NCBI GenBank assembly: GCA_020432165.1
Contig: JAGQGU010000017.1
Span: 1-49,385, forward strand
DNA length: 49,385 nt
Source of the DNA: Thermomicrobiales bacterium
GTDB lineage: Bacteria > Chloroflexota > Chloroflexia > Thermomicrobiales > UBA6265
Direction: 5' to 3'
Shown here: positions 1-49,385 of the stretch, piece after piece
Numbering within the stretch: the stretch's first letter is position 1
Layout of the letters: every line of letters starts with the position of its first letter
Position numbers and translations under genes: made by a program
The notes under the pieces: model-generated
Told to the model about the DNA's origin: nothing
Database searches by the model: none
Seen by the model: only the letters and a program-made list of their open reading frames with translations

Positions 1-149
1 GTTGCAACGATCACGAGAACCTACCACCCCGGGGGTGTCTCCGACGACTCCGCACCCCTGTCATTCAACATATAGTGAGAAATCAGCCGATCAATTGGTG
101 GTCTGGCCAGCGGAGAACATGCGAATCCTGTCGCCCGTAAGGGGTGATG

Positions 150-1286
150 CTACCGCTTCTTCTTTGTCCTATCGTATTGGGGCTTGCGATCATTTCCGCC
201 GCGCTTCTGCTCGAAGCCGCGCTGGGTGCGCTCAATATCGGGTGCCAGAATCAACGTGATGCGTTCCAGCGAATCGAGCAGGGTTTTCATACCACTACGC
301 AACAATGGCGAAGCCTCGTGGTTGATCATGCGATCATCGAGATAGGCGAGTGTCAGCATCTGGCCTACTCTCTCCACCAGCAGCAATCCGGCCACCGCGG
401 GAACAAGCCGCCGCTGATCCGGACGCAGATGCCGCTGCACGGAGTAGCTTTCGATGACAGCCTCTGTCAGTGCCGCACTCCAGCCCTGCATCTGTATGCT
501 CATCTGGGCGATATCGAGCACCGGTGAACCCACAGCCATGTGTCGCCAGCCAATAATACCGGTGACCATGCGCTCGTCCTCAAGACCCTCGACCAGCACG
601 TTCTCCGGCCAGAGATCGTTGTGCAGTATCACGCTGGTATCGCGCATCTCGGCCTGTTCGTTGCGAATGAGATCGCTGGCGGTCGGCACCATGCGATTAC
701 CGCAACGCAACCACCGGCGGATATCGCGCTCGTCTGCGGCTTTATCACCGAGAATTGGGCGATGCGTCTGCCAGTACTTGCGCACACGTTCCATCGTCTG
801 CTGCATCGTCATCGTTGGCAGATCGGCGCGGTCAACACTTTCGCTGGCCAAATGCGCCTGGGCGATGATGCCTGCAACCTGCGCGATCACATTGTTCGCG
901 TGTGCACTCTCCGGGAGTGGTACGTAAATCGCTTCATCATCCGGAGTGCGGTAGCCGCCAAAACGACCGAGCGCGCGACCGGGTAGCCAGCTCTGCGCCG
1001 AGTAAAGGCAATCTTTAACCTCGGTCGTGCCTGCGACGGGGGAAGGAATCTGCGGGATGCCCAACATCGCAGCCAGCACGCGGTTATACGCCGCTATCTG
1101 GTCGGTGGTCGTTCCTTCCGGCCACTGTCGCAACAGCACATCGCCACCCGGACCAGTCATATGCACAAACGGCCGCGTGCGCGGCACATCGTTGGCACTG
1201 TGACTTCCCGGAATCAGCGTGTCCGTTGCGTCCAGCCAGGCATCCATATCAAATTCAGTAGAGAGGTGTCGGTAATCATGCTCCAT
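150..1286 (-). CDS. APH-fold phosphotransferase-like protein, metal-binding Asp replaced
   Basis: This 378-residue protein belongs to the aminoglycoside phosphotransferase/choline kinase-like fold. The Brenner-type catalytic loop is clear at residues 221-230 (LHNDLWPENV), with catalytic Asp224 and Mg-binding Asn229. The second metal motif, usually I-D-W-E followed by G-x-P-x-x-D-L/I-A, appears here as IIGWRHMAVGSPVLDIA. The aspartate is therefore Gly246, encoded GGC where GAC would be expected. The substrate is unknown, and it may be a weak kinase or a pseudokinase. It lies 20 nt downstream of two amidohydrolase genes in the same direction and is probably cotranscribed with them. The ATG at 1286 has no strong ribosome-binding site, so the start is less certain than the fold. 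Confidence 0.75.
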   Translation of the reverse strand: MEHDYRHLSTEFDMDAWLDATDTLIPGSHSANDVPRTRPFVHMTGPGGDVLLRQWPEGTTTDQIAAYNRVLAAMLGIPQIPSPVAGTTEVKDCLYSAQSWLPGRALGRFGGYRTPDDEAIYVPLPESAHANNVIAQVAGIIAQAHLASESVDRADLPTMTMQQTMERVRKYWQTHRPILGDKAADERDIRRWLRCGNRMVPTASDLIRNEQAEMRDTSVILHNDLWPENVLVEGLEDERMVTGIIGWRHMAVGSPVLDIAQMSIQMQGWSAALTEAVIESYSVQRHLRPDQRRLVPAVAGLLLVERVGQMLTLAYLDDRMINHEASPLLRSGMKTLLDSLERITLILAPDIERTQRGFEQKRGGNDRKPQYDRTKKKR

Positions 1287-1306
1287 AGTGCTGGGAAGTA
1301 TAGACG

Positions 1307-2950
1307 CTATCGCGCCCGATACCCCGGTCCGCGCACCTGCATTCCGGGTAGGGCGCCGGTGTGTGTGCCGTTATCCAGCACCCGCTCGCCATTGACCCAC
1401 ATATCGCGCACGCCAGTGCTGAGATGATGGGGGTCGGTGTAGGTGGCGGTATCGATAATCGTCTCCGGATCGAAGATGATGACATCAGCAAATTGTCCGG
1501 CGCGGAGCAGTCCACGATCTCGCAATCCCAGCCGACTCGCAACAGCGCTACTCGATTTGCGCACGGCGTCCTCCAATGTGATCCATCCATTCTCCCGTAC
1601 AAACCGCCCCAATACGCGTGTGTAAACACCATAGGCGCGGGGATGGAGCAATCCCATCTCCCGCACAAGCTCGGGGTCGACACCGCCCGCATCAGTACTA
1701 AAGGTGATCCACGGTAGCTTGCTCTGCAGCGCCAGATTATCAGTGCTCATGGCCATGTACATCGTGAAGATATCGTGGACATTGGTTTCGAGCAGATAGC
1801 AGATCGCTTCCGGCCAATCGACGCTCAGGTCGGCAGCGACATCGCTCACAAACCAGCCCAGATATTTGCGGATATCTGGATGCTCCGGCTGCGCCAGCAG
1901 GATATTCTCCGGTCCGATCATCAGACCCCAGTTCTCCCACGGCTCCTTCTGATTGACCATGTCATCCTTGATGCGCGCACGAATCTCAGGATTCTGCAGA
2001 TTCTCCAGGCGCTTGCCATCGGCCAGACACCACGGCGGCAGACAGGAGGCGAGCCCGGTGCCTGCACCCTCGTAGGGATACATATCAGCGGTGATATCGA
2101 TCCCCCGCGCTCGCGCCGCATTGACGCCATCGATGATCGTTTGCATCTTCGGCCAGTTCTTCGTACCGATCGCTTTGAGGTGATAGATCTCGCTGGAAAC
2201 ACCCGTTTCCTCTGCAATGCGGAGCATCTCGGCAAAGCCGCTCTCGATTTCATCTCCCTCGCTGCGCATATGGGTGATATGGATACCGTTGTAGGCAGCC
2301 ACCACCTTCATGATCTCAATCAGCTCTTCGGTATTGGTGTAGACATCGGGCGGATAGATGAGGGCGGTTGCGACACCGAATGCACCATCCTCCATGCTCT
2401 CGGCGACCATCTTCTTCATGCTCTGGATGGCATCATCGCTGGCATCGCCCGCTTCCAGGCCCATGCCCCACTGGCGGACGGTGCCGCCGCCAACGAACGA
2501 GCCGAAGTTGACCGAAACGCCCCGTCGCTCGAACTCGTTCAACCAATCGCCGAAGCGGCTCCAACTGCGACCGAGGGCATCCCACTCTTCGTACGCAGCA
2601 TCGCCGATGCGACCGCGCACGTTCTCCCGGAAGGGCATATCGATACGTCCACCATAAGGAGCTGGTGTCCAGGCTTCGCCCATGACTTCGGTGGTGACAC
2701 CCTGGGTGACTTTACTCAGCGAGCGGCCATCGACGAGGAAGGGGATGATGCTATGGCTCTGGATATCGATGAATCCAGGCGAGACCACATGATCGCTGGC
2801 ATCGATAACGACATCCGCGCTGCTGCGGTCGATAGTTCCTGGTGCCTCGATCTGCGCGATCTTGTCACCTGTTATCAGTAGATCGCCATAGAACCAGGCG
2901 TTGCCACTGCCATCGATGATGCGTCCGTTGGTGATGAGTGTAGAGGTCAT
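1307..2950 (-). CDS. N-acyl-D-amino-acid deacylase family amidohydrolase (paralog 1)
   Basis: This 547-residue protein is a full-length member of the D-aminoacylase/COG3653 branch of the amidohydrolase superfamily. The N-terminal small beta domain starts TLITNGRIIDGSG. The barrel carries HITHMRSEGD and the DMYPYEGAGTG segment, and the C-terminal block runs from FSTDAGGVDP through HPRAYGVYTR to the closing ADVIIFDP and VNGERVL. The usual HxH zinc motif after PGFID is replaced: residues 59-67 read GFIDIQSHS, so Gln64 takes the place of the first histidine. The usual G-N-C-G block, which carries the bridging cysteine, is GEAW at 91-94. The substrate is therefore open. It follows a close paralog by 74 nt and precedes a kinase-like gene. 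Confidence 0.85.
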   Translation of the reverse strand: MTSTLITNGRIIDGSGNAWFYGDLLITGDKIAQIEAPGTIDRSSADVVIDASDHVVSPGFIDIQSHSIIPFLVDGRSLSKVTQGVTTEVMGEAWTPAPYGGRIDMPFRENVRGRIGDAAYEEWDALGRSWSRFGDWLNEFERRGVSVNFGSFVGGGTVRQWGMGLEAGDASDDAIQSMKKMVAESMEDGAFGVATALIYPPDVYTNTEELIEIMKVVAAYNGIHITHMRSEGDEIESGFAEMLRIAEETGVSSEIYHLKAIGTKNWPKMQTIIDGVNAARARGIDITADMYPYEGAGTGLASCLPPWCLADGKRLENLQNPEIRARIKDDMVNQKEPWENWGLMIGPENILLAQPEHPDIRKYLGWFVSDVAADLSVDWPEAICYLLETNVHDIFTMYMAMSTDNLALQSKLPWITFSTDAGGVDPELVREMGLLHPRAYGVYTRVLGRFVRENGWITLEDAVRKSSSAVASRLGLRDRGLLRAGQFADVIIFDPETIIDTATYTDPHHLSTGVRDMWVNGERVLDNGTHTGALPGMQVRGPGYRAR

Positions 2951-2959
2951 GGTGTTGCT

Positions 2960-3012
2960 TTCTTTTCGGGCGCATCCTGGATGCGAAGCAGAAGGTATGC
3001 GCCCCTACGTTT
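2960..3012. repeat. CGTAGGGGCG-type palindromic intergenic element
   Basis: On the minus strand this stretch reads ACGTAGGGGCGCATACC, then about 16 bases, then GGATGCGCCC, so the two ends can pair. A related element (ACGTAGGGGCGGATCCC ... GTATCCGCCC) lies at about 42525-42561. It sits in the short spacer between the two deacylase paralogs. Dispersed repeats with a GTAGGGGCG core are familiar from several bacterial genomes, from memory. No function is visible. Confidence 0.5.
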
Positions 3013-3024
3013 CAGAATCGGACT

Positions 3025-4677
3025 CTAGCGCGCCCCTGGCCCGTAAACGCGGGTGCCGGGTGTTGCGCCGGTGTGTTCGCCACTTGCCAGTACCCGCGTG
3101 CCGTTGACCCAGACATCGCGCATACCGACGCTGAGGTGATGTGGATCGGTGTAATCGGCGACATCAATGATTGTCGCGGGATCGAAGATGATGACATCTG
3201 CCTTCATCCCCGGTCGCAATGTGCCCCGATCACGAATGCCGAGTCGTTCCGCTACTGCGCCGGTACCCTTGCGCACAGCGTCCTCCATCGTGATCCAGCC
3301 AAGATCGCGACTGTAATGCCCGAGAATGCGCGGATAGGTGCCATAAGCACGAGGATGGACGAGTCCGCGGGCAGCCATCCAGGCAGGATCGACACCACCC
3401 GCATCGGTGCCCCACTTGATCCATTCCTGTTTCATCTGGATTTCCAGATTCTCTTCGCTCATGCCCAGATACATGGTGAAAATGGCGGAGCGGTCGTTTC
3501 GTAGCAGCCAGAGAATCGCCTCGTTCATCGGCATATTCAACGCTGACATAGCATCGGCAAGCGTTCTTCCCTGGAAACGCTCGCCCAACTCCGGTGTGGC
3601 GAACTCGGCCAGAAGCACGTTCTCGGCTCCGGCGCGATGCGCCATGTGCTCGAACTCGCTCTCCGGATGATCAAGCGCGTAGTCCATCTCATCCAGCATC
3701 TTGCGGCTGATAGCAGGATCATCCAGGCTCTGTTGCAGTAGCCCACCTTCCGCCGCCCAGGCCGGTACCGATGCCGCCAGGCCGGTTCCCGATCCGCGAT
3801 AGGGATACATATCTGCGGCGACATCAATGCCTTGCGCGCGGGCTTCGGTGATGCGCGCGATGACTGCGGGCATTTGGTGCCAGCTTGGTCGACCCGCTGC
3901 CTTGAGGTGATAGATTTCGCTGATGACACCAGTATCCCGACCGATACCGATTGTTTCCTCCAACGCTGGCAGTATCCGCTCGCCTTCACTGCGCATATGG
4001 GTGATATGGATGCCGTTATAGGCGGCCACTACCTCCATGATCGAGGTTAGTTCGGCGGTCGATGAGTAGATATTCGGTGGATAGATGAGTGCGGTCGCGA
4101 CGCCGAACGCGCCATCTTCCATGCTCTCGGCGGTTGCCTTGCGCATGGCGGCGAGTTGATCAGCATCGGGCTCACCTTGCATCTGCCCCATACCGAACTC
4201 ACGAATGGTGCCCCCGCCCACGAACGAGCCGATATTGACTGACACACCGTGTGTTTCCAGATCGCGCAACCAGTGACCGAAGCGGGTCCAGCTACGCGCT
4301 TGCTCGTCCCACCGGGCTTTTTCGTCGCCTTCCAGCCGATGTACCAGTGCGATGGCCCACGGGTCGACAATGCCACCACCGAACGGAGCCGGTGTCCAGA
4401 ACTCACCCATGATCTCGGTGGTGACCCCCTGCGTTACCTTACTCAGGGATCGACCATCCAGCAGGAGTGGCAGAATCGAATGGCTCTGGATATCAATGAA
4501 CCCCGGCGCGACCACATGATCTCTCGCATCGATAACCGTATCCGCGCGCTCGGGAGAAATGCTTCCGGGTGGCTCGATGGCACTGATCGTATCGTCGGCA
4601 AAGAGGAGGTCGGCGTAAAACCATGGATTACCGGTACCATCCATGATGCGGCCATTGGTAATGAGTGTGGATGCCAT
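3025..4677 (-). CDS. N-acyl-D-amino-acid deacylase family amidohydrolase (paralog 2)
   Basis: This 550-residue paralog of the adjacent gene is alike along its whole length and has the same domain order. It shows the same unusual substitutions: GFIDIQSHS at 59-67 (Gln64 instead of the first His of HxH) and GEFW at 91-94 instead of the cysteine-bearing G-N-C-G block. HITHMRSEGE, DMYPYRGSGTG and WGTDAGGVDP are preserved. Shared departures in both copies argue for a distinct subfamily and not for random decay. The start ATG at 4677 follows GGGAGCAGAT, a plausible ribosome-binding site. It is the first gene of the minus-strand run deacylase, deacylase, kinase-like. It probably acts on N-acylated amino-acid or imide-like amides in the cytoplasm; no signal peptide is visible. 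Confidence 0.85.
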   Translation of the reverse strand: MASTLITNGRIMDGTGNPWFYADLLFADDTISAIEPPGSISPERADTVIDARDHVVAPGFIDIQSHSILPLLLDGRSLSKVTQGVTTEIMGEFWTPAPFGGGIVDPWAIALVHRLEGDEKARWDEQARSWTRFGHWLRDLETHGVSVNIGSFVGGGTIREFGMGQMQGEPDADQLAAMRKATAESMEDGAFGVATALIYPPNIYSSTAELTSIMEVVAAYNGIHITHMRSEGERILPALEETIGIGRDTGVISEIYHLKAAGRPSWHQMPAVIARITEARAQGIDVAADMYPYRGSGTGLAASVPAWAAEGGLLQQSLDDPAISRKMLDEMDYALDHPESEFEHMAHRAGAENVLLAEFATPELGERFQGRTLADAMSALNMPMNEAILWLLRNDRSAIFTMYLGMSEENLEIQMKQEWIKWGTDAGGVDPAWMAARGLVHPRAYGTYPRILGHYSRDLGWITMEDAVRKGTGAVAERLGIRDRGTLRPGMKADVIIFDPATIIDVADYTDPHHLSVGMRDVWVNGTRVLASGEHTGATPGTRVYGPGAR

Positions 4678-4944
4678 ATCTGCTCCCTGGGAACGATCAA
4701 CTCATGCTGGCATCCTACCCCGGCTAACGACGCCCCGCAACAATAAAAACGCCAGCCATCCTGTGATGACCGGCTTAGCTATCGACGAAGTTGACGCCCT
4801 TGTTTGTTCTGGCGTAATCATACCGCATGGGGCATCGGTTCGTCGAAAAGTGTGTGCAGAATTATGGATAAGGAAGCCTGATCGCCAATCGCTGGCGTAC
4901 AATGGGCACATACCGGACCTGAAGAGAACGCCCAGGGGATTTTC

Positions 4945-5136
4945 ATGACGACTGAAGAACAAGAAGCCGCCGTGCACACACTGCTGCGCGCATTGCAGAT
5001 CGAGATCCCGGCGGATCGTATCCCTGCACTCACCGTCGCTTACTTCACCGCGATGGCGCAATCGCAACAGCTTCGCGGTGATGTCACCCGGACTCCATCA
5101 GCTTCTGCATTCGATGCAGCATGGGATAGCAAGTAA
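4945..5136 (+). CDS. Small GatC/AtzG-like amidase partner (putative)
   Basis: This 63-residue acidic, probably helical protein is encoded directly before an amidase. Its TAA stop overlaps the amidase ATG by one base (TAATG), which implies translational coupling. Size, position and composition resemble the DUF4089/AtzG type of small subunit that pairs with AtzE-type amidases, and more distantly GatC of GatCAB. The sequence match I can judge by eye is weak, so the assignment rests mainly on context. The start follows an AGGGG-type ribosome-binding site. If correct, it would stabilise or help shape the active site of its partner amidase. It could also be an unrelated small protein. Confidence 0.6.
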   Translation: MTTEEQEAAVHTLLRALQIEIPADRIPALTVAYFTAMAQSQQLRGDVTRTPSASAFDAAWDSK

Positions 5137-6512
5137 TGCCAGCAACCAATCCGAACCCGGCTCCACGTACTATTCGGCGGACACTGCACGATCTGGCCAC
5201 GCATGAAATCTCGACACAGGCACTCATGGCCGAGATTCTCACGTGTATGCAAGAGACGGATGATGCGGTCATGGCCTGGCTGGATGTACGTCCCAAATAC
5301 CTCATGGAGACGGCCGAGGCACAGGATCGTCGCCGTATGCTGAGGATGCAGCCAACGCCGCTCTTCGGCATCCCTGTTGGTGTGAAGGACATCATTGATC
5401 TGGCTGGTTATCAAACAGTCTGCAATATGGAAGCGCGTGAAGATGTCGACAAAGCCGAGCGAGATGCAGTAGTCGTGCATGCATTGCGTCGCACCGGCGT
5501 GATCTATGTAGGGAAGACGGTCACACAAGAGGCGGCGGCGGGTATCTTCAGCGATCCCTGTCGGAATCCATGGGATACAGAGCATATCCCTGGTGGATCC
5601 AGCGGTGGTAGTGCTGCTGCTATCGCGAATGGTACCGCCCTTGGTGCGTTTGGTACCGACACCGGCGGCAGTATTCGCATTCCGTCATCGTTGTGCGGTG
5701 TAACCGGTCTCAAGCCGACGTACGGACGACTCTCTCTGGAAGGGATCTTCCCGCTCTCGGCCAGTCTGGATACGGTTGGTCCGTTGGCGAACACAGTCGC
5801 AGATTGTATGGCGTTGTACCTCGGTATGCAGGGCAAGGGGAACGAGATTCCGACGATGTGGGATCGGTTCCCGGAGGATGAAGCATCGCTGAAGGGCGTG
5901 CGCATTGGCGTCCCTGGCGGTTTCTTTGCAGAGCGCATTCAGCCAGAGGTGACTGTAGCCTGGCAGCGTGCTATCGCGCATGCCGAGCGGCTTGGTGCGG
6001 AAATTGTGGATTGCGTGTGGGAGGATGCCGCCGCAGCCCGGATCGCCGCCTCGCAGATTATCCGCATCGAATGTGGTCAGGTTCATCGCGATCTGCTGGT
6101 TTCCGCCCCCGAGATGATGGGCGAAACGCTCCGAGAACGCGTTGAACTTGGCGTCATCTTGCCAGTAGATGTCTATTTTGCTGCGATTGCGGCTCGCCAG
6201 CGGGCAAAGCAGAGTATTGCCAAGCTCTATGCCGAACATCGGCTGGATGCCATGCTGGTGCCGACCACTCCGGTTACCGCACCGAGGGCGGGGGAGACGT
6301 CGGTTTCCTACACCGATGGCACTATCGAAGAGACAGGGGCGGCGTTGACGCGTCTGACGCAGCCGTGGAATGCCACCGGTCAGCCTGTCTTCGCCCTGCC
6401 CGCGGGTCAGGACGATCGTGGGCTTCCCATCGGCCTCAGCCTTGTTGGCCGGCCAGATGATGAATGGCATCTGGCCGATATCGCGCATGCATTGGAGTTG
6501 GCGATTAGCTAA
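5136..6512 (+). CDS. Amidase signature family hydrolase (AtzE/GatA-like)
   Basis: This 458-residue amidase has the complete Ser-cisSer-Lys triad of the signature family. Lys84 lies in GIPVGVKDIID, the cis-serine is Ser155/156 in PGGSSGGSAAA, and the nucleophile is Ser179 in GTDTGGSIRIPSS. The family hydrolyses carboxamides; members include GatA, AtzE and allophanate hydrolases. The lack of a full gatB/gatC neighbourhood, and a small upstream partner translationally coupled to it, favour a catabolic AtzE-like enzyme over the tRNA amidotransferase subunit. It is cytoplasmic, with no signal peptide. A structured repeat element follows 35 nt after its stop. The exact substrate cannot be read from sequence. 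Confidence 0.88.
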   Translation: MPATNPNPAPRTIRRTLHDLATHEISTQALMAEILTCMQETDDAVMAWLDVRPKYLMETAEAQDRRRMLRMQPTPLFGIPVGVKDIIDLAGYQTVCNMEAREDVDKAERDAVVVHALRRTGVIYVGKTVTQEAAAGIFSDPCRNPWDTEHIPGGSSGGSAAAIANGTALGAFGTDTGGSIRIPSSLCGVTGLKPTYGRLSLEGIFPLSASLDTVGPLANTVADCMALYLGMQGKGNEIPTMWDRFPEDEASLKGVRIGVPGGFFAERIQPEVTVAWQRAIAHAERLGAEIVDCVWEDAAAARIAASQIIRIECGQVHRDLLVSAPEMMGETLRERVELGVILPVDVYFAAIAARQRAKQSIAKLYAEHRLDAMLVPTTPVTAPRAGETSVSYTDGTIEETGAALTRLTQPWNATGQPVFALPAGQDDRGLPIGLSLVGRPDDEWHLADIAHALELAIS

Positions 6513-6547
6513 AGTGGATTTTCCGAGGTGACGCTATGCATTGGACA

Positions 6548-6613
6548 GGTAGCAGGGGAGCTTGTCTCCCCTGTGGGGCTCGTCCTATGGACTCGACCAC
6601 CTTCGGTGCTACC
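6548..6613 (+). repeat. Structured 3'-UTR repeat element, copy 1 (CTTGT-loop hairpin)
   Basis: The element begins GGTAGC and ends GCTACC, which can pair as an outer stem. Inside is a 7-bp hairpin AGGGGAG-CTTGT-CTCCCCT, then GTCC-TAT-GGAC, then CACC-TTC-GGTG. A second copy lies on the minus strand at about 42639-42695. Its hairpin is GGAGGAG-CTTGT-CTCCTCC, with two stem pairs exchanged in a compensatory way and the same loop. Both copies follow a stop codon closely in the sense orientation: here 35 nt after the amidase, there about 17 nt after an aldehyde dehydrogenase. It may be a mobile palindromic repeat or an RNA 3'-end element. Confidence 0.6.
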
Positions 6614-6660
6614 TTTCTACCAGTCCTTCGCATGAGAACTCCTAGGGAATGCTGCCTCGG

Positions 6661-7656
6661 CTACCCACCCAACACCTTCTCGATTGTCTCCAACTCATCA
6701 GTGAAGAGCAGCGGGAAGGTGATGGTTGCCAGATTCTGCTGTAGCTGTCCTACGCTGCTTGCGCCAATCAGTGCTGAGGTGATCTCGTCTCGACGCAAGA
6801 TCCACGCCAGGGCCAACTGCGCCAGGGTCATCCCTCGATTCGTCGCGAGATCATTAAGCGCGCGTGCTTTCGCCAAATACGTCGCATCGACCTGGGTTGA
6901 TTTCAGCGAACCATCGCGGGCAGCGCGGCTCCCGCCTGGTATGCTCCCATCCAGATACCGATCGGTCAGCAATCCCTGGGCCAGCGGCACATACGCAATA
7001 CTGCCAACGCCATTGGCTTTGAGCACGTCGAAGAGGCCATCTTCCGGATGTCGATTGAGCATGTTGTAGCTCGGTTGATGAATCAGCAAATGAATGTTGT
7101 AGGGTGCCAAGGCAGCGATCATCTGCTCGGTTCGTGTCGGGCTGTAGTTGCTAACGCCGACGTAGAGCGCTTTCCCCTGCTGAACAGCGCTTGCCAGCGC
7201 ACTCGCCGTCTCTTCGATCGGCGTATCGGGATCCTCGCGGTGATGGTAGAAGATATCGACGTACTCAAGCCCCATGCGTGCCAACGACTGGTCTAGCGAT
7301 GCGGTGAGGTATTTGCGGCTGCCCCAGTTACCGTAGGGGCCATCCCACATATCAAATCCAGCCTTGCTCGAGATGATAAGTTCATCGCGATACGGCTTGA
7401 AGTCCTGCGCAAAAATGCTGCCGAAGTTCTTCTCGGCGCTGCCATAGGGCGGACCATAGTTGTTCGCGAGATCGAAGTGCGTAACACCCGCATCGAATGC
7501 GGTGCGCAAGATCGCTCGCTGCACATCCAGCGGTCGATCGTCGCCAAAGTTCTGCCACAGTCCCAGGGAAATCTCCGGCAACAGCAGGCCGCTCTCTCCT
7601 GTGCGGCGATATCTCATGCGGTCATTGTATCGACCAGAATCAGCGATATAAGTCAT
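6661..7656 (-). CDS. Aldo/keto reductase (YghZ/glyceraldehyde-3-phosphate reductase-like)
   Basis: This is a 331-residue aldo/keto reductase of the shaker-beta/YghZ-type subgroup. The catalytic tetrad is visible: Asp and Tyr in THFDLANNYGPPYGSAE, Lys in IISSKAGFDMWDG, and His in YVDIFYHHRED. The NADPH-binding end is GASSVGQLQQNL near the C-terminus. Such enzymes reduce aldehydes or ketones with NADPH in the cytoplasm; E. coli YghZ acts on methylglyoxal and L-glyceraldehyde-3-phosphate. The start ATG at 7656 has a good GAGGAAG ribosome-binding site 7 nt upstream. It stands alone and converges on the amidase operon across the repeat element at 6548-6613. Confidence 0.9.
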   Translation of the reverse strand: MTYIADSGRYNDRMRYRRTGESGLLLPEISLGLWQNFGDDRPLDVQRAILRTAFDAGVTHFDLANNYGPPYGSAEKNFGSIFAQDFKPYRDELIISSKAGFDMWDGPYGNWGSRKYLTASLDQSLARMGLEYVDIFYHHREDPDTPIEETASALASAVQQGKALYVGVSNYSPTRTEQMIAALAPYNIHLLIHQPSYNMLNRHPEDGLFDVLKANGVGSIAYVPLAQGLLTDRYLDGSIPGGSRAARDGSLKSTQVDATYLAKARALNDLATNRGMTLAQLALAWILRRDEITSALIGASSVGQLQQNLATITFPLLFTDELETIEKVLGG

Positions 7657-7756
7657 CGTTCATCTTCCTCACTGGTGGTAGGAGCCTTTGTTCTGGCACC
7701 CGATCATGCCTACTATCTCACGATCTTTGTCATTCGTGGATTGCAGCGCCACACAG

Positions 7757-7785
7757 TTGCCAAATCAGAACAAATGTTCTATTCT
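7757..7785 (+). promoter_or_regulatory. Sigma-70-type promoter with embedded GAAC-N4-GTTC (LexA/Cheo-like) box
   Basis: A -35 TTGCCA (7757-7762), a 17-bp spacer and a -10 TATTCT (7780-7785) precede the gene at 7803. Inside the spacer lies the perfect palindrome AGAAC-AAAT-GTTCT (7767-7780). Its core GAAC-N4-GTTC equals the consensus of Gram-positive LexA operators. A repressor bound there would block RNA polymerase. That LexA is the ligand is inferred only from the motif. Confidence 0.6.
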
Positions 7786-7802
7786 GAATCCAGGGGGGCC
7801 AT

Positions 7803-8021
7803 ATGGACGCAGCCGAGAACCACCAAATTGAGTCTGAAGAATTCGAGCGTTGGACCTGTGATCGTCACGATCCGCCAATACTGCTCGCGATGGTGGACGC
7901 TGCTGGACACCTGCACATTAAGGTCCGCAATCGAGACTGGTACGTGACGGATTTTACTACTGTCACTGCTACCTGTCCCAAATGTGGCGCTGTGCACACC
8001 AGGAAGTTCGCTGGTCGCTGA
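7803..8021 (+). CDS. Small zinc-ribbon-like protein (CxxH...CxxC)
   Basis: This 72-residue protein has four well-placed potential zinc ligands: Cys19 and His22 (WTCDRHDPP) and Cys58 and Cys61 (ATCPKCGAV). Between them lie beta-prone stretches (LLAMVDAAGHLHIKVRNRDW). The pattern suggests a single compact zinc ribbon, somewhat like phage Com-type proteins. It would probably bind nucleic acid or protein, but no specific family is recognised. The ATG follows a strong AGGGGGG ribosome-binding site. It sits directly behind a promoter bearing a LexA-like box, and 55 nt before a sigma-region-2-like gene, with which it may form a two-gene unit. Confidence 0.7.
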   Translation: MDAAENHQIESEEFERWTCDRHDPPILLAMVDAAGHLHIKVRNRDWYVTDFTTVTATCPKCGAVHTRKFAGR

Positions 8022-8076
8022 AGAGAGAATTGAGCTCCAGAGAGCCTGGGAATCGGGAGCAAAGGAGCTCAATCAC

Positions 8077-8727
8077 ATGGCACTCTATACAACACCGACC
8101 TTACGGGAGCGATTGCACAGCCACTATCACAAGGGAGAGCGCACACGATATCCGCTCGATCTGCCACCAACCGGCCGCCTGCCTCAATCGCAGCTTCACC
8201 AGGTTCACGAGCTGGCGTCGAGAGCACACGCCGGCGATACCGAGTGTCGTGATTTGCTCTATCTCTCGCTGCAACCACGGCTTGTCCGTATCGGCAATAT
8301 CCTGAAGCCATGGCCGAACACTCCCACGCTCATCGGCATCTGGGATTACGACGATGTGGAGCAGGAATGTTATCTGATCTTTGTCGAACTCCTGGAGACC
8401 TGGGATGGTGAACTTCCCTTCGTGCCCTATCTGCTTGGTCGCTTCGTTTGGCGACTACGCGACAGAATCCTGCGCGGTATCGGCAAGCCACGGGCACCGC
8501 GCGGCATGATCCCGGTGCCGGCAAGCAGCATGCTCGCCTTGTTGGTGGAGTCTGACCAGCCGGAGCAGGCCGCAATCGCTCGCGAGATGTTGCAAGACCT
8601 TGTCCTTAAGCTGGCAGACCTCTTTGAGCTTCAAGTCGAGTCCGACTCTATCCTCCACTTGATCAGTCTAGTGCGGCAGTTGCGACCGGATCTGAGTAGT
8701 GACATCTCTGGAGTGGACGCTGCCTGA
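8077..8727 (+). CDS. Sigma-70 region-2-like / helix-turn-helix protein, function unknown
   Basis: The protein is about 216 residues. The part from about residue 35 to 110 resembles sigma-factor region 2. RDLLYLSLQPRLVRIGNIL is followed by a -D-D-V-E-Q-E-C- segment, as in the D-x-x-Q-E region-2 signature, and a helix FVPYLLGRFVWRLRDRILRG. No region 4 is recognisable; the C-terminus is helical and leucine-rich. It could be a divergent sigma factor, an anti-sigma partner, or a region-2-only regulator like those on mobile elements. I chose the ATG at 8077 because AAGGAG lies 9 nt upstream. The longer frame from 7984 would overlap the preceding gene. Confidence 0.65.
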   Translation: MALYTTPTLRERLHSHYHKGERTRYPLDLPPTGRLPQSQLHQVHELASRAHAGDTECRDLLYLSLQPRLVRIGNILKPWPNTPTLIGIWDYDDVEQECYLIFVELLETWDGELPFVPYLLGRFVWRLRDRILRGIGKPRAPRGMIPVPASSMLALLVESDQPEQAAIAREMLQDLVLKLADLFELQVESDSILHLISLVRQLRPDLSSDISGVDAA

Positions 8728-8792
8728 TGAGATTCGACAATTCGCCCGATATTCAGGACAATGCAGGCAGTGACCGGGTGAAGGAGAGATTG

Positions 8793-9971
8793 ATGACTGA
8801 GAGTGCACAGCGACCAGAATTTGCGGATTGGCAGGATACCGGAATCGAGACACGGTGTATCCGTGCCGGTCAGGATCCGGATCCTCGCACCGGTTCGATG
8901 ATCGTCCCGATCTTCCAGACAAGCACCTTCAAGTGGCCCGAAGTCGGTGCCAGCACGGGCTACGAGTACTCACGGAGTGGCAATCCTACCCGGAATGCGC
9001 TGGAGCACAGCATCGCATCGCTTGAGGGCGCAGCCTGGGGATTGACCTTCTCGACCGGTACTGCCGCCATGCGTGAGATCGCCATGCTGCTCGATCCCGG
9101 CGAACATATTCTCATGGCTCGGGATGCATACGGTGGTACCTTCCGCCTCTTTGATGTGCACACCCGTCGCCACGGTATCGAAGTGACCATGGTCGATCTC
9201 ACCGATCTCGATCAGGTACGCGCTGGCATTCAGCCGAATACGAAGCTGGTTTGGCTGGAGACACCCACGAACCCGATTATGGCCGTGGCCGATATCGCCG
9301 CCATCGCCGAGATTGCGCACGCTGCAGGAGCGATGCTGACCGTGGACAATACCTTTGCCACGCCCTATCTGCAGCAGCCTCTCACACTCGGTGCCGATCT
9401 GGTCATTCACAGTGCCACCAAGTATCTGGCCGGACATTCTGATGTCGTTATCGGCGCTGTCGTTGGCAACGATGAAACGCTTCATCAGCGCTTGAAGGAT
9501 CAGCAGAACGATTGTGGGGCGACACCCGGACCGTTCGATTGCTGGCTAACCCTGCGGGGTATCAAGACATTGCCGGTGCGTATGGATCGTCATGGTGAGA
9601 ATGCGATGGCGGTCGCGACCTTCCTGGATCAACATCCGGCGGTGGCCGAGGTGTACTATCCGGGACTCCCGAACTCAACCCAGCATGAGCTGGCAAAGAA
9701 GCAGATGCGGAACTTCGGTGGTATGGTCACATTCCGCCTGCACACACGGGAGGCCGCGATCCATGTCTGCAATACGACGCGCATCTTCCAGCTTGCGGAG
9801 AGCCTCGGTGGTGTCGAGAGTCTGATCGAGCATCCGGATTCGATGACGCACCTGGCAGTCGCCGGTACCGAGTTCGCCATTCCGGGGGGTGTGATTCGTT
9901 CTTCGGTCGGAATCGAGAATATCGATGATCTCATCGCCGATCTCTCTCAGGCTCTGGAGAGCATTCCGTGA
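8793..9971 (+). CDS. Cys/Met-metabolism PLP enzyme (cystathionine gamma-synthase/lyase or methionine gamma-lyase type)
   Basis: This 392-residue fold-type I PLP enzyme is of the Cys/Met metabolism family. The PLP lysine is Lys210 in HSATKYLAGHSDVVIG. Other family blocks are YEYSRSGNPTRNALE near the N-terminus, FSTGTAAMREIAML, LVWLETPTNPIM, and the C-terminal SLGGVESLIEHPDSMTH with SVGIENIDDLIADL. Members carry out gamma-replacement or gamma-elimination on homoserine esters, cystathionine or methionine, and sequence alone does not separate them. The start at 8793 has AAGGAG 6 nt upstream; an earlier in-frame ATG at 8727 lacks this. The stop overlaps the GTG start of the next gene (GTGA), which suggests coupled translation. 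Confidence 0.88.
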   Translation: MTESAQRPEFADWQDTGIETRCIRAGQDPDPRTGSMIVPIFQTSTFKWPEVGASTGYEYSRSGNPTRNALEHSIASLEGAAWGLTFSTGTAAMREIAMLLDPGEHILMARDAYGGTFRLFDVHTRRHGIEVTMVDLTDLDQVRAGIQPNTKLVWLETPTNPIMAVADIAAIAEIAHAAGAMLTVDNTFATPYLQQPLTLGADLVIHSATKYLAGHSDVVIGAVVGNDETLHQRLKDQQNDCGATPGPFDCWLTLRGIKTLPVRMDRHGENAMAVATFLDQHPAVAEVYYPGLPNSTQHELAKKQMRNFGGMVTFRLHTREAAIHVCNTTRIFQLAESLGGVESLIEHPDSMTHLAVAGTEFAIPGGVIRSSVGIENIDDLIADLSQALESIP

Positions 9972-10594
9972 GTCCGATCCGCAAGCGCGACGATTTTCGC
10001 GCCGAGCAGATCGATTCATGGGACGACTATGTCCGCGATGAACTCTTGCAGGATATGCAAGAGAACGACTATTTGAATCTGCCCGATCGTGGGAAGCCGA
10101 TCAAGATATGGAAGACCGATCTCGATCCGGACAAGGATCTCGCCTTTAGTCGGCTGAAGAATGCCGGTATCAAACCGGAATGGATGGAGCTCGATCACGA
10201 AATAGGGGAGCTCACCACGGAGATCTGGGAGAAGCTTGACATCGTTGAGCACCAACTCAGAACTCGAGTGGCGGAGGCCTGCGCTCCAGACAAGATGGTG
10301 GCTCGGGAGTCGGAATCACTCTGGCAACGTTTCCGCAACTGGTTTCGGCAAGACTACTCACATGGCCAGGAACCGAGACCTACTTTGACCACGATCATGG
10401 CGGAGCGGGAATGGGAACGGAAGCGATTTCTGGAGCTCGCCGCCCATCTGGACAAGAAGATCAGTACCTATCACGATTCGCTGCCTGCCGGGGCGCAGCA
10501 TCTGCAGCGATTGCGTTGGTTACCGGATCGTGCCGGTCGTGTCTTCGACGAACGCATCACACTGACCGACTGGTGGGAAGCATCCGATGCATAG
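9968..10594 (+). CDS. DUF1992 / DnaJ-C28-conserved-domain protein
   Basis: This 208-residue protein begins with a recognisable DUF1992 domain: a segment around AEQIDSWDDYVRDELLQDM, then NLPDRGKPIKIW, then a charged helical part (LAFSRLKNAGIKPEWMELD). The family occurs in bacteria and as DNAJC28 in animals, and its molecular role is not established. The rest is helical and charged, with no membrane segment. Translation starts with GTG overlapping the stop of the PLP enzyme gene, so the two are coupled. A DprA-like gene follows 30 nt later. Confidence 0.8.
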   Translation: MSPIRKRDDFRAEQIDSWDDYVRDELLQDMQENDYLNLPDRGKPIKIWKTDLDPDKDLAFSRLKNAGIKPEWMELDHEIGELTTEIWEKLDIVEHQLRTRVAEACAPDKMVARESESLWQRFRNWFRQDYSHGQEPRPTLTTIMAEREWERKRFLELAAHLDKKISTYHDSLPAGAQHLQRLRWLPDRAGRVFDERITLTDWWEASDA

Positions 10595-10624
10595 CCGTTA
10601 TGCACGCAAGCTCATGAACCTCTG

Positions 10625-11539
10625 ATGTCAGAACACAGGCGTATCGAGGCCATTCTCCGACTGGGTGCGGTTCCGGGCTATGGTCCTGCCCGAACACGGC
10701 TGATGATGGAGCAGCTCGCAGCAACGGAATCTGCTCTGGAGTACCTGCCAGAGTATGAGATCGTCGATCTTCTCGAACTCGGTCTCGACGCCAGCCAAGC
10801 GGCGGCTTTCCTGGATTACGAACCAAACGATCTGGCAGACAGATTGCTGGATGCCGGTATCCACCTCGTCACCATGTTGGATGCGAACGCGCCGCGGAAG
10901 CTCCTCTCCGGCCCGATCTCCCCCTGGTTCTTTGTCTATGGCGATGTTTCTGCATTGGGCAATGAGAGCATCGGTTTCTCAGGTTCGCGTGACGCCTCGC
11001 CGGAAGCGATTGAGGCGACCATGCAGATCGCGGCAGCGGCTGTCGATCGAGGTTGGACGGTTATCAGTGGGGGTGCGCGGGGAATCGATACCGCAGCCCA
11101 TCAGGGAGCGTTGGATCGCGGCGGAGCCACGGCGATACTCCTTCCACAGGGAATTCTGGGGTGGCGTTCTGCGGAGATGCCGGGGGATGGTGAACTCGTC
11201 ATCATGAGCGAGTTCCAACCTCTTGATGGCTGGAGTTCCTATCGCGCCATGCAGCGCAACAAATCCATCGTGCATCTCTCCGATCGCCTCGTCATTCCTC
11301 AGGCGGGGGTCAAAGGTGGCACCATGAATGCCGCCGAATACGCCCTCAAGGCGAATCATCCCACCTGGGTGATCGATCTCGGACCAGAGTATGAAGGGAA
11401 TCGCCTTATCGCCAGGAAGGGTGCGCGCATTCTACCGTGGGCCAATGATCCGACCGATCTCGACATGTTGGTCACAGCGGAAGACATTCTCCGATTCGGC
11501 CAACAATCGCTCGAATTACCCTTGCCAGAGTCCACATAG
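10625..11539 (+). CDS. dprA: DprA/Smf-like DNA-processing protein
   Basis: This 304-residue protein has the Rossmann-like DprA core. GFSGSRDAS marks the phosphate-binding start, VISGGARGIDTAAHQGAL is the hallmark segment, and MQRNKSIVHLSDRLVIPQA with GGTMNAAEYAL forms the end of the core. The N-terminus (ILRLGAVPGYGPARTRL) resembles the helix-hairpin-helix/SAM-like region of DprA. The family binds single-stranded DNA and loads RecA during natural transformation. The core is more divergent than in model species and the C-terminal winged helix appears absent, so it may be a DprA-like paralog. No clear ribosome-binding site precedes 10625. It lies downstream of DUF1992 and upstream of an M81 peptidase gene. 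Confidence 0.75.
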   Translation: MSEHRRIEAILRLGAVPGYGPARTRLMMEQLAATESALEYLPEYEIVDLLELGLDASQAAAFLDYEPNDLADRLLDAGIHLVTMLDANAPRKLLSGPISPWFFVYGDVSALGNESIGFSGSRDASPEAIEATMQIAAAAVDRGWTVISGGARGIDTAAHQGALDRGGATAILLPQGILGWRSAEMPGDGELVIMSEFQPLDGWSSYRAMQRNKSIVHLSDRLVIPQAGVKGGTMNAAEYALKANHPTWVIDLGPEYEGNRLIARKGARILPWANDPTDLDMLVTAEDILRFGQQSLELPLPEST

Positions 11540-11588
11540 AGCGCTACGGTGACCCCGGTAGTTTGTTCGTATGGATGAAAGGGTCAAC

Positions 11589-13073
11589 ATGTCTCGGCAT
11601 TACAGGATCGGTATTGGTGGAATCGCGTTTGAAAGCAGCACATTTTCTCCGCTGCACAGCACCACTGCGGATTTTCACATTCTCCGCGGTGAGGAGATCG
11701 TCGCTGGCTATCCTTATTTTGAGAACGGTACCTTCGAAGGCCGGGAAGATGTCAGCTGGTTCGGCACGCTGAAAGCCCGTGCGATTCCGGGCGGAGCGGT
11801 TGCGACCGCATCCTATCTGGAGATGAAGAACGAGTTGCTGGAGCGGCTCGAAGCTGTATTGCCGCTGGATGGGTTCTTCTTCGATATTCATGGTGCCATG
11901 AGCGTGGTCGGCATGGATGATGCCGAGGGCGATCTCGTCGCTGCTATTCGCAAGCTTGTTGGTCCCAACTGCATCATCAGTACTGGCATGGATCTCCACG
12001 GAAATGTTACAGCTCAGGAAGTGGAGAACATCGATATCTTCACCGCCTATCGCCAGGCTCCGCATGTCGATGCCATGGAGACCAAGGCGCGCGCTGTTCA
12101 CAATCTGCTTGCTTGCCTCGATAGCGGTACCCGACCGTATCGTGCCTGGCAGCGGATTCCGGTGGGACTTCCGGGTGAGCGCACCAGCACGTTCTGGGAA
12201 CCAGGTATGAGCGTCTATGGCAAGCTCACCGAGAGTGATGTGGTGCCGGGTGTGCTCGATGCCAGTCTGTGGGTCGGCTATGTCTGGGCGGATCAACCGC
12301 GCAACAGTGCCACCACCGTGGTGACAGGTACTGATCCGGATGCGATTGCCGCCGAAGCCACCAAGATTGCCAAACGCTACTGGGATGCGCGTGCGGAGTT
12401 CGATTTCGGCGTGCCGACCGGAGATTCCGATTGGACGATTGCCGAGGCCCTGAAGTCCGAGATCAAGCCGGTCGTTATCAGTGATTCAGGCGATAATCCC
12501 ACCGCTGGTGGTGCGGGCGATATTCCGCTGATGGCACAGAAGTTGCTGGCCGTACCGGAGATCGCGAGCGGCGAGAAGACAGCCTTGCTGGCATCCCTGA
12601 TGAATGCCAAAGTGGTTGAGGAAGCGAAGGCCGCCGGTGTCGGCGCAGAGATCACCGTGACGCTCGGTGGTGTCAACGATCCGGTCAACGGCTTTCCGCT
12701 GGAGGTCACTGGTACCGTTCACAGCATTCATCCGAGCGATACCATCATGGGTGGCGATATTGCCATTATCAAGAGTGGTGGACTCTACATCCTGGTGCCG
12801 CAGCGCCGTATTCAGTTCGGCATGCCGGAGAGCTTTGATCGCTTCGGTATCGATCTCCACAGTCTCGATATCATCGTGATCAAGATCGGCTACCTCGATC
12901 ATGAGTGGGAAGATCTGACTCCTGTCCGCCTTCTCGCACTGACACCTGGTGCGGTCAATCAGGATATCGTGAGCCTGCCCTTCCAGCGGGTTCAGCGACC
13001 ATTCTATCCACTCGATGCTGATATGGCCGAGCCGGAATGGGCTCCGCAAATCTTCGCTCCGATCGGAGAATAA
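11589..13073 (+). CDS. M81 family (MlrC-like) metallopeptidase
   Basis: This 494-residue protein matches the MlrC/M81 family. The start is RIGIGGIAFESSTFSP, the family's usual G-x-x-x-E-x-x-x-F-S-P block. DGFFFDIHGAMSV and ISTGMDLHGNVT supply metal-binding Asp/His residues, and TAYRQAPHVD and ISDSGDNPTAGGAGD follow in order. The founding member, microcystinase C, cleaves linearised microcystin fragments. Most relatives are of unknown substrate and probably cleave small or unusual peptides. I prefer the ATG at 11589, which has GAAAGGG just upstream, over the in-frame ATG at 11571. The downstream metallo-beta-lactamase-fold gene starts 2 nt after its stop, so the two form an operon. Confidence 0.85.
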   Translation: MSRHYRIGIGGIAFESSTFSPLHSTTADFHILRGEEIVAGYPYFENGTFEGREDVSWFGTLKARAIPGGAVATASYLEMKNELLERLEAVLPLDGFFFDIHGAMSVVGMDDAEGDLVAAIRKLVGPNCIISTGMDLHGNVTAQEVENIDIFTAYRQAPHVDAMETKARAVHNLLACLDSGTRPYRAWQRIPVGLPGERTSTFWEPGMSVYGKLTESDVVPGVLDASLWVGYVWADQPRNSATTVVTGTDPDAIAAEATKIAKRYWDARAEFDFGVPTGDSDWTIAEALKSEIKPVVISDSGDNPTAGGAGDIPLMAQKLLAVPEIASGEKTALLASLMNAKVVEEAKAAGVGAEITVTLGGVNDPVNGFPLEVTGTVHSIHPSDTIMGGDIAIIKSGGLYILVPQRRIQFGMPESFDRFGIDLHSLDIIVIKIGYLDHEWEDLTPVRLLALTPGAVNQDIVSLPFQRVQRPFYPLDADMAEPEWAPQIFAPIGE

Positions 13074-13075
13074 TC

Positions 13076-13837
13076 ATGCGCTATCGGCTGCTGCGGAACG
13101 CGACGGCAATTCTTGAATACGGATCGGTGACCTTCCTCATCGATCCGGCACTTGATGCCGCCGGTGCGAGACCACCGGTGAACAACACGCCAAACCAGCA
13201 GCCGAATCCGCTTGTCGAAATGCCCGCAGGCTGGGAGTCACACGTCTCTGCGGCTGATCGCGTGCTACAAACACATCTGCATCGTGATCATTTCGACGAC
13301 GGTGCGGTTTCAACCCTGGCGACCCATCTGCCGATTTATACCCAGCCGGACGATGTCGCGACGTTTGCTGAACGTGGTTTTATGGATATACGTGGTATCG
13401 ATGCGTCGGCCGATGTCGACGGTATTACCATCACACGCGTTCCCGCGCAGCATGGCACGGGCGAGATTGCAGCATTGATGGCCCCTGTAAGTGGCTATGT
13501 GCTGCGCGCGGATAGTGAGCCGACACTATACCTTGCCAGCGATACGATCTGGTACGACGAAGTCGCCAGGGTGATCGCTCAGTATGCTCCCGATGTGATT
13601 GTGGTGAATGCTGGTGGCGCTCGCTTCCTGGTTGGCGATCCAATTGTGATGACGGCGGCGGATATCGCTGCTGTGCACGCCGCGGCTCCTGCCGCCACGA
13701 TCATCATTCAGCATCTGGAAGCGATCAATCACTGCCTGGAGACTCGGGCGTACTATCGTGCGGAATTGCCACAACTGGGTGTTGATATGACCCGCATCCT
13801 CATCCCGGAGGATGGCGAGTTGCTAACCCTTGTCTAG
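13076..13837 (+). CDS. Metallo-beta-lactamase-fold hydrolase (UlaG-like)
   Basis: This 253-residue protein of the metallo-beta-lactamase superfamily resembles UlaG/YtnP-type short hydrolases. The metal motif is LQTHLHRDHFDDGA (HxHxDH-like), and later ligands are probably the His in PAQHGTGE, the Asp in LYLASDTIWYDE and the His in IQHLEAINHC. It starts RYRLLRNATAILEYGSVTFLIDP, typical of this group. The ATG at 13076 follows GGAGAA. It is coupled to the M81 peptidase upstream. Its TAG stop overlaps, within a shared CTAG, the stop of the convergent small gene at 13834-14079. The substrate is unknown. Confidence 0.85.
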   Translation: MRYRLLRNATAILEYGSVTFLIDPALDAAGARPPVNNTPNQQPNPLVEMPAGWESHVSAADRVLQTHLHRDHFDDGAVSTLATHLPIYTQPDDVATFAERGFMDIRGIDASADVDGITITRVPAQHGTGEIAALMAPVSGYVLRADSEPTLYLASDTIWYDEVARVIAQYAPDVIVVNAGGARFLVGDPIVMTAADIAAVHAAAPAATIIIQHLEAINHCLETRAYYRAELPQLGVDMTRILIPEDGELLTLV

Positions 13838-14079
13838 ACCTTCGGCGAATTCTCTTCACCGCGCACCACGCCAAGCAGAATGATCTCATTCTCGGCCATG
13901 ATCAGACGCAGGCTATTGAGGTAGTTAAGCACCTCAAAGAGTTCGGAACCGCTGAAGTGCTCGACTGCATCAGCGAGCTCGCCGCATTCCCGCAATGCCT
14001 GCACCAGCTTCTCGCGTGCCTGCGTCTCTCGAATCTCGGTTGGTACCGGCTCTTGCGCCGGTGAGCGGAATCGTTGCAT
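13834..14079 (-). CDS. Small conserved-looking hypothetical protein
   Basis: This 81-residue, mostly helical, charged protein contains a central region LVQALRECGELADAVEHF and ends with the hydrophobic stretch AENEIILLGVVRG. I do not recognise the family. The ATG at 14079 has GGAG about 10 nt upstream. It lies downstream of asd, but separated from it by a strong hairpin at 14123-14150, so it may be expressed only by read-through or from its own weak promoter. Its stop codon is shared on opposite strands with the preceding plus-strand gene (CTAG, 13834-13837). A chance open frame is possible. Confidence 0.5.
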   Translation of the reverse strand: MQRFRSPAQEPVPTEIRETQAREKLVQALRECGELADAVEHFSGSELFEVLNYLNSLRLIMAENEIILLGVVRGEENSPKV

Positions 14080-14122
14080 CCATCGTTCTCCATCTACAGG
14101 TGCATTCTACCGTGCAACGGAA

Positions 14123-14150
14123 GACGCCATCGGATTCGTCCGATGGCGTC
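14123..14150 (-). terminator. 12-bp hairpin terminator downstream of asd
   Basis: The perfect inverted repeat GACGCCATCGGA / TCCGATGGCGTC has a 4-nt loop, CGAA on the minus strand. It is followed by TTCCGTT on the minus strand. It lies 26 nt beyond the asd stop, and the T-tract is weak. Confidence 0.65.
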
Positions 14151-14175
14151 ATGCAAGTTCTGTATGAAACGGAAT

Positions 14176-15234
14176 CTATGCTGGCAGCAATCCCTTGGCC
14201 TTCAGCAGTTCGGCATTGAGGATACCGGCACCAGCCGCACCGCGGATCGTGTTATGGCCGAGCAGGACGTACTTCAATCCGAGAACCGGGCAGGGGCGCA
14301 CACGGCCAACGACCGATGCCATACCGCGTTCGGTATCGCGATCCAGCTGTGGTTGCGGGCGATTGTCTTCATATCGCACCACCACCGGTCGCGCGGGAGC
14401 GCTGGGGAGTCCGAGTTCCTGTGGCAGCGCGCGGAAACTCTCGAATGTAGCGATGACATCAGCCGGAGTGGCGTCGCTGCCGAGTTCGATCGAGACGCAT
14501 TCGGTATGACCATCGCGCACCGGCACACGGTTGCAGTGCGCACTCAGCACGAAATCGGCGGTGTTGAATGCTCCATCAACGAATCCACCGAGCATCTTCA
14601 TCGCCTCGGTTTCCATCTTCTCTTCTTCGCTACCGATGTAGGGGACAACATTATCGATCATATCGAGGCTTGGTACGCCCGGGTAACCCGCACCGCTGAC
14701 CGCCTGCATGGTCGTGACCAGGACTTTCTTCAGTCCGAACGCATCCTGCAATGGTTTGAGCGTCAGCACCAGATGCATGACTGAACAGTTGGAGTTGGTG
14801 GTGATAAAGCCCTTCCAGCCGCGATTCGCCTGCTGGGTCTTGATCGCCGCCAGATGATCGGCATTCACCTCCGGGATAATCAGAGGCACATCCGGCTCCA
14901 TGCGATGGGTGGCGGTGTTGGAGACAACGGCGATGCCATTGGCTGCCAGACGGGTCTCGATCTCACCCGCAACTTCGCTTGGCAGACCACTGAATGCAAC
15001 AACACTCTGCAGATCGGCGCTGTAATCCAGCACGGTCATATCTCGTACTGCTTCGGGCATCTCAGCGCCCAGTCGCCAGACGGTCGCATCGCTGAACTTC
15101 TTGCCAGCACTACGTTCGCTGGCGACGAGCTCGGCTACCCGGAACCAGGGATGATCCTGCAGTAGCTGGATGAATCGCTGGCCAACATTGCCTGTAGCAC
15201 CAAGGACCGCGACCGGAATTCGATTGTCTGACAT
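14176..15234 (-). CDS. asd: Aspartate-semialdehyde dehydrogenase (archaeal/fungal type)
   Basis: This 352-residue enzyme makes L-aspartate-4-semialdehyde from aspartyl phosphate with NADPH, the second step of the Lys/Met/Thr/Ile pathway. Motifs are VAVLGATGNVGQRF (nucleotide binding, residues 8-21), the catalytic cysteine in TTNSNCSVMHL, and the acceptor segment VSGAGYPGVPSLDMIDN. The last block and the length place it with the archaeal/yeast-type ASADH, not the E. coli type. The ATG at 15234 follows GGGAGGAACAGCA, a good ribosome-binding site. It is 54 nt downstream of lysC and shares the lysC promoter and attenuator. A hairpin terminator follows its stop. Confidence 0.95.
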   Translation of the reverse strand: MSDNRIPVAVLGATGNVGQRFIQLLQDHPWFRVAELVASERSAGKKFSDATVWRLGAEMPEAVRDMTVLDYSADLQSVVAFSGLPSEVAGEIETRLAANGIAVVSNTATHRMEPDVPLIIPEVNADHLAAIKTQQANRGWKGFITTNSNCSVMHLVLTLKPLQDAFGLKKVLVTTMQAVSGAGYPGVPSLDMIDNVVPYIGSEEEKMETEAMKMLGGFVDGAFNTADFVLSAHCNRVPVRDGHTECVSIELGSDATPADVIATFESFRALPQELGLPSAPARPVVVRYEDNRPQPQLDRDTERGMASVVGRVRPCPVLGLKYVLLGHNTIRGAAGAGILNAELLKAKGLLPA

Positions 15235-15288
15235 TGCTGTTCCTCCCGTATGAGAATCTTCACCGCATATGAAATGCGGTGCTACATT

Positions 15289-16728
15289 TCACCCAACCCG
15301 ATATGTTTCGCCAAGAACATCCCGGCGGCGACCGCCACTGCGACGATGAGTCCGGGCGCTGCCGATCAGGCCATCGTGGACCACTTGCACCGCACTATCT
15401 GCAGCATCACCCGGTACCACCACAACCATGGCAGCATTGCTACTCTGTTGACTGCTGTTTAGCACCGGGACATTGGCGCGACTCAGTACCGCCAGTAACT
15501 GCGCCAGTGCACCCGGTGTGTTGGCGGCACCTTCGCCGACGGCAGCAACGACCGCGATGTCATCGACACAGGTGATATCTGCCTCGAGATCACCGAGAGA
15601 GACACGGAGCTTCTCGACGAAGACCTCGCAGCCGGATGCGAGCGTGTCCAAAATGAAGGTCATGGCGCGGCGGCTGCTCGCCTGTTGGGCAGAGATAATC
15701 TCGACGCGATTCTCATGGAGTGCATGGAACACCGCCGAGGATGCCCCGGCAAGATCCTCCAACTCCGGGACGTCGAGCGTCAGCATCGTTAGTCCCTTGA
15801 GCGCAGTGGTCGCCTTGATGCGCTGACTCTGTCCGCCTGGGCGCACCACGGTACCAGCATTGGTCGGCTGGAAGGTACTCAGGATGCGCACCGGGATACC
15901 CGCTTTTACCGCGGGTCGGATTGTGCGCGGATGCAGCACTTTCGCGCCGAAATGGGCGAGTTCTTGCGCTTCGTCATAGGTGACCTCCGGGATAACGCGG
16001 GCGGTGCTGACCTTGCGCGGATCGGCGCTGAGCATCCCCGGTACGTCGGTCCATATCTGGACCTCATCAGCATCGATCGCCGCACCGAGCAGGGTGGCAC
16101 TGTAGTCCGAACCACCGCGACCGAGCGTGGTCGTGCTGCCGTCCGGGGCAAAGCCGATGAAACCTGTGCAAACCACCGTCTCGCCTGCCTGCAGGTGCGG
16201 CAGGATGCGCTCGGCGGCGCGTTCTCTGGTGAGCTCTGGCTGCGGACGTGCCGATCCGTGGCGATCATCGGTCGCCAATACCTGATCGGTAAAGACGGCC
16301 ACTGCCTGTTCGCCCATATCGCGCAGGGTTGCGGCCATCATCGTTGCCATACTTTTTTCGCCGTGGGAGACGAGGAAGTCGGAACGTTTGGCGCAGAGTT
16401 CCTGTGCAGTGGCGATATCGTCCAACGTGGCATCGAGGGAAGCATGGAGTTGGTCGATAGCCGTCTGGGTTTGCAGGCGGATTGTTTCATCGCCGATCCC
16501 GCCAAGCACATTGGCGTGTTTCGTGTGGATCGCATTCACGGCCCGTTGGCGGGTAGCGTCATCACCGTTGGCAGCGGCATTGCCGGCTTCCAGGAGGAGA
16601 TTCGTCACACCACCGCAGGCGGAGACCACCATCACATTGGTACCGGGCTTGGTCAGCGTAATGCGTGCGCTCTCGCGAACTCTGCGCGCATCGCCGACCG
16701 AGGTACCGCCGTATTTCATCACCAACAT
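15289..16728 (-). CDS. lysC: Aspartate kinase
   Basis: This 479-residue aspartokinase phosphorylates L-aspartate, the first committed step to Lys, Met, Thr and Ile. The start LVMKYGGTSVGDA is the family signature; MVVSACGGVTNLLLEAG, GFIGFAPDGSTTTLGRGGSDYSA (split here by eye) and WTDVPGMLSADPR follow. The C-terminal third carries the two ACT regulatory domains (LTMLTLDVPELEDLAG... and IAVVAAVGEGAANTPG). I chose the ATG at 16728, which has a GGAG site 9 nt upstream; an open frame to 16938 runs through the leader terminator and is not plausible. Expression appears controlled by a Thr/Ile leader peptide and terminator upstream, and asd follows in the same operon. Confidence 0.95.
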   Translation of the reverse strand: MLVMKYGGTSVGDARRVRESARITLTKPGTNVMVVSACGGVTNLLLEAGNAAANGDDATRQRAVNAIHTKHANVLGGIGDETIRLQTQTAIDQLHASLDATLDDIATAQELCAKRSDFLVSHGEKSMATMMAATLRDMGEQAVAVFTDQVLATDDRHGSARPQPELTRERAAERILPHLQAGETVVCTGFIGFAPDGSTTTLGRGGSDYSATLLGAAIDADEVQIWTDVPGMLSADPRKVSTARVIPEVTYDEAQELAHFGAKVLHPRTIRPAVKAGIPVRILSTFQPTNAGTVVRPGGQSQRIKATTALKGLTMLTLDVPELEDLAGASSAVFHALHENRVEIISAQQASSRRAMTFILDTLASGCEVFVEKLRVSLGDLEADITCVDDIAVVAAVGEGAANTPGALAQLLAVLSRANVPVLNSSQQSSNAAMVVVVPGDAADSAVQVVHDGLIGSARTHRRSGGRRRDVLGETYRVG

Positions 16729-16835
16729 CGCATTGCTCCGACTACTGCATTGACCCATCCACAGAGGGAAGGGGATTGATGGCATCAGGATGTGGGCCGG
16801 GGAGCATCGTTGCAGACCGGTGAGTTGGCGGGCAC

Positions 16836-16862
16836 AAAAAAACGAGAGCTTCTTTGCTCTCG
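16836..16862 (-). terminator. Intrinsic terminator of the lysC leader (attenuator)
   Basis: On the minus strand the sequence CGAGAGC-AAAGAA-GCTCTCG forms a 7-bp stem with a 6-nt loop, followed by seven T residues. It lies 33 nt after the leader-peptide stop and about 108 nt before the lysC start, so it must be read through for lysC expression. AGCAAA (16853-16858), spanning the 5' arm and loop, can instead pair with TTTGCT (16897-16902) at the leader stop. Confidence 0.85.
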
Positions 16863-16919
16863 CCTGCCGCCCCGTGGTGCTTCTGACGTGTTCGTCAGCA
16901 AACCTCCGGCTCGGCAGGC
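16862..16919 (-). promoter_or_regulatory. Alternative stems of the lysC attenuator
   Basis: On the minus strand GCCTGCCG (16912-16919) pairs perfectly with CGGCAGGC (16862-16869), enclosing the hairpin CTGACG-AACA-CGTCAG. The first arm starts a few bases after the Thr/Ile codons, where a stalled ribosome would cover it. The second arm abuts the terminator. This gives the mutually dependent structures expected of translation-controlled attenuation; the exact pairing order is inference. Confidence 0.6.
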
Positions 16920-17005
16920 CAGCGAATAATAGTCTCAATAATGGTAGTCATCATCGAGGGGGACATTCGCAGATCCGTGCCGGTGGTGGTCATCAGCGCA
17001 CTCAT
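16895..17005 (-). CDS. Thr/Ile-rich leader peptide of the lysC-asd operon (thrL-like)
   Basis: This 36-codon open frame runs from ATG at 17005 to TGA at 16895, and in-frame ATGs also occur at 16993, 16966, 16954 and 16951. Near its end it encodes MMTTIIETII followed by RWPAEPEVC; an earlier stretch is MTTTGT. Thr and Ile make up seven of the ten residues in the key run. They are the end products of the pathway that lysC and asd feed, as in the E. coli thr leader. A matching promoter lies just upstream and an intrinsic terminator 33 nt downstream. No strong ribosome-binding site is seen. The ATG at 17005 lies about 10 nt after the -10 box, so near-leaderless translation is possible, or initiation at an internal ATG. 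Confidence 0.75.
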   Translation of the reverse strand: MSALMTTTGTDLRMSPSMMTTIIETIIRWPAEPEVC

Positions 17006-17014
17006 CACAGCATC

Positions 17015-17043
17015 ACTATAGGTTTACACACCGAAGATTGCAA
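17015..17043 (-). promoter_or_regulatory. Promoter of the lysC-asd leader
   Basis: On the minus strand there is a -35 TTGCAA (17038-17043), a 17-bp spacer and a -10 TATAGT (17015-17020). The predicted transcription start is within a few bases of the leader ATG at 17005. Confidence 0.7.
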
Positions 17044-17097
17044 GGTTTTGCACAATCCCTCTGGGCGTTTTGCCGAATTCATTGCTTTCCGGGCAAG

Positions 17098-17132
17098 GGA
17101 GGGAGGTCAGCCACACGGACTGACCTCCCTCC
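17098..17132 (-). terminator. 13-bp hairpin terminator after the Ig-like membrane protein gene
   Basis: GGAGGGAGGTCAG (17098-17110) and CTGACCTCCCTCC (17120-17132) form a perfect 13-bp stem with a 9-nt loop. It lies 21 nt past the stop of the 17154-18068 gene and separates it from the lysC promoter. There is no T-tract in either direction, so termination is likely but not of the classic type. Confidence 0.55.
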
Positions 17133-17153
17133 AGCGGTGATCAGTTGCTGTTG

Positions 17154-18068
17154 TTACTCAGAATCGGGTTTGCTCCGACCGTAAGCGTAGCCCGCGATTG
17201 TGCCGAAGAGTGTCAGCACCGCGGTGAACTCGTGAGCAATGATGCCGATCACGACGGCGAAGCCCAGAATCAGAATGCTCGTCACGAGTGTTCCCCAGCC
17301 CGCAGTTGGATTTGGCAGTGTCGCGATGTCTTTGCGCGCTTCGGCGAGGACAATGATATCGAAGGTGGCTTCTCCTTCGGCTCCCTCAATCGTCGCCATG
17401 AGTGTCACTGTACCCACCACAGAAGGCAGCACGCGAACTGTTGCTCCCGCCTGCTTTGTCCAGCCATGAGCACTGTCCTTGAGTGACCACTTGATCGTGA
17501 GATTCGTGGTATCGACCGCAGTGCCGTCATCAGCAGATGTCACCGATGCGGTATACGCGCCCTCCTGATTGAGTACCAGTTCGGCTGGACCCGTGATCTT
17601 CACGTTGTATTTAGGAGTCGGAGGTGGTTCTTTTTGGCCAGGCACCAACGTTTTCATTGGTGGCTGGCGTTCAAATACCGTCGAATCCTGCGAGATCGTT
17701 ACGCTCAAACCTCGTTTGAGGTACTCGTTATGCAGCGCAATATACCGATCCTCCGACCGATCGAAGCGTCTCAGGGCAAGACCAATGACTAACCCAACGA
17801 TAGTGAGCACGGCGAGAACGACCCAGAACTCAAACTTGGTATCTGCTGGCCACGACCACCAGGAGGAACTCTCATCCTCTCCCTTGTTGGCTGGAGGAGT
17901 CGCGACATCGGCAGGTGCGGATGTCGCCTCTGGAGCCTCCGTCGCAACCGGGGTGGCGTCTTGTGCCGATGTATTGCCCAAATGGGAATCAGCCTGTGTG
18001 AAGACAGCCAGGGCGGTCATTGCGACGAGGAATGCGATGACAGAAAGCACCGGATATCGCTTTAACAT
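17154..18068 (-). CDS. Membrane protein with Ig-like extracytoplasmic domain, unknown function
   Basis: This protein of about 304 residues has an N-terminal signal or anchor segment (VLSVIAFLVAMTALAVF). A low-complexity linker rich in Ala, Thr, Pro and Glu follows, then a hydrophobic helix (FWVVLAVLTIVGLVIGLAL). A beta-rich Ig/invasin-like domain (VKITGPAELVLNQEGAYTAS to GEATFDIIVLAE) comes next, and two hydrophobic segments close the protein. The domain is like those that follow 'P-x-x-v-x-x-G-x-x-x-x-x-a' patterns in bacterial surface proteins. I chose the ATG at 18068 because GAGGAG lies 7 nt upstream; the ATG at 18074 is too close to it. GTGATA-N9-TATCAC at 18120-18140 upstream may be an operator. 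Confidence 0.75.
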   Translation of the reverse strand: MLKRYPVLSVIAFLVAMTALAVFTQADSHLGNTSAQDATPVATEAPEATSAPADVATPPANKGEDESSSWWSWPADTKFEFWVVLAVLTIVGLVIGLALRRFDRSEDRYIALHNEYLKRGLSVTISQDSTVFERQPPMKTLVPGQKEPPPTPKYNVKITGPAELVLNQEGAYTASVTSADDGTAVDTTNLTIKWSLKDSAHGWTKQAGATVRVLPSVVGTVTLMATIEGAEGEATFDIIVLAEARKDIATLPNPTAGWGTLVTSILILGFAVVIGIIAHEFTAVLTLFGTIAGYAYGRSKPDSE

Positions 18069-18313
18069 GGGCATACTCCTCAACTCGTGCCGATCCGCAT
18101 ATATTCCCCAGCTGCTTGTGTGATAGTCCTACGTTATCACGACGAAGACCGAATTCAAGAGGTATCGGAGCCGTACCTTATCAAGTCATGGATTGTGGTG
18201 AAGTAGCGCAATGCTATGGATGAAGTCCCTTTCCCGCCACCCCATTCCGCGGTACGCTATCAAAGTTGAAGTGTTGGATTGGGTCGCAATGTGGCGACCG
18301 GAAAGGGACCACC

Positions 18314-19249
18314 GTGAAAACCTTTACCATGCCGGGAACCTATATCGTCGTGCCGAATGTCGTCCTCGGGGTGATGCGCATCTACGAGAAGACCGATGCG
18401 GAGATTCAGAAGCTCTATGCCACAGCCCGCGAGTCGGGGATCAACTTCTTTGATCACGCTGCTGTCTACGGCGGTGTCATGCACGGCTGCGAGGAGCGCT
18501 TTGCTGAAGCACTCAAGCTGAGTGCTGACGAGCGTGCGGAGATCATTCTCCAGACCAAGGCAGGCATCGTTCGTGAAGGTCCGTACTTCGATTACTCCTA
18601 TGAGGAGATCACGAGTTCCGTCGATGCTTCATTGAAGGCATTGCAGACCGACTATATCGATATCTTGCTCCTGCATCGCCCTGATGCATTGGTTGAGCCA
18701 GAGGAAGTCGCCCGCGCGTTCGATGATCTGCAGATGTCCGGTAAGGTGCGGGCTTTTGGTGTCTCCAATCACACACCGCGCCAGATTGATCTGCTGAAGA
18801 AGGCGGTGGAGCAGCCGCTGATCGCGAATCAGTTGCAACTTTCCATCACTCATGCACCCATCATCACCCAGGGTGTTGCCGCAAATATGCACGGGTTAGA
18901 CCAGTCCACCACGCTCGATGGCGGTGGCATTGTTGATTACTGCCGTCTGCACGACATTACCGTGCAGGCATGGAGTCCGTTCCAGGCGGGATTCTTCAAT
19001 GGTCCCTTCCTTGGCAATCCGGAATATGCTGAACTGAATGCGGTGATCGATCGCCTGGCCGCCGCTTATGAGGTCTCGCCGCTTGCGATTGCAACCGCCT
19101 GGATCACACGCCACCCCGCGAATATGCAGGTGGTGCTGGGCACGACCAACCCGGAGCGTGTGGCCGCCGCTGCACAGGGATCGGAGATTCCGCTAACCCG
19201 TGCCGAGTGGTACGAGATTGTACGCGCGGCGGGATACATCGTTCCATAA
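18314..19249 (+). CDS. Aldo/keto reductase (YdhF-like)
   Basis: This 311-residue aldo/keto reductase has the catalytic tetrad: Asp and Tyr in INFFDHAAVYGGVMHG, Lys in IILQTKAGIV, and His in YIDILLLHRPDAL. The C-terminal cofactor segment is VVLGTTNPERVAAA. It resembles E. coli YdhF more than the YghZ-like paralog at 6661-7656. The physiological substrate is unknown. I chose the GTG at 18314 because AAAGGG lies 6 nt upstream; the next in-frame ATG is at 18329. It is monocistronic and ends at a strong bidirectional terminator. Confidence 0.88.
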   Translation: MKTFTMPGTYIVVPNVVLGVMRIYEKTDAEIQKLYATARESGINFFDHAAVYGGVMHGCEERFAEALKLSADERAEIILQTKAGIVREGPYFDYSYEEITSSVDASLKALQTDYIDILLLHRPDALVEPEEVARAFDDLQMSGKVRAFGVSNHTPRQIDLLKKAVEQPLIANQLQLSITHAPIITQGVAANMHGLDQSTTLDGGGIVDYCRLHDITVQAWSPFQAGFFNGPFLGNPEYAELNAVIDRLAAAYEVSPLAIATAWITRHPANMQVVLGTTNPERVAAAAQGSEIPLTRAEWYEIVRAAGYIVP

Positions 19250-19285
19250 ATCGGTGCCGATACCGCGCATCGCGTTCGACACCAA

Positions 19286-19324
19286 AAACGAAGAGAGGCC
19301 GCCCGGAAGCGGCCTCTCTTTTTG
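19286..19324. terminator. Bidirectional intrinsic terminator
   Basis: The 11-bp stem AGAGAGGCCGC (19292-19302) / GCGGCCTCTCT (19309-19319) has the loop CCGGAA. It is flanked by T residues on the plus strand and A residues on the left, so it works in both directions. It lies between the convergent aldo/keto reductase and cytochrome c genes. Confidence 0.9.
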
Positions 19325-19330
19325 TCCGAA

Positions 19331-19864
19331 CTATGCGCCCGGTGTGCTCTCCGGTGAGGCTTCGCTCGGATCCTGACGCTCTTCCGGATGGTTCTTGCCT
19401 TCCGGAATCTGAGCATCTGGTGTCGGCGAGACAATCGGTGTCGCGCTGTAGTTATCGCGCACGGCCTTTACTTGCTCGGCGGTGACCGGCGAAGCATTGT
19501 TGTCCCATTCCTGCCGCACGAAGGTGATGATGGCGGCGATATCTTCATCCGAATAGGTTCCATTGAAGCGCGGCATGCCACCGCGACCATACAGAACTGT
19601 GTAGATGAAGAGGGTCGGATCCTCCAGATTCGGGATCGCACCATTGTTCAGCGGCAGATAAATACCGGCTACACCATTGCCATCGGCCTGATGGCAGGCG
19701 ACGCAGACACTGTAGTAGATCTGTGCACCCCGCTCAATCTGCTCATCCACGGTCATGGCCGGGGTAGCATCATGCGCATTCGAGAGAATAGGGATGGCTG
19801 CCGCAAGGGTAATAGCAACGATCGAGACAAGTGCCGCCAGGCGCGCGGTTACGCTTCGTGTCAT
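19331..19864 (-). CDS. Exported monohaem c-type cytochrome
   Basis: This 177-residue protein has an N-terminal signal or anchor (VTARLAALVSIVAITLAAA). Its class I cytochrome c domain carries the haem motif CVACH (Cys54, Cys57, His58) and a likely axial ligand Met97 in GRGGMPRFNG. The fold ends with YSDEDIAAIITFVRQEW. The C-terminus is a Pro/Ser/Glu-rich tail. It lies 10 nt downstream of a Tat-exported flavin amine oxidase, so it probably accepts electrons from it outside the membrane, as cytochromes do for some amine-oxidase-fold dehydrogenases. A terminator follows. Confidence 0.9.
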   Translation of the reverse strand: MTRSVTARLAALVSIVAITLAAAIPILSNAHDATPAMTVDEQIERGAQIYYSVCVACHQADGNGVAGIYLPLNNGAIPNLEDPTLFIYTVLYGRGGMPRFNGTYSDEDIAAIITFVRQEWDNNASPVTAEQVKAVRDNYSATPIVSPTPDAQIPEGKNHPEERQDPSEASPESTPGA

Positions 19865-19874
19865 GGTGACCTCC

Positions 19875-21509
19875 CTATCCCTGCATCACACGTGTGTGCA
19901 GCTTCTCCACCTGCATCCAGGCGGCCTGCACAGCACCTTCCATCCACGCATTTACGTTGCTCAGGTGTTCACCCACCAGGTAAATACGACCATCCGGCTC
20001 CTGCAGAATCGGCATGACCTGCGCGCGACTCTCGGCGGTGAAGCTCGGCCAGGCTCCGAGGCTGTAGGGCTCCAGATGCCAGGCAACACTGAAGGCACTG
20101 ATGAACTCTTCTTCCATCTGCGGGTGGACCTTGCTTCCCAGGCGGACGGCAAGTTTGGCGCGATCCTCATACGGCAGCGAGCTGACATATGCGGCATCGG
20201 TACCGAAGTTGTACATGCCCAGCATCGCGCCACCCTGAGTCAGATAGTTGTCATCCGGATATCCGAGGATGCCCAACTGACTGATATTGGTGAAACTTTG
20301 GCCACCATAGATCCAGTCATCTTCCTCCCAGAAGCGACGCTTGAAGCCGATGCCCATGCGCAGTGCCATGGCATACGGTACCGAGCGGATAGCTGTGCTC
20401 ATGGCATCGCCGAAGTTTACGGAGACTTTCAGGAGCGCCGAGAGCGGGATGTTGCACATCACGTAATCGGCTTCCATGGTGGCATCTTCACCCGTGGCAC
20501 CGTCGGTGTAGGTGATGGTGACCTTGTCGTCATCCTGCTTGATCTTGGTCACCGGGCAGTTCAGCTTGACTTTGTCGCCGAAGAACTCACGGAAACCAAC
20601 ATCGTAGAGCTGATCCATACCGCCCTTTGGCTTGACCATGGTGGTCTGCCAGTCGAACGTAGCGGTGGCAGCGAGGTATCCACCGGCGGCCTGCAGCGTC
20701 GTGTCCGCAAACGGGAGCAGATCGCTGAGCGGGTAGGGATCGTTGATCGTACCGGGTGAGTAAACATCCGGCAATACCGCGAAACCACGGTGATCGGATG
20801 GTCCATAGGTGAGATCGCGCGCATCGAGAATACCCCAGTTGATGAGATAGCTCTTCCAATGCTCGATATCCTCGGCCGTAAGCGGTTCATCCAGTGCTGC
20901 CTGATCGAGCGCCTGAGCCAGATATTGACTCGTATACCCGGCCATATCTGCCTGGAGCTCGTGCAGGCGAATCTTGGTGGCGTTCATGGGGCCGTCGATA
21001 TTCTCGGCATAGACCCAGCCATTCAGATTCAGGTTCTTGTGATCGATAAGTGGCACATTCAGTTCGCGGCAGTAGTGAAAGAAGCCGTTGTGATAGAACG
21101 GCACGCGGCTCGGACCGGCATCCCACCAGAAGCCTTCGGGCCAGTCGCAAACTTGCTCGCCCTTGCCATACTCCTCACCATGGGTGCCGCCACGAATGGT
21201 CCAGACATGGCCACCGACGCGATCACGCGCTTCCAGAATCGTGACGTCATAGCCGAGCTTGATCAGCTCATAGGCGGCGGGACAGCCGCCCGGCCCGGCC
21301 CCAATGATCACCACCTTGGTGCCATTGCCGTTGCCATCCAGCTTGGGCGGCTCGGTGAGGCCGTCCATCGCATTCTGGCCCCAGGCGTTCAGCATGTTCA
21401 GCACACCGGCCGATCCCAGCGTCGCACCGGTAAGGTGCAGGAATCGTCGACGTGTCATCGGCGCACCTTTTGCGAGTTTGTGTACCGATTGGGAAACGTT
21501 TGCCGTCAT
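19875..21509 (-). CDS. Tat-exported FAD-dependent amine oxidase/dehydrogenase
   Basis: This 544-residue flavoprotein is of the monoamine oxidase/L-amino-acid oxidase family. A twin-arginine signal is clear at residues 19-35 (TRRRFLHLTGATLGSAG), so the folded enzyme would be exported. The FAD-binding fold starts KVVIIGAGPGGCPAAYEL and continues with DVTILEARDRVGGH (about 66-101). The C-terminal FAD block includes GRIYLVGEHLSNVNAWMEGA, typical of the family. The ATG at 21509 has GAGGAG 5-6 nt upstream; the longer open frame to 21857 runs through the promoter region. Its partner downstream is a cytochrome c, which suggests a dehydrogenase that avoids oxygen as acceptor. The amine or amino-acid substrate is unknown. 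Confidence 0.88.
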   Translation of the reverse strand: MTANVSQSVHKLAKGAPMTRRRFLHLTGATLGSAGVLNMLNAWGQNAMDGLTEPPKLDGNGNGTKVVIIGAGPGGCPAAYELIKLGYDVTILEARDRVGGHVWTIRGGTHGEEYGKGEQVCDWPEGFWWDAGPSRVPFYHNGFFHYCRELNVPLIDHKNLNLNGWVYAENIDGPMNATKIRLHELQADMAGYTSQYLAQALDQAALDEPLTAEDIEHWKSYLINWGILDARDLTYGPSDHRGFAVLPDVYSPGTINDPYPLSDLLPFADTTLQAAGGYLAATATFDWQTTMVKPKGGMDQLYDVGFREFFGDKVKLNCPVTKIKQDDDKVTITYTDGATGEDATMEADYVMCNIPLSALLKVSVNFGDAMSTAIRSVPYAMALRMGIGFKRRFWEEDDWIYGGQSFTNISQLGILGYPDDNYLTQGGAMLGMYNFGTDAAYVSSLPYEDRAKLAVRLGSKVHPQMEEEFISAFSVAWHLEPYSLGAWPSFTAESRAQVMPILQEPDGRIYLVGEHLSNVNAWMEGAVQAAWMQVEKLHTRVMQG

Positions 21510-21546
21510 ATGTGCTCCTCTCCCGAAAGCCAGCGCAACGTTTTGT

Positions 21547-21586
21547 ACTGTGACCACAGTGTCGGGAATGAGGTGCAGAATGTCAA
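21547..21586 (-). promoter_or_regulatory. Amine oxidase promoter with ACTGTG-N2-CACAGT operator
   Basis: On the minus strand a consensus -35 TTGACA (21581-21586) and a weak -10 GACACT (21558-21563) are separated by 17 bp. A perfect palindrome ACTGTG-AC-CACAGT (21547-21560, plus strand) overlaps the -10 box. That is a repressor-type position, 38 nt before the start codon. The regulator is not identified. Confidence 0.55.
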
Positions 21587-21718
21587 TACTTTCCCTACCT
21601 GAATCGAAGATTGTCAGGATTTCCGGAATCGAGATTATGTAGAGATACTTCTTCGCGCGCAGAACCCTCTGCGGAACTGGATCAGGATAATCGCGCTCAG
21701 CAGAGACGTCATCTGTAT

Positions 21719-21748
21719 ATTGATACTTAGTATCGATAGTGGTAGAGT
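21719..21748 (+). promoter_or_regulatory. COG0523 gene promoter with 19-bp inverted-repeat operator
   Basis: TTGATA (21720-21725), a 17-bp spacer and TAGAGT (21743-21748) form a candidate promoter. The inverted repeat ATTGATAC-TTA-GTATCGAT (21719-21737, one mismatch in 8-bp arms) overlaps the -35 box. The downstream metallochaperone-type GTPase and L33 genes make a metal-sensing repressor such as Zur a candidate ligand. That is inference; the site does not match a Zur consensus I know. Confidence 0.5.
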
Positions 21749-21810
21749 GATCCGTGCGCAACTCCTGTGGCTGCGCACGAGGCAGATTTTTCTCGAGGCA
21801 CCAGATTTCC

Positions 21811-22875
21811 ATGATTCCTATAGCACAACCTACTGCACCGATTCCTGCGACGATCATTGTCGGTTTCCTCGGGGCCGGGAAAACGACCCTGTTGAACCAT
21901 CTGCTGGAGGGCGATCATGGCAAACGCATTGCCGTGATCGTGAACGATTTCTCCGAGATCAATGTCGATGCCAAGTTGGTGAGCCATACCACCGATCGAC
22001 TGATCTCGCTGTCCAATGGTTGTATCTGCTGCACCCTGCGTGATGACTTGCTGGAGGAACTGCAACAGCTCTCCGAAGCGGTGGACTTTGATCACATCGT
22101 TATCGAATCGACGGGTATCGGGGAGCCTCTGCCGATCGCCCAGGTGTTCCATATGGACGATATGCCGGGTCGGTATCGATTGCAGGAGATCGTGACGGTC
22201 ATTGATGCCGCGAATTTCTGGACGGACTATGAGCGCGATGATCTCATCGAAGACGGCGAGGGCAATCCTGTCCAGGCTCCGTTGGCGCCACTCTTGGTTG
22301 ATCAGATTGAGTACACCAACATCATCTTGCTGAACAAAACGGATCTTGCCAGTCCAGAACAGCTTGATCGATTGGATGGCTACGTTCGCAATCTGAACCC
22401 CGAGGCCGCCGTGCATCGGACGATGCGAGGTGAAATCGACCTGACTCTCGTGCTCGGCACCGGAATCTATGAATACGAGGGTGCTGAGCTTGCCGAGGAT
22501 TGGGATCTGAACTGGAACCAGGACTCCACCACGGGTGAGGCGGATGAGTATGGTTTCACCTCGTTTACATGGTTGAGTCACATTCCATTGGACGAAGAGC
22601 AGTTCATGAATCTCTTCGAAGATTGGCCCGATGGCATTATGCGTTGCAAAGGCGTTGTGCAGTTCGACTCTGGTCATCTGGCCCTGGTCTCGGTCGTGCG
22701 TGATTCGCTTGATCTGCAGTTGTTGGAGCCTGTGGATGCGGGCCTCCCGGAAGGGGAAGACATCCTTGAGATCAACGAATTGATCTTCATTGGTCGCGGC
22801 GTCTCCGCCACGGCGATGCAGGATCGGCTGGAGGCATGCCAGTCCACCGTATCTACAGCAGTTGTTCCCGCCTGA
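21811..22875 (+). CDS. COG0523 / CobW-family metal-binding GTPase
   Basis: This 354-residue G3E-family GTPase has Walker A at 18-26 (GFLGAGKTT) and the metal-binding CxCC motif at 71-74 ([11 protein letters not shown]). It also has the switch block ESTGIGEP at about 99-106 and the guanine-specificity motif NKTD at about 168. The C-terminal CobW_C domain runs to the end. Family members insert or allocate metals: zinc under zinc limitation in the ZigA/YciC group, or cobalt or iron in others. The immediate neighbour rpmG, 13 nt downstream, encodes an L33 with a lost Cys pair. This resembles zinc-sparing gene neighbourhoods. The ATG at 21811 is chosen over the frame start at 21754, which has no family sequence. 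Confidence 0.88.
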
Positions 22876-22888
22876 CAGGAGAAGTGTT

Positions 22889-23053
22889 ATGGCAAAGAAG
22901 AAAGCAGATCGCATGGTGGTGACGATGCAGAGCACGGAGAGTTCGCACCGCTATACCACCGAGAAGAATCGCAAGAACGATCCCGGGCGTCTCGAACTGA
23001 AGAAGTTCTGCCCACGATGCCGCACGCATCAGCTTCATCGCGAAACGCGATAA
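22889..23053 (+). CDS. rpmG: 50S ribosomal protein L33, with only one CxxC pair
   Basis: This 54-residue L33 ends with [21 protein letters not shown]-like sequence (shown in part), so the second zinc pair CPRC is kept at 41-44. Where zinc-binding L33 has C-T-x-C near the N-terminus, this copy reads STES (15-18). The four-Cys site is therefore incomplete. It belongs between the zinc-binding C+ and the cysteine-free C- forms. It is cotranscribed with the COG0523 gene upstream and lies before tRNA-Trp and secE-nusG, a common bacterial order. The ribosome-binding site AGGAGAAG is good. Confidence 0.93.
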
Positions 23054-23081
23054 AAACCTGGTACCGCGGAAACGCGGTCGT

Positions 23082-23154
<73 letters not shown>

Positions 23155-23294
23155 CCCGGTAGAATACCGAGTGGAATGGGGCGGAGCCACAAGGCGCGCC
23201 CCATTCATGTGTGATTACAGGCTGCCCGATGCCTCGTCTGCGAATGGGACACAACATCCATCGGGGATTGAGACAGATCAAGGGGTAACGTAAC

Positions 23295-23708
23295 GTGAGT
23301 ACGAACGAAACATACACACCCAAGCGCCGTTCTTCTTCGGGCAAGCGTCGCCCGGCTGTAGCTACGCAGACCGCTGCGGAAGAGACAGTGCAGCAAGCAT
23401 CCACAACAACCGAGGCTGATGTCATTGAGGTTGTGGATCGCAATGCTACCCGTGCCGCCGAGCGCAAGGCTGCCAAGGCGCAGAAAGAAAAGAAGACTGG
23501 AATCAGCAAGGTTGTTGATACCAAGCGTTTTGATGGTGTGCAGCGTTTCTACAACGATACGATGTCCGAGATCCGGAAGGTTATCTGGCCAACGCGTGAG
23601 CAGACCATAAATCTCACCTTGCTCGTTATCGCTCTCGCCGTTGTTGTCGGTACGATCCTGGGTGGTTTGGACTGGACCATGCTCAGGATATTCGAAGCCA
23701 TCGGGTAA
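23295..23708 (+). CDS. secE: Preprotein translocase subunit SecE
   Basis: The 137-residue protein ends with the SecE core. RFYNDTMSEIRKVIWPTREQT is the amphipathic cytoplasmic helix (shown in part order), and one membrane helix LTLLVIALAVVVGTILGGL follows. SecE clamps SecY in the membrane. The N-terminal ~70 residues form a long charged, Lys/Ala-rich extension, longer than in the shortest SecE proteins. It starts with GTG. nusG follows 39 nt later, the standard order. Confidence 0.93.
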   Translation: MSTNETYTPKRRSSSGKRRPAVATQTAAEETVQQASTTTEADVIEVVDRNATRAAERKAAKAQKEKKTGISKVVDTKRFDGVQRFYNDTMSEIRKVIWPTREQTINLTLLVIALAVVVGTILGGLDWTMLRIFEAIG

Positions 23709-23747
23709 CCGAACCACCACAGAACCCACGTTACCAGGAGGAACCTG

Positions 23748-24347
23748 ATGGAACGCCTTTCTCTGAAAGAACGCCTTGCCGCCAAGCGCGCTGCCGATGC
23801 CGGTGTGGAAGAACAACCCACCGAGGGGCAATGGTATGTGCTTCACACCTACTCGGGATACGAGAACAAGGTGAAGAAGACCATCGAAAGCCGCATTGAT
23901 GCGCTGGATATGGGCGATCGCGTCTTTGAGATCAAGGTCCCTACGCAGGACGAGGTCGAATTCAAGGATGGTGTGCGCAAGACGGTTCAGCGCAAGGTCT
24001 TCCCGGGGTATGTGCTTGTGCGCATGCTGATGGATGAGGACACCTGGTACCAGCTACGCAATACCCCCGGTGTTACCGGATTTGTCAGTCAGGATAACAA
24101 GCCGCTTCCGTTGCTGGGCGATATCGCCGCAACCGTTTCCGAAGAAGCCGAGCAGGAAGCACCCAAGGTCAATATCTCGTTCCAGATGGGCGACAAGGTG
24201 CGGATCATCGAGGGTCCGTTCGCCGATTTCACTGGTGAGGTTGACGAAGTCAATCAGGAGAAGGGCAAGATCAAAGTTCTGGTATCCTTCTTCGGGCGCG
24301 AAACGCCGGTGGAGCTCGATTTCCTCCAGGCGGAGCGCGAAGTCTAA
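23748..24347 (+). CDS. nusG: Transcription termination/antitermination factor NusG
   Basis: This 199-residue NusG has the N-terminal NGN domain (QWYVLHTYSGYENKVKKTIE, RKVFPGYVLVRM, NTPGVTGFVS) and a C-terminal KOW domain (GDKVRIIEGPFADFTGEVDE) joined by an acidic linker. NusG binds RNA polymerase and couples it to Rho or the ribosome. It lies between secE and rplK. The ATG has AGGAGGAACCTG upstream, an almost perfect ribosome-binding site. Confidence 0.97.
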   Translation: MERLSLKERLAAKRAADAGVEEQPTEGQWYVLHTYSGYENKVKKTIESRIDALDMGDRVFEIKVPTQDEVEFKDGVRKTVQRKVFPGYVLVRMLMDEDTWYQLRNTPGVTGFVSQDNKPLPLLGDIAATVSEEAEQEAPKVNISFQMGDKVRIIEGPFADFTGEVDEVNQEKGKIKVLVSFFGRETPVELDFLQAEREV

Positions 24348-24438
24348 ATTCGTCTGTTTCGGGAGAATCAGAACCGCCCATATCAACCGGTAGAATTCCG
24401 GGGGCGGGACGTGTACGTAAGCCAGAAAGGGTAATTCT

Positions 24439-24861
24439 TTGGCTAAGAAGATTCGCGGCTATGTGAAGCTGCAGCTGCCGGCAGGCAAGGCTACGCCGGC
24501 ACCGCCGGTTGGTCCGGCCCTCGGTCAGCACGGTGTGCCGCTGATGCAGTTCGTTAAGGAATATAACGAGCGCACCCAGCAGCAGGCCGGTCAGATCATT
24601 CCGGTGGTTATCACCGTGTATGAAGATCGCTCGTTCACCTTTGTCACCAAGACCCCTCCGGCGGCAGATCTGCTTCGCCAGGCTGCTGGCCTGAGCAAGG
24701 GCAGTGCCAATCCGAAGGTGAAGGTAGGCAAGGTCACGACCGATCAGGTGAAGGAAATCGCCGAGCTGAAGCTGAAGGACCTGAATGCGATCGACCTCGA
24801 TGGCGCGATCAAGCAGGTCGAAGGCACCGCTCGCAGCATGGGAATTGATGTCGTCGCTTAA
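24439..24861 (+). CDS. rplK: 50S ribosomal protein L11
   Basis: This 140-residue L11 is full length. The N-terminal domain has [21 protein letters not shown], the methylated and thiostrepton-related region (shown to its end). The C-terminal RNA-binding domain runs from [14 protein letters not shown] to RSMGIDVV. It forms the GTPase-associated centre with 23S rRNA. The initiation codon is TTG, with AAAGGG upstream. It is followed by rplA. Confidence 0.97.
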
Positions 24862-24926
24862 GTGACATTATTCGAAATCGAGTGGGAGAGGGGATGACCC
24901 CTCGCGAGAACCACAGGAGGTAATCA

Positions 24927-25640
24927 ATGGGTAAGAAGTCTCTGGAGGCGGCCAAGCTCGTAGATCGCGATCGATTGTACACGGTCGAGGAAGCGGCAGA
25001 GCTGGTCAAGAAAGCGGCCTTTGCGAATTTCGACGAGAGCATCGAACTGCATGCCCGTCTTGGTATTGACCCCCGTCAGGCGGATCAGGCCATTCGCTCG
25101 TCCGTGGTTCTCCCCCACGGATCCGGCCGCACCGTGCGCGTGCTGGTCTTTGCCAGTGGCGAGGCCGAGCGCGTCGCGTTGGACGCTGGTGCCGATTACG
25201 CTGGCTCTGATGAGCTGGTGCAGAAGATCAATGGCGGCTGGCTCGAGTTCGATGCCACCATCGCCATGGCCGATCAGATGGGCAAGGTCGGTGGTTTGGG
25301 TCGTGTGCTTGGTCGCCGTGGCCTCATGCCGAACCCGCGCTCTGGCACCGTGGTTCGCGAGGTCTCTGATCTTCCGAATGTGATCCGCGAGCTCAAGGGT
25401 GGTCGTGTGGAGTTCCGCAACGATCGCACCGGTAACCTGCACCTCACCATCGGTCGCAAGAGCTTCGATGAGAAGCAGATCACCGATAATGTCCTGGCCG
25501 TCGTCGATGCCATCAATCGCGTCAAGCCGTCTGGACTCAAGGGTGTCTATTGCCGTACACTCTCCATCGCGTCCACCATGGGTCCTGGTATCCATCTGGA
25601 CGTGAACGACGCATTTGCCAAGGCGAATAGCGTCAGCTAG
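24927..25640 (+). CDS. rplA: 50S ribosomal protein L1
   Basis: This 237-residue L1 forms the L1 stalk and can repress its own operon. Family blocks include MGKKSLEAAKLVDRDRLY, GRGLMPNPRSGTV-like sequence (here RRGLMPNPRSGTVV) and TMGPGIHLDV near the end. ATG follows AGGAGGTAATCA, a strong ribosome-binding site. It ends before the L10 leader region. Confidence 0.97.
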   Translation: MGKKSLEAAKLVDRDRLYTVEEAAELVKKAAFANFDESIELHARLGIDPRQADQAIRSSVVLPHGSGRTVRVLVFASGEAERVALDAGADYAGSDELVQKINGGWLEFDATIAMADQMGKVGGLGRVLGRRGLMPNPRSGTVVREVSDLPNVIRELKGGRVEFRNDRTGNLHLTIGRKSFDEKQITDNVLAVVDAINRVKPSGLKGVYCRTLSIASTMGPGIHLDVNDAFAKANSVS

Positions 25641-25663
25641 GTTCGAACCAACCGAAAACTTTC

Positions 25664-25776
25664 TGGCCGCAGACAGTCGGTGTGAGTGATCACTTAATTC
25701 CCGACCGAGGCTCAGGTACATGCACATTCACCTCTGTGAATCGCGCCCTGGGCTGCCACTGGCCCAGGGCGTTTTT
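25664..25776 (+). ncRNA. L10 leader (rplJL autoregulatory RNA) with intrinsic terminator
   Basis: The rplA-rplJ spacer carries the conserved L10-leader blocks GCAGACAGTCGGTG and CTTAATTCCCGACCGAGG, which bind the L10-(L12)4 complex in other bacteria. It is followed by a 10-bp hairpin CGCCCTGGGC / GCCCAGGGCG (25744-25771) and TTTTT (25772-25776), an attenuator-type terminator before rplJ. Excess L10 would favour termination; that last step is inference from other bacteria. Confidence 0.85.
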
Positions 25777-25833
25777 CGTGAGGCTACGGGAGAGAATCCC
25801 GGAAAAATCTGAAACAGGGAGGAGGTGAATAAC

Positions 25834-26364
25834 ATGCCAACACCACGAAAGAGTAACGAAATCGACATGCTGCAGAAGCAGTTTGAAGAGAGCCAAATGG
25901 TGATTCTCACGGATTACCGTGGTCTCTCCGTGGCGCAGATGCAGGATTTCCGTGGCAAGCTTCGCGCAAGCGAGGGCGAGTTCCGGGTATCCAAGAACAC
26001 ACTCGTGCGTATCGCCGCCGAGCGCGCTGGCGTGGAAGGTCTCGAGGGATTCCTCGAAGGTCCAACCGCGGTAGTCTTCGCCAAGGGTGATGTCGCCGGT
26101 ACTGCCAAGGCAGTCTCCGATTTCGCTCGTACCTCGCGTATCTTGCAGGTGAAGGCGGGCGTCATGGACGGCCGTGTTCTCAATGCAACGGACGTTGAGG
26201 CAATTTCGAACCTGCCGACTCGCGACGAGCTTCTGGCGAAGCTTGTGGGTATGCTTGCATCCCCGATGGCCCGTACGGTGGGTGTTCTCAGCGGTCCGAG
26301 TCGATCGGTGGCCTATCTGGTCAACGCTCGCCTGGAGCAGCTGGGTGGAAACGCAGCCGACTAA
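25834..26364 (+). CDS. rplJ: 50S ribosomal protein L10
   Basis: This 176-residue L10 anchors L7/L12 dimers at the base of the stalk. Typical blocks are LTDYRGLSVAQMQDFRGKLR, VSKNTLVRIAAE and GPTAVVF. The C-terminal helix that binds L12 ends the protein. The start at 25834 follows GGAGGTG 6 nt upstream; the GTG at 25825 would lie inside that site. It is preceded by the L10 leader and followed by rplL. Confidence 0.97.
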   Translation: MPTPRKSNEIDMLQKQFEESQMVILTDYRGLSVAQMQDFRGKLRASEGEFRVSKNTLVRIAAERAGVEGLEGFLEGPTAVVFAKGDVAGTAKAVSDFARTSRILQVKAGVMDGRVLNATDVEAISNLPTRDELLAKLVGMLASPMARTVGVLSGPSRSVAYLVNARLEQLGGNAAD

Positions 26365-26437
26365 CGGTTCCGCGTTCGCAACGTAGTCGTATCAATCAAT
26401 ACGCGGGCGTGTGATCCGCAAACAGGAGAATGCCGAA

Positions 26438-26821
26438 ATGGCCGATCAGAATCAGATCATCGAAACACTTGAAGGTTTGACCGTTCTTGAGCTCAACGAG
26501 CTCGTCAAGGCTCTCGAAGAGAAGTGGGGCGTTTCCGCTGCTGCTCCGGTCGCCGTGGCCGCTGCTGGCGGTGCCGCTGGTGGCGCTGCTGCCGCTGAAG
26601 AAGAAGAGAAGACCGAGTTCGATGTTGTGCTCACCGATGTTGGTGCCAACAAGATCCAGGTCATCAAGGTCGTGCGCGAGCTGACCAGCCTGGGCCTCAA
26701 GGAAGCCAAGGACCTGGTTGACGCTGCGCCGAAGGCCGTCAAGGAAGCCGTCACCAAGGACGAGGCCGATGCTGCCAAGGCCAAGCTCGAAGAGGCTGGC
26801 GCCAAGGTCGAGGTCAAGTAA
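26438..26821 (+). CDS. rplL: 50S ribosomal protein L7/L12
   Basis: This 127-residue L12 has the dimerisation domain ([20 protein letters not shown]), an Ala/Gly-rich hinge, and the factor-binding C-terminal domain ([38 protein letters not shown]). It recruits elongation factors to the ribosome. ATG at 26438 has AGGAG upstream. A perfect hairpin follows the stop. Confidence 0.98.
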
Positions 26822-26828
26822 TTCCTCA

Positions 26829-26858
26829 CGGGAAGGTAGTGGAAACGCTACCTTCCCG
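26829..26858 (+). terminator. Hairpin after rplL
   Basis: CGGGAAGGTAG (26829-26839) and CTACCTTCCCG (26848-26858) form a perfect 11-bp stem with an 8-nt loop, 7 nt after the rplL stop. There is no T-run, so it may end transcription or process the mRNA 3' end. Confidence 0.6.
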
Positions 26859-26870
26859 GCTGCTGCTCAA

Positions 26871-26899
26871 TTGTGAGGCACCCCTCAGTGCTTTATACT
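26871..26899 (+). promoter_or_regulatory. Promoter of tRNA-Pro
   Basis: TTGTGA (26871-26876), a 17-bp spacer and TATACT (26894-26899) lie 19 nt upstream of the mature tRNA 5' end. Confidence 0.7.
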
Positions 26900-26918
26900 G
26901 TGTTGGGCAGAGCAGCGA

Positions 26919-26995
<77 letters not shown>

Positions 26996-27096
26996 GTTTC
27001 TCCCGGCATGAGTGGCGATACGCCTCCATGCCGGATTCTTTTTCACTGACGTTTGTTCGGCTCGATGCAGAGTCCGATTCACAGGTGAGGCGCACA

Positions 27097-27741
27097 ATGA
27101 TGGGTGCACACGAATCAACTGCTCGCTGGCGGATCATCATCGCTGATGACGAGTCGCTCATCCGACTCGATTTGCGCGAGATGTTGACGCATCTTGGCTA
27201 CGATGTCATCGCTGAGGCCGGGGATGGTCGCTCCGCTGTTGAGCTGGCCAAGCGTATGCGTCCGGATCTACTCATCATGGATATCCAGATGCCCGATCTC
27301 GATGGCATCGCTGCCGCCGAGGAGCTCACGCGGGAGAAGGTCGCACCGGTAGTGCTGCTGACTGCCTATTCTGATCAGGGATTGGTGGAACGCGCGCGCG
27401 AAGCAGGTGTTGTTGGCTATGTTGTCAAGCCTTTCCGCGAAGCCGAGCTCATGCCAGTCATCGAACTAAGCCGTGCCCGCTTCGAGGAGTTCCGGACGCT
27501 GGAGCACGAGGTTGGTGGTCTGAAGGATGCGTTGGAGACGCGCAAGGTCGTCGAACGCGCCAAGGGTGTGCTTATGGAGGTCCATGGCATGCGGGAGAGC
27601 GAAGCCTTTCACCGCATTCGTAAGACCAGCATGGATGCGCGCAAGAGCATGAAGGAAGTCGCTGAAGCGATTCTGCTGGCGCACGAGATGGAGAGTAGTA
27701 TCTCCTCTGGCAACGGCCGAGACGAACAGCTGGAAGACTAG
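27097..27741 (+). CDS. ANTAR-domain response regulator
   Basis: This 214-residue protein has an N-terminal receiver domain and a C-terminal ANTAR RNA-binding domain. In the receiver, acidic residues are in [11 protein letters not shown], the phosphorylation site is Asp62 in [13 protein letters not shown], Thr89 is in LLTAYSD, and Lys111 is in VVKPF. The ANTAR domain is marked by [14 protein letters not shown] and [24 protein letters not shown] proteins prevent terminator formation in target mRNAs by binding paired hexaloop hairpins. No cognate histidine kinase lies adjacent. ATG at 27097 follows AGGTGAGG; an upstream extension of this frame would run through tRNA-Pro and is rejected. Confidence 0.9.
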
Positions 27742-27763
27742 ACAGAAATATTCGTAAAGAGAT

Positions 27764-27796
27764 AACCCGCCCTCGGTAGATACTGAGAGGCGGGTT
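27764..27796. terminator. Convergent hairpin terminator
   Basis: AACCCGCC-CTC and GAG-AGGCGGGTT can pair (one bulged A), between the ends of the convergent ANTAR regulator and CdaR-like genes. T-runs are weak on both strands. Confidence 0.55.
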
Positions 27797-27826
27797 CATC
27801 ATTTCCAGACTGCGTTGGTCTTGTAA

Positions 27827-29194
27827 CTATTGTTGGCGACGTCTGGTTCGTCCTGTCGCAGAATCCGGTGATAGGGCCATCGGTTCTTGATACTGCGAGC
27901 CACCTGCTGCCGGCGTGTTTTGCTCCTCTGGTGTGCCGCCTGGAAGCAGCGAGAGTGTCACCTCAATCGTTCCAGGTGTGACTCCTCTATTGGTAACACC
28001 GTTATCTGGCAACGCGACCACCGGCGTAAGCTCGTATGTGCCAGTCTCCAGGCTGCCAACATCCACAATCACCGAGATATCTTCTTCGGTCATTTGCGAG
28101 AGAACTGTGGTCGAACCCTGCAGGGTTACATCTACAGACTCCGGCACAATCGTGACCAAATAGCCATCTGGCACATTGATCGCTGTAACCGGCAAGCCCG
28201 AGAGTGTTTGCTCGGTGGCGGAACTATCCTGGATAGCGACGCGCACCTCCACTTGTCCGTCGATCGGATCGATCACAGTGACACCTTCAGGAAGTCCTAC
28301 AAGGCTCACCTTCTGGCTGACGGACTGCGATGCACCGGTGACATCCACAGGCTCGGTGTTCACGAAGAGGAGGCCAGCCAGCGCCTCTTCGGAGCCTTCC
28401 ACGGTGATGCTGTTCGGCAGCACCGCCCGACCCTGAATCACATAGCCATCGGCCGGTTGACCCTGCACATCCGCGATAACATTGATCACCTTGCCCCGGC
28501 TCTGAATCTCCACCTGGGTAACGATCTGGTTCGGCAGAATCGTGACTTCGCTCACGACCTGATCCTGGGCATCAATGGCATACGGCGTCAGCACCGCCGA
28601 GAAACTACCGGTTGGGTTACTAATCGTCACAGGTAGGATGACCGATGCGACGCGATCTACGGCGCTACTGGGGCCAGTGACGGTCACCTGTGAGAACGAT
28701 GGAGTGATGGTGGTAACCTCGCTCGTGGTTGATTCTTCTCCGGACAACTCAACCTGCAATGGGATCACTTTCGACGCCACCGCATCTACCTGAACCAGCA
28801 CGGTCTCGGGATCTGTTGTAATGCGCGCATCTGATTCAGGAGCATCTACGACGAGCGGAAGGCTATACTCCCCTGGCTCTGTGATTCTGGAGACATCCAC
28901 GCCAACAGAGAGAACACTGCGATTAATGTCCGCCAACTCGGAGGTTGGTCCTTCGACGATCACTTTTGCTCTCGGTAACGAGGTCACGATAACGAGATCG
29001 CTGCTGAGAGACGGCGTGGAGATGTCCATCTCGGCGTAGGTAACCGTCTTGATCGGATCGGTGGCCTGGGTCACCCAACCCCACGTCACGATCGCGAGGA
29101 GAAACGCCGTCAAGAGGCGAATGAAATGCGAGCGGCCGATGCGCGATTGTAGATTATCGACCGCATGAGCTGGTGCAGGAGTGGTATCTCTCAT
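27827..29194 (-). CDS. cdaR: CdaR-like YbbR-domain membrane protein
   Basis: This 455-residue protein has a single N-terminal membrane helix (FIRLLTAFLLAIVTWGWV) and several YbbR repeats facing outward. Each repeat has the pattern V-x-V-x-G-P/S with a following '-v-d-v-s' (for example KVIVEGPTSELADINR, VTVTGPSSAVDRVA, ITVEGSEEALAGL). CdaR regulates the diadenylate cyclase CdaA in Firmicutes. The ATG overlaps the stop of the upstream cyclase gene by four bases (ATGA), so the two proteins are probably made together and form a complex. The C-terminal tail is Arg-rich and Pro/Gln-rich. Confidence 0.9.
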   Translation of the reverse strand: MRDTTPAPAHAVDNLQSRIGRSHFIRLLTAFLLAIVTWGWVTQATDPIKTVTYAEMDISTPSLSSDLVIVTSLPRAKVIVEGPTSELADINRSVLSVGVDVSRITEPGEYSLPLVVDAPESDARITTDPETVLVQVDAVASKVIPLQVELSGEESTTSEVTTITPSFSQVTVTGPSSAVDRVASVILPVTISNPTGSFSAVLTPYAIDAQDQVVSEVTILPNQIVTQVEIQSRGKVINVIADVQGQPADGYVIQGRAVLPNSITVEGSEEALAGLLFVNTEPVDVTGASQSVSQKVSLVGLPEGVTVIDPIDGQVEVRVAIQDSSATEQTLSGLPVTAINVPDGYLVTIVPESVDVTLQGSTTVLSQMTEEDISVIVDVGSLETGTYELTPVVALPDNGVTNRGVTPGTIEVTLSLLPGGTPEEQNTPAAGGSQYQEPMALSPDSATGRTRRRQQ

Positions 29195-30093
29195 GGCGAT
29201 GGTGTCGATTCACGACGGGATCGTGGCGACGACTGTGATGGTTGGTTGAAGCTGAAGAAGCGACGAATCTTGCCCAGCATCCCGCCCTGATCGGCATCCG
29301 TTTCCGGGTGATCGATACGCAGGAGTGTACGCAACACGCGACGCAGGCGGTCCTGATCCAGATTGCGAATGAGTCGCCCGGAGTGCGCTACAGACATCTG
29401 TCCTGTCTCTTCAGAGACGATGACGGCGATGGCGTCGCTTTCCTCGGTGATGCCCACACCAGCACGATGACGCGTGCCCAGGCTACTGCTGGCCGAGATG
29501 TTATCTGTGAGCGGCAGCACCACGCTTGCGGCAAGGATGCGGTTTGATCCGATGACAACGGCGGCATCATGCAATGGTGAGTTCGGGAAGAAGATATTGA
29601 TAAGCAACTGCCGACTGATATCCGCATTGATAGCGACACCGCGGGAGACAAAGTCCTGCAGCACCGTTTCGCGCTCAATGACGATGAGAGCACCATAGCG
29701 CAGTCTGGAGAGCTGGTAGGCGGCGCGGACGACTTCGTCAATCATCGTCTCGATAGCCGTATCGTCCTGGCTGGGGAAGGGGCTTTTCAGCCACGATCCG
29801 GCATGGCCGAGTTGCTCGAACGCACGGCGGAGCTCCGGCTGGAAGATCACTGGAATCGCGACGACCAACGCTGGCCATACGGTGGCCAGAATCGCGTTCA
29901 ACGTCCGGAGTTGAAGTACCTCACCGGTAACCCAGAGGACGAGGAAGAGGAAGATGATACCGCGGATAACGCTAAGCGCACGCGTACCCTGAGCAACCCA
30001 CAGCACCCAGTAAAAGAGGATGGTGACTACCAGAATATCGACTATTGATCGGGGCTCCAGGAGCCGCTCCAGTACCCAACTGAAGTTCAGCAT
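29191..30093 (-). CDS. cdaA: CdaA-type diadenylate cyclase (DAA variant of the DGA motif)
   Basis: This 300-residue protein has three N-terminal membrane helices (from about 18 to 85) and a DAC domain. The domain makes cyclic di-AMP from two ATP. The RHR motif is intact at 208-210 (LGTRHRAGVGITEESDA). The DGA motif, usually LHDGA, reads LHDAAVVIG at 174-182, so the glycine is Ala177 (codon GCC). A diadenylate cyclase role is still likely from the family and the overlapping cdaR gene. ATG at 30093 is preferred over GTG at 30102; neither has a strong ribosome-binding site. Confidence 0.88.
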   Translation of the reverse strand: MLNFSWVLERLLEPRSIVDILVVTILFYWVLWVAQGTRALSVIRGIIFLFLVLWVTGEVLQLRTLNAILATVWPALVVAIPVIFQPELRRAFEQLGHAGSWLKSPFPSQDDTAIETMIDEVVRAAYQLSRLRYGALIVIERETVLQDFVSRGVAINADISRQLLINIFFPNSPLHDAAVVIGSNRILAASVVLPLTDNISASSSLGTRHRAGVGITEESDAIAVIVSEETGQMSVAHSGRLIRNLDQDRLRRVLRTLLRIDHPETDADQGGMLGKIRRFFSFNQPSQSSPRSRRESTPSP

Positions 30094-30274
30094 CCGGTGC
30101 ACACCGTGTCACGTGTGGCCGTCGCTCCGACGTTAATCGTGCTTCTCCTTATGAGTTTGGGACGATACGCACCTTAATAAAACCTCGCCACGCCTTTTGG
30201 TGGTTCAGTGCTGCGCGTCGACCGGAATCGTACACCCATATTCTACAACGATATGTGGTCAGATTCCGATGGAA

Positions 30275-31069
30275 TTATGGTCGTCTGTTCCCCGAACCCC
30301 GTCGTATGATGCGGGTCTCACCGGGACGACGATAGTCGGTAGCATCGATGTCGACATGCGTGCTCAGGCGATGATCAAGCATGCGGGACGCGATCCGATC
30401 ATCGATCTTGCGCAAATCCACATTTGTGGTGATCACCGTTGGTAGCCGTTCCACATAGCGATGGTTGATGATTTGATAGAGCTTCTCTTGCGCCCACGGT
30501 GTGGCATTCTCAGTGCCCAGGTCATCCAGAACCAAAAGCTGGGCGTTACGGATTTCCTCGAAGCGCGTATCGTACGCATCCTCGGAGTCCGGACCGAACG
30601 TTGAGCGGAGATGATCCATCAAGTCCGGCACCGCCGCGAAGTAGGCGTTCATACCTTGCTCAATGACGAAGTGGGCGATGGCGACTGCCAGATGTGTTTT
30701 CCCTACGCCTACCGGCCCGCTAAGGACCAGCCAACGCTGGGTTGGATCCTGGGCGAAGGTCATCGCTTCTTCATAGGCTCGTTGGGTGCCAGGTACGGTT
30801 TCGAAGTCCGCGAACGACGTCCCGGTGAACGCGCTCAGGTTGCTCAGTTTACGCAAATGTTCCAGCCGCTCCACGGCCTTCTGCTGTTTGCGGCAATCGC
30901 ATTCATAGACTTGCCCAAATCCAGGATGATCGACTGGTACGTCATAGCGAAGGAAGCCGCGATCACCACATTTCGGACAAACCGGTGGATCAATCTGTTC
31001 CTCCACGGGTTCATCGCTGTATTGCACAATGGCCGGGTGTGATTTCAGAAAATCGTTGAGTGGTTTCAT
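30275..31069 (-). CDS. DnaC/DnaI-like helicase loader ATPase
   Basis: This 264-residue AAA+ protein has an N-terminal zinc motif (Cys31, Cys34 in VCPKCGDRGF; Cys57, Cys59 in YECDCRKQ) as in DnaI. Walker A is GPVGVGKTH (about 118-126) and Walker B is LLVLDDLGTENAT. The arginine-rich sensor end is ASRMLDHRLSTHVDI. DnaI/DnaC proteins load the replicative helicase DnaB at origins. It is encoded 12 nt after a DnaD-like gene, which follows dnaB; this gives a full helicase-loading set. Related IstB ATPases accompany transposons, but no transposase is present here. Confidence 0.88.
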   Translation of the reverse strand: MKPLNDFLKSHPAIVQYSDEPVEEQIDPPVCPKCGDRGFLRYDVPVDHPGFGQVYECDCRKQQKAVERLEHLRKLSNLSAFTGTSFADFETVPGTQRAYEEAMTFAQDPTQRWLVLSGPVGVGKTHLAVAIAHFVIEQGMNAYFAAVPDLMDHLRSTFGPDSEDAYDTRFEEIRNAQLLVLDDLGTENATPWAQEKLYQIINHRYVERLPTVITTNVDLRKIDDRIASRMLDHRLSTHVDIDATDYRRPGETRIIRRGSGNRRP

Positions 31070-31081
31070 GATTGTGCTCGT

Positions 31082-31705
31082 CTAATTGCGCTCGGATCGG
31101 CCAGATTCTTTCCAGTTCTCCAGAATCCGCAGGATGTAGCGCCAGTTCCGTTTGTTATAGGATACCGCTTCTGCGATCGCATCCTCGATCCATTCTGCCG
31201 GATACTCGCTGGCTGCCAGGGTGATTTGATCGGCAATGATCGGAGTCAGTGGTCCGATATTCTGCTCATAAAGCCGAAAGGCGTTGGGTGGATCGATCGC
31301 AATCTGCGGAACGCGTTTGCCATCCCAAATAATCTGCGGGGGTGACATGGTGCCATTTTGCATGGCTTGCACCAGCGCGCGCGAATCCGGTGTATTCACG
31401 TAGTACCAGGCGCGATCACTTTGCTCGGTATGCGCCAGGACCCGCAGAAAAGTACTTCTGCCCACGGCGAGTTCCAATGCATCGAAGATGCGGCGATCGA
31501 GTGTGGCCGCCGGACCAGTTTGCTGCAGGGTTCGTCGTAACGGTGCGTCGCTGAGTATCGTCGCCTCCGCAATGGGGATCTCGTAACTACCAGCCTCGGC
31601 TGCCAGCCGAAAGAGCGCCAACGAGGCGTGTAATTCATCCGGACTGGAGATGACAGGAACGACCTCGCGCAGAAACGCGAGCGGGATGGGGATATTTGCA
31701 GGCAT
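31082..31705 (-). CDS. DnaD-domain primosome-like protein
   Basis: This 207-residue protein ends with a DnaD-like domain (FRLYEQNIGPLTPIIADQIT, EYPAEWIEDAIAEAVSYN, NWRYILRILENW). The N-terminal part is helical and may be a divergent winged helix (ALFRLAAEAGSYEIPIAEA). DnaD proteins help open and prime replication origins in Firmicutes. The ATG overlaps the dnaB stop by one base (TAATG), and the helicase loader follows after 12 nt. This gene order supports a role in replication initiation or restart. Confidence 0.8.
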   Translation of the reverse strand: MPANIPIPLAFLREVVPVISSPDELHASLALFRLAAEAGSYEIPIAEATILSDAPLRRTLQQTGPAATLDRRIFDALELAVGRSTFLRVLAHTEQSDRAWYYVNTPDSRALVQAMQNGTMSPPQIIWDGKRVPQIAIDPPNAFRLYEQNIGPLTPIIADQITLAASEYPAEWIEDAIAEAVSYNKRNWRYILRILENWKESGRSERN

Positions 31706-33039
31706 TATTCTTCGCCCACGCCGAAGGTGTTGTAATCCGAGAATTTGGCGAACCGTGGCTCGAAATGCAGCTTTACCGTCCTGACCGGACCATTACGATG
31801 CTTGGCAACAATGATCTCCGCCACATTCGGCTCGTTCGGGCTGTCGGTGTACCGATCCTCACGATAGATGAACATGACGATATCGGCGTCCTGCTCGATA
31901 GCACCGGATTCGCGGAGGTCGGAGAGCATAGGTCGGTGATCGGCACGTTGCTCCACCGCGCGACTAAGCTGGCTGAGGGCGATAACCGGAATATTCAGCT
32001 CACGCGCAATTCCCTTGAGGCCTCGCGAAATCTCGGAAACTTCATTGACACGGCTATCCTGTCGGCGTCCCTGCATTAGCTGGAGATAATCGACGATGAG
32101 CAGATCCAGTCCCTTTTCGGCCTGGAGCCGTCGTGCCTTGGAGCGAATGTCCATCACGGTCGCTGCGGAACCATCATCAATGTAAATAGGCGCTTCGCTC
32201 AGTCGGCCAAAGGCATTGCTTAGATTCGGGAGCTTGCTTTGGGGGAAGCGACGTAAGCGAAGATCGTGCGTATCGATACCCGTTTCCATCGAGAGCAGAC
32301 GGGAAACCAGCTGCTCTGCCGACATCTCCAGGCTGAAGATACCCACATTCTTGCGGTTCATGAGCGCTGCGCCATATGCGAAACCCAAAGCCAGACCAGA
32401 CTTACCCGTGCTTGGTCGGGCGGCGAGGATGATGAGATCGCTACGCTGGAAACCACCGGTTAGTTCATCGAGATCGTTGTAGCCGGTGGGAACACCAGTT
32501 TGTTCGGTGCGCTCATCGCTGAGGAGGGAGTCGAAGAGTTCTCCCAACACATCAGGCATGGAGCGGAAATCTCGCGTGCCCTTCTCGCTGGTGACGCCCC
32601 GCAACGCCACCTCAGCCATATCGATGGCTTCGACGGTCTCGAGCTCGTCCTGATAGCCAATACCAACGATTTTGGTACCGGCGTCAATGAGCCGCCGGCG
32701 CGTGGCCTGACGCTCAACTTCCTCGGCATAGAACTCCACGTGCACCGAGGTCGGCACACCTGCCGCCAGGGAAGCCAGATAGGTTGGTCCACCGACGTCG
32801 TCCAGCAGGCCATTGCTCTCCAGTTCAGTGGAAACAGTGACCAGATCGGCCGGCTCGCGACGATTGTAGAGATCGAGGATCGCCTGATAAATGGAGCTAT
32901 TCGCACCCGAATAGAAATCCTCAGGCTTCAGGTTGGCCGCGATTTTGATGACCGCATCGCGATCGATGAGCAAACTACCGAGTACCGACTGCTCGGCATC
33001 AAAACTATGCGGGGGTAAACGATCGAACGCGGAATCCAT
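31705..33039 (-). CDS. dnaB: Replicative DNA helicase DnaB
   Basis: This 444-residue hexameric helicase has the N-terminal helical domain (HSFDAEQSVLGSLLIDRDAV) and the RecA-like domain. Walker A is in ILAARPSTGKSGLALGFAYG (as LAARPSTGKS), Walker B is LLIVDYLQLM, and the arginine finger region is near SDLRESGAIEQDADIVMFIYR. It unwinds DNA at the fork. It is translationally coupled to the DnaD-like gene. rplI lies 113 nt upstream in the same direction, a common pairing. Confidence 0.96.
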   Translation of the reverse strand: MDSAFDRLPPHSFDAEQSVLGSLLIDRDAVIKIAANLKPEDFYSGANSSIYQAILDLYNRREPADLVTVSTELESNGLLDDVGGPTYLASLAAGVPTSVHVEFYAEEVERQATRRRLIDAGTKIVGIGYQDELETVEAIDMAEVALRGVTSEKGTRDFRSMPDVLGELFDSLLSDERTEQTGVPTGYNDLDELTGGFQRSDLIILAARPSTGKSGLALGFAYGAALMNRKNVGIFSLEMSAEQLVSRLLSMETGIDTHDLRLRRFPQSKLPNLSNAFGRLSEAPIYIDDGSAATVMDIRSKARRLQAEKGLDLLIVDYLQLMQGRRQDSRVNEVSEISRGLKGIARELNIPVIALSQLSRAVEQRADHRPMLSDLRESGAIEQDADIVMFIYREDRYTDSPNEPNVAEIIVAKHRNGPVRTVKLHFEPRFAKFSDYNTFGVGEE

Positions 33040-33092
33040 ACGGGGTCCTTAACGAGTCACACATTTGCACTCACTATTGTACGGGGAACGCA

Positions 33093-33123
33093 CAGGCCGG
33101 GGCACATGAAACACCCCGGCCTG
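33093..33123 (-). terminator. 10-bp hairpin in the rplI-dnaB spacer
   Basis: CAGGCCGGGG (33093-33102) and CCCCGGCCTG (33114-33123) form a perfect stem with an 11-nt loop, 30 nt after the rplI stop. There is no T-tract, so it may be a weak terminator or a processing site between rplI and dnaB. Confidence 0.5.
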
Positions 33124-33152
33124 CGAAATGTACTGTTAGGTGTCGGTAAGGA

Positions 33153-33653
33153 CTATGCCTCGGTCTCTTCGGCCTCGGCTTCCTCAACCGGAGCTTCCTC
33201 AACCACATCCTCTGCGGCGACTGTCACGGTTACCGTTGGACGCAGCTTGCCGACGAGATGAATCTCGACGGTGTGGTCGCCCAGGGTGCGGATCGGATCA
33301 GCAAGCACAACCTTGCGGCGATCGATCTCTTCGCCAACCTTGGCGGAAACCTGCTCGGCGATATCGGCGGAACCGATGGAGCCGAAGAGGCGACCAGTAT
33401 CACCAGCGCGCGCAGTGAAGCTGAGTGTCAGACCCTGGATCTTGTCCGCCAGGCTCTGCAGTTGCTGTTCCTGACGGGCGATCTTGCGATCCTTCACGGC
33501 CTGGTTGTGGGCAGCGGTCTTGAGTTCGCCGTCGGTGGCGTAGACAGCCAGACCCTGTGGGATCAAGAAATTGCGGGCGTAACCACCGCTGACATTCTGG
33601 ACGCTGCCAGCTTCACCAAGCTTCTCAACATCCTTGCGGAGCACAACTTTCAC
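33153..33653 (-). CDS. rplI: 50S ribosomal protein L9
   Basis: This 166-residue L9 has the N-terminal rRNA-binding domain (KVVLRKDVEKLGEAGSV, NVSGGYARNFLIPQGLA) and the C-terminal domain (GRLFGSIGSADIAEQV). An acidic tail rich in Glu and Ala extends the C-terminus beyond the usual ~150 residues. The start is GTG at 33653, with GGAAGG upstream; the longer open frame to 33686 lies outside the family sequence. dnaB follows. Confidence 0.95.
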   Translation of the reverse strand: MKVVLRKDVEKLGEAGSVQNVSGGYARNFLIPQGLAVYATDGELKTAAHNQAVKDRKIARQEQQLQSLADKIQGLTLSFTARAGDTGRLFGSIGSADIAEQVSAKVGEEIDRRKVVLADPIRTLGDHTVEIHLVGKLRPTVTVTVAAEDVVEEAPVEEAEAEETEA

Positions 33654-33803
33654 AGAACTAACCTTCCAAATCGAGCGAGTAATCAACCAATCTGAGACAA
33701 CACAAACCGCACCGCGATCAACATGGCTCAGCGGTGCACCACAAGGTGCCAGATCACGGAGTAGTGTAGCCGGTTTGGGAAGTGGGTGCCACCTCCCACT
33801 CGT

Positions 33804-36566
33804 TTACCGTGTGAGATACGTTCCTGCCGCCCAGCCGGTGCCGTAGCGCGATGTGCTCACCTTGTACCAGGTGTAGCCGTCGGATTCCTCCGGTCCAGCC
33901 AGTACCTCGGCGTGGGTGGCATCGGGCAGGATAGCGACTACATCACCGCCGAGGGAAGCTGCATCGCGGAGGTTGAGTTCGCCATCGAATACGCGCACGG
34001 TGGTGCCTGTCGCATACGGGCTATCGCCGTCGAGTGCGACGACATCTCTCGCTACCCAACCAGTGAGGTCATCAATGCTCACCTGAATCCAGGTATAGCC
34101 ATCGGCGTCGCGTGATCCACCACTGATAGTCGCGACCTCGCCCTCATCGATTTGGGTGACGATATTGCTGCCAATACTCGCAGAGTTACGCACGTTCACC
34201 GCATCACCATCGGCGGTGGTCACACCGGCACCGATGATAAATCCAGTCGAGGCGGGATCAGCCGAACCTTTGCCGAAGTATTGAGCTGCTGCCCAACCGG
34301 TAACATCGCCAAACTGCATCTGATACCAGGTATAGCCATCAGCCGACGTAGGGCCATCCAGCACCTTGCCATTTGCGTTCTGCAGAAGCACATCCACGAT
34401 ATCGGCAGACGTCGATGCTGTACTACGCAGGTTCACCCAGTCCGTGTTCACATAGATAGCCTCGCCGGAGGTAAAGGCACGAGCGGTCGAACCGGATTCT
34501 GTCAAAGCCAGGAACTGTCCGGACGCCCATCCTGTGCCCTGATCGGTTTCGATCTGATACCAGGCCATATTGTTGGCGATCTCGGGACCAGCCAGCACAA
34601 CACCAGTTGTGCCGGTCCCAATTTTCGCCAAGACACCGCCGGTCGCACCCGGTTCGTTGCGGAGATTGAGATAATCGGTATCCACAACAACCGTGTCTCC
34701 TTCGGAGAACTTCGGCGCGTCATCTACGGATGCCGAGGCGAGATCGAAGAACTCTTCAGCAGCCCAGCCGGTGCCAAGTGATGTCTGAACCTTGATCCAG
34801 TTATAGCCTCCGGCATTGACTGGTCCATCAATTACCTTGCCCTTTGTGCCCTCGGGTAAGCCGAGGAGGCGAGAGGCATTGGTCGAAGGATTGGCTCGGA
34901 GGGTAATACCATCTGGTTCGATGGTTTGGACCGAGTCGACTACGCCGAGTCTCGCCGGTTTGGCCATGCTTTCCTCGGTACCGAGATAGCGCTCCGTGAT
35001 CCAACCCGTGAGGTCAGCGGCGTTCACCTTGTACCAGGTGTAGCCATTGGCCGGCATGGGACCATCGATGACAGTGGCTGCATCCATGTAGTTCACAGAA
35101 CCAACAATCGTGCCCTTGAGTGAAGGCTCATCCCGTAGATTCACCAGATCTTCGCTGACATAGAGTTCATCGCCAACAGCGAACGCGCCCGCCGGTGCTT
35201 CGGCATTGCTGGCGCCAAAGGTGCTTTGGGCAATCCAGCCGCTTCCGAGATCACCACGAACGTGATACCAGGATTCGCCATCGACCGTTGTTGGTCCTTC
35301 AATGATCTGGAAAATCGATCCCCACGGTGCCGAGAGGAGGATATCTTCACTCTTGCCTGGGAGTGATCGTAGATTCGCGGAATCAGTTGTGACCGAGATG
35401 ACCTGACCCGGACTGTAATCGGGATCGGGGATTGTCTCCTTTGCGCCGACCAGTACCTCGGCTACGGCCTCGCGGATATAGTCCAGATCGGCATACATGC
35501 TATCGCCGGGGCAGGAGCTATCGTTCACATCGCGATGACCGCAGATCGTGGGCAGGTTTGGCGTTTCATGGAAATCGGATCTGGCCAGCGGATCGAGATA
35601 GCGACCGGCCCAGGCGGTGATCCATGTGAGACCGGAAAGCATCTCTGGTGTGGCTGTAGCGACGCTGAACGAGCCCATCACACAGATACCGGAACTACCA
35701 TACGCATATTGATAGGCATGGCCGCCGACGACATTATCGCCACCGACGCGTCCTTCATAGACATTGCCCATGAAATCGACCAGATAGTTGTAGCCGATAT
35801 CGCCCCAACCACGGGTGATCGCATGGTAATAGTGGATTGAGCGGATTTCTGTGAGCGGATCGCGGAAGTTGCTCGTTTCGGAGTGGTGAATGATGACATG
35901 CTCGACGGTTTGATACTCGGGCAACCATTCGCTGCCACCGCGCTCGGCACCGCCATAAGTGAGATTGGCACCCCATTCTTCGCGGGAGATAATCGGCGGT
36001 CGCTCCAGACTCGGCACCGGGGAGTAGGTGCTGATGTCATCAAGGCCGGGTCCGCCGGTGGCATCGATATAGGTGAAGGTCAGCCCGGGAACGGCCTGCT
36101 CGTTGCCATCCGGATCGAGCGCACGATAACGCACGTAGTTGGATTCATCAGTGAAGGCAAGCTGACCGTAGATGCGATTGTCCTTGTCAGCTGGACCGGC
36201 ATCAGTGTGAGCAGGACCGACAACAGCCGGATTGCTCCAGACCAGGCCATCAATGCTTGTGCTCATCTCGATCGTCGTGTTGTTATCGGATTCAGCGGGC
36301 CAGTGCGGCGCGATGGCATAGAATGCGAAATCGCTCTGGAATCCGAGCGATCCATTTTCGCCACCGACACCGTCCGGCTGTACCCACTCCTGTGCCTGTG
36401 TGGTCACACCCTGAGCGGATGCCTTGGGTCGAAGTGACGGTATGTTGGCAAAGGCGGCCGTAGCGCTGAATGCGGCGGTGGCTTGCAGGATAGTACGACG
36501 ATTCAGCTTCTGCTTAGCCAGCCAGCGTGGTGTACGGGAGTGAGACGAATGACTGCAGGTTCCCAC
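33804..36566 (-). CDS. Tat-exported N-acetylmuramoyl-L-alanine amidase with seven SH3b repeats
   Basis: This 920-residue exported enzyme cleaves the amide between muramic acid and the peptide stem. A twin-arginine signal is visible (NRRTILQATAAFSATAAFA). The PGRP/amidase_2 domain (about 190-380) has zinc ligands His227 (VIIHHSE), His344 and Cys352 (CGHRDVNDSSCPG). Residues ~390-920 hold seven SH3b repeats. Each has an N-L-R element (ANLRSLPG, VNLRDEPS, TLRANPS, LNLRNEPG, VNLRSTAS, VNVRNSAS, LNLRDAAS) and a G-x-T/S-W-Y/I ... G-W-A/I closing strand, which probably bind the cell wall. The start is GTG, with GGAGGAG 8 nt upstream. Two related palindromes lie upstream (36639-36650, 36682-36693). 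Confidence 0.9.
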   Translation of the reverse strand: MGTCSHSSHSRTPRWLAKQKLNRRTILQATAAFSATAAFANIPSLRPKASAQGVTTQAQEWVQPDGVGGENGSLGFQSDFAFYAIAPHWPAESDNNTTIEMSTSIDGLVWSNPAVVGPAHTDAGPADKDNRIYGQLAFTDESNYVRYRALDPDGNEQAVPGLTFTYIDATGGPGLDDISTYSPVPSLERPPIISREEWGANLTYGGAERGGSEWLPEYQTVEHVIIHHSETSNFRDPLTEIRSIHYYHAITRGWGDIGYNYLVDFMGNVYEGRVGGDNVVGGHAYQYAYGSSGICVMGSFSVATATPEMLSGLTWITAWAGRYLDPLARSDFHETPNLPTICGHRDVNDSSCPGDSMYADLDYIREAVAEVLVGAKETIPDPDYSPGQVISVTTDSANLRSLPGKSEDILLSAPWGSIFQIIEGPTTVDGESWYHVRGDLGSGWIAQSTFGASNAEAPAGAFAVGDELYVSEDLVNLRDEPSLKGTIVGSVNYMDAATVIDGPMPANGYTWYKVNAADLTGWITERYLGTEESMAKPARLGVVDSVQTIEPDGITLRANPSTNASRLLGLPEGTKGKVIDGPVNAGGYNWIKVQTSLGTGWAAEEFFDLASASVDDAPKFSEGDTVVVDTDYLNLRNEPGATGGVLAKIGTGTTGVVLAGPEIANNMAWYQIETDQGTGWASGQFLALTESGSTARAFTSGEAIYVNTDWVNLRSTASTSADIVDVLLQNANGKVLDGPTSADGYTWYQMQFGDVTGWAAAQYFGKGSADPASTGFIIGAGVTTADGDAVNVRNSASIGSNIVTQIDEGEVATISGGSRDADGYTWIQVSIDDLTGWVARDVVALDGDSPYATGTTVRVFDGELNLRDAASLGGDVVAILPDATHAEVLAGPEESDGYTWYKVSTSRYGTGWAAGTYLTR

Positions 36567-36638
36567 GAGAGGACTCCTCCGGTTGCGGGTGGTACCAGCC
36601 GGTATCTCGATATCCCCAATCGACAGCTGGTATCAGAG

Positions 36639-36693
36639 GTGTACGTACACTCTAACAGTGACACATAGTCAATGTCAAGGCGCGTACGTACGC
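36639..36693. promoter_or_regulatory. Paired 12-bp palindromes sharing GTACGTAC
   Basis: GTGTACGTACAC (36639-36650) and GCGTACGTACGC (36682-36693) are perfect palindromes with the same 8-bp core. Their centres are 43 bp apart, about four helical turns, so they lie on one face of the helix. They are about 75-125 bp upstream of the SH3b amidase start, where a dimeric or tetrameric regulator could bind cooperatively. No -35/-10 pair was assigned nearby. Confidence 0.5.
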
Positions 36694-36812
36694 TATCATT
36701 CGTCAATCTTCACGTAGAGGTGGATCGCAACGCGTATGCAACCGAAGCGGCGGTATCACCGCCGCTCCATCGTGAGAGGATTTGCTAAGGAGCTAGACCC
36801 GAGGTCGAAAAG

Positions 36813-38858
36813 TTACCGCAAATGCTTCCGCAGGAACTCCAGGCTCATCGCCCGCATCTGGGCGCGTTCCTTGTTATCCGCCGAACCGGCATGACCGCCC
36901 TGTCGATTCTCGTAGAACCAGACGTGGGGATACTCTCGCTCCTGCATGCGTGCCGCCATCTTGCGGGCTTGGGCCGGACCAACCCGGTCATCGCTGGTCG
37001 CTGTGTAGAAGTGCACGGGCGGATAGATCACGCCCTCGCGCAGATTATGATAGGGCGAGAAGGTTTGAATAAACGCCCAATCATCCGGATTTTCAGGATC
37101 ACCGTATTCCGCGATCCAGGATGCACCGGCGTTGAGATGAACATAGCGCTGCATATCCAGCAACGGCACGGTGCAGACAATGGCACCGAAGAGGTCGGGA
37201 TAGTGCGTGAGCATATTGCCGACCAACAGGCCGCCATTACTGCCACCCATGCAGCCGAGATGCTGGGCAGATGTCACACCCCGATCGATCAAATCCCTGG
37301 CAACCGCGGCGAAATCTTCGTATGCGCGATGCCGGTTCTCCCGCAGGGCACAGGTGTGCCAGGTTGGGCCGTATTCGCCGCCTCCACGGATATTCGCGAC
37401 GACGTACACACCACCATTCTCCAGCCATTCACGACCGGTTGAGGCATCGTATTCGGGCAAGCGTGAGATTTGGAAGCCGCCGTAGCCGGTGAGGAGTGTT
37501 GGGTGTGATCCATCCAGCATCAGCCCGCGTGTGGAAACCTGGAAGTAGGGGACGCGAGTGCCGTCAGCAGATGTCGCGAAATGCTGCTCCACTTCATAGG
37601 ACTCGGCATCGAAAAGTGGTGAGGTTGATTTGATCACCTCGGGCGCGGCGGCCTGGGACGCATCGCCAAGATAGAGCGTGGTTGGCTGCACGAATCCGGT
37701 GGAAACCATCCATAAGCTATCCGCATCCTGGTCATCCACTGCCCAGGCGGAGGTCGTTTGCAGCGGCGGAATTTCGACATTGCGATTGGACCACGAGCTC
37801 GGTCCCGGAGTTGCCACCACGATCTGAGAAGCGACGTCGCGCAGGAGGTTCAGGATCAGATGGTTTCGTGTCCAGCTACTGCTTTGCAGCGATGTCCGCG
37901 CGTCCGGTGTGAAGACTGTTACGAAATCGCGTCCACCACCCATGAATGCATCAAAGTCGATCGCGAGCAACGACCCCGCGATGTAGGTATCGTTGGCGGG
38001 ACTCCAGTCAGACTTGGTCTCAATTGTCAGCCACTCGCGATGCAGATCGATGTTGGCATCGTCTGGCACATCGATTCTGACAAGCTCATCCCCAGCCAGT
38101 ACATACCAGATGCCATGGAAGAAATCGGTTTTGTCCAGAATGAGCGTGCGTTCAAAACCGGGTGTGGCATCGTGGTAGACGCCGATGGTCATATGCTGCT
38201 TGTCGACGATATGGACCGTGGTGGCATCCTTCAGCGATGTGCCTCGTTGCCAGCGGCGTACCTCACGGGCATAGCCGGAGTTCGTCAGCGAGTCGTCGCC
38301 AGAATCGGTAGCCACATAGATCGTGTTCTCATTCAGCCACGCAGACTGCGACTTCGCGTAGGGGACGACGAATCCCTCTTCGACAAACGTCTTCGCCTCG
38401 ACATCGAACTCGCGGATGACCACCGCATCGCCACCATCGGGGGAGAGTCGGAGCAATGCCAGGCGATTCTCCGGCTGCAGGAACTCGGCACCCTGGAAAA
38501 CCCACTGCTTGTCTTCCGCCTGTCCCAGTGCATCGATATCCAGCACCAGCTCCCATGCAGGATCAGCGCTGAGATAGCTCTCAAGCGTCGTTCGTCTCCA
38601 TATACCACGTGGATGCTCGGCATCCTTCCAGAAGTTGTAGTACCAGTCGCCGTGTTTCGCGGGCATGGCGATGCGATCGGTGGAGTCGTAAACCTCCAGA
38701 ATATTCGCCTGGGCGGCATCCAGTGCGGCGAGATCGAAATCTGCCAGCGTGCGCTCGTTTTGCTGATTCACCCAGTTCAGGGAGGCATCTCCGTAGGTCT
38801 CTTCCAGCCACAGATTTTCATCGATCGGGTTCATTCGGTCAGGGTACTGCTCAGTCAT
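36813..38858 (-). CDS. Prolyl oligopeptidase family serine peptidase (S9A)
   Basis: This 681-residue protein is built like prolyl oligopeptidase. A seven-bladed beta-propeller region covers about residues 70-400. The C-terminal alpha/beta hydrolase domain has Ser540 in GCMGGSNGGLLVG, Asp at 623-624 in TATSDDRVGP, and His656 in NRQGGHAGS. The family cleaves short peptides after proline in the cytoplasm; no signal peptide is seen. The ATG at 38858 follows GAGGATAGAT. It begins 21 nt after the mfd stop, so it may be transcribed with mfd. Confidence 0.92.
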   Translation of the reverse strand: MTEQYPDRMNPIDENLWLEETYGDASLNWVNQQNERTLADFDLAALDAAQANILEVYDSTDRIAMPAKHGDWYYNFWKDAEHPRGIWRRTTLESYLSADPAWELVLDIDALGQAEDKQWVFQGAEFLQPENRLALLRLSPDGGDAVVIREFDVEAKTFVEEGFVVPYAKSQSAWLNENTIYVATDSGDDSLTNSGYAREVRRWQRGTSLKDATTVHIVDKQHMTIGVYHDATPGFERTLILDKTDFFHGIWYVLAGDELVRIDVPDDANIDLHREWLTIETKSDWSPANDTYIAGSLLAIDFDAFMGGGRDFVTVFTPDARTSLQSSSWTRNHLILNLLRDVASQIVVATPGPSSWSNRNVEIPPLQTTSAWAVDDQDADSLWMVSTGFVQPTTLYLGDASQAAAPEVIKSTSPLFDAESYEVEQHFATSADGTRVPYFQVSTRGLMLDGSHPTLLTGYGGFQISRLPEYDASTGREWLENGGVYVVANIRGGGEYGPTWHTCALRENRHRAYEDFAAVARDLIDRGVTSAQHLGCMGGSNGGLLVGNMLTHYPDLFGAIVCTVPLLDMQRYVHLNAGASWIAEYGDPENPDDWAFIQTFSPYHNLREGVIYPPVHFYTATSDDRVGPAQARKMAARMQEREYPHVWFYENRQGGHAGSADNKERAQMRAMSLEFLRKHLR

Positions 38859-38879
38859 ATCTATCCTCGTTTACGACGA

Positions 38880-41800
38880 TCATGCTGCAATCGTCGCAGA
38901 TTTCTCCAGCTCGGCAATCACCGTATCCAGCGCCTTGCGCCAGGGAACACTGAGTTCAGTAGCGAAGATACGGATCGAGTTCGGTGTGAACTTCACCGCT
39001 CCGCCAAGCACGCGCATGATGCGCGCCTGGTCGATTCCATTCGTATCCACACCACGGATGACGAGGACACGCTCGCGCTCGACAATCGAGTCGATGCCGA
39101 GATCAACAGCGCGAATCCGGAGTCGGATCAAGGCTAGAAGATGCTCGACCTCTTCCGGATATTCTCCGAAGCGATCCATCAGCTCCTCGCTCAAGCTATC
39201 AACATCGGCCAACGTCGAGACACTGGCGATCTGGCGGTACATATTGAGTCGCAGCTCGGTATCGCTGATGTAGTCCTCTGGCAGGAGGGCAGTGACCGGA
39301 AGATCAAGCGTGACCGGTCCAGGTTCCAGAATCGGTTGACCGCTACGCGCTTCCTCGACAGCCTGACTGAGCAATCGCATATAGAGTTCGTATCCGACTG
39401 AACCTATGTGACCGCTCTGCTCGGCGCCGAGGATGTTGCCAGCGCCGCGAATCTCCATATCGCGCATGGCAACGCGAAGTCCAGCGCCGAGCTCGGTTGC
39501 CTCCTGAATCGTTTCCAGTCGCTGCTGTGCAACCTCGGTGAGCGCCTTCCATGGTTGATAGAAGAGATAGGCATAGGCACGATTGGTGGAACGACCGACA
39601 CGACCGCGAAGCTGATACAGCTGGGTCAGACCGAGCGTATCAGCATTGTCGATAATCATCGTATTGACGTTACCGATATCGACACCGCTTTCGATGATCG
39701 TGGTGGCGATGAGCACATCGAACTCGTGGTTCATGAATTGCATCATCACTTCCTCCAGCACCGACTCGTCCATCTGTCCGTGACCGATACCGAAGCGTGC
39801 CTCGGGCACGATCTTGCGCAAGTGCTCGGCGAAGTGATCGATATCGTGCACACGATTGTGCACCACGTAGACCTGACCACCGCGATCCATCTCGCGCATG
39901 ATCACCTCACGCACAGTCTGCTCATCGAAAGGGGTGACGAAGGTGCGGATCGGCAAGCGCGCCTGCGGCGCGGTCTCGATGAGCGAGATATCGCGGATAC
40001 CGCTCAGGCTGAGATGCAGTGTCCGCGGAATCGGAGTCGCGCTCATCGAGAGTACATCGACGGAGGTGCGCAGACTCTTCAGAAACTCTTTCTGGCGCAC
40101 ACCGAACCGTTGCTCTTCGTCGACGATCACCAGACCGATGTCCTTGAAGCTGATGTCCTCCTGCACAAGGCGATGCGTGCCGATGACGATATCGACGCTG
40201 CCATCCTTCATGCCCTCGATCGTTTTGGCCTGCTGTTTCTTCGTCCGTAAACGGCTCATCATCTGCACATTCACCGGGAAAGCAGCCATGCGTTGGCGGA
40301 AGGTTTGGTAGTGCTGCAGAGCCAGAATGGTTGTCGGTACCAACACCGCCACCTGCTTGCCTGCGTTCACCGCCTTGAAGGCGGCGCGGATTGCTACCTC
40401 GGTCTTACCGAATCCCACATCGCCCGCCACCAGTCGATCCATCGGCCGGTAGCTCTCCATATCGGCCTTGACGGCCTCAATGGCGGACATCTGGTCGACT
40501 GTCTCGGTGAACGGGAAGCTCTCGGCCAGCTCAGTATCCCATTTGGAGTCTTCCGGGAACTGATAGCCGTGACCAGCCTGGCGGGTGGCATAGAGCTGGA
40601 TAAGCTCGTACGCCATATCGCGCACAGCCTTGCGTACCTTGCGTTTGGTCCGCACCCAATCGCCGGAACCGAGCTTGTTCAGCTGTGGCTGCAACCGACC
40701 ACCGCTGGAGTAGCGCGTGACGCGATCGCTCTGATCGACTGGCACATAGAGCTTGTCCTGTCCCTGGTACTCCAGCAGTAGATATTCGCGCTCCATGCCG
40801 TTGTAGTCCATGCGCACGAGACCACCATAACGCGCGATACCGTGATCGACATGCACTACGTGCTCGCCCACCTCCAGACTGGCGGCGAAGGCACGGCTTT
40901 CGCTTGCGGTGCGTTTCCCGGGAAGCGAACGCGTTTGCTTGCGATAGCCGAAGATCTCGAAGTCGGTAATCACACCGATCTTTCCGCGCTGCCACACCCA
41001 ACCGCCGGTGAGATCGCTGGGGATCACTTCGAGCGCACCGCTCGGGAGTGGTGTGGCATCGGTCGTGTTCTCATCTGGCCGTCGGGCGATCACATGATGA
41101 TCGGCGAAGACCTCCGTGATGCGATTCACCTGATCGGTCGCGATGCTCACGCGCCAGCCCCGCTGCAGTTTCTCGCGCACATCCGCCACCAGATCCTGCA
41201 CGTTGCCGCCGTAGAGTGGTGGATCCGTGAGGATATTCAGCGTGTGGGTGAGCGATTCCGGAGTATCGATCTCCTCGCCGATGCTCAGCGTTGTCATAGT
41301 GCGCAGGCGACGGCGAATTGTGGTGGCGTCCTGGTATGGCTTAACCAACCCCTCCGGTAACTCTCCACTGGTTATGAAGGTCTGCTCCAATTCATTCGCC
41401 TGCTGCTGCACCTGATCCAGAGCGAGATAGACGCTGGCTGGTTGATCGAGAACGACCAATGTCCGCCTTGGCAGATGATCGAGCAGGGTTGTCTTGTCTG
41501 GGACCAGATAGCCCGCGAAGAGATCAACCGAGGCGGGGACGATTCCCTCGCGCAAATGATCGATATGGCGGTTCCATTCAGCCAGAACTTCGGGTCGGAG
41601 TGTGCTTGTATCAACCTCGCGCAGGTCGTCGGCCGCAGTAGGCAGATCCCAAATTGGTGTCTCCATTGGTGGCAGAAGGCGAATGCGATTCAGTTTGCCC
41701 GTGCTGCGTTGAGTGTGGACGCTGAAATAGCGGATCGATTCGATCTCATCACCGAAGAAGTCGATACGCACCGGATTCTCGAATCCCGGCGGGAAGAGAT

Positions 41801-42356
41801 CAATGATCCCGCCGCGTCGCGCGATCGTGCCGCTTTCCTGCACCATCGGTACGGTCTGGTACCCGACCATTGTTGCCCAGGCGGCGATATCGTTCATGCG
41901 TATCGTCTCGCCCACCTTGATGTTGAGGGAGTGGCCGCGTAGTTCGGCCGGACTCATCAGTAACTGCATGAGTGCTTGTACCGGTGCAACGACGATACGA
42001 GGCTGACTCTGCTTGAAGCCGAACTGGGCCAATGCCCGCACGCGCTCCACGCTCGCATCGAGGTCGACCTGCAGTTGTTCCCACGGCAGGGCATCGGGGG
42101 CGATCCAGCGCTCAAGGGTTGATTCGGGCGGCAGATACTCGCGGAGAGCGCTGGTCAGTTGATTGGCCCGATCTCGTCGCGATGTGATCACCAACGTCGT
42201 CTCACCGTGGTGCATTGCCGCGATTGCGGCGAGGAGCGGTCGCGTCGCATCCGGCATATCGACAATGACAGGCGACTCGCCTCTATCCAGCTCTTCGAGG
42301 GCAGATTTGATTGCGCCGGTCTTTTGGACGAGATCGATCGTGTAATTCAGCGGCAT
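38880..42356 (-). CDS. mfd: Transcription-repair coupling factor Mfd
   Basis: This 1158-residue Mfd displaces stalled RNA polymerase and recruits UvrA. It has the N-terminal UvrB-homology module (VDMPDATRPLLAAIAA, RRGGIIDLFPPGFENP), the CarD/RID-type polymerase-interaction domain (EHVVHVDHGIARYGGLV), and a RecG-like translocase. The translocase shows Walker A GDVGFGKTEVA, DEEQRFGV as motif II, SATPIPRTL and QLRGRVGRS. The C-terminal TRCF domain closes the protein. It starts with ATG after GGAGGC. Upstream lies a long spacer with structured elements. Confidence 0.97.
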   Translation of the reverse strand: MPLNYTIDLVQKTGAIKSALEELDRGESPVIVDMPDATRPLLAAIAAMHHGETTLVITSRRDRANQLTSALREYLPPESTLERWIAPDALPWEQLQVDLDASVERVRALAQFGFKQSQPRIVVAPVQALMQLLMSPAELRGHSLNIKVGETIRMNDIAAWATMVGYQTVPMVQESGTIARRGGIIDLFPPGFENPVRIDFFGDEIESIRYFSVHTQRSTGKLNRIRLLPPMETPIWDLPTAADDLREVDTSTLRPEVLAEWNRHIDHLREGIVPASVDLFAGYLVPDKTTLLDHLPRRTLVVLDQPASVYLALDQVQQQANELEQTFITSGELPEGLVKPYQDATTIRRRLRTMTTLSIGEEIDTPESLTHTLNILTDPPLYGGNVQDLVADVREKLQRGWRVSIATDQVNRITEVFADHHVIARRPDENTTDATPLPSGALEVIPSDLTGGWVWQRGKIGVITDFEIFGYRKQTRSLPGKRTASESRAFAASLEVGEHVVHVDHGIARYGGLVRMDYNGMEREYLLLEYQGQDKLYVPVDQSDRVTRYSSGGRLQPQLNKLGSGDWVRTKRKVRKAVRDMAYELIQLYATRQAGHGYQFPEDSKWDTELAESFPFTETVDQMSAIEAVKADMESYRPMDRLVAGDVGFGKTEVAIRAAFKAVNAGKQVAVLVPTTILALQHYQTFRQRMAAFPVNVQMMSRLRTKKQQAKTIEGMKDGSVDIVIGTHRLVQEDISFKDIGLVIVDEEQRFGVRQKEFLKSLRTSVDVLSMSATPIPRTLHLSLSGIRDISLIETAPQARLPIRTFVTPFDEQTVREVIMREMDRGGQVYVVHNRVHDIDHFAEHLRKIVPEARFGIGHGQMDESVLEEVMMQFMNHEFDVLIATTIIESGVDIGNVNTMIIDNADTLGLTQLYQLRGRVGRSTNRAYAYLFYQPWKALTEVAQQRLETIQEATELGAGLRVAMRDMEIRGAGNILGAEQSGHIGSVGYELYMRLLSQAVEEARSGQPILEPGPVTLDLPVTALLPEDYISDTELRLNMYRQIASVSTLADVDSLSEELMDRFGEYPEEVEHLLALIRLRIRAVDLGIDSIVERERVLVIRGVDTNGIDQARIMRVLGGAVKFTPNSIRIFATELSVPWRKALDTVIAELEKSATIAA

Positions 42357-42524
42357 TGGTGCCTCCGTAGCACCGGGTATAAGACCCGGTGGAGGATGTG
42401 TCTGGTGGTGTTACCACCGTGTGGCGTGCACGCGTTGTGTCGGCGCGGGGCGTATCCCCGGCCGATGCCATGGCGTAGATTGTATCACCGCGATGTCGAA
42501 ACCGTGTTTTGCCCATACGACGCA

Positions 42525-42561
42525 CACGTAGGGGCGGATCCCGGCAGGGTATCCGCCCTTA
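42525..42561. repeat. CGTAGGGGCG-type palindromic element, second copy
   Basis: ACGTAGGGGCGGATCCC is followed after a short loop by GTATCCGCCC, so GGCGGAT(C) and (G)(T)ATCCGCC can pair. It is related to the element at 2960-3012 between the deacylase genes. Confidence 0.5.
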
Positions 42562-42638
42562 TCTCGGGCTAACTCCACTTAACCGGGGTCAGGGAATTGA
42601 TGAGGGAGGGTCCCCAATCAGGATCCTCCCTCCGATCC

Positions 42639-42695
42639 AGGGCGGTAGAGCGAACCTTCGTCTACCCCAGGAGGAGACAAGCTCCTCCGCTACCG
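42639..42695 (-). repeat. Structured 3'-UTR repeat element, copy 2 (CTTGT-loop hairpin)
   Basis: On the minus strand CGGTAGC is followed by the 7-bp hairpin GGAGGAG-CTTGT-CTCCTCC and then CTGGGG. The terminal CTACCG can pair with the initial CGGTAG, or locally with GGTAGA. Compared with copy 1 (6548-6613) the first and third stem pairs are changed on both sides so that pairing is kept, while the CTTGT loop is identical. It starts about 17 nt after the aldehyde dehydrogenase stop, in the same sense. Confidence 0.6.
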
Positions 42696-42711
42696 TTCAC
42701 CAGTCGCCCAG

Positions 42712-44199
42712 TTAATTCACCGGATCGATCTGCGCGCGTTGGAGCTTGCCGCTGAAGTCCACGTACACAGCCTGCCACTCGGTGTAGAAATCGAGCGCGG
42801 CGGTGCCAGCCTCGCGGTGACCATTGCCGGTGGCCTTGGTGCCACCGAAGGGTAGGTGAATCTCCGCACCCGTCGTACCTGCGTTGATATACAGGATACC
42901 GGTGTAGATATCACGCATCGCCCGGAAGGCGTTGTTCACATCCTGCGTGAAGATCGCGGCACTGAGGCCATACTGCACGCCGTTGACGATATCGAAGGCG
43001 TCGTCCAGATCATCAAAGGGAATGAGCGAAACCACCGGACCGAAGATCTCTTCCTGGGCGATGCGCATATCGCGACGCACATTATTGAAGATGGTCGGTT
43101 CGTGGAACCAGCCCTTGTCCAAATCACCACCAGTGGCGATATTGCCGCCGACAACCAGTTCGGCACCCTCGTTCTTGCCGATCTCGACGTACTTGACTGT
43201 GGTCGCGCGCTGACTCTCGGATACCTGTGGCCCAACCTGCACACCAGCATCGAGTCCGTTACCGAGCTTCAGTGCCAGCGCGCCCTTGGCGAGCCGATCG
43301 ACCAGATCCTGCTGCACGCTCTTGTGCACCACAACGCGGCTGGTCGCGGTGCAGCGCTGACCGGTCGTACCGAAGGCACCCCAGAGAATGCTCTCGGCGG
43401 CGAGATCGAGATTGGCATCCTCATTGACGATGACAGCGTTCTTGCCACCCATCTCCAGTGTGAGACGCTTGTTTTGCGCGGCCGCGGCCAGACTGATGGT
43501 CTTGCCGGTTTCGGTGCTACCGGTGAAGCTGATCACCGGTACATCGGGGTGCTGCATCAGAGCATCGCCCACTTCGCCACCGGTGCCGAGCACGATATTG
43601 ACCACACCATCGGGAATCCCGGCCTCCTGGAGGATGCTGACCAGGTTGATCGTCGATTTCGGCACATGCGATCCCGGCTTGATCACCACGGTGTTCCCCG
43701 CGATCAGCGCCGGCATCATCTTCCAGCTCGGAATCGCCATCGGGAAGTTCCATGGTGTGATCAAACCGACCACGCCCAGCGGCTTGCGCACACTCATCTG
43801 GAACTTGTTACGCATTTCGGATTGCACCGTATCACCGAACATGCGCCGACCTTCGCCAGCCATGTAATAGGTCATATCGATGGCTTCCTGGACATCGCCA
43901 CGGGTCTCGTCCAGAACCTTGCCCATTTCCTCGGTCATTTCATGGGCGAGTTGCTCCTTGCGCTCTTCCAGCAAGCGGGCTGCCTTGAAGAGGATCTCGC
44001 CACGCTTCGGCGCAGGGTAGAGTCTCCAGCTCTTGAAGGCGGTGGCAGCGGCTTCGACAGCTTCGTCGACATCGGCTGCTGTGCTCTTGGTGTAAACACC
44101 AACGAGCTCGCCTGTGGCGGGATTGCGGCGTTCGAAGGTCTCTCCGGAAGCGGATTCCTTCCAGACACCATTGATAAAGTTCTTGTAGATATCGGCCAT
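42712..44199 (-). CDS. NAD(P)-dependent aldehyde dehydrogenase
   Basis: This 495-residue ALDH-superfamily enzyme oxidises an aldehyde to the acid. Catalytic Cys283 is in [13 protein letters not shown] and the general base Glu249 is in [13 protein letters not shown]. Cofactor binding is marked by [16 protein letters not shown], and [10 protein letters not shown] is the Rossmann glycine loop. The end [19 protein letters not shown] is seen in ketoglutarate-semialdehyde, aminoadipate-semialdehyde and related dehydrogenases. The substrate cannot be fixed. It is monocistronic, with a structured repeat right after its stop. Confidence 0.92.
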
Positions 44200-44325
44200 G
44201 TTGTGGCGGTTCCTTCCTCGTGATTGCGTCGATCGACATTGTGCGCAATTCTAGCAGTATTGGGCAGACTGACCAGCCAGGTATGCGCATGGACAGGATG
44301 ATTCTTCACCTCGGAAAGACACGAC

Positions 44326-44372
44326 GTCATTCCGAACCCGAAGCAACGCGAAGGGGAGGAATCTGGGTACCT
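44326..44372. repeat. CATTCCGA...GAGGAATC intergenic repeat
   Basis: CGTCATTCCGAACCCGAAGC followed by GAAGGGGAGGAATCTGG matches the pattern of a palindromic repeat (CATTCC ... GGAATC ends pair) scattered in many bacterial genomes, from memory. It lies in the 203-bp divergent spacer between the aldehyde dehydrogenase and the methyltransferase. Confidence 0.5.
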
Positions 44373-44402
44373 TGATTATCGACAAAGAGAAGGGGCGCAA
44401 AC

Positions 44403-45170
44403 ATGAGCGATGCCAAGGATCGGGTGCGAGCACAGTACGGAGCAGTGGGGGATGCCTACGTTAAGAGCATCGGTCATGCGACTGGCGACGATTTGCCCCG
44501 AATGGTGGAACTGGCGGAACCCACCGGCAGGGAACGGATGTTGGATATCGCCACCGGCGGCGGCCACGTTGCCCGTGCCTTTGCACCGCACGTGGCCGAG
44601 GTTGTCGCTTCGGATTTGACGCCGGAGATCCTGGAGCACGCAGCCAGGGCGTTCGCTGACTGGGATCTGCCGAACGTCACCACCGCCGTGGCAGATGCCG
44701 AGGAGCTGCCATTTGCGGACGACAGCTTCGATATCGTCACCTGCCGCATTGCACCGCATCATTTCCCGAATCCGGCTGCGTTCATCGCCGAGGTCGCACG
44801 CGTGCTCAAACCGGGTGGACAGTTCCTGCTGGTCGATTCCACGGTGCCGGAGCGAGAGGATGGGGCGTGGTTCAATGCGTTCGAGATGATTCGGGATCCC
44901 AGCCATGTCCGTTCCCTGACGGTGGCGGAATGGTCCAGCTTGATTACCGCGAGCGGGATGACGTTGACCGACACGCAGGATTTCCGCAAACGACACGACT
45001 TCGCCGATTGGGTCGCTCGCAGCCGCACATCCGCTGAGGATCGGGCGCGACTCGAAGAGATGATGCTGCATGCTTCGCCGGCACGACAGCAGACGTTCGA
45101 CGCTGTGATTGAGGATGGACGCCTGGTGGCGTTTACCGATACAAAGACATCGTTCCGGGCGCATTCGTAG
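44403..45170 (+). CDS. Class I SAM-dependent methyltransferase (UbiE-like)
   Basis: This 255-residue protein has the class I fold. Motif I is MLDIATGGGHVARAF, with an acidic residue in VVASDLTPEIL. NVTTAVADAEELPFADDSFD and CRIAPHHFPN are motifs II-III, and VARVLKPGGQFLLVD follows, as in UbiE/Methyltransf_11 proteins. Which small molecule it methylates is unknown. The ATG follows AAGGGG. It is transcribed alone, with a GC-rich palindrome after it (45172-45192). Confidence 0.87.
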   Translation: MSDAKDRVRAQYGAVGDAYVKSIGHATGDDLPRMVELAEPTGRERMLDIATGGGHVARAFAPHVAEVVASDLTPEILEHAARAFADWDLPNVTTAVADAEELPFADDSFDIVTCRIAPHHFPNPAAFIAEVARVLKPGGQFLLVDSTVPEREDGAWFNAFEMIRDPSHVRSLTVAEWSSLITASGMTLTDTQDFRKRHDFADWVARSRTSAEDRARLEEMMLHASPARQQTFDAVIEDGRLVAFTDTKTSFRAHS

Positions 45171-45171
45171 G

Positions 45172-45192
45172 CCCGGGCCCCGTGCCCGGGCA
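45172..45192 (+). terminator. GC-rich hairpin after the methyltransferase gene
   Basis: GCCCGGGC, a 5-nt loop (CCCGT) and GCCCGGGC form an 8-bp stem right after the stop. No T-tract follows. The preceding CGTAGG start resembles the CGTAGGGGCG elements, so it may be a diverged member. Confidence 0.45.
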
Positions 45193-45247
45193 GATTGGAC
45201 CGGCAGCGCCGATGAGTCGTCCACAAGGAGTGATGCTACCAATAGAT

Positions 45248-45274
45248 AAGGCCGTCAGATCATCTGACGGCCTT
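45248..45274. terminator. Hairpin between the methyltransferase gene and tRNA-Asn
   Basis: AAGGCCGTCAGAT (45248-45260) and ATCTGACGGCCTT (45262-45274) are exact complements around one C, making a stem of about 10-11 bp. It lies just past the 3' end of tRNA-Asn and can end its transcript. Confidence 0.75.
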
Positions 45275-45276
45275 GG

Positions 45277-45351
45277 TGGCTCCCCGACCTGGATTCGAAC
45301 CAGGAACCCTTCGGTTAACAGCCGAATGCTCTACCGTTGAGCTATCGGGGA
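45277..45351 (-). tRNA. tRNA-Asn(GTT)
   Basis: On the minus strand the acceptor stem TCCCCGA pairs with TCGGGGA. The D-arm is AGCTCAACGGTAGAGC, the anticodon loop CTGTTAA has anticodon GTT, and the T-arm is CCTGG-TTCGAAT-CCAGG. The discriminator is G and CCA is encoded (45277-45279). Confidence 0.96.
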
Positions 45352-45377
45352 TCGTGCTCTCATCAAGCAGCAAGGAG

Positions 45378-45406
45378 ATACTACCAAAGACCGCTAGACG
45401 ATTCAA
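45378..45406 (-). promoter_or_regulatory. Promoter of tRNA-Asn
   Basis: On the minus strand TTGAAT (45401-45406), a 17-bp spacer and TAGTAT (45378-45383) lie 26 nt upstream of the mature tRNA 5' end. Confidence 0.65.
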
Positions 45407-45422
45407 GGAAACGGAAGCAAAC

Positions 45423-47051
45423 CTACCGCTGCATTGCCGCCACGAGGATATCGCGGCCGGTTGCGACCGCGCTGATATCGGGATCACTCTCCAGAACCAC
45501 GGCAATCGCGTATTTCGGTTTGCTTTCGCCAATGAATCCAATGAAGAGTGAATTCGTGGTGCCATCGCCGAGTTCCGCTGTGCCGGTCTTGCCGCCAATG
45601 GTGTAACCGGCGGCCTGACCATGCTGGGCAGAGCCGCTCTCGATCACATCCACCATCATCCCGGCCACCTCGTCGGCCGTGCCAGATTTCACCCCCTGCT
45701 TGAACGCCGAAGAGCTGGCCTTGTGCAGCACAGTACCATCGTCAGCCGTCACTTCACGGACGAGGATCGGCTTCATCATCTCGCCACCCTTCGCCCACAT
45801 ACTGGCGACCATTGCCAAATGCAGCGGTGTCATCTGAATCTCGCCCTGACCGAAGCCGGTATCCGCCACCGCATTCAGGCTATCGAGGAATGATCGGCTG
45901 TTGGCGAGTTGGCTCTCGTAAACCGGTACATCGTACGGAATTTCGGCGCCGTATCCGAGCTTCGGTCCATAGTCCCAATAGGTATCAGCGCCAATCTGCA
46001 ATCCCACCTGCGCCATCACCACATTCAGGCTCCACATGATCGCCTCACGCAGGGTCCACTTGGTTTGCGTCTCATTTGGTCGATTTTGCTCGACCAGCAC
46101 CCGACCATCGATCGTAATTTCGCCATTGTCTTCGTAGACGCTCTCGGGCGTGGCATAGCCTTCATTGATCGCGATCGCTGCCGAGACGGTCTTGAAGGTC
46201 GATCCCGGTGTGTAGAGGCCCATCGTCGCGCGCGTGACGAACGACTTGCTCACCTCATCGTTGGCAATCGTGTCCCAGTAGGCCTCGGCCTCGGCTGAGT
46301 CGTCAATGACGTAGAGCGTGTTTGGATTCACCGTCGGCTTGCTTGCCAGCACCAGCGTTTCTCCAGTCTCGATCTCCAGCAGGACAATCGCGCCACGATT
46401 GTTGCCCATGGCGTTGTAGGCGAGTGTTTGCATATCGGCATCGATCGTCAGGTGCACATCGGCACCAACCAGATCACGATTGAGCAATTCATTGACCGTC
46501 TGCTCGATCGCATTGGTGCTTGCCTCGCCGCTGAGATATTCCTCGAACGTCGCCTCGATCCCCGTCATGCCGTAGGCGTTGGGACTGTAGTAACCCGTTA
46601 TGGGCCAGGTCGATGCCACCGGCCAGTTCCGGTAGTAGACATCGTCTTCCTTTGTGGTTTCGGCCAGCACCACGCCATTGCGATCCAGAATGCTGCCACG
46701 CTGCACCGTGAGTTGCTGTCTGTAGAGTCGTGGATTACTGATCGTCTCACCATCCGGCGCGGTACCGGTGCGGTAGTACATCTGTCGCTGGCGAATCACC
46801 TGAATGCGGATCAACTGCGCCGAAAGCACGATGAAGATGCTTGCCAACAGCATCGTTGTGCGAATCAGTCCGCGATTGAAGGTCGGTGTGGATGCCGGTA
46901 TCTCAAATCGGGTGGCGATCAGCAGACAGAGGAAGGCTCCTCCCAACAGTGCCAGCCAGCGGGCATCGGAAAGATCGTCACCGATGAAGAGTCCGAAGCC
47001 AATCAGTCCGATTGCCGCCAGCAGGAAGATGGAACGAATGACGTTGTTCAT
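45423..47051 (-). CDS. Class B penicillin-binding protein (PbpA/FtsI-type transpeptidase)
   Basis: This 542-residue protein has hydrophobic N-terminal segments (SIFLLAAIGLIGFGLFIG, LLGGAFLCLLIAT, TTMLLASIFIVLSAQLI). A short dimerisation region (GSILDRNGVVLAETT) and the transpeptidase domain follow. The active-site motifs are Ser284-x-x-Lys in YTPGSTFKTVSAA, the SxN motif in MWSLNVVMAQV, and KTGTA from Lys488 (GGKTGTAELGDG). It cross-links peptidoglycan at the outer membrane face. It is encoded 12 nt after an FtsW/RodA protein, its likely glycosyltransferase partner. AGGAGGTAACC precedes the ATG, a near-perfect ribosome-binding site. Confidence 0.93.
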   Translation of the reverse strand: MNNVIRSIFLLAAIGLIGFGLFIGDDLSDARWLALLGGAFLCLLIATRFEIPASTPTFNRGLIRTTMLLASIFIVLSAQLIRIQVIRQRQMYYRTGTAPDGETISNPRLYRQQLTVQRGSILDRNGVVLAETTKEDDVYYRNWPVASTWPITGYYSPNAYGMTGIEATFEEYLSGEASTNAIEQTVNELLNRDLVGADVHLTIDADMQTLAYNAMGNNRGAIVLLEIETGETLVLASKPTVNPNTLYVIDDSAEAEAYWDTIANDEVSKSFVTRATMGLYTPGSTFKTVSAAIAINEGYATPESVYEDNGEITIDGRVLVEQNRPNETQTKWTLREAIMWSLNVVMAQVGLQIGADTYWDYGPKLGYGAEIPYDVPVYESQLANSRSFLDSLNAVADTGFGQGEIQMTPLHLAMVASMWAKGGEMMKPILVREVTADDGTVLHKASSSAFKQGVKSGTADEVAGMMVDVIESGSAQHGQAAGYTIGGKTGTAELGDGTTNSLFIGFIGESKPKYAIAVVLESDPDISAVATGRDILVAAMQR

Positions 47052-47063
47052 GGTTACCTCCTG

Positions 47064-48380
47064 CTAGACCCGGCGCGGTCGACTGGAAAAGTAGAGAATC
47101 AAACCGACGACGGCCAGATTGGTCACCAGCGAACTTCCGCCATATGAGATGAAGGGTAGGGTGATACCGGTGAGTGGAATGACGCGGGTGACGCCGCCGA
47201 TGATGATGATTGTTTGCAAACCGAGGCTCGCTGCCAGGCCACCGACGACAAGCTGCACGAATCCTTCCTGCGCGCGCATGGCGATGATAAAGCTGCGCAG
47301 CACCCAGCTGAAGTAAAGCGCGATCAACGCCAGCGCCCCAAGGAGACCCAGTTCCTCACCGAAGGCGCTGAAGATATAGTCGGTTTGCACCTGACTGATG
47401 AATGCCGGATGTCCCTGGCCGAGTCCCGTGCCGAACAACCCACCTGCCGCAAGCGCATAGTCGCTCTGGACCGGTTGGTAGCCATAGCCGTAGGGGTCCC
47501 AGAAGGGATCGAGCCAGTTGTTAACGCGGATCTCGATGCGGCTGAAGTACGTCCACGCCAGCCAGCAGGCGATGATAAAGCTGATTCCGAAGATCGCCAC
47601 ATAGAGGCGATTGCCCGTGGCCATGTAGAGCATGATCACGAAGATACCGAAGAAGAGCAGGGCGGGGCCAAGATCGTTGAGTGCCACTAACAGCAGCAGA
47701 CTCGCGCCCCACATGATGCCCATCGGAATCAGGTAGGGGATAGGTGGGAGCTTGAGTCGACCTACCTGCCAGGTCTCCTGCAGAAGCTCCCGCTTCTCGT
47801 CGAGATAGGCAGCAAGGAAGATCACCAGCGTGATCTTGGAGATCTCGCTTGGTTGCACCTGAATCGGACCAACCTGAATCCAGAGGCGAGCCCCGCCAAC
47901 CTCGGTACCGATCACCATCGCCAGGGCTTGCAGACCGAGCGTGCCGATCAACCAGAGATATTTGTACTGCGGCAGCCACTCGGCGACCTTGAGCGGACCG
48001 GAGAGCATCACCACCAGCCACATGCCGATCAGGCCAACGGCCAGATAAAGCAGATGGCGACTACTCAACGAGAACTCCACTGAGCCGATCGCGATCAGAT
48101 CGGGTGAGAGTCGCTGAATCATGATCATGCCCAGCATCGCCAGCGTGGCCGTGATGGGGAAGAGCACCTGATCGCCCCGGAATCCGCGCAGGCTGAAGGT
48201 GATATTCACCAGCAACATCGCCGCCGCCGCAGCCAGACCGACCGAGATATCGCGCCAGGTCCACTCCACCGTGCCCTTGTCGACCAGAAAAATCGTGAGC
48301 GAGCCGACAAAGGTCATCGCGGCGGTGATCAGGAGCAGATTGAACTCGGTGAGCCGTAGTGCCGGTCGGTAGCGATTCAT
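47064..48380 (-). CDS. FtsW/RodA/SpoVE (SEDS) peptidoglycan glycosyltransferase
   Basis: This 438-residue polytopic membrane protein of the SEDS family has about ten to twelve hydrophobic helices. Typical blocks are IQVGPIQVQPSEISKITLVI, a catalytic-site-type region (DLGPALLFFGIFVIMLYM), and the end GGVTRVIPLTGITLPFISYGGSS. It polymerises lipid II, working with the class B PBP encoded downstream. It could be an FtsW or a RodA; the PBP-SEDS pair resembles the actinobacterial RodA-PbpA set. mtnP lies 5 nt upstream, so the three genes form one run. Confidence 0.94.
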   Translation of the reverse strand: MNRYRPALRLTEFNLLLITAAMTFVGSLTIFLVDKGTVEWTWRDISVGLAAAAAMLLVNITFSLRGFRGDQVLFPITATLAMLGMIMIQRLSPDLIAIGSVEFSLSSRHLLYLAVGLIGMWLVVMLSGPLKVAEWLPQYKYLWLIGTLGLQALAMVIGTEVGGARLWIQVGPIQVQPSEISKITLVIFLAAYLDEKRELLQETWQVGRLKLPPIPYLIPMGIMWGASLLLLVALNDLGPALLFFGIFVIMLYMATGNRLYVAIFGISFIIACWLAWTYFSRIEIRVNNWLDPFWDPYGYGYQPVQSDYALAAGGLFGTGLGQGHPAFISQVQTDYIFSAFGEELGLLGALALIALYFSWVLRSFIIAMRAQEGFVQLVVGGLAASLGLQTIIIIGGVTRVIPLTGITLPFISYGGSSLVTNLAVVGLILYFSSRPRRV

Positions 48381-48385
48381 TCTGG

Positions 48386-49228
48386 TTATGCGCCCGGTTT
48401 TCGCAGGACGATCTGCAGCCGTTCAGTCACATCTGGCGCGAGATGATGTGTTAGCACCGCATTGTGGTTGGCGCAGGCACATTCGGGAACATCATCTGCC
48501 GCCAGGCCACGTACGACATTGCGTGCTGTCTCAACGTTCTCTGCGAGCACTCGCTGTACCGCCTCCACGGAGACATCCTCCTCAGTCTCATGCCAGACAT
48601 CGAAGTCGGTCACCATTGCCAGCGTGCCATAGCAGAGCCCTGCCTCGCGCGCGAGCCGGGCTTCGGGCATAGCAGTCATGCCAATGACATCGGCACCCCA
48701 TTGGCGATAGAGATTGCTCTCGGCCCGGGTGCTGAACTGCGGTCCTTCAATGCAAATGTAGGTGCCACCATCCTCGACGAGGTCCTGAGTGGCACGGGCG
48801 TGGCGGAGTATCGATGCCCGCAGGTGCGGGCAGAAGGGATCGGCCATGCCCACGTGACCTGCGACACCATTGTCGAAATAGGTACGGGCGCGGAAGCCGA
48901 CTGTGCGATCGATGATCTGATCCGGCACAACCGCCGAACGTGGCGGCATGGCGATATTGAGGCTACCAACCGCATTGACGGCGAGAATACGGGTTACACC
49001 CACATACTTGAGGGCGATGATATTGGCGCGGTAGTTCACCTCGCTGGGATTGAACTGATGGTTACGACCGTGTCTCGCCAGAAACGCGACCCGCACATCT
49101 CCCAACTTGCCGACGATCACGGGGGCAGTCGGTGGACCCCAGGGTGTTCCGACCTCAATCTCCTCGATATCGGTCAGTTCTGGCAGGTTATAGAGTCCGG
49201 TTCCGCCAATCACACCCAGCATGCTCAT
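48386..49228 (-). CDS. mtnP: S-methyl-5'-thioadenosine phosphorylase
   Basis: This 280-residue phosphorylase splits methylthioadenosine into adenine and 5-methylthioribose-1-phosphate for methionine salvage. The family blocks are LGVIGGTGLYNLPEL (phosphate loop), FLARHGRNHQFNPSEVNYRA (shown to its first 20), GTYICIEGPQFSTRAES and GMTAMPEARLAREAGLCYG. The residues DFDVWH near the nucleoside site are those of MTAP and not of purine phosphorylases. I chose ATG at 49228, with GGAG 6 nt upstream; upstream in-frame sequence lacks family similarity. It heads a run with FtsW/RodA and a PBP. Confidence 0.92.
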   Translation of the reverse strand: MSMLGVIGGTGLYNLPELTDIEEIEVGTPWGPPTAPVIVGKLGDVRVAFLARHGRNHQFNPSEVNYRANIIALKYVGVTRILAVNAVGSLNIAMPPRSAVVPDQIIDRTVGFRARTYFDNGVAGHVGMADPFCPHLRASILRHARATQDLVEDGGTYICIEGPQFSTRAESNLYRQWGADVIGMTAMPEARLAREAGLCYGTLAMVTDFDVWHETEEDVSVEAVQRVLAENVETARNVVRGLAADDVPECACANHNAVLTHHLAPDVTERLQIVLRKPGA

Positions 49229-49385
49229 CAATCTCCACAGTGACATCCGCCCAATTCTCGTGGCGTGACTACAATGGTAACGCGCGCATACGTACGATTG
49301 TGTTGCCTTCGCGAGAAACATCATGTCGTGGTATACTCTCCCGGTAAGCCCTTCGCCACGGGCGTTTTTATGTGTCCTGAAATCA

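Follow-up and report, generated by a model that had tools for sequence, protein, structure and literature searches.

A conserved zinc-ribbon and sigma-like gene pair under probable LexA control in the Thermomicrobiales

The window, by which we mean the entire 49,385-nt stretch analysed here, is contig C75 of a 3.2-Mb genome in 105 contigs. The locus under study consists of a promoter, a palindromic box, two genes and the RNA structures between them, as follows.

7757..7785, plus strand: promoter TTGCCA-N17-TATTCT of the window's own genus, with the box inside its spacer; from sequence, and from the same layout in the congener G030.
7767..7780, no strand: putative LexA box AGAACAAATGTTCT; from sequence, shared with SOS genes and kept in orthologous promoters.
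7803..8021, plus strand: gene for a 72-aa zinc-ribbon protein, WTCDRH...CPKCG; conserved in the order, with dN/dS well below 1.
8029..8073, plus strand: predicted 10-bp stem AUUGAGCUCC/GGAGCUCAAU, pairing 8029-8038 with 8064-8073; from folding and Shine-Dalgarno (SD) complementarity.
8032..8046, plus strand: predicted RNA hairpin GA-GCUC-CAGA-GAGC-C, GAGCUCCAGAGAGCC; of a type found at nearly all loci compared.
8077..8727, plus strand: gene for a 216-aa ECF-like sigma protein with region 2 (about residues 37-138) and without region 4; from profiles and a structural model.

The first-pass annotation had drawn attention to a perfect palindrome within a 17-bp promoter spacer, followed by genes for a CxxH...CxxC mini protein, which is the 72-aa zinc ribbon, and for a sigma-region-2-like protein. 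The hexamers are at 7757-7762 and 7780-7785, and the palindrome AGAACAAATGTTCT is the sole such site in the window, with 0.12 matches expected in shuffled sequence even when up to 2 mismatches are allowed. For the sigma-like gene the most likely start is ATG 8077, which is preceded by an AAAGGAG ribosome site and is also used in G030, rather than the GTG at 7984. The stop codon of this gene overlaps the start of the next open reading frame (8720-8740), which is cystathionine gamma-synthase-like and is also the neighbour in G030 and G029.

GAAC-N4-GTTC is the LexA box of the Bacillus and Mycobacterium regulons (PMC3323433), and the first question is whether the same can be said of this genome. 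Its lexA gene (G000:C44; 171 bits to TIGR00498) has GAACAAGTGTTC 69 bp upstream, and its recA gene is directly preceded by GAACATTCGTTC, behind a TTGACC...TACACT promoter. The AT-centred form GAACANNTGTTC occurs at 15 sites in the genome, as against 1 for the reversed control pattern, and the genes that start beside these sites include those for a Y-family polymerase (PF00817), a SRAP protein, a UvrD-like helicase and RuvB. Thus, the box is present before lexA, recA and a translesion polymerase gene alike, the three places where the first-pass annotation had proposed to look, and the identity that it had claimed with the Gram-positive LexA core is borne out. Moreover, the concern that lexA and recA might use a different box falls away, since both carry this one. 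In the wider family, GAAC-N4-GTTC lies upstream of lexA in all 22 of the 22 genes with a readable start. The bare pattern, taken genome-wide, is mildly enriched (74 sites, the reversed control giving 58), and because the enrichment is no more than mild, our LexA argument rests on the AT-centred form, the genes beside it and conservation. From this evidence we conclude that GAAC-N4-GTTC is the LexA box of this genome. The regulon resembles those of Bacillus and Mycobacterium in having the same box and the same core genes, and differs in that the Thermomicrobiales motif is defined here and in that it includes a sigma-factor operon (PMC3323433). The same paper lists Chloroflexi (Sphaerobacteraceae) among the multi-chromosome groups, shows the alpha- and beta-Proteobacteria, and describes other groups as limited by the want of a defined motif or of genomes; a LexA box is now defined for a little-studied and mostly uncultured lineage.

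The box of the gene pair is itself conserved. The sigma-like protein was matched in 23 of 32 family genomes, and among the 18 orthologous pairs with enough upstream sequence the exact box stands at 16, the remaining two (L015 and L022) having it with one mismatch; the tail probability is about 3e-27 from the site density of the genome, with relatedness ignored. A palindrome missing from orthologous promoters had been named as grounds for giving up the LexA reading, and with 16 of 18 exact boxes that reading survives. The promoter as first described is a different matter: the 17-bp spacer with its palindrome is present, but it is restricted to the window and G030 (TTGCCA-N17-TATTAT) and does not stand as the conserved promoter of the family. 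That is a near-consensus TTGACA-N17/18-TAGAAT or TACACT lying upstream of the box, which then falls from a few to about 14 bp past the -10. Both layouts, box in the spacer and box after the -10, would fit repression by LexA.

Of the 158 genomes of the class, 32 have the zinc ribbon, in a single copy each, and all 32 belong to one order, throughout which the zinc-ribbon and sigma genes are adjacent. An alignment search with the zinc ribbon gave, as named relatives, Chloroflexota metagenome assemblies, mostly labelled Thermomicrobiales or Chloroflexia. A GAAC-N4-GTTC box stands about 1.3-1.5 kb ahead of the zinc-ribbon gene in families f3 and f5 and also in G024, a member of the window's family (at L113 it is GC-centred, GAACGCGCGTTC), and the gene in between is dinB, for DNA polymerase IV (IMS and IMS_C domains). 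The order there is box, dinB, zinc ribbon and then sigma wherever the contig is long enough to tell, and the named loci L154 and L155 have the same box-dinB-zinc ribbon order. In most of the window's family the pair has its own box and no intervening dinB. Because other families of the order have dinB, zinc ribbon and sigma together behind the box, we infer that the pair probably originated in a translesion-polymerase operon and was separated from it later, the direction of change being part of that inference. As to a phage origin of the pair, tblastn gave no match for either protein among 50,697 phage records, and the idea was dropped. Taken together, box, regulon and conservation make LexA control of the pair highly probable.

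The zinc-ribbon alignment has an invariant R-W-C...C-P-x-C...H and is predicted to be all-beta; a fold search with the model gave no significant match. Most of the family has C-x-C as the first zinc knuckle, but the window's genus and G016 have C-x2-H, likely a changed metal ligand. At one locus (L013, in G021) the zinc-ribbon gene is decayed, with an in-frame stop and the middle part lost, and the box and a region-4-bearing sigma gene are intact; this could be an assembly error.

Between the two genes there is a recurrent RNA element. In its general form it is a 15-mer, [GC]AGC-N-C-NNNA-G-N'-GC[CA], that is, a stem of 4 bp around a 4-nt loop whose last base is A, sometimes as a tandem pair, and it was found in 25 of 26 intergenic loci by a search pattern that left the variable pair free to mismatch. 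In 32 of the 33 elements the two bases of that pair are complementary (18 G-C, 12 U-A, 2 C-G), where independent columns would lead one to expect about 45%, with the proviso that the 33 elements come from related sequences and are not independent events. Matches to the form GAGCTCC-RRA-GAGCC numbered 10 in 32 genomes, all of them at this locus and just one of them in the window's genome, and on this confinement a dispersed repeat was rejected; the GCGC form of the hairpin occurs elsewhere at near background. Nor is it a known Rfam element, the matches being weak ones to microRNA models, far under the gathering scores. In the window, the perfect 10-bp stem would hide the Shine-Dalgarno of the sigma gene (-21.9 kcal/mol, z -2.5), and since the hairpin at 8032-8046 overlaps it, the two structures are mutually exclusive. 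Within the window's family each element pairs better with its own SD than with swapped ones (permutation p 1.5e-4), a signal to which close relatives, and short intergenic regions in which the compared stretches overlap, may have contributed; no such excess was seen in the other families of the order (p 0.15). G008, which is without the zinc ribbon, is also without the canonical hairpin, and G021 keeps a similar hairpin despite its decayed zinc ribbon.

An arrangement of this kind has a counterpart in phage Mu, where Com, a small zinc protein, activates translation of mom through a hairpin beside a translation-blocking structure (PMC6483171). Common to the two systems are a gene for a small zinc-binding protein directly upstream of its target, actual or presumed, and a hairpin near a structure that blocks, or would block, translation. 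The core of the Com RNA selected by SELEX is GAG(N)2CC(N)2-3GAG (PMC6483171), and the window element holds GAGCUCCAGAGAG, which matches it as GAG(N)2CC(N)3GAG; the strict motif is present in 13 of 26 loci, against 0.9 expected in shuffles and a maximum of 5 in 400, although it was taken from that paper only after the hairpin had been noticed. The targets differ, mom being a phage DNA-modification gene and the target here a sigma gene, and so do the proteins: Com has CxxC...CPRC in 62 aa, and the zinc ribbon has CxC or CxxH and then additional strands ahead of CPxC. Homology of the two proteins was tried and found unsupported. No member reached the cut-off of Zn_ribbon_Com (PF10122), the best being the G024 zinc ribbon at 19.2 bits against 22.9, and profile comparison with hhalign aligned 14-15 columns, the CPRC knuckle and nothing more. 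Since homology is unsupported, we limit the claim to saying that the zinc ribbon may work like Com, not that it is Com. It is the conserved intergenic hairpin that leads us to suggest that the zinc protein helps to switch on the sigma gene, and Com-like control of sigma translation is put forward tentatively, as an analogy that may or may not hold.

Another account of the hairpins, and one that is about as probable as Com-like control, is mere translational coupling, in which the ribosome, on completing the zinc-ribbon gene, opens the stem and the zinc ribbon acts elsewhere, for example by binding DNA or the polymerase. The unsupported homology to Com agrees with it, as does the position of the window stem, which begins about 8 nt past the stop codon of the zinc-ribbon gene. 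Less easily accommodated are the conservation of the hairpin in sequence (the GAGC...GCC flanks and the A at the loop end), which goes beyond pairing alone, and the intergenic regions of 100-290 nt in many orthologues, which are long for simple coupling.

The sigma-like protein calls for caution of a different kind. Its orthologues are readily placed: TIGR02937 was matched in 18 of 23 members (best 6.3e-16) and PF08281, the helix-turn-helix of region 4, in 16 of 23, these lying outside the window's genus (best E 1.2e-7); orthologues also match PF07638 and PF04542, and ECF sigma sequences in the PDB were matched at 8.6e-9. Very likely, then, they function as sigma factors of ECF-like type, having both region 2 and region 4. 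The window protein by itself gave weak scores and no sigma-family match at useful significance. The profile searches proposed earlier for both proteins support the sigma identity of the orthologues but yield nothing useful for the window protein itself and leave the zinc ribbon under the PF10122 cut-off. The label of sigma-region-2-like is nonetheless upheld by structure. The model of the window protein has a mean pLDDT of 77, with region 2 mostly above 90, and superposes on region 2 of many sigma factors; VIA-align gave Z 10.8 and rmsd 2.5 over 94 residues against E. coli sigmaE, and Z of about 10 at 2.2-2.8 A against region 2 of sigmaE, SigC, CnrH and SigK, values to be read with the caveat that unrelated helical bundles may also reach Z of about 10. 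The model also aligns to region 2 of SigW.

Region 4 is absent in all three congeners that bear the gene (L001-L003), and a search of all frames turned up no trace of it, so that a frameshifted region 4 in the window's genus was rejected. The gene is under purifying selection in this genus, with dN 0.30 in region 2 and 0.64 in the C-terminus, dS being near saturation. On these data, whether the window's own protein has sigma function is about an even call. It is conceivable, if somewhat doubtful, that the pair is SOS-controlled but that, in the window's genus, the sigma-like protein has ceased to be a sigma factor and, binding RNA polymerase by its region 2, inhibits or redirects the housekeeping holoenzyme during damage. 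Loss of region 4 without a remnant, the tighter constraint on region 2 and the retention of the LexA box all point that way; however, the orthologues that bear region 4 resemble ordinary ECF-type sigma factors, and another protein could supply the missing region.

Zinc anti-sigma factors are frequent partners of ECF sigma factors, and the adjacent, co-conserved genes might suggest that the zinc ribbon binds the sigma protein as its anti-sigma or co-sigma factor. We consider this unlikely: the HxxxCxxC motif is absent from the zinc-ribbon alignment, the predicted fold is an all-beta ribbon, anti-sigma genes usually follow the sigma gene and here the zinc ribbon is encoded first, and the conserved hairpin is left unaccounted for. 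A chance origin of the palindrome, with the pair having nothing to do with SOS, has the mild enrichment of the bare pattern in its favour, but this is very improbable and was rejected in the face of a box kept in orthologous promoters, the linkage to dinB, an AT-centred form that is strongly enriched and the lexA promoters of the family.

The reading that we prefer, LexA control of an operon encoding the zinc ribbon and an ECF-derived sigma protein, is a likely one. The box predicts that in the undamaged cell LexA would sit over the promoter and repress the pair, and that upon DNA damage RecA-stimulated cleavage of LexA would free it. The transcript would give the zinc ribbon first, with the ribosome site of the sigma gene presumably buried in a stem that competes with the small conserved hairpin; by hypothesis, the zinc ribbon, or the ribosome translating its gene, opens the switch and the sigma protein is made. 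It would then bind RNA polymerase via region 2 and turn transcription towards a second group of damage genes. In the window's genus, because region 4 has been lost, the action would be more restricted, to -10 contacts alone, to work with a partner, or to modulation of the polymerase. An order-wide two-step damage switch, with LexA acting on transcription and a Com-like zinc ribbon then unlocking sigma translation, is a speculative extension of this scheme; if true, it would provide a delayed, threshold-dependent second SOS wave, with the sigma factor reduced to a region-2-only protein in one genus.

The SOS response is usually viewed as one repressor acting straight on repair genes. A chromosomal sigma factor apparently under LexA across an order, and dinB-linked in part of it, would make SOS a cascade, in which DNA damage would induce a transcription-redirecting protein along with the repair genes, and control of sigma translation by a small zinc protein would be of a kind that is otherwise familiar from phage Mu Com. 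A literature search of open-licence papers found no report of this operon, and the nearest likenesses are partial. UviA of Clostridium perfringens bacteriocin plasmids is a sigma factor whose gene is linked to induction by UV and has a putative LexA site (PMC4459074, PMC4885068), and so shares with our pair an alternative sigma factor gene with a LexA-type site in its regulatory region. It is, however, plasmid-borne, drives a bacteriocin gene and belongs to a different sigma subgroup, whereas the pair here is chromosomal and partly dinB-linked; its description has no zinc-ribbon partner or intergenic hairpin (PMC4459074, PMC4885068). SigG of Mycobacterium tuberculosis is likewise a damage-linked alternative sigma factor, described as induced by DNA damage, the induction in our case being predicted from the box. 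It is assigned to the RecA-independent damage response, the sigG mutant is no more damage-sensitive, and a zinc-ribbon operon is absent from the passages of the paper that deal with it (PMC3776920).

Elsewhere in the genome, two further loci with paired LexA-type boxes were noted. At G000:C67:29693-29759 (L047), boxes 55 bp apart precede the gene for a 74-aa protein that has no Pfam match and looks like one membrane segment (MTDLLLNSFLVLLTILFGAMAYYPLF...); it is a candidate for an SOS inhibitor of cell division of the SidA or YneA kind. At G000:C92:90868-90910 (L053), a DnaN-like gene is separated by two boxes, 29 bp apart, from the gene for a 186-aa protein that has no Pfam match and may be a LexA-controlled recombination mediator. 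Finally, the window carries at 150-4677 two adjacent and similar amidohydrolase genes, each for about 550 aa and apparently a tandem duplication, with an amidase-like gene adjoining them at 5136-6512.

Follow-up and report, generated by a model that had tools for sequence, protein, structure and literature searches.

Most descriptions of classical attenuation come from Proteobacteria and Actinobacteria. In E. coli and other gamma-proteobacteria, the thrL-thrABC locus combines a Thr/Ile-rich leader peptide with an antiterminator and a terminator, and controls entry into the Thr branch of the aspartate pathway. Literature searches on attenuation in Thermomicrobium, Sphaerobacter and Chloroflexi found no relevant report. 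In the C. glutamicum ilvBNC leader, the start codon lies one nucleotide from the transcript start, and a three-hairpin model includes an anti-antiterminator, an antiterminator and a terminator (PMC11857589). Mycobacterial polycysteine short ORFs are leaderless (Canestrari et al. 2020, doi 10.1111/mmi.14498), according to the passage of PMC13236596 that cites this work. A survey that predicted attenuators in Actinobacteria reports that the threonine and lysine operons there are not preceded by a conserved RNA element (PMC1262725).

The window, i.e. the whole stretch of 49,385 nucleotides analysed here (contig JAGQGU010000017.1 of a Thermomicrobiales bacterium, phylum Chloroflexota), carries a candidate attenuator in front of lysC and asd. 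As in the E. coli thr operon, a Thr/Ile-rich leader peptide is followed by an antiterminator and a terminator. However, the Thermomicrobiales element occurs in a different phylum, has no Rfam match, and would control asd or lysC-asd rather than an operon for a fused aspartokinase-homoserine dehydrogenase; in the family of the window, the leader is, moreover, probably leaderless. A probably leaderless start, a possible anti-antiterminator and the overlap of terminator and antiterminator would be shared with C. glutamicum ilvBNC, which differs in having branched-chain codons, in belonging to Actinobacteria and in the operon controlled (PMC11857589). The mycobacterial cysteine leaders resemble the Thermomicrobiales leader as short, in the latter case probably, leaderless ORFs with codon runs for the regulating amino acid, but they respond to cysteine and are described in work cited in PMC13236596 as acting by translational attenuation, whereas the Thermomicrobiales leader has a conserved intrinsic terminator. 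The attenuators predicted in Actinobacteria belong to the same class and were also found by comparative genomics (PMC1262725). The class of mechanism is already known (trp/thr/his/ilv type attenuation). The element is real and conserved and is most likely a Thr (plus Ile) ribosome-mediated attenuator, for which no earlier description was found in this phylum and on these genes.

Organisation and conservation of the lysC upstream region

The lysC and asd genes (Table 1) are adjacent in the family of the window, and lysC is the single match for aspartate kinase in a search of the window's genome. The 425-bp gap reported in the earlier note between lysC and the next ORF was confirmed, as were the promoter TTGCAA-17-TATAGT (17043-17015, (-)) and the terminator with seven T (16862-16836, (-)), which ends 107 nt upstream of the lysC ATG at 16728 (-). 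The short frame described there has 36 codons when counted from the ATG, but it opens one codon earlier at a GTG and thus comprises 37 codons (17008-16895, (-)), reading MSALMTTTGTDLRMSPSMMTTIIETIIRWPAEPEVC after the initiator. Further upstream of the attenuator, 17154-18083 (-) encodes a 309-aa protein without an NCBIfam match.

Table 1. Positions of the attenuator features and of the downstream genes in the window.
Feature	Position	Strand	Remarks
-35 element TTGCAA	17038..17043	(-)	TTGC in 21/22 f1 members, TTGA in one
-10 element TATAGT	17015..17020	(-)	17 nt from -35; leader start codon 6 nt later
Leader peptide ORF, (M)MSALMTTTGTDLRMSPSMMTTIIETIIRWPAEPEVC*	16895..17008	(-)	GTG start, 37 codons, probably leaderless; Thr/Ile enrichment across relatives
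First control cluster, Thr-Thr-Thr-Gly-Thr (ACC ACC ACC GGC ACG)	16976..16990	(-)	Also region 1 (next row)
Region 1 (same span as first control cluster)	16976..16990	(-)	Able to pair with region 2; seen in the MFE fold of the leader ORF RNA in most f1 members
Second control cluster, Thr-Thr-Ile-Ile-Glu-Thr-Ile-Ile	16925..16948	(-)	Overlaps hairpin 16958-16934
Region 2, antiterminator 5' arm, GCCTGCCG	16912..16919	(-)	Inside the ORF; compensatory changes
Region 3, antiterminator 3' arm, CGGCAGGC	16862..16869	(-)	Its 3'-most three bases (16864-16862) are shared with the closing pairs of the terminator
Terminator hairpin CGAGAGC-AAAGAA-GCTCTCG (regions 3 and 4)	16843..16862	(-)	
Terminator U tract, seven T	16836..16842	(-)	
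lysC, aspartate kinase, first operon gene	15289..16728	(-)	TIGR00657, 357 bits, cut-off 209
asd, aspartate-semialdehyde dehydrogenase, second gene	14176..15234	(-)	TIGR00978, 455 bits, cut-off 301

The promoter is the sole promoter-like match in the 1.6 kb scanned, where 0.6 such matches are expected by chance; hence it is not significant by itself. Taken alone, the window leader shows a modest excess of T+I (binomial P 0.004), and no 8-residue stretch with at least seven T/I was found among the 13,701 8-mers taken from the long ORFs of the window. The fold of the leader RNA lies 5.3 standard deviations below those of dinucleotide shuffles.

It is the conservation in relatives, rather than the window leader alone, that makes the attenuator reading convincing. 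All available upstream regions of the window's family (f1) were collected using lysC as the hook, which gave 22 genomes from 15 genera with lysC identity down to ~53%. All 22 readable regions share one order of parts, from the promoter through the short ORF and the antiterminator arms to the terminator, and the family shows the Thr/Ile-rich short frames and covarying stems for which the earlier note proposed to search relatives. The family promoter resembles TTGC-17-TATAGT. The f1 leaders were the top matches in their genomes to a covariance model of the element. In 21 of the 22 genomes, the gap between the -10 hexamer and the start codon is 6 or 7 nt; hence, the ribosome would begin at the very 5' end, and the f1 leader peptide is probably leaderless, with the 5' end of the transcript at or near the start codon.

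Thr and Ile account for 20.8% and 11.5%, respectively, of the 688 residues of the f1 leader peptides, whereas the long ORFs of the window contain 6.7% Thr and 6.0% Ile. The peptide sequences diverge while this composition is kept. Two relatives (L011 and L019) have longer frames of 53-55 codons with an extra N-terminal part, in which region 2 is preceded, as usual, by a Thr/Ile run. In another (L016:1292-1479, genome G008), small deletions removed the leader stop, and the frame reads 70 codons through the terminator with the stems kept; the loss reflects either an error in the assembly or decay of this copy.

Alternative RNA structures and the proposed switch

The sequences TTTGCT (16902-16897) and AGCAAA (16858-16853), put forward in the earlier note as the antiterminator, both exist. 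This pairing is not conserved and was rejected as no better than shuffles (59.5% of cells paired versus 57.7% in shuffles). The supported, covarying pairing is that of GCCTGCCG (16919-16912) with CGGCAGGC (16869-16862), in which GCCTGCC (16919-16913) pairs with GGCAGGC (16868-16862), three bases being common with the terminator. Region 2 starts 22-25 nt 5' of the leader stop codon in 18 of the 22 f1 relatives.

The f1 terminator, present in 22/22, consists of a 10-pair stem with 88.6% of cells paired over the 22 sequences. Changes on both sides are seen in both helices and occur at 9/20 pairs of the antiterminator and terminator taken together, and the covariation of the stems is 0.164 versus 0.102 when shuffled, a value reached by 0/500 shuffles. 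The bases common to both stems are paired in at least 21 of the 22 sequences in either structure. Mutual exclusion in f1 concerns the closing pairs only, the last GGC of region 3 being the part that closes the terminator.

Region 2 has a further partner upstream. Part of region 1, ACC ACC GGC A, which codes for TTG[T/M], pairs with region 2 around the hairpin in which the second control cluster lies, and this 1:2 fold is the MFE structure of the leader ORF RNA in most f1 members. In 21 of the 22 members, the leader ORF RNA folds more stably than its synonymous recodings do on average (mean z -2.2).

As judged by these data, the element is very probably a ribosome-mediated transcription attenuator that couples lysC-asd to charged threonyl-tRNA and, in f1, probably to isoleucyl-tRNA as well. 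The kind of mechanism suggested in the earlier note, ribosome-mediated attenuation of lysC-asd in a member of the Chloroflexota, is thus well supported by sequence comparison. RNA polymerase would start at the leader GTG/ATG or within ~1 nt of it, and ribosomes would load on the leaderless mRNA. When Thr (or Ile) is scarce, a ribosome would stall within either the ACC-rich cluster or the TTIIETII run and mask or open region 1, leaving region 2 free to pair with region 3. The 2:3 pairing would take away the terminator's three lowest base pairs, those beside the U tract, and allow read-through into lysC-asd. When Thr is plentiful, the ribosome would be over region 2, region 3 would go to the terminator, and transcription would stop; with the leader untranslated, the RNA could fold region 1 onto region 2. 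The predicted sign of the response is activation on starvation. Dozens of related bacteria have retained the switch and so probably activate the pathway, whose first steps towards threonine and lysine are encoded by these genes, when threonine is short and the ribosome stalls.

Folding was modelled at equilibrium on RNA ending at region 3, with the ribosome position varied. When the ribosome is stalled on upstream T/I codons, the 2:3 pairing has a mean probability of 0.95, as against 0.00 when the ribosome covers region 2; a ribosome stalled on the T/I codons adjoining region 2 would mask it in the model. With no ribosome, the value is 0.91, i.e. the 2:3 pairing usually wins at equilibrium, and the near identity with the stalled state indicates that region 1 is a weak protector under these conditions. 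A ribosome at the stop codon leaves outer region 2 bare in many relatives (mean 2:3 probability 0.68), and in one of them (L014) the model forms no terminator in this state. The decision to terminate would have to fall during the time that the ribosome covers region 2, which is a kinetic point.

For the full window leader, the closing pairs of the terminator have probabilities of 0.20-0.37 for stalls at T7, T9, T11 and I23, and 0.97 with a ribosome at the stop codon. The antiterminator and the 6-bp core of the terminator can coexist at equilibrium in the window's genome, and since the closing pairs alone are lost, the predicted switch may be weak there. In full-length leaders of the sister families (f2 and f3), the terminator is favoured at equilibrium in most stalled states, and mostly regardless of where the ribosome stands; as such folds reveal little of a switch governed by kinetics, the modelling above used RNA that ends at region 3.

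Related element upstream of asd and the nature of the signal

Weaker matches to the covariance model in the sister families lie upstream of asd, not lysC, and the element was found there in 23 genomes (5 of f2 and 18 of f3). The antiterminator shows 27 cells changed on both sides and a covariation score of 0.287 versus 0.133 shuffled, and has 4-6 bases in common with the terminator. In f3, GCCGGCGTAC pairs with GTACGCCGGC, and GCCGGC of the latter doubles as the 5' arm of the terminator. In nearly all f2/f3 loci, 35-96 nt lie between the best promoter and the leader ORF; at L205, the promoter scan preferred a weaker site further away. The same logic in two gene contexts makes coincidence very unlikely and points to asd as the common target.

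The homoserine dehydrogenase gene is divergent and adjoins the attenuated asd in f2/f3 (e.g. G033:C5, G042:C55) and is located elsewhere in f1; neither a leader nor a terminator was found at hom in three genomes of the window's family (G000, G007 and G012). The asd upstream element is absent from the genomes of two other families of the order, f4 (2 genomes) and f5 (1), and from 20 genomes that sample other orders of the class. At L234, outside the element-bearing families, the asd upstream reading contains one unrelated terminator. Among the remaining covariance-model matches, those at G000:C48, G000:C53 and G007:C9 are weak and resemble ordinary terminators at gene ends, and that at G053:C70 overlaps a tRNA-like 3' end; all were rejected. 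Leader DNA matches at G000:C2 and G044:C48, with no leader or terminator there, were judged to be due to chance.

The proposal that Thr and Ile are the signal holds across families for Thr, whereas Ile is enriched only in the family of the window. It is quite possible, although we do not favour it, that Thr alone is sensed, a variant within attenuation in which the Ile (and Met) codons would be incidental or would tune stalling. The leaders of f2/f3 include 22.6% Thr in 553 residues, yet their 6.1% Ile is equal to the background (binomial P 0.47) and nine of them have no Ile at all; Met is enriched in a few f1 leaders only. On the other hand, the Ile content of the f1 leaders reaches the 11.5% given above, with runs such as TTIIETII and GIGIIIRW, and sensing of Ile would make metabolic sense since Thr is its precursor. 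A metabolite riboswitch or a T-box in place of a leader read by the ribosome could account for the highly structured RNA (z -5.3), and aspartate kinase genes of other bacteria are often under a lysine riboswitch. This is, however, extremely unlikely: a search of the window and its relatives against Rfam, including the thr leader, lysine riboswitch and T-box, gave no match to the element over the gathering threshold nor any family near it, and only chance matches to the leaders at a relaxed threshold. Furthermore, what is conserved is a set of stems and the Thr codons of an open frame rather than a binding-pocket motif, and the Thr codons stay while leader length and peptide vary among relatives. 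Elsewhere in the window, an ordinary known element, the ribosomal protein L10 leader (Rfam RF00557, 49.5 bits), is located at 25649-25786 (+).

In the window alone, the modest T+I excess (P 0.004) and a promoter match within chance would also fit an ordinary terminator next to a chance ORF, or a constitutive leader that senses no amino acid, but the order-wide conservation, the covariation and the Thr enrichment in two gene contexts render this scarcely credible. Action mainly on translation, or of the peptide in trans, has precedents in the mycobacterial leaderless cysteine leaders, described as translation attenuation in work cited in PMC13236596, and in the trans-acting leader peptide peTrpL (PMC7298713). 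Such action is nevertheless very unlikely here, given a terminator 107 nt before the lysC start that is present in 22/22 and a peptide that is poorly conserved apart from its composition and the codons over region 2.

Possible further attenuators in Thermomicrobiales

It appears reasonably likely that Thermomicrobiales possess a home-grown set of ribosome-read attenuators (Thr, aromatic and branched-chain), in which the target of the Thr attenuator differs by family and its leader appears to have switched between Shine-Dalgarno and leaderless forms. An order-wide Thr attenuator accompanying asd, together with the aromatic and branched-chain ones, would extend the mechanism to another phylum. 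The Shine-Dalgarno and leaderless forms of one element would represent a natural experiment on initiation mode and translation-coupled termination, and comparison of such natural pairs would allow a test of how leaderless initiation affects attenuation.

The search for other attenuators relied on gene searches alone. Within the genome of the window, a leader with aromatic residues (SVYFYYWFTNPP) and a terminator precede the DAHP synthase gene (L311, G000:C61:27600-28700, reverse strand), with the promoter arranged as TTGACA-17-TACGCT-6 nt-ATG. Nearly all DAHP synthase loci of the order that were read (L241-L270) have a short frame rich in aromatic residues upstream, and the leader is conserved in most of the order. 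The same genome has a branched-chain leader (TVVVLLITGLLLVG; MKRFPLFTVVVLLITGLLLVGSICGERGQRAA) and a terminator before ilvB (L314, G000:C76:92800-97000, about 1430-1580), and a similar frame is present in G007 (L316).
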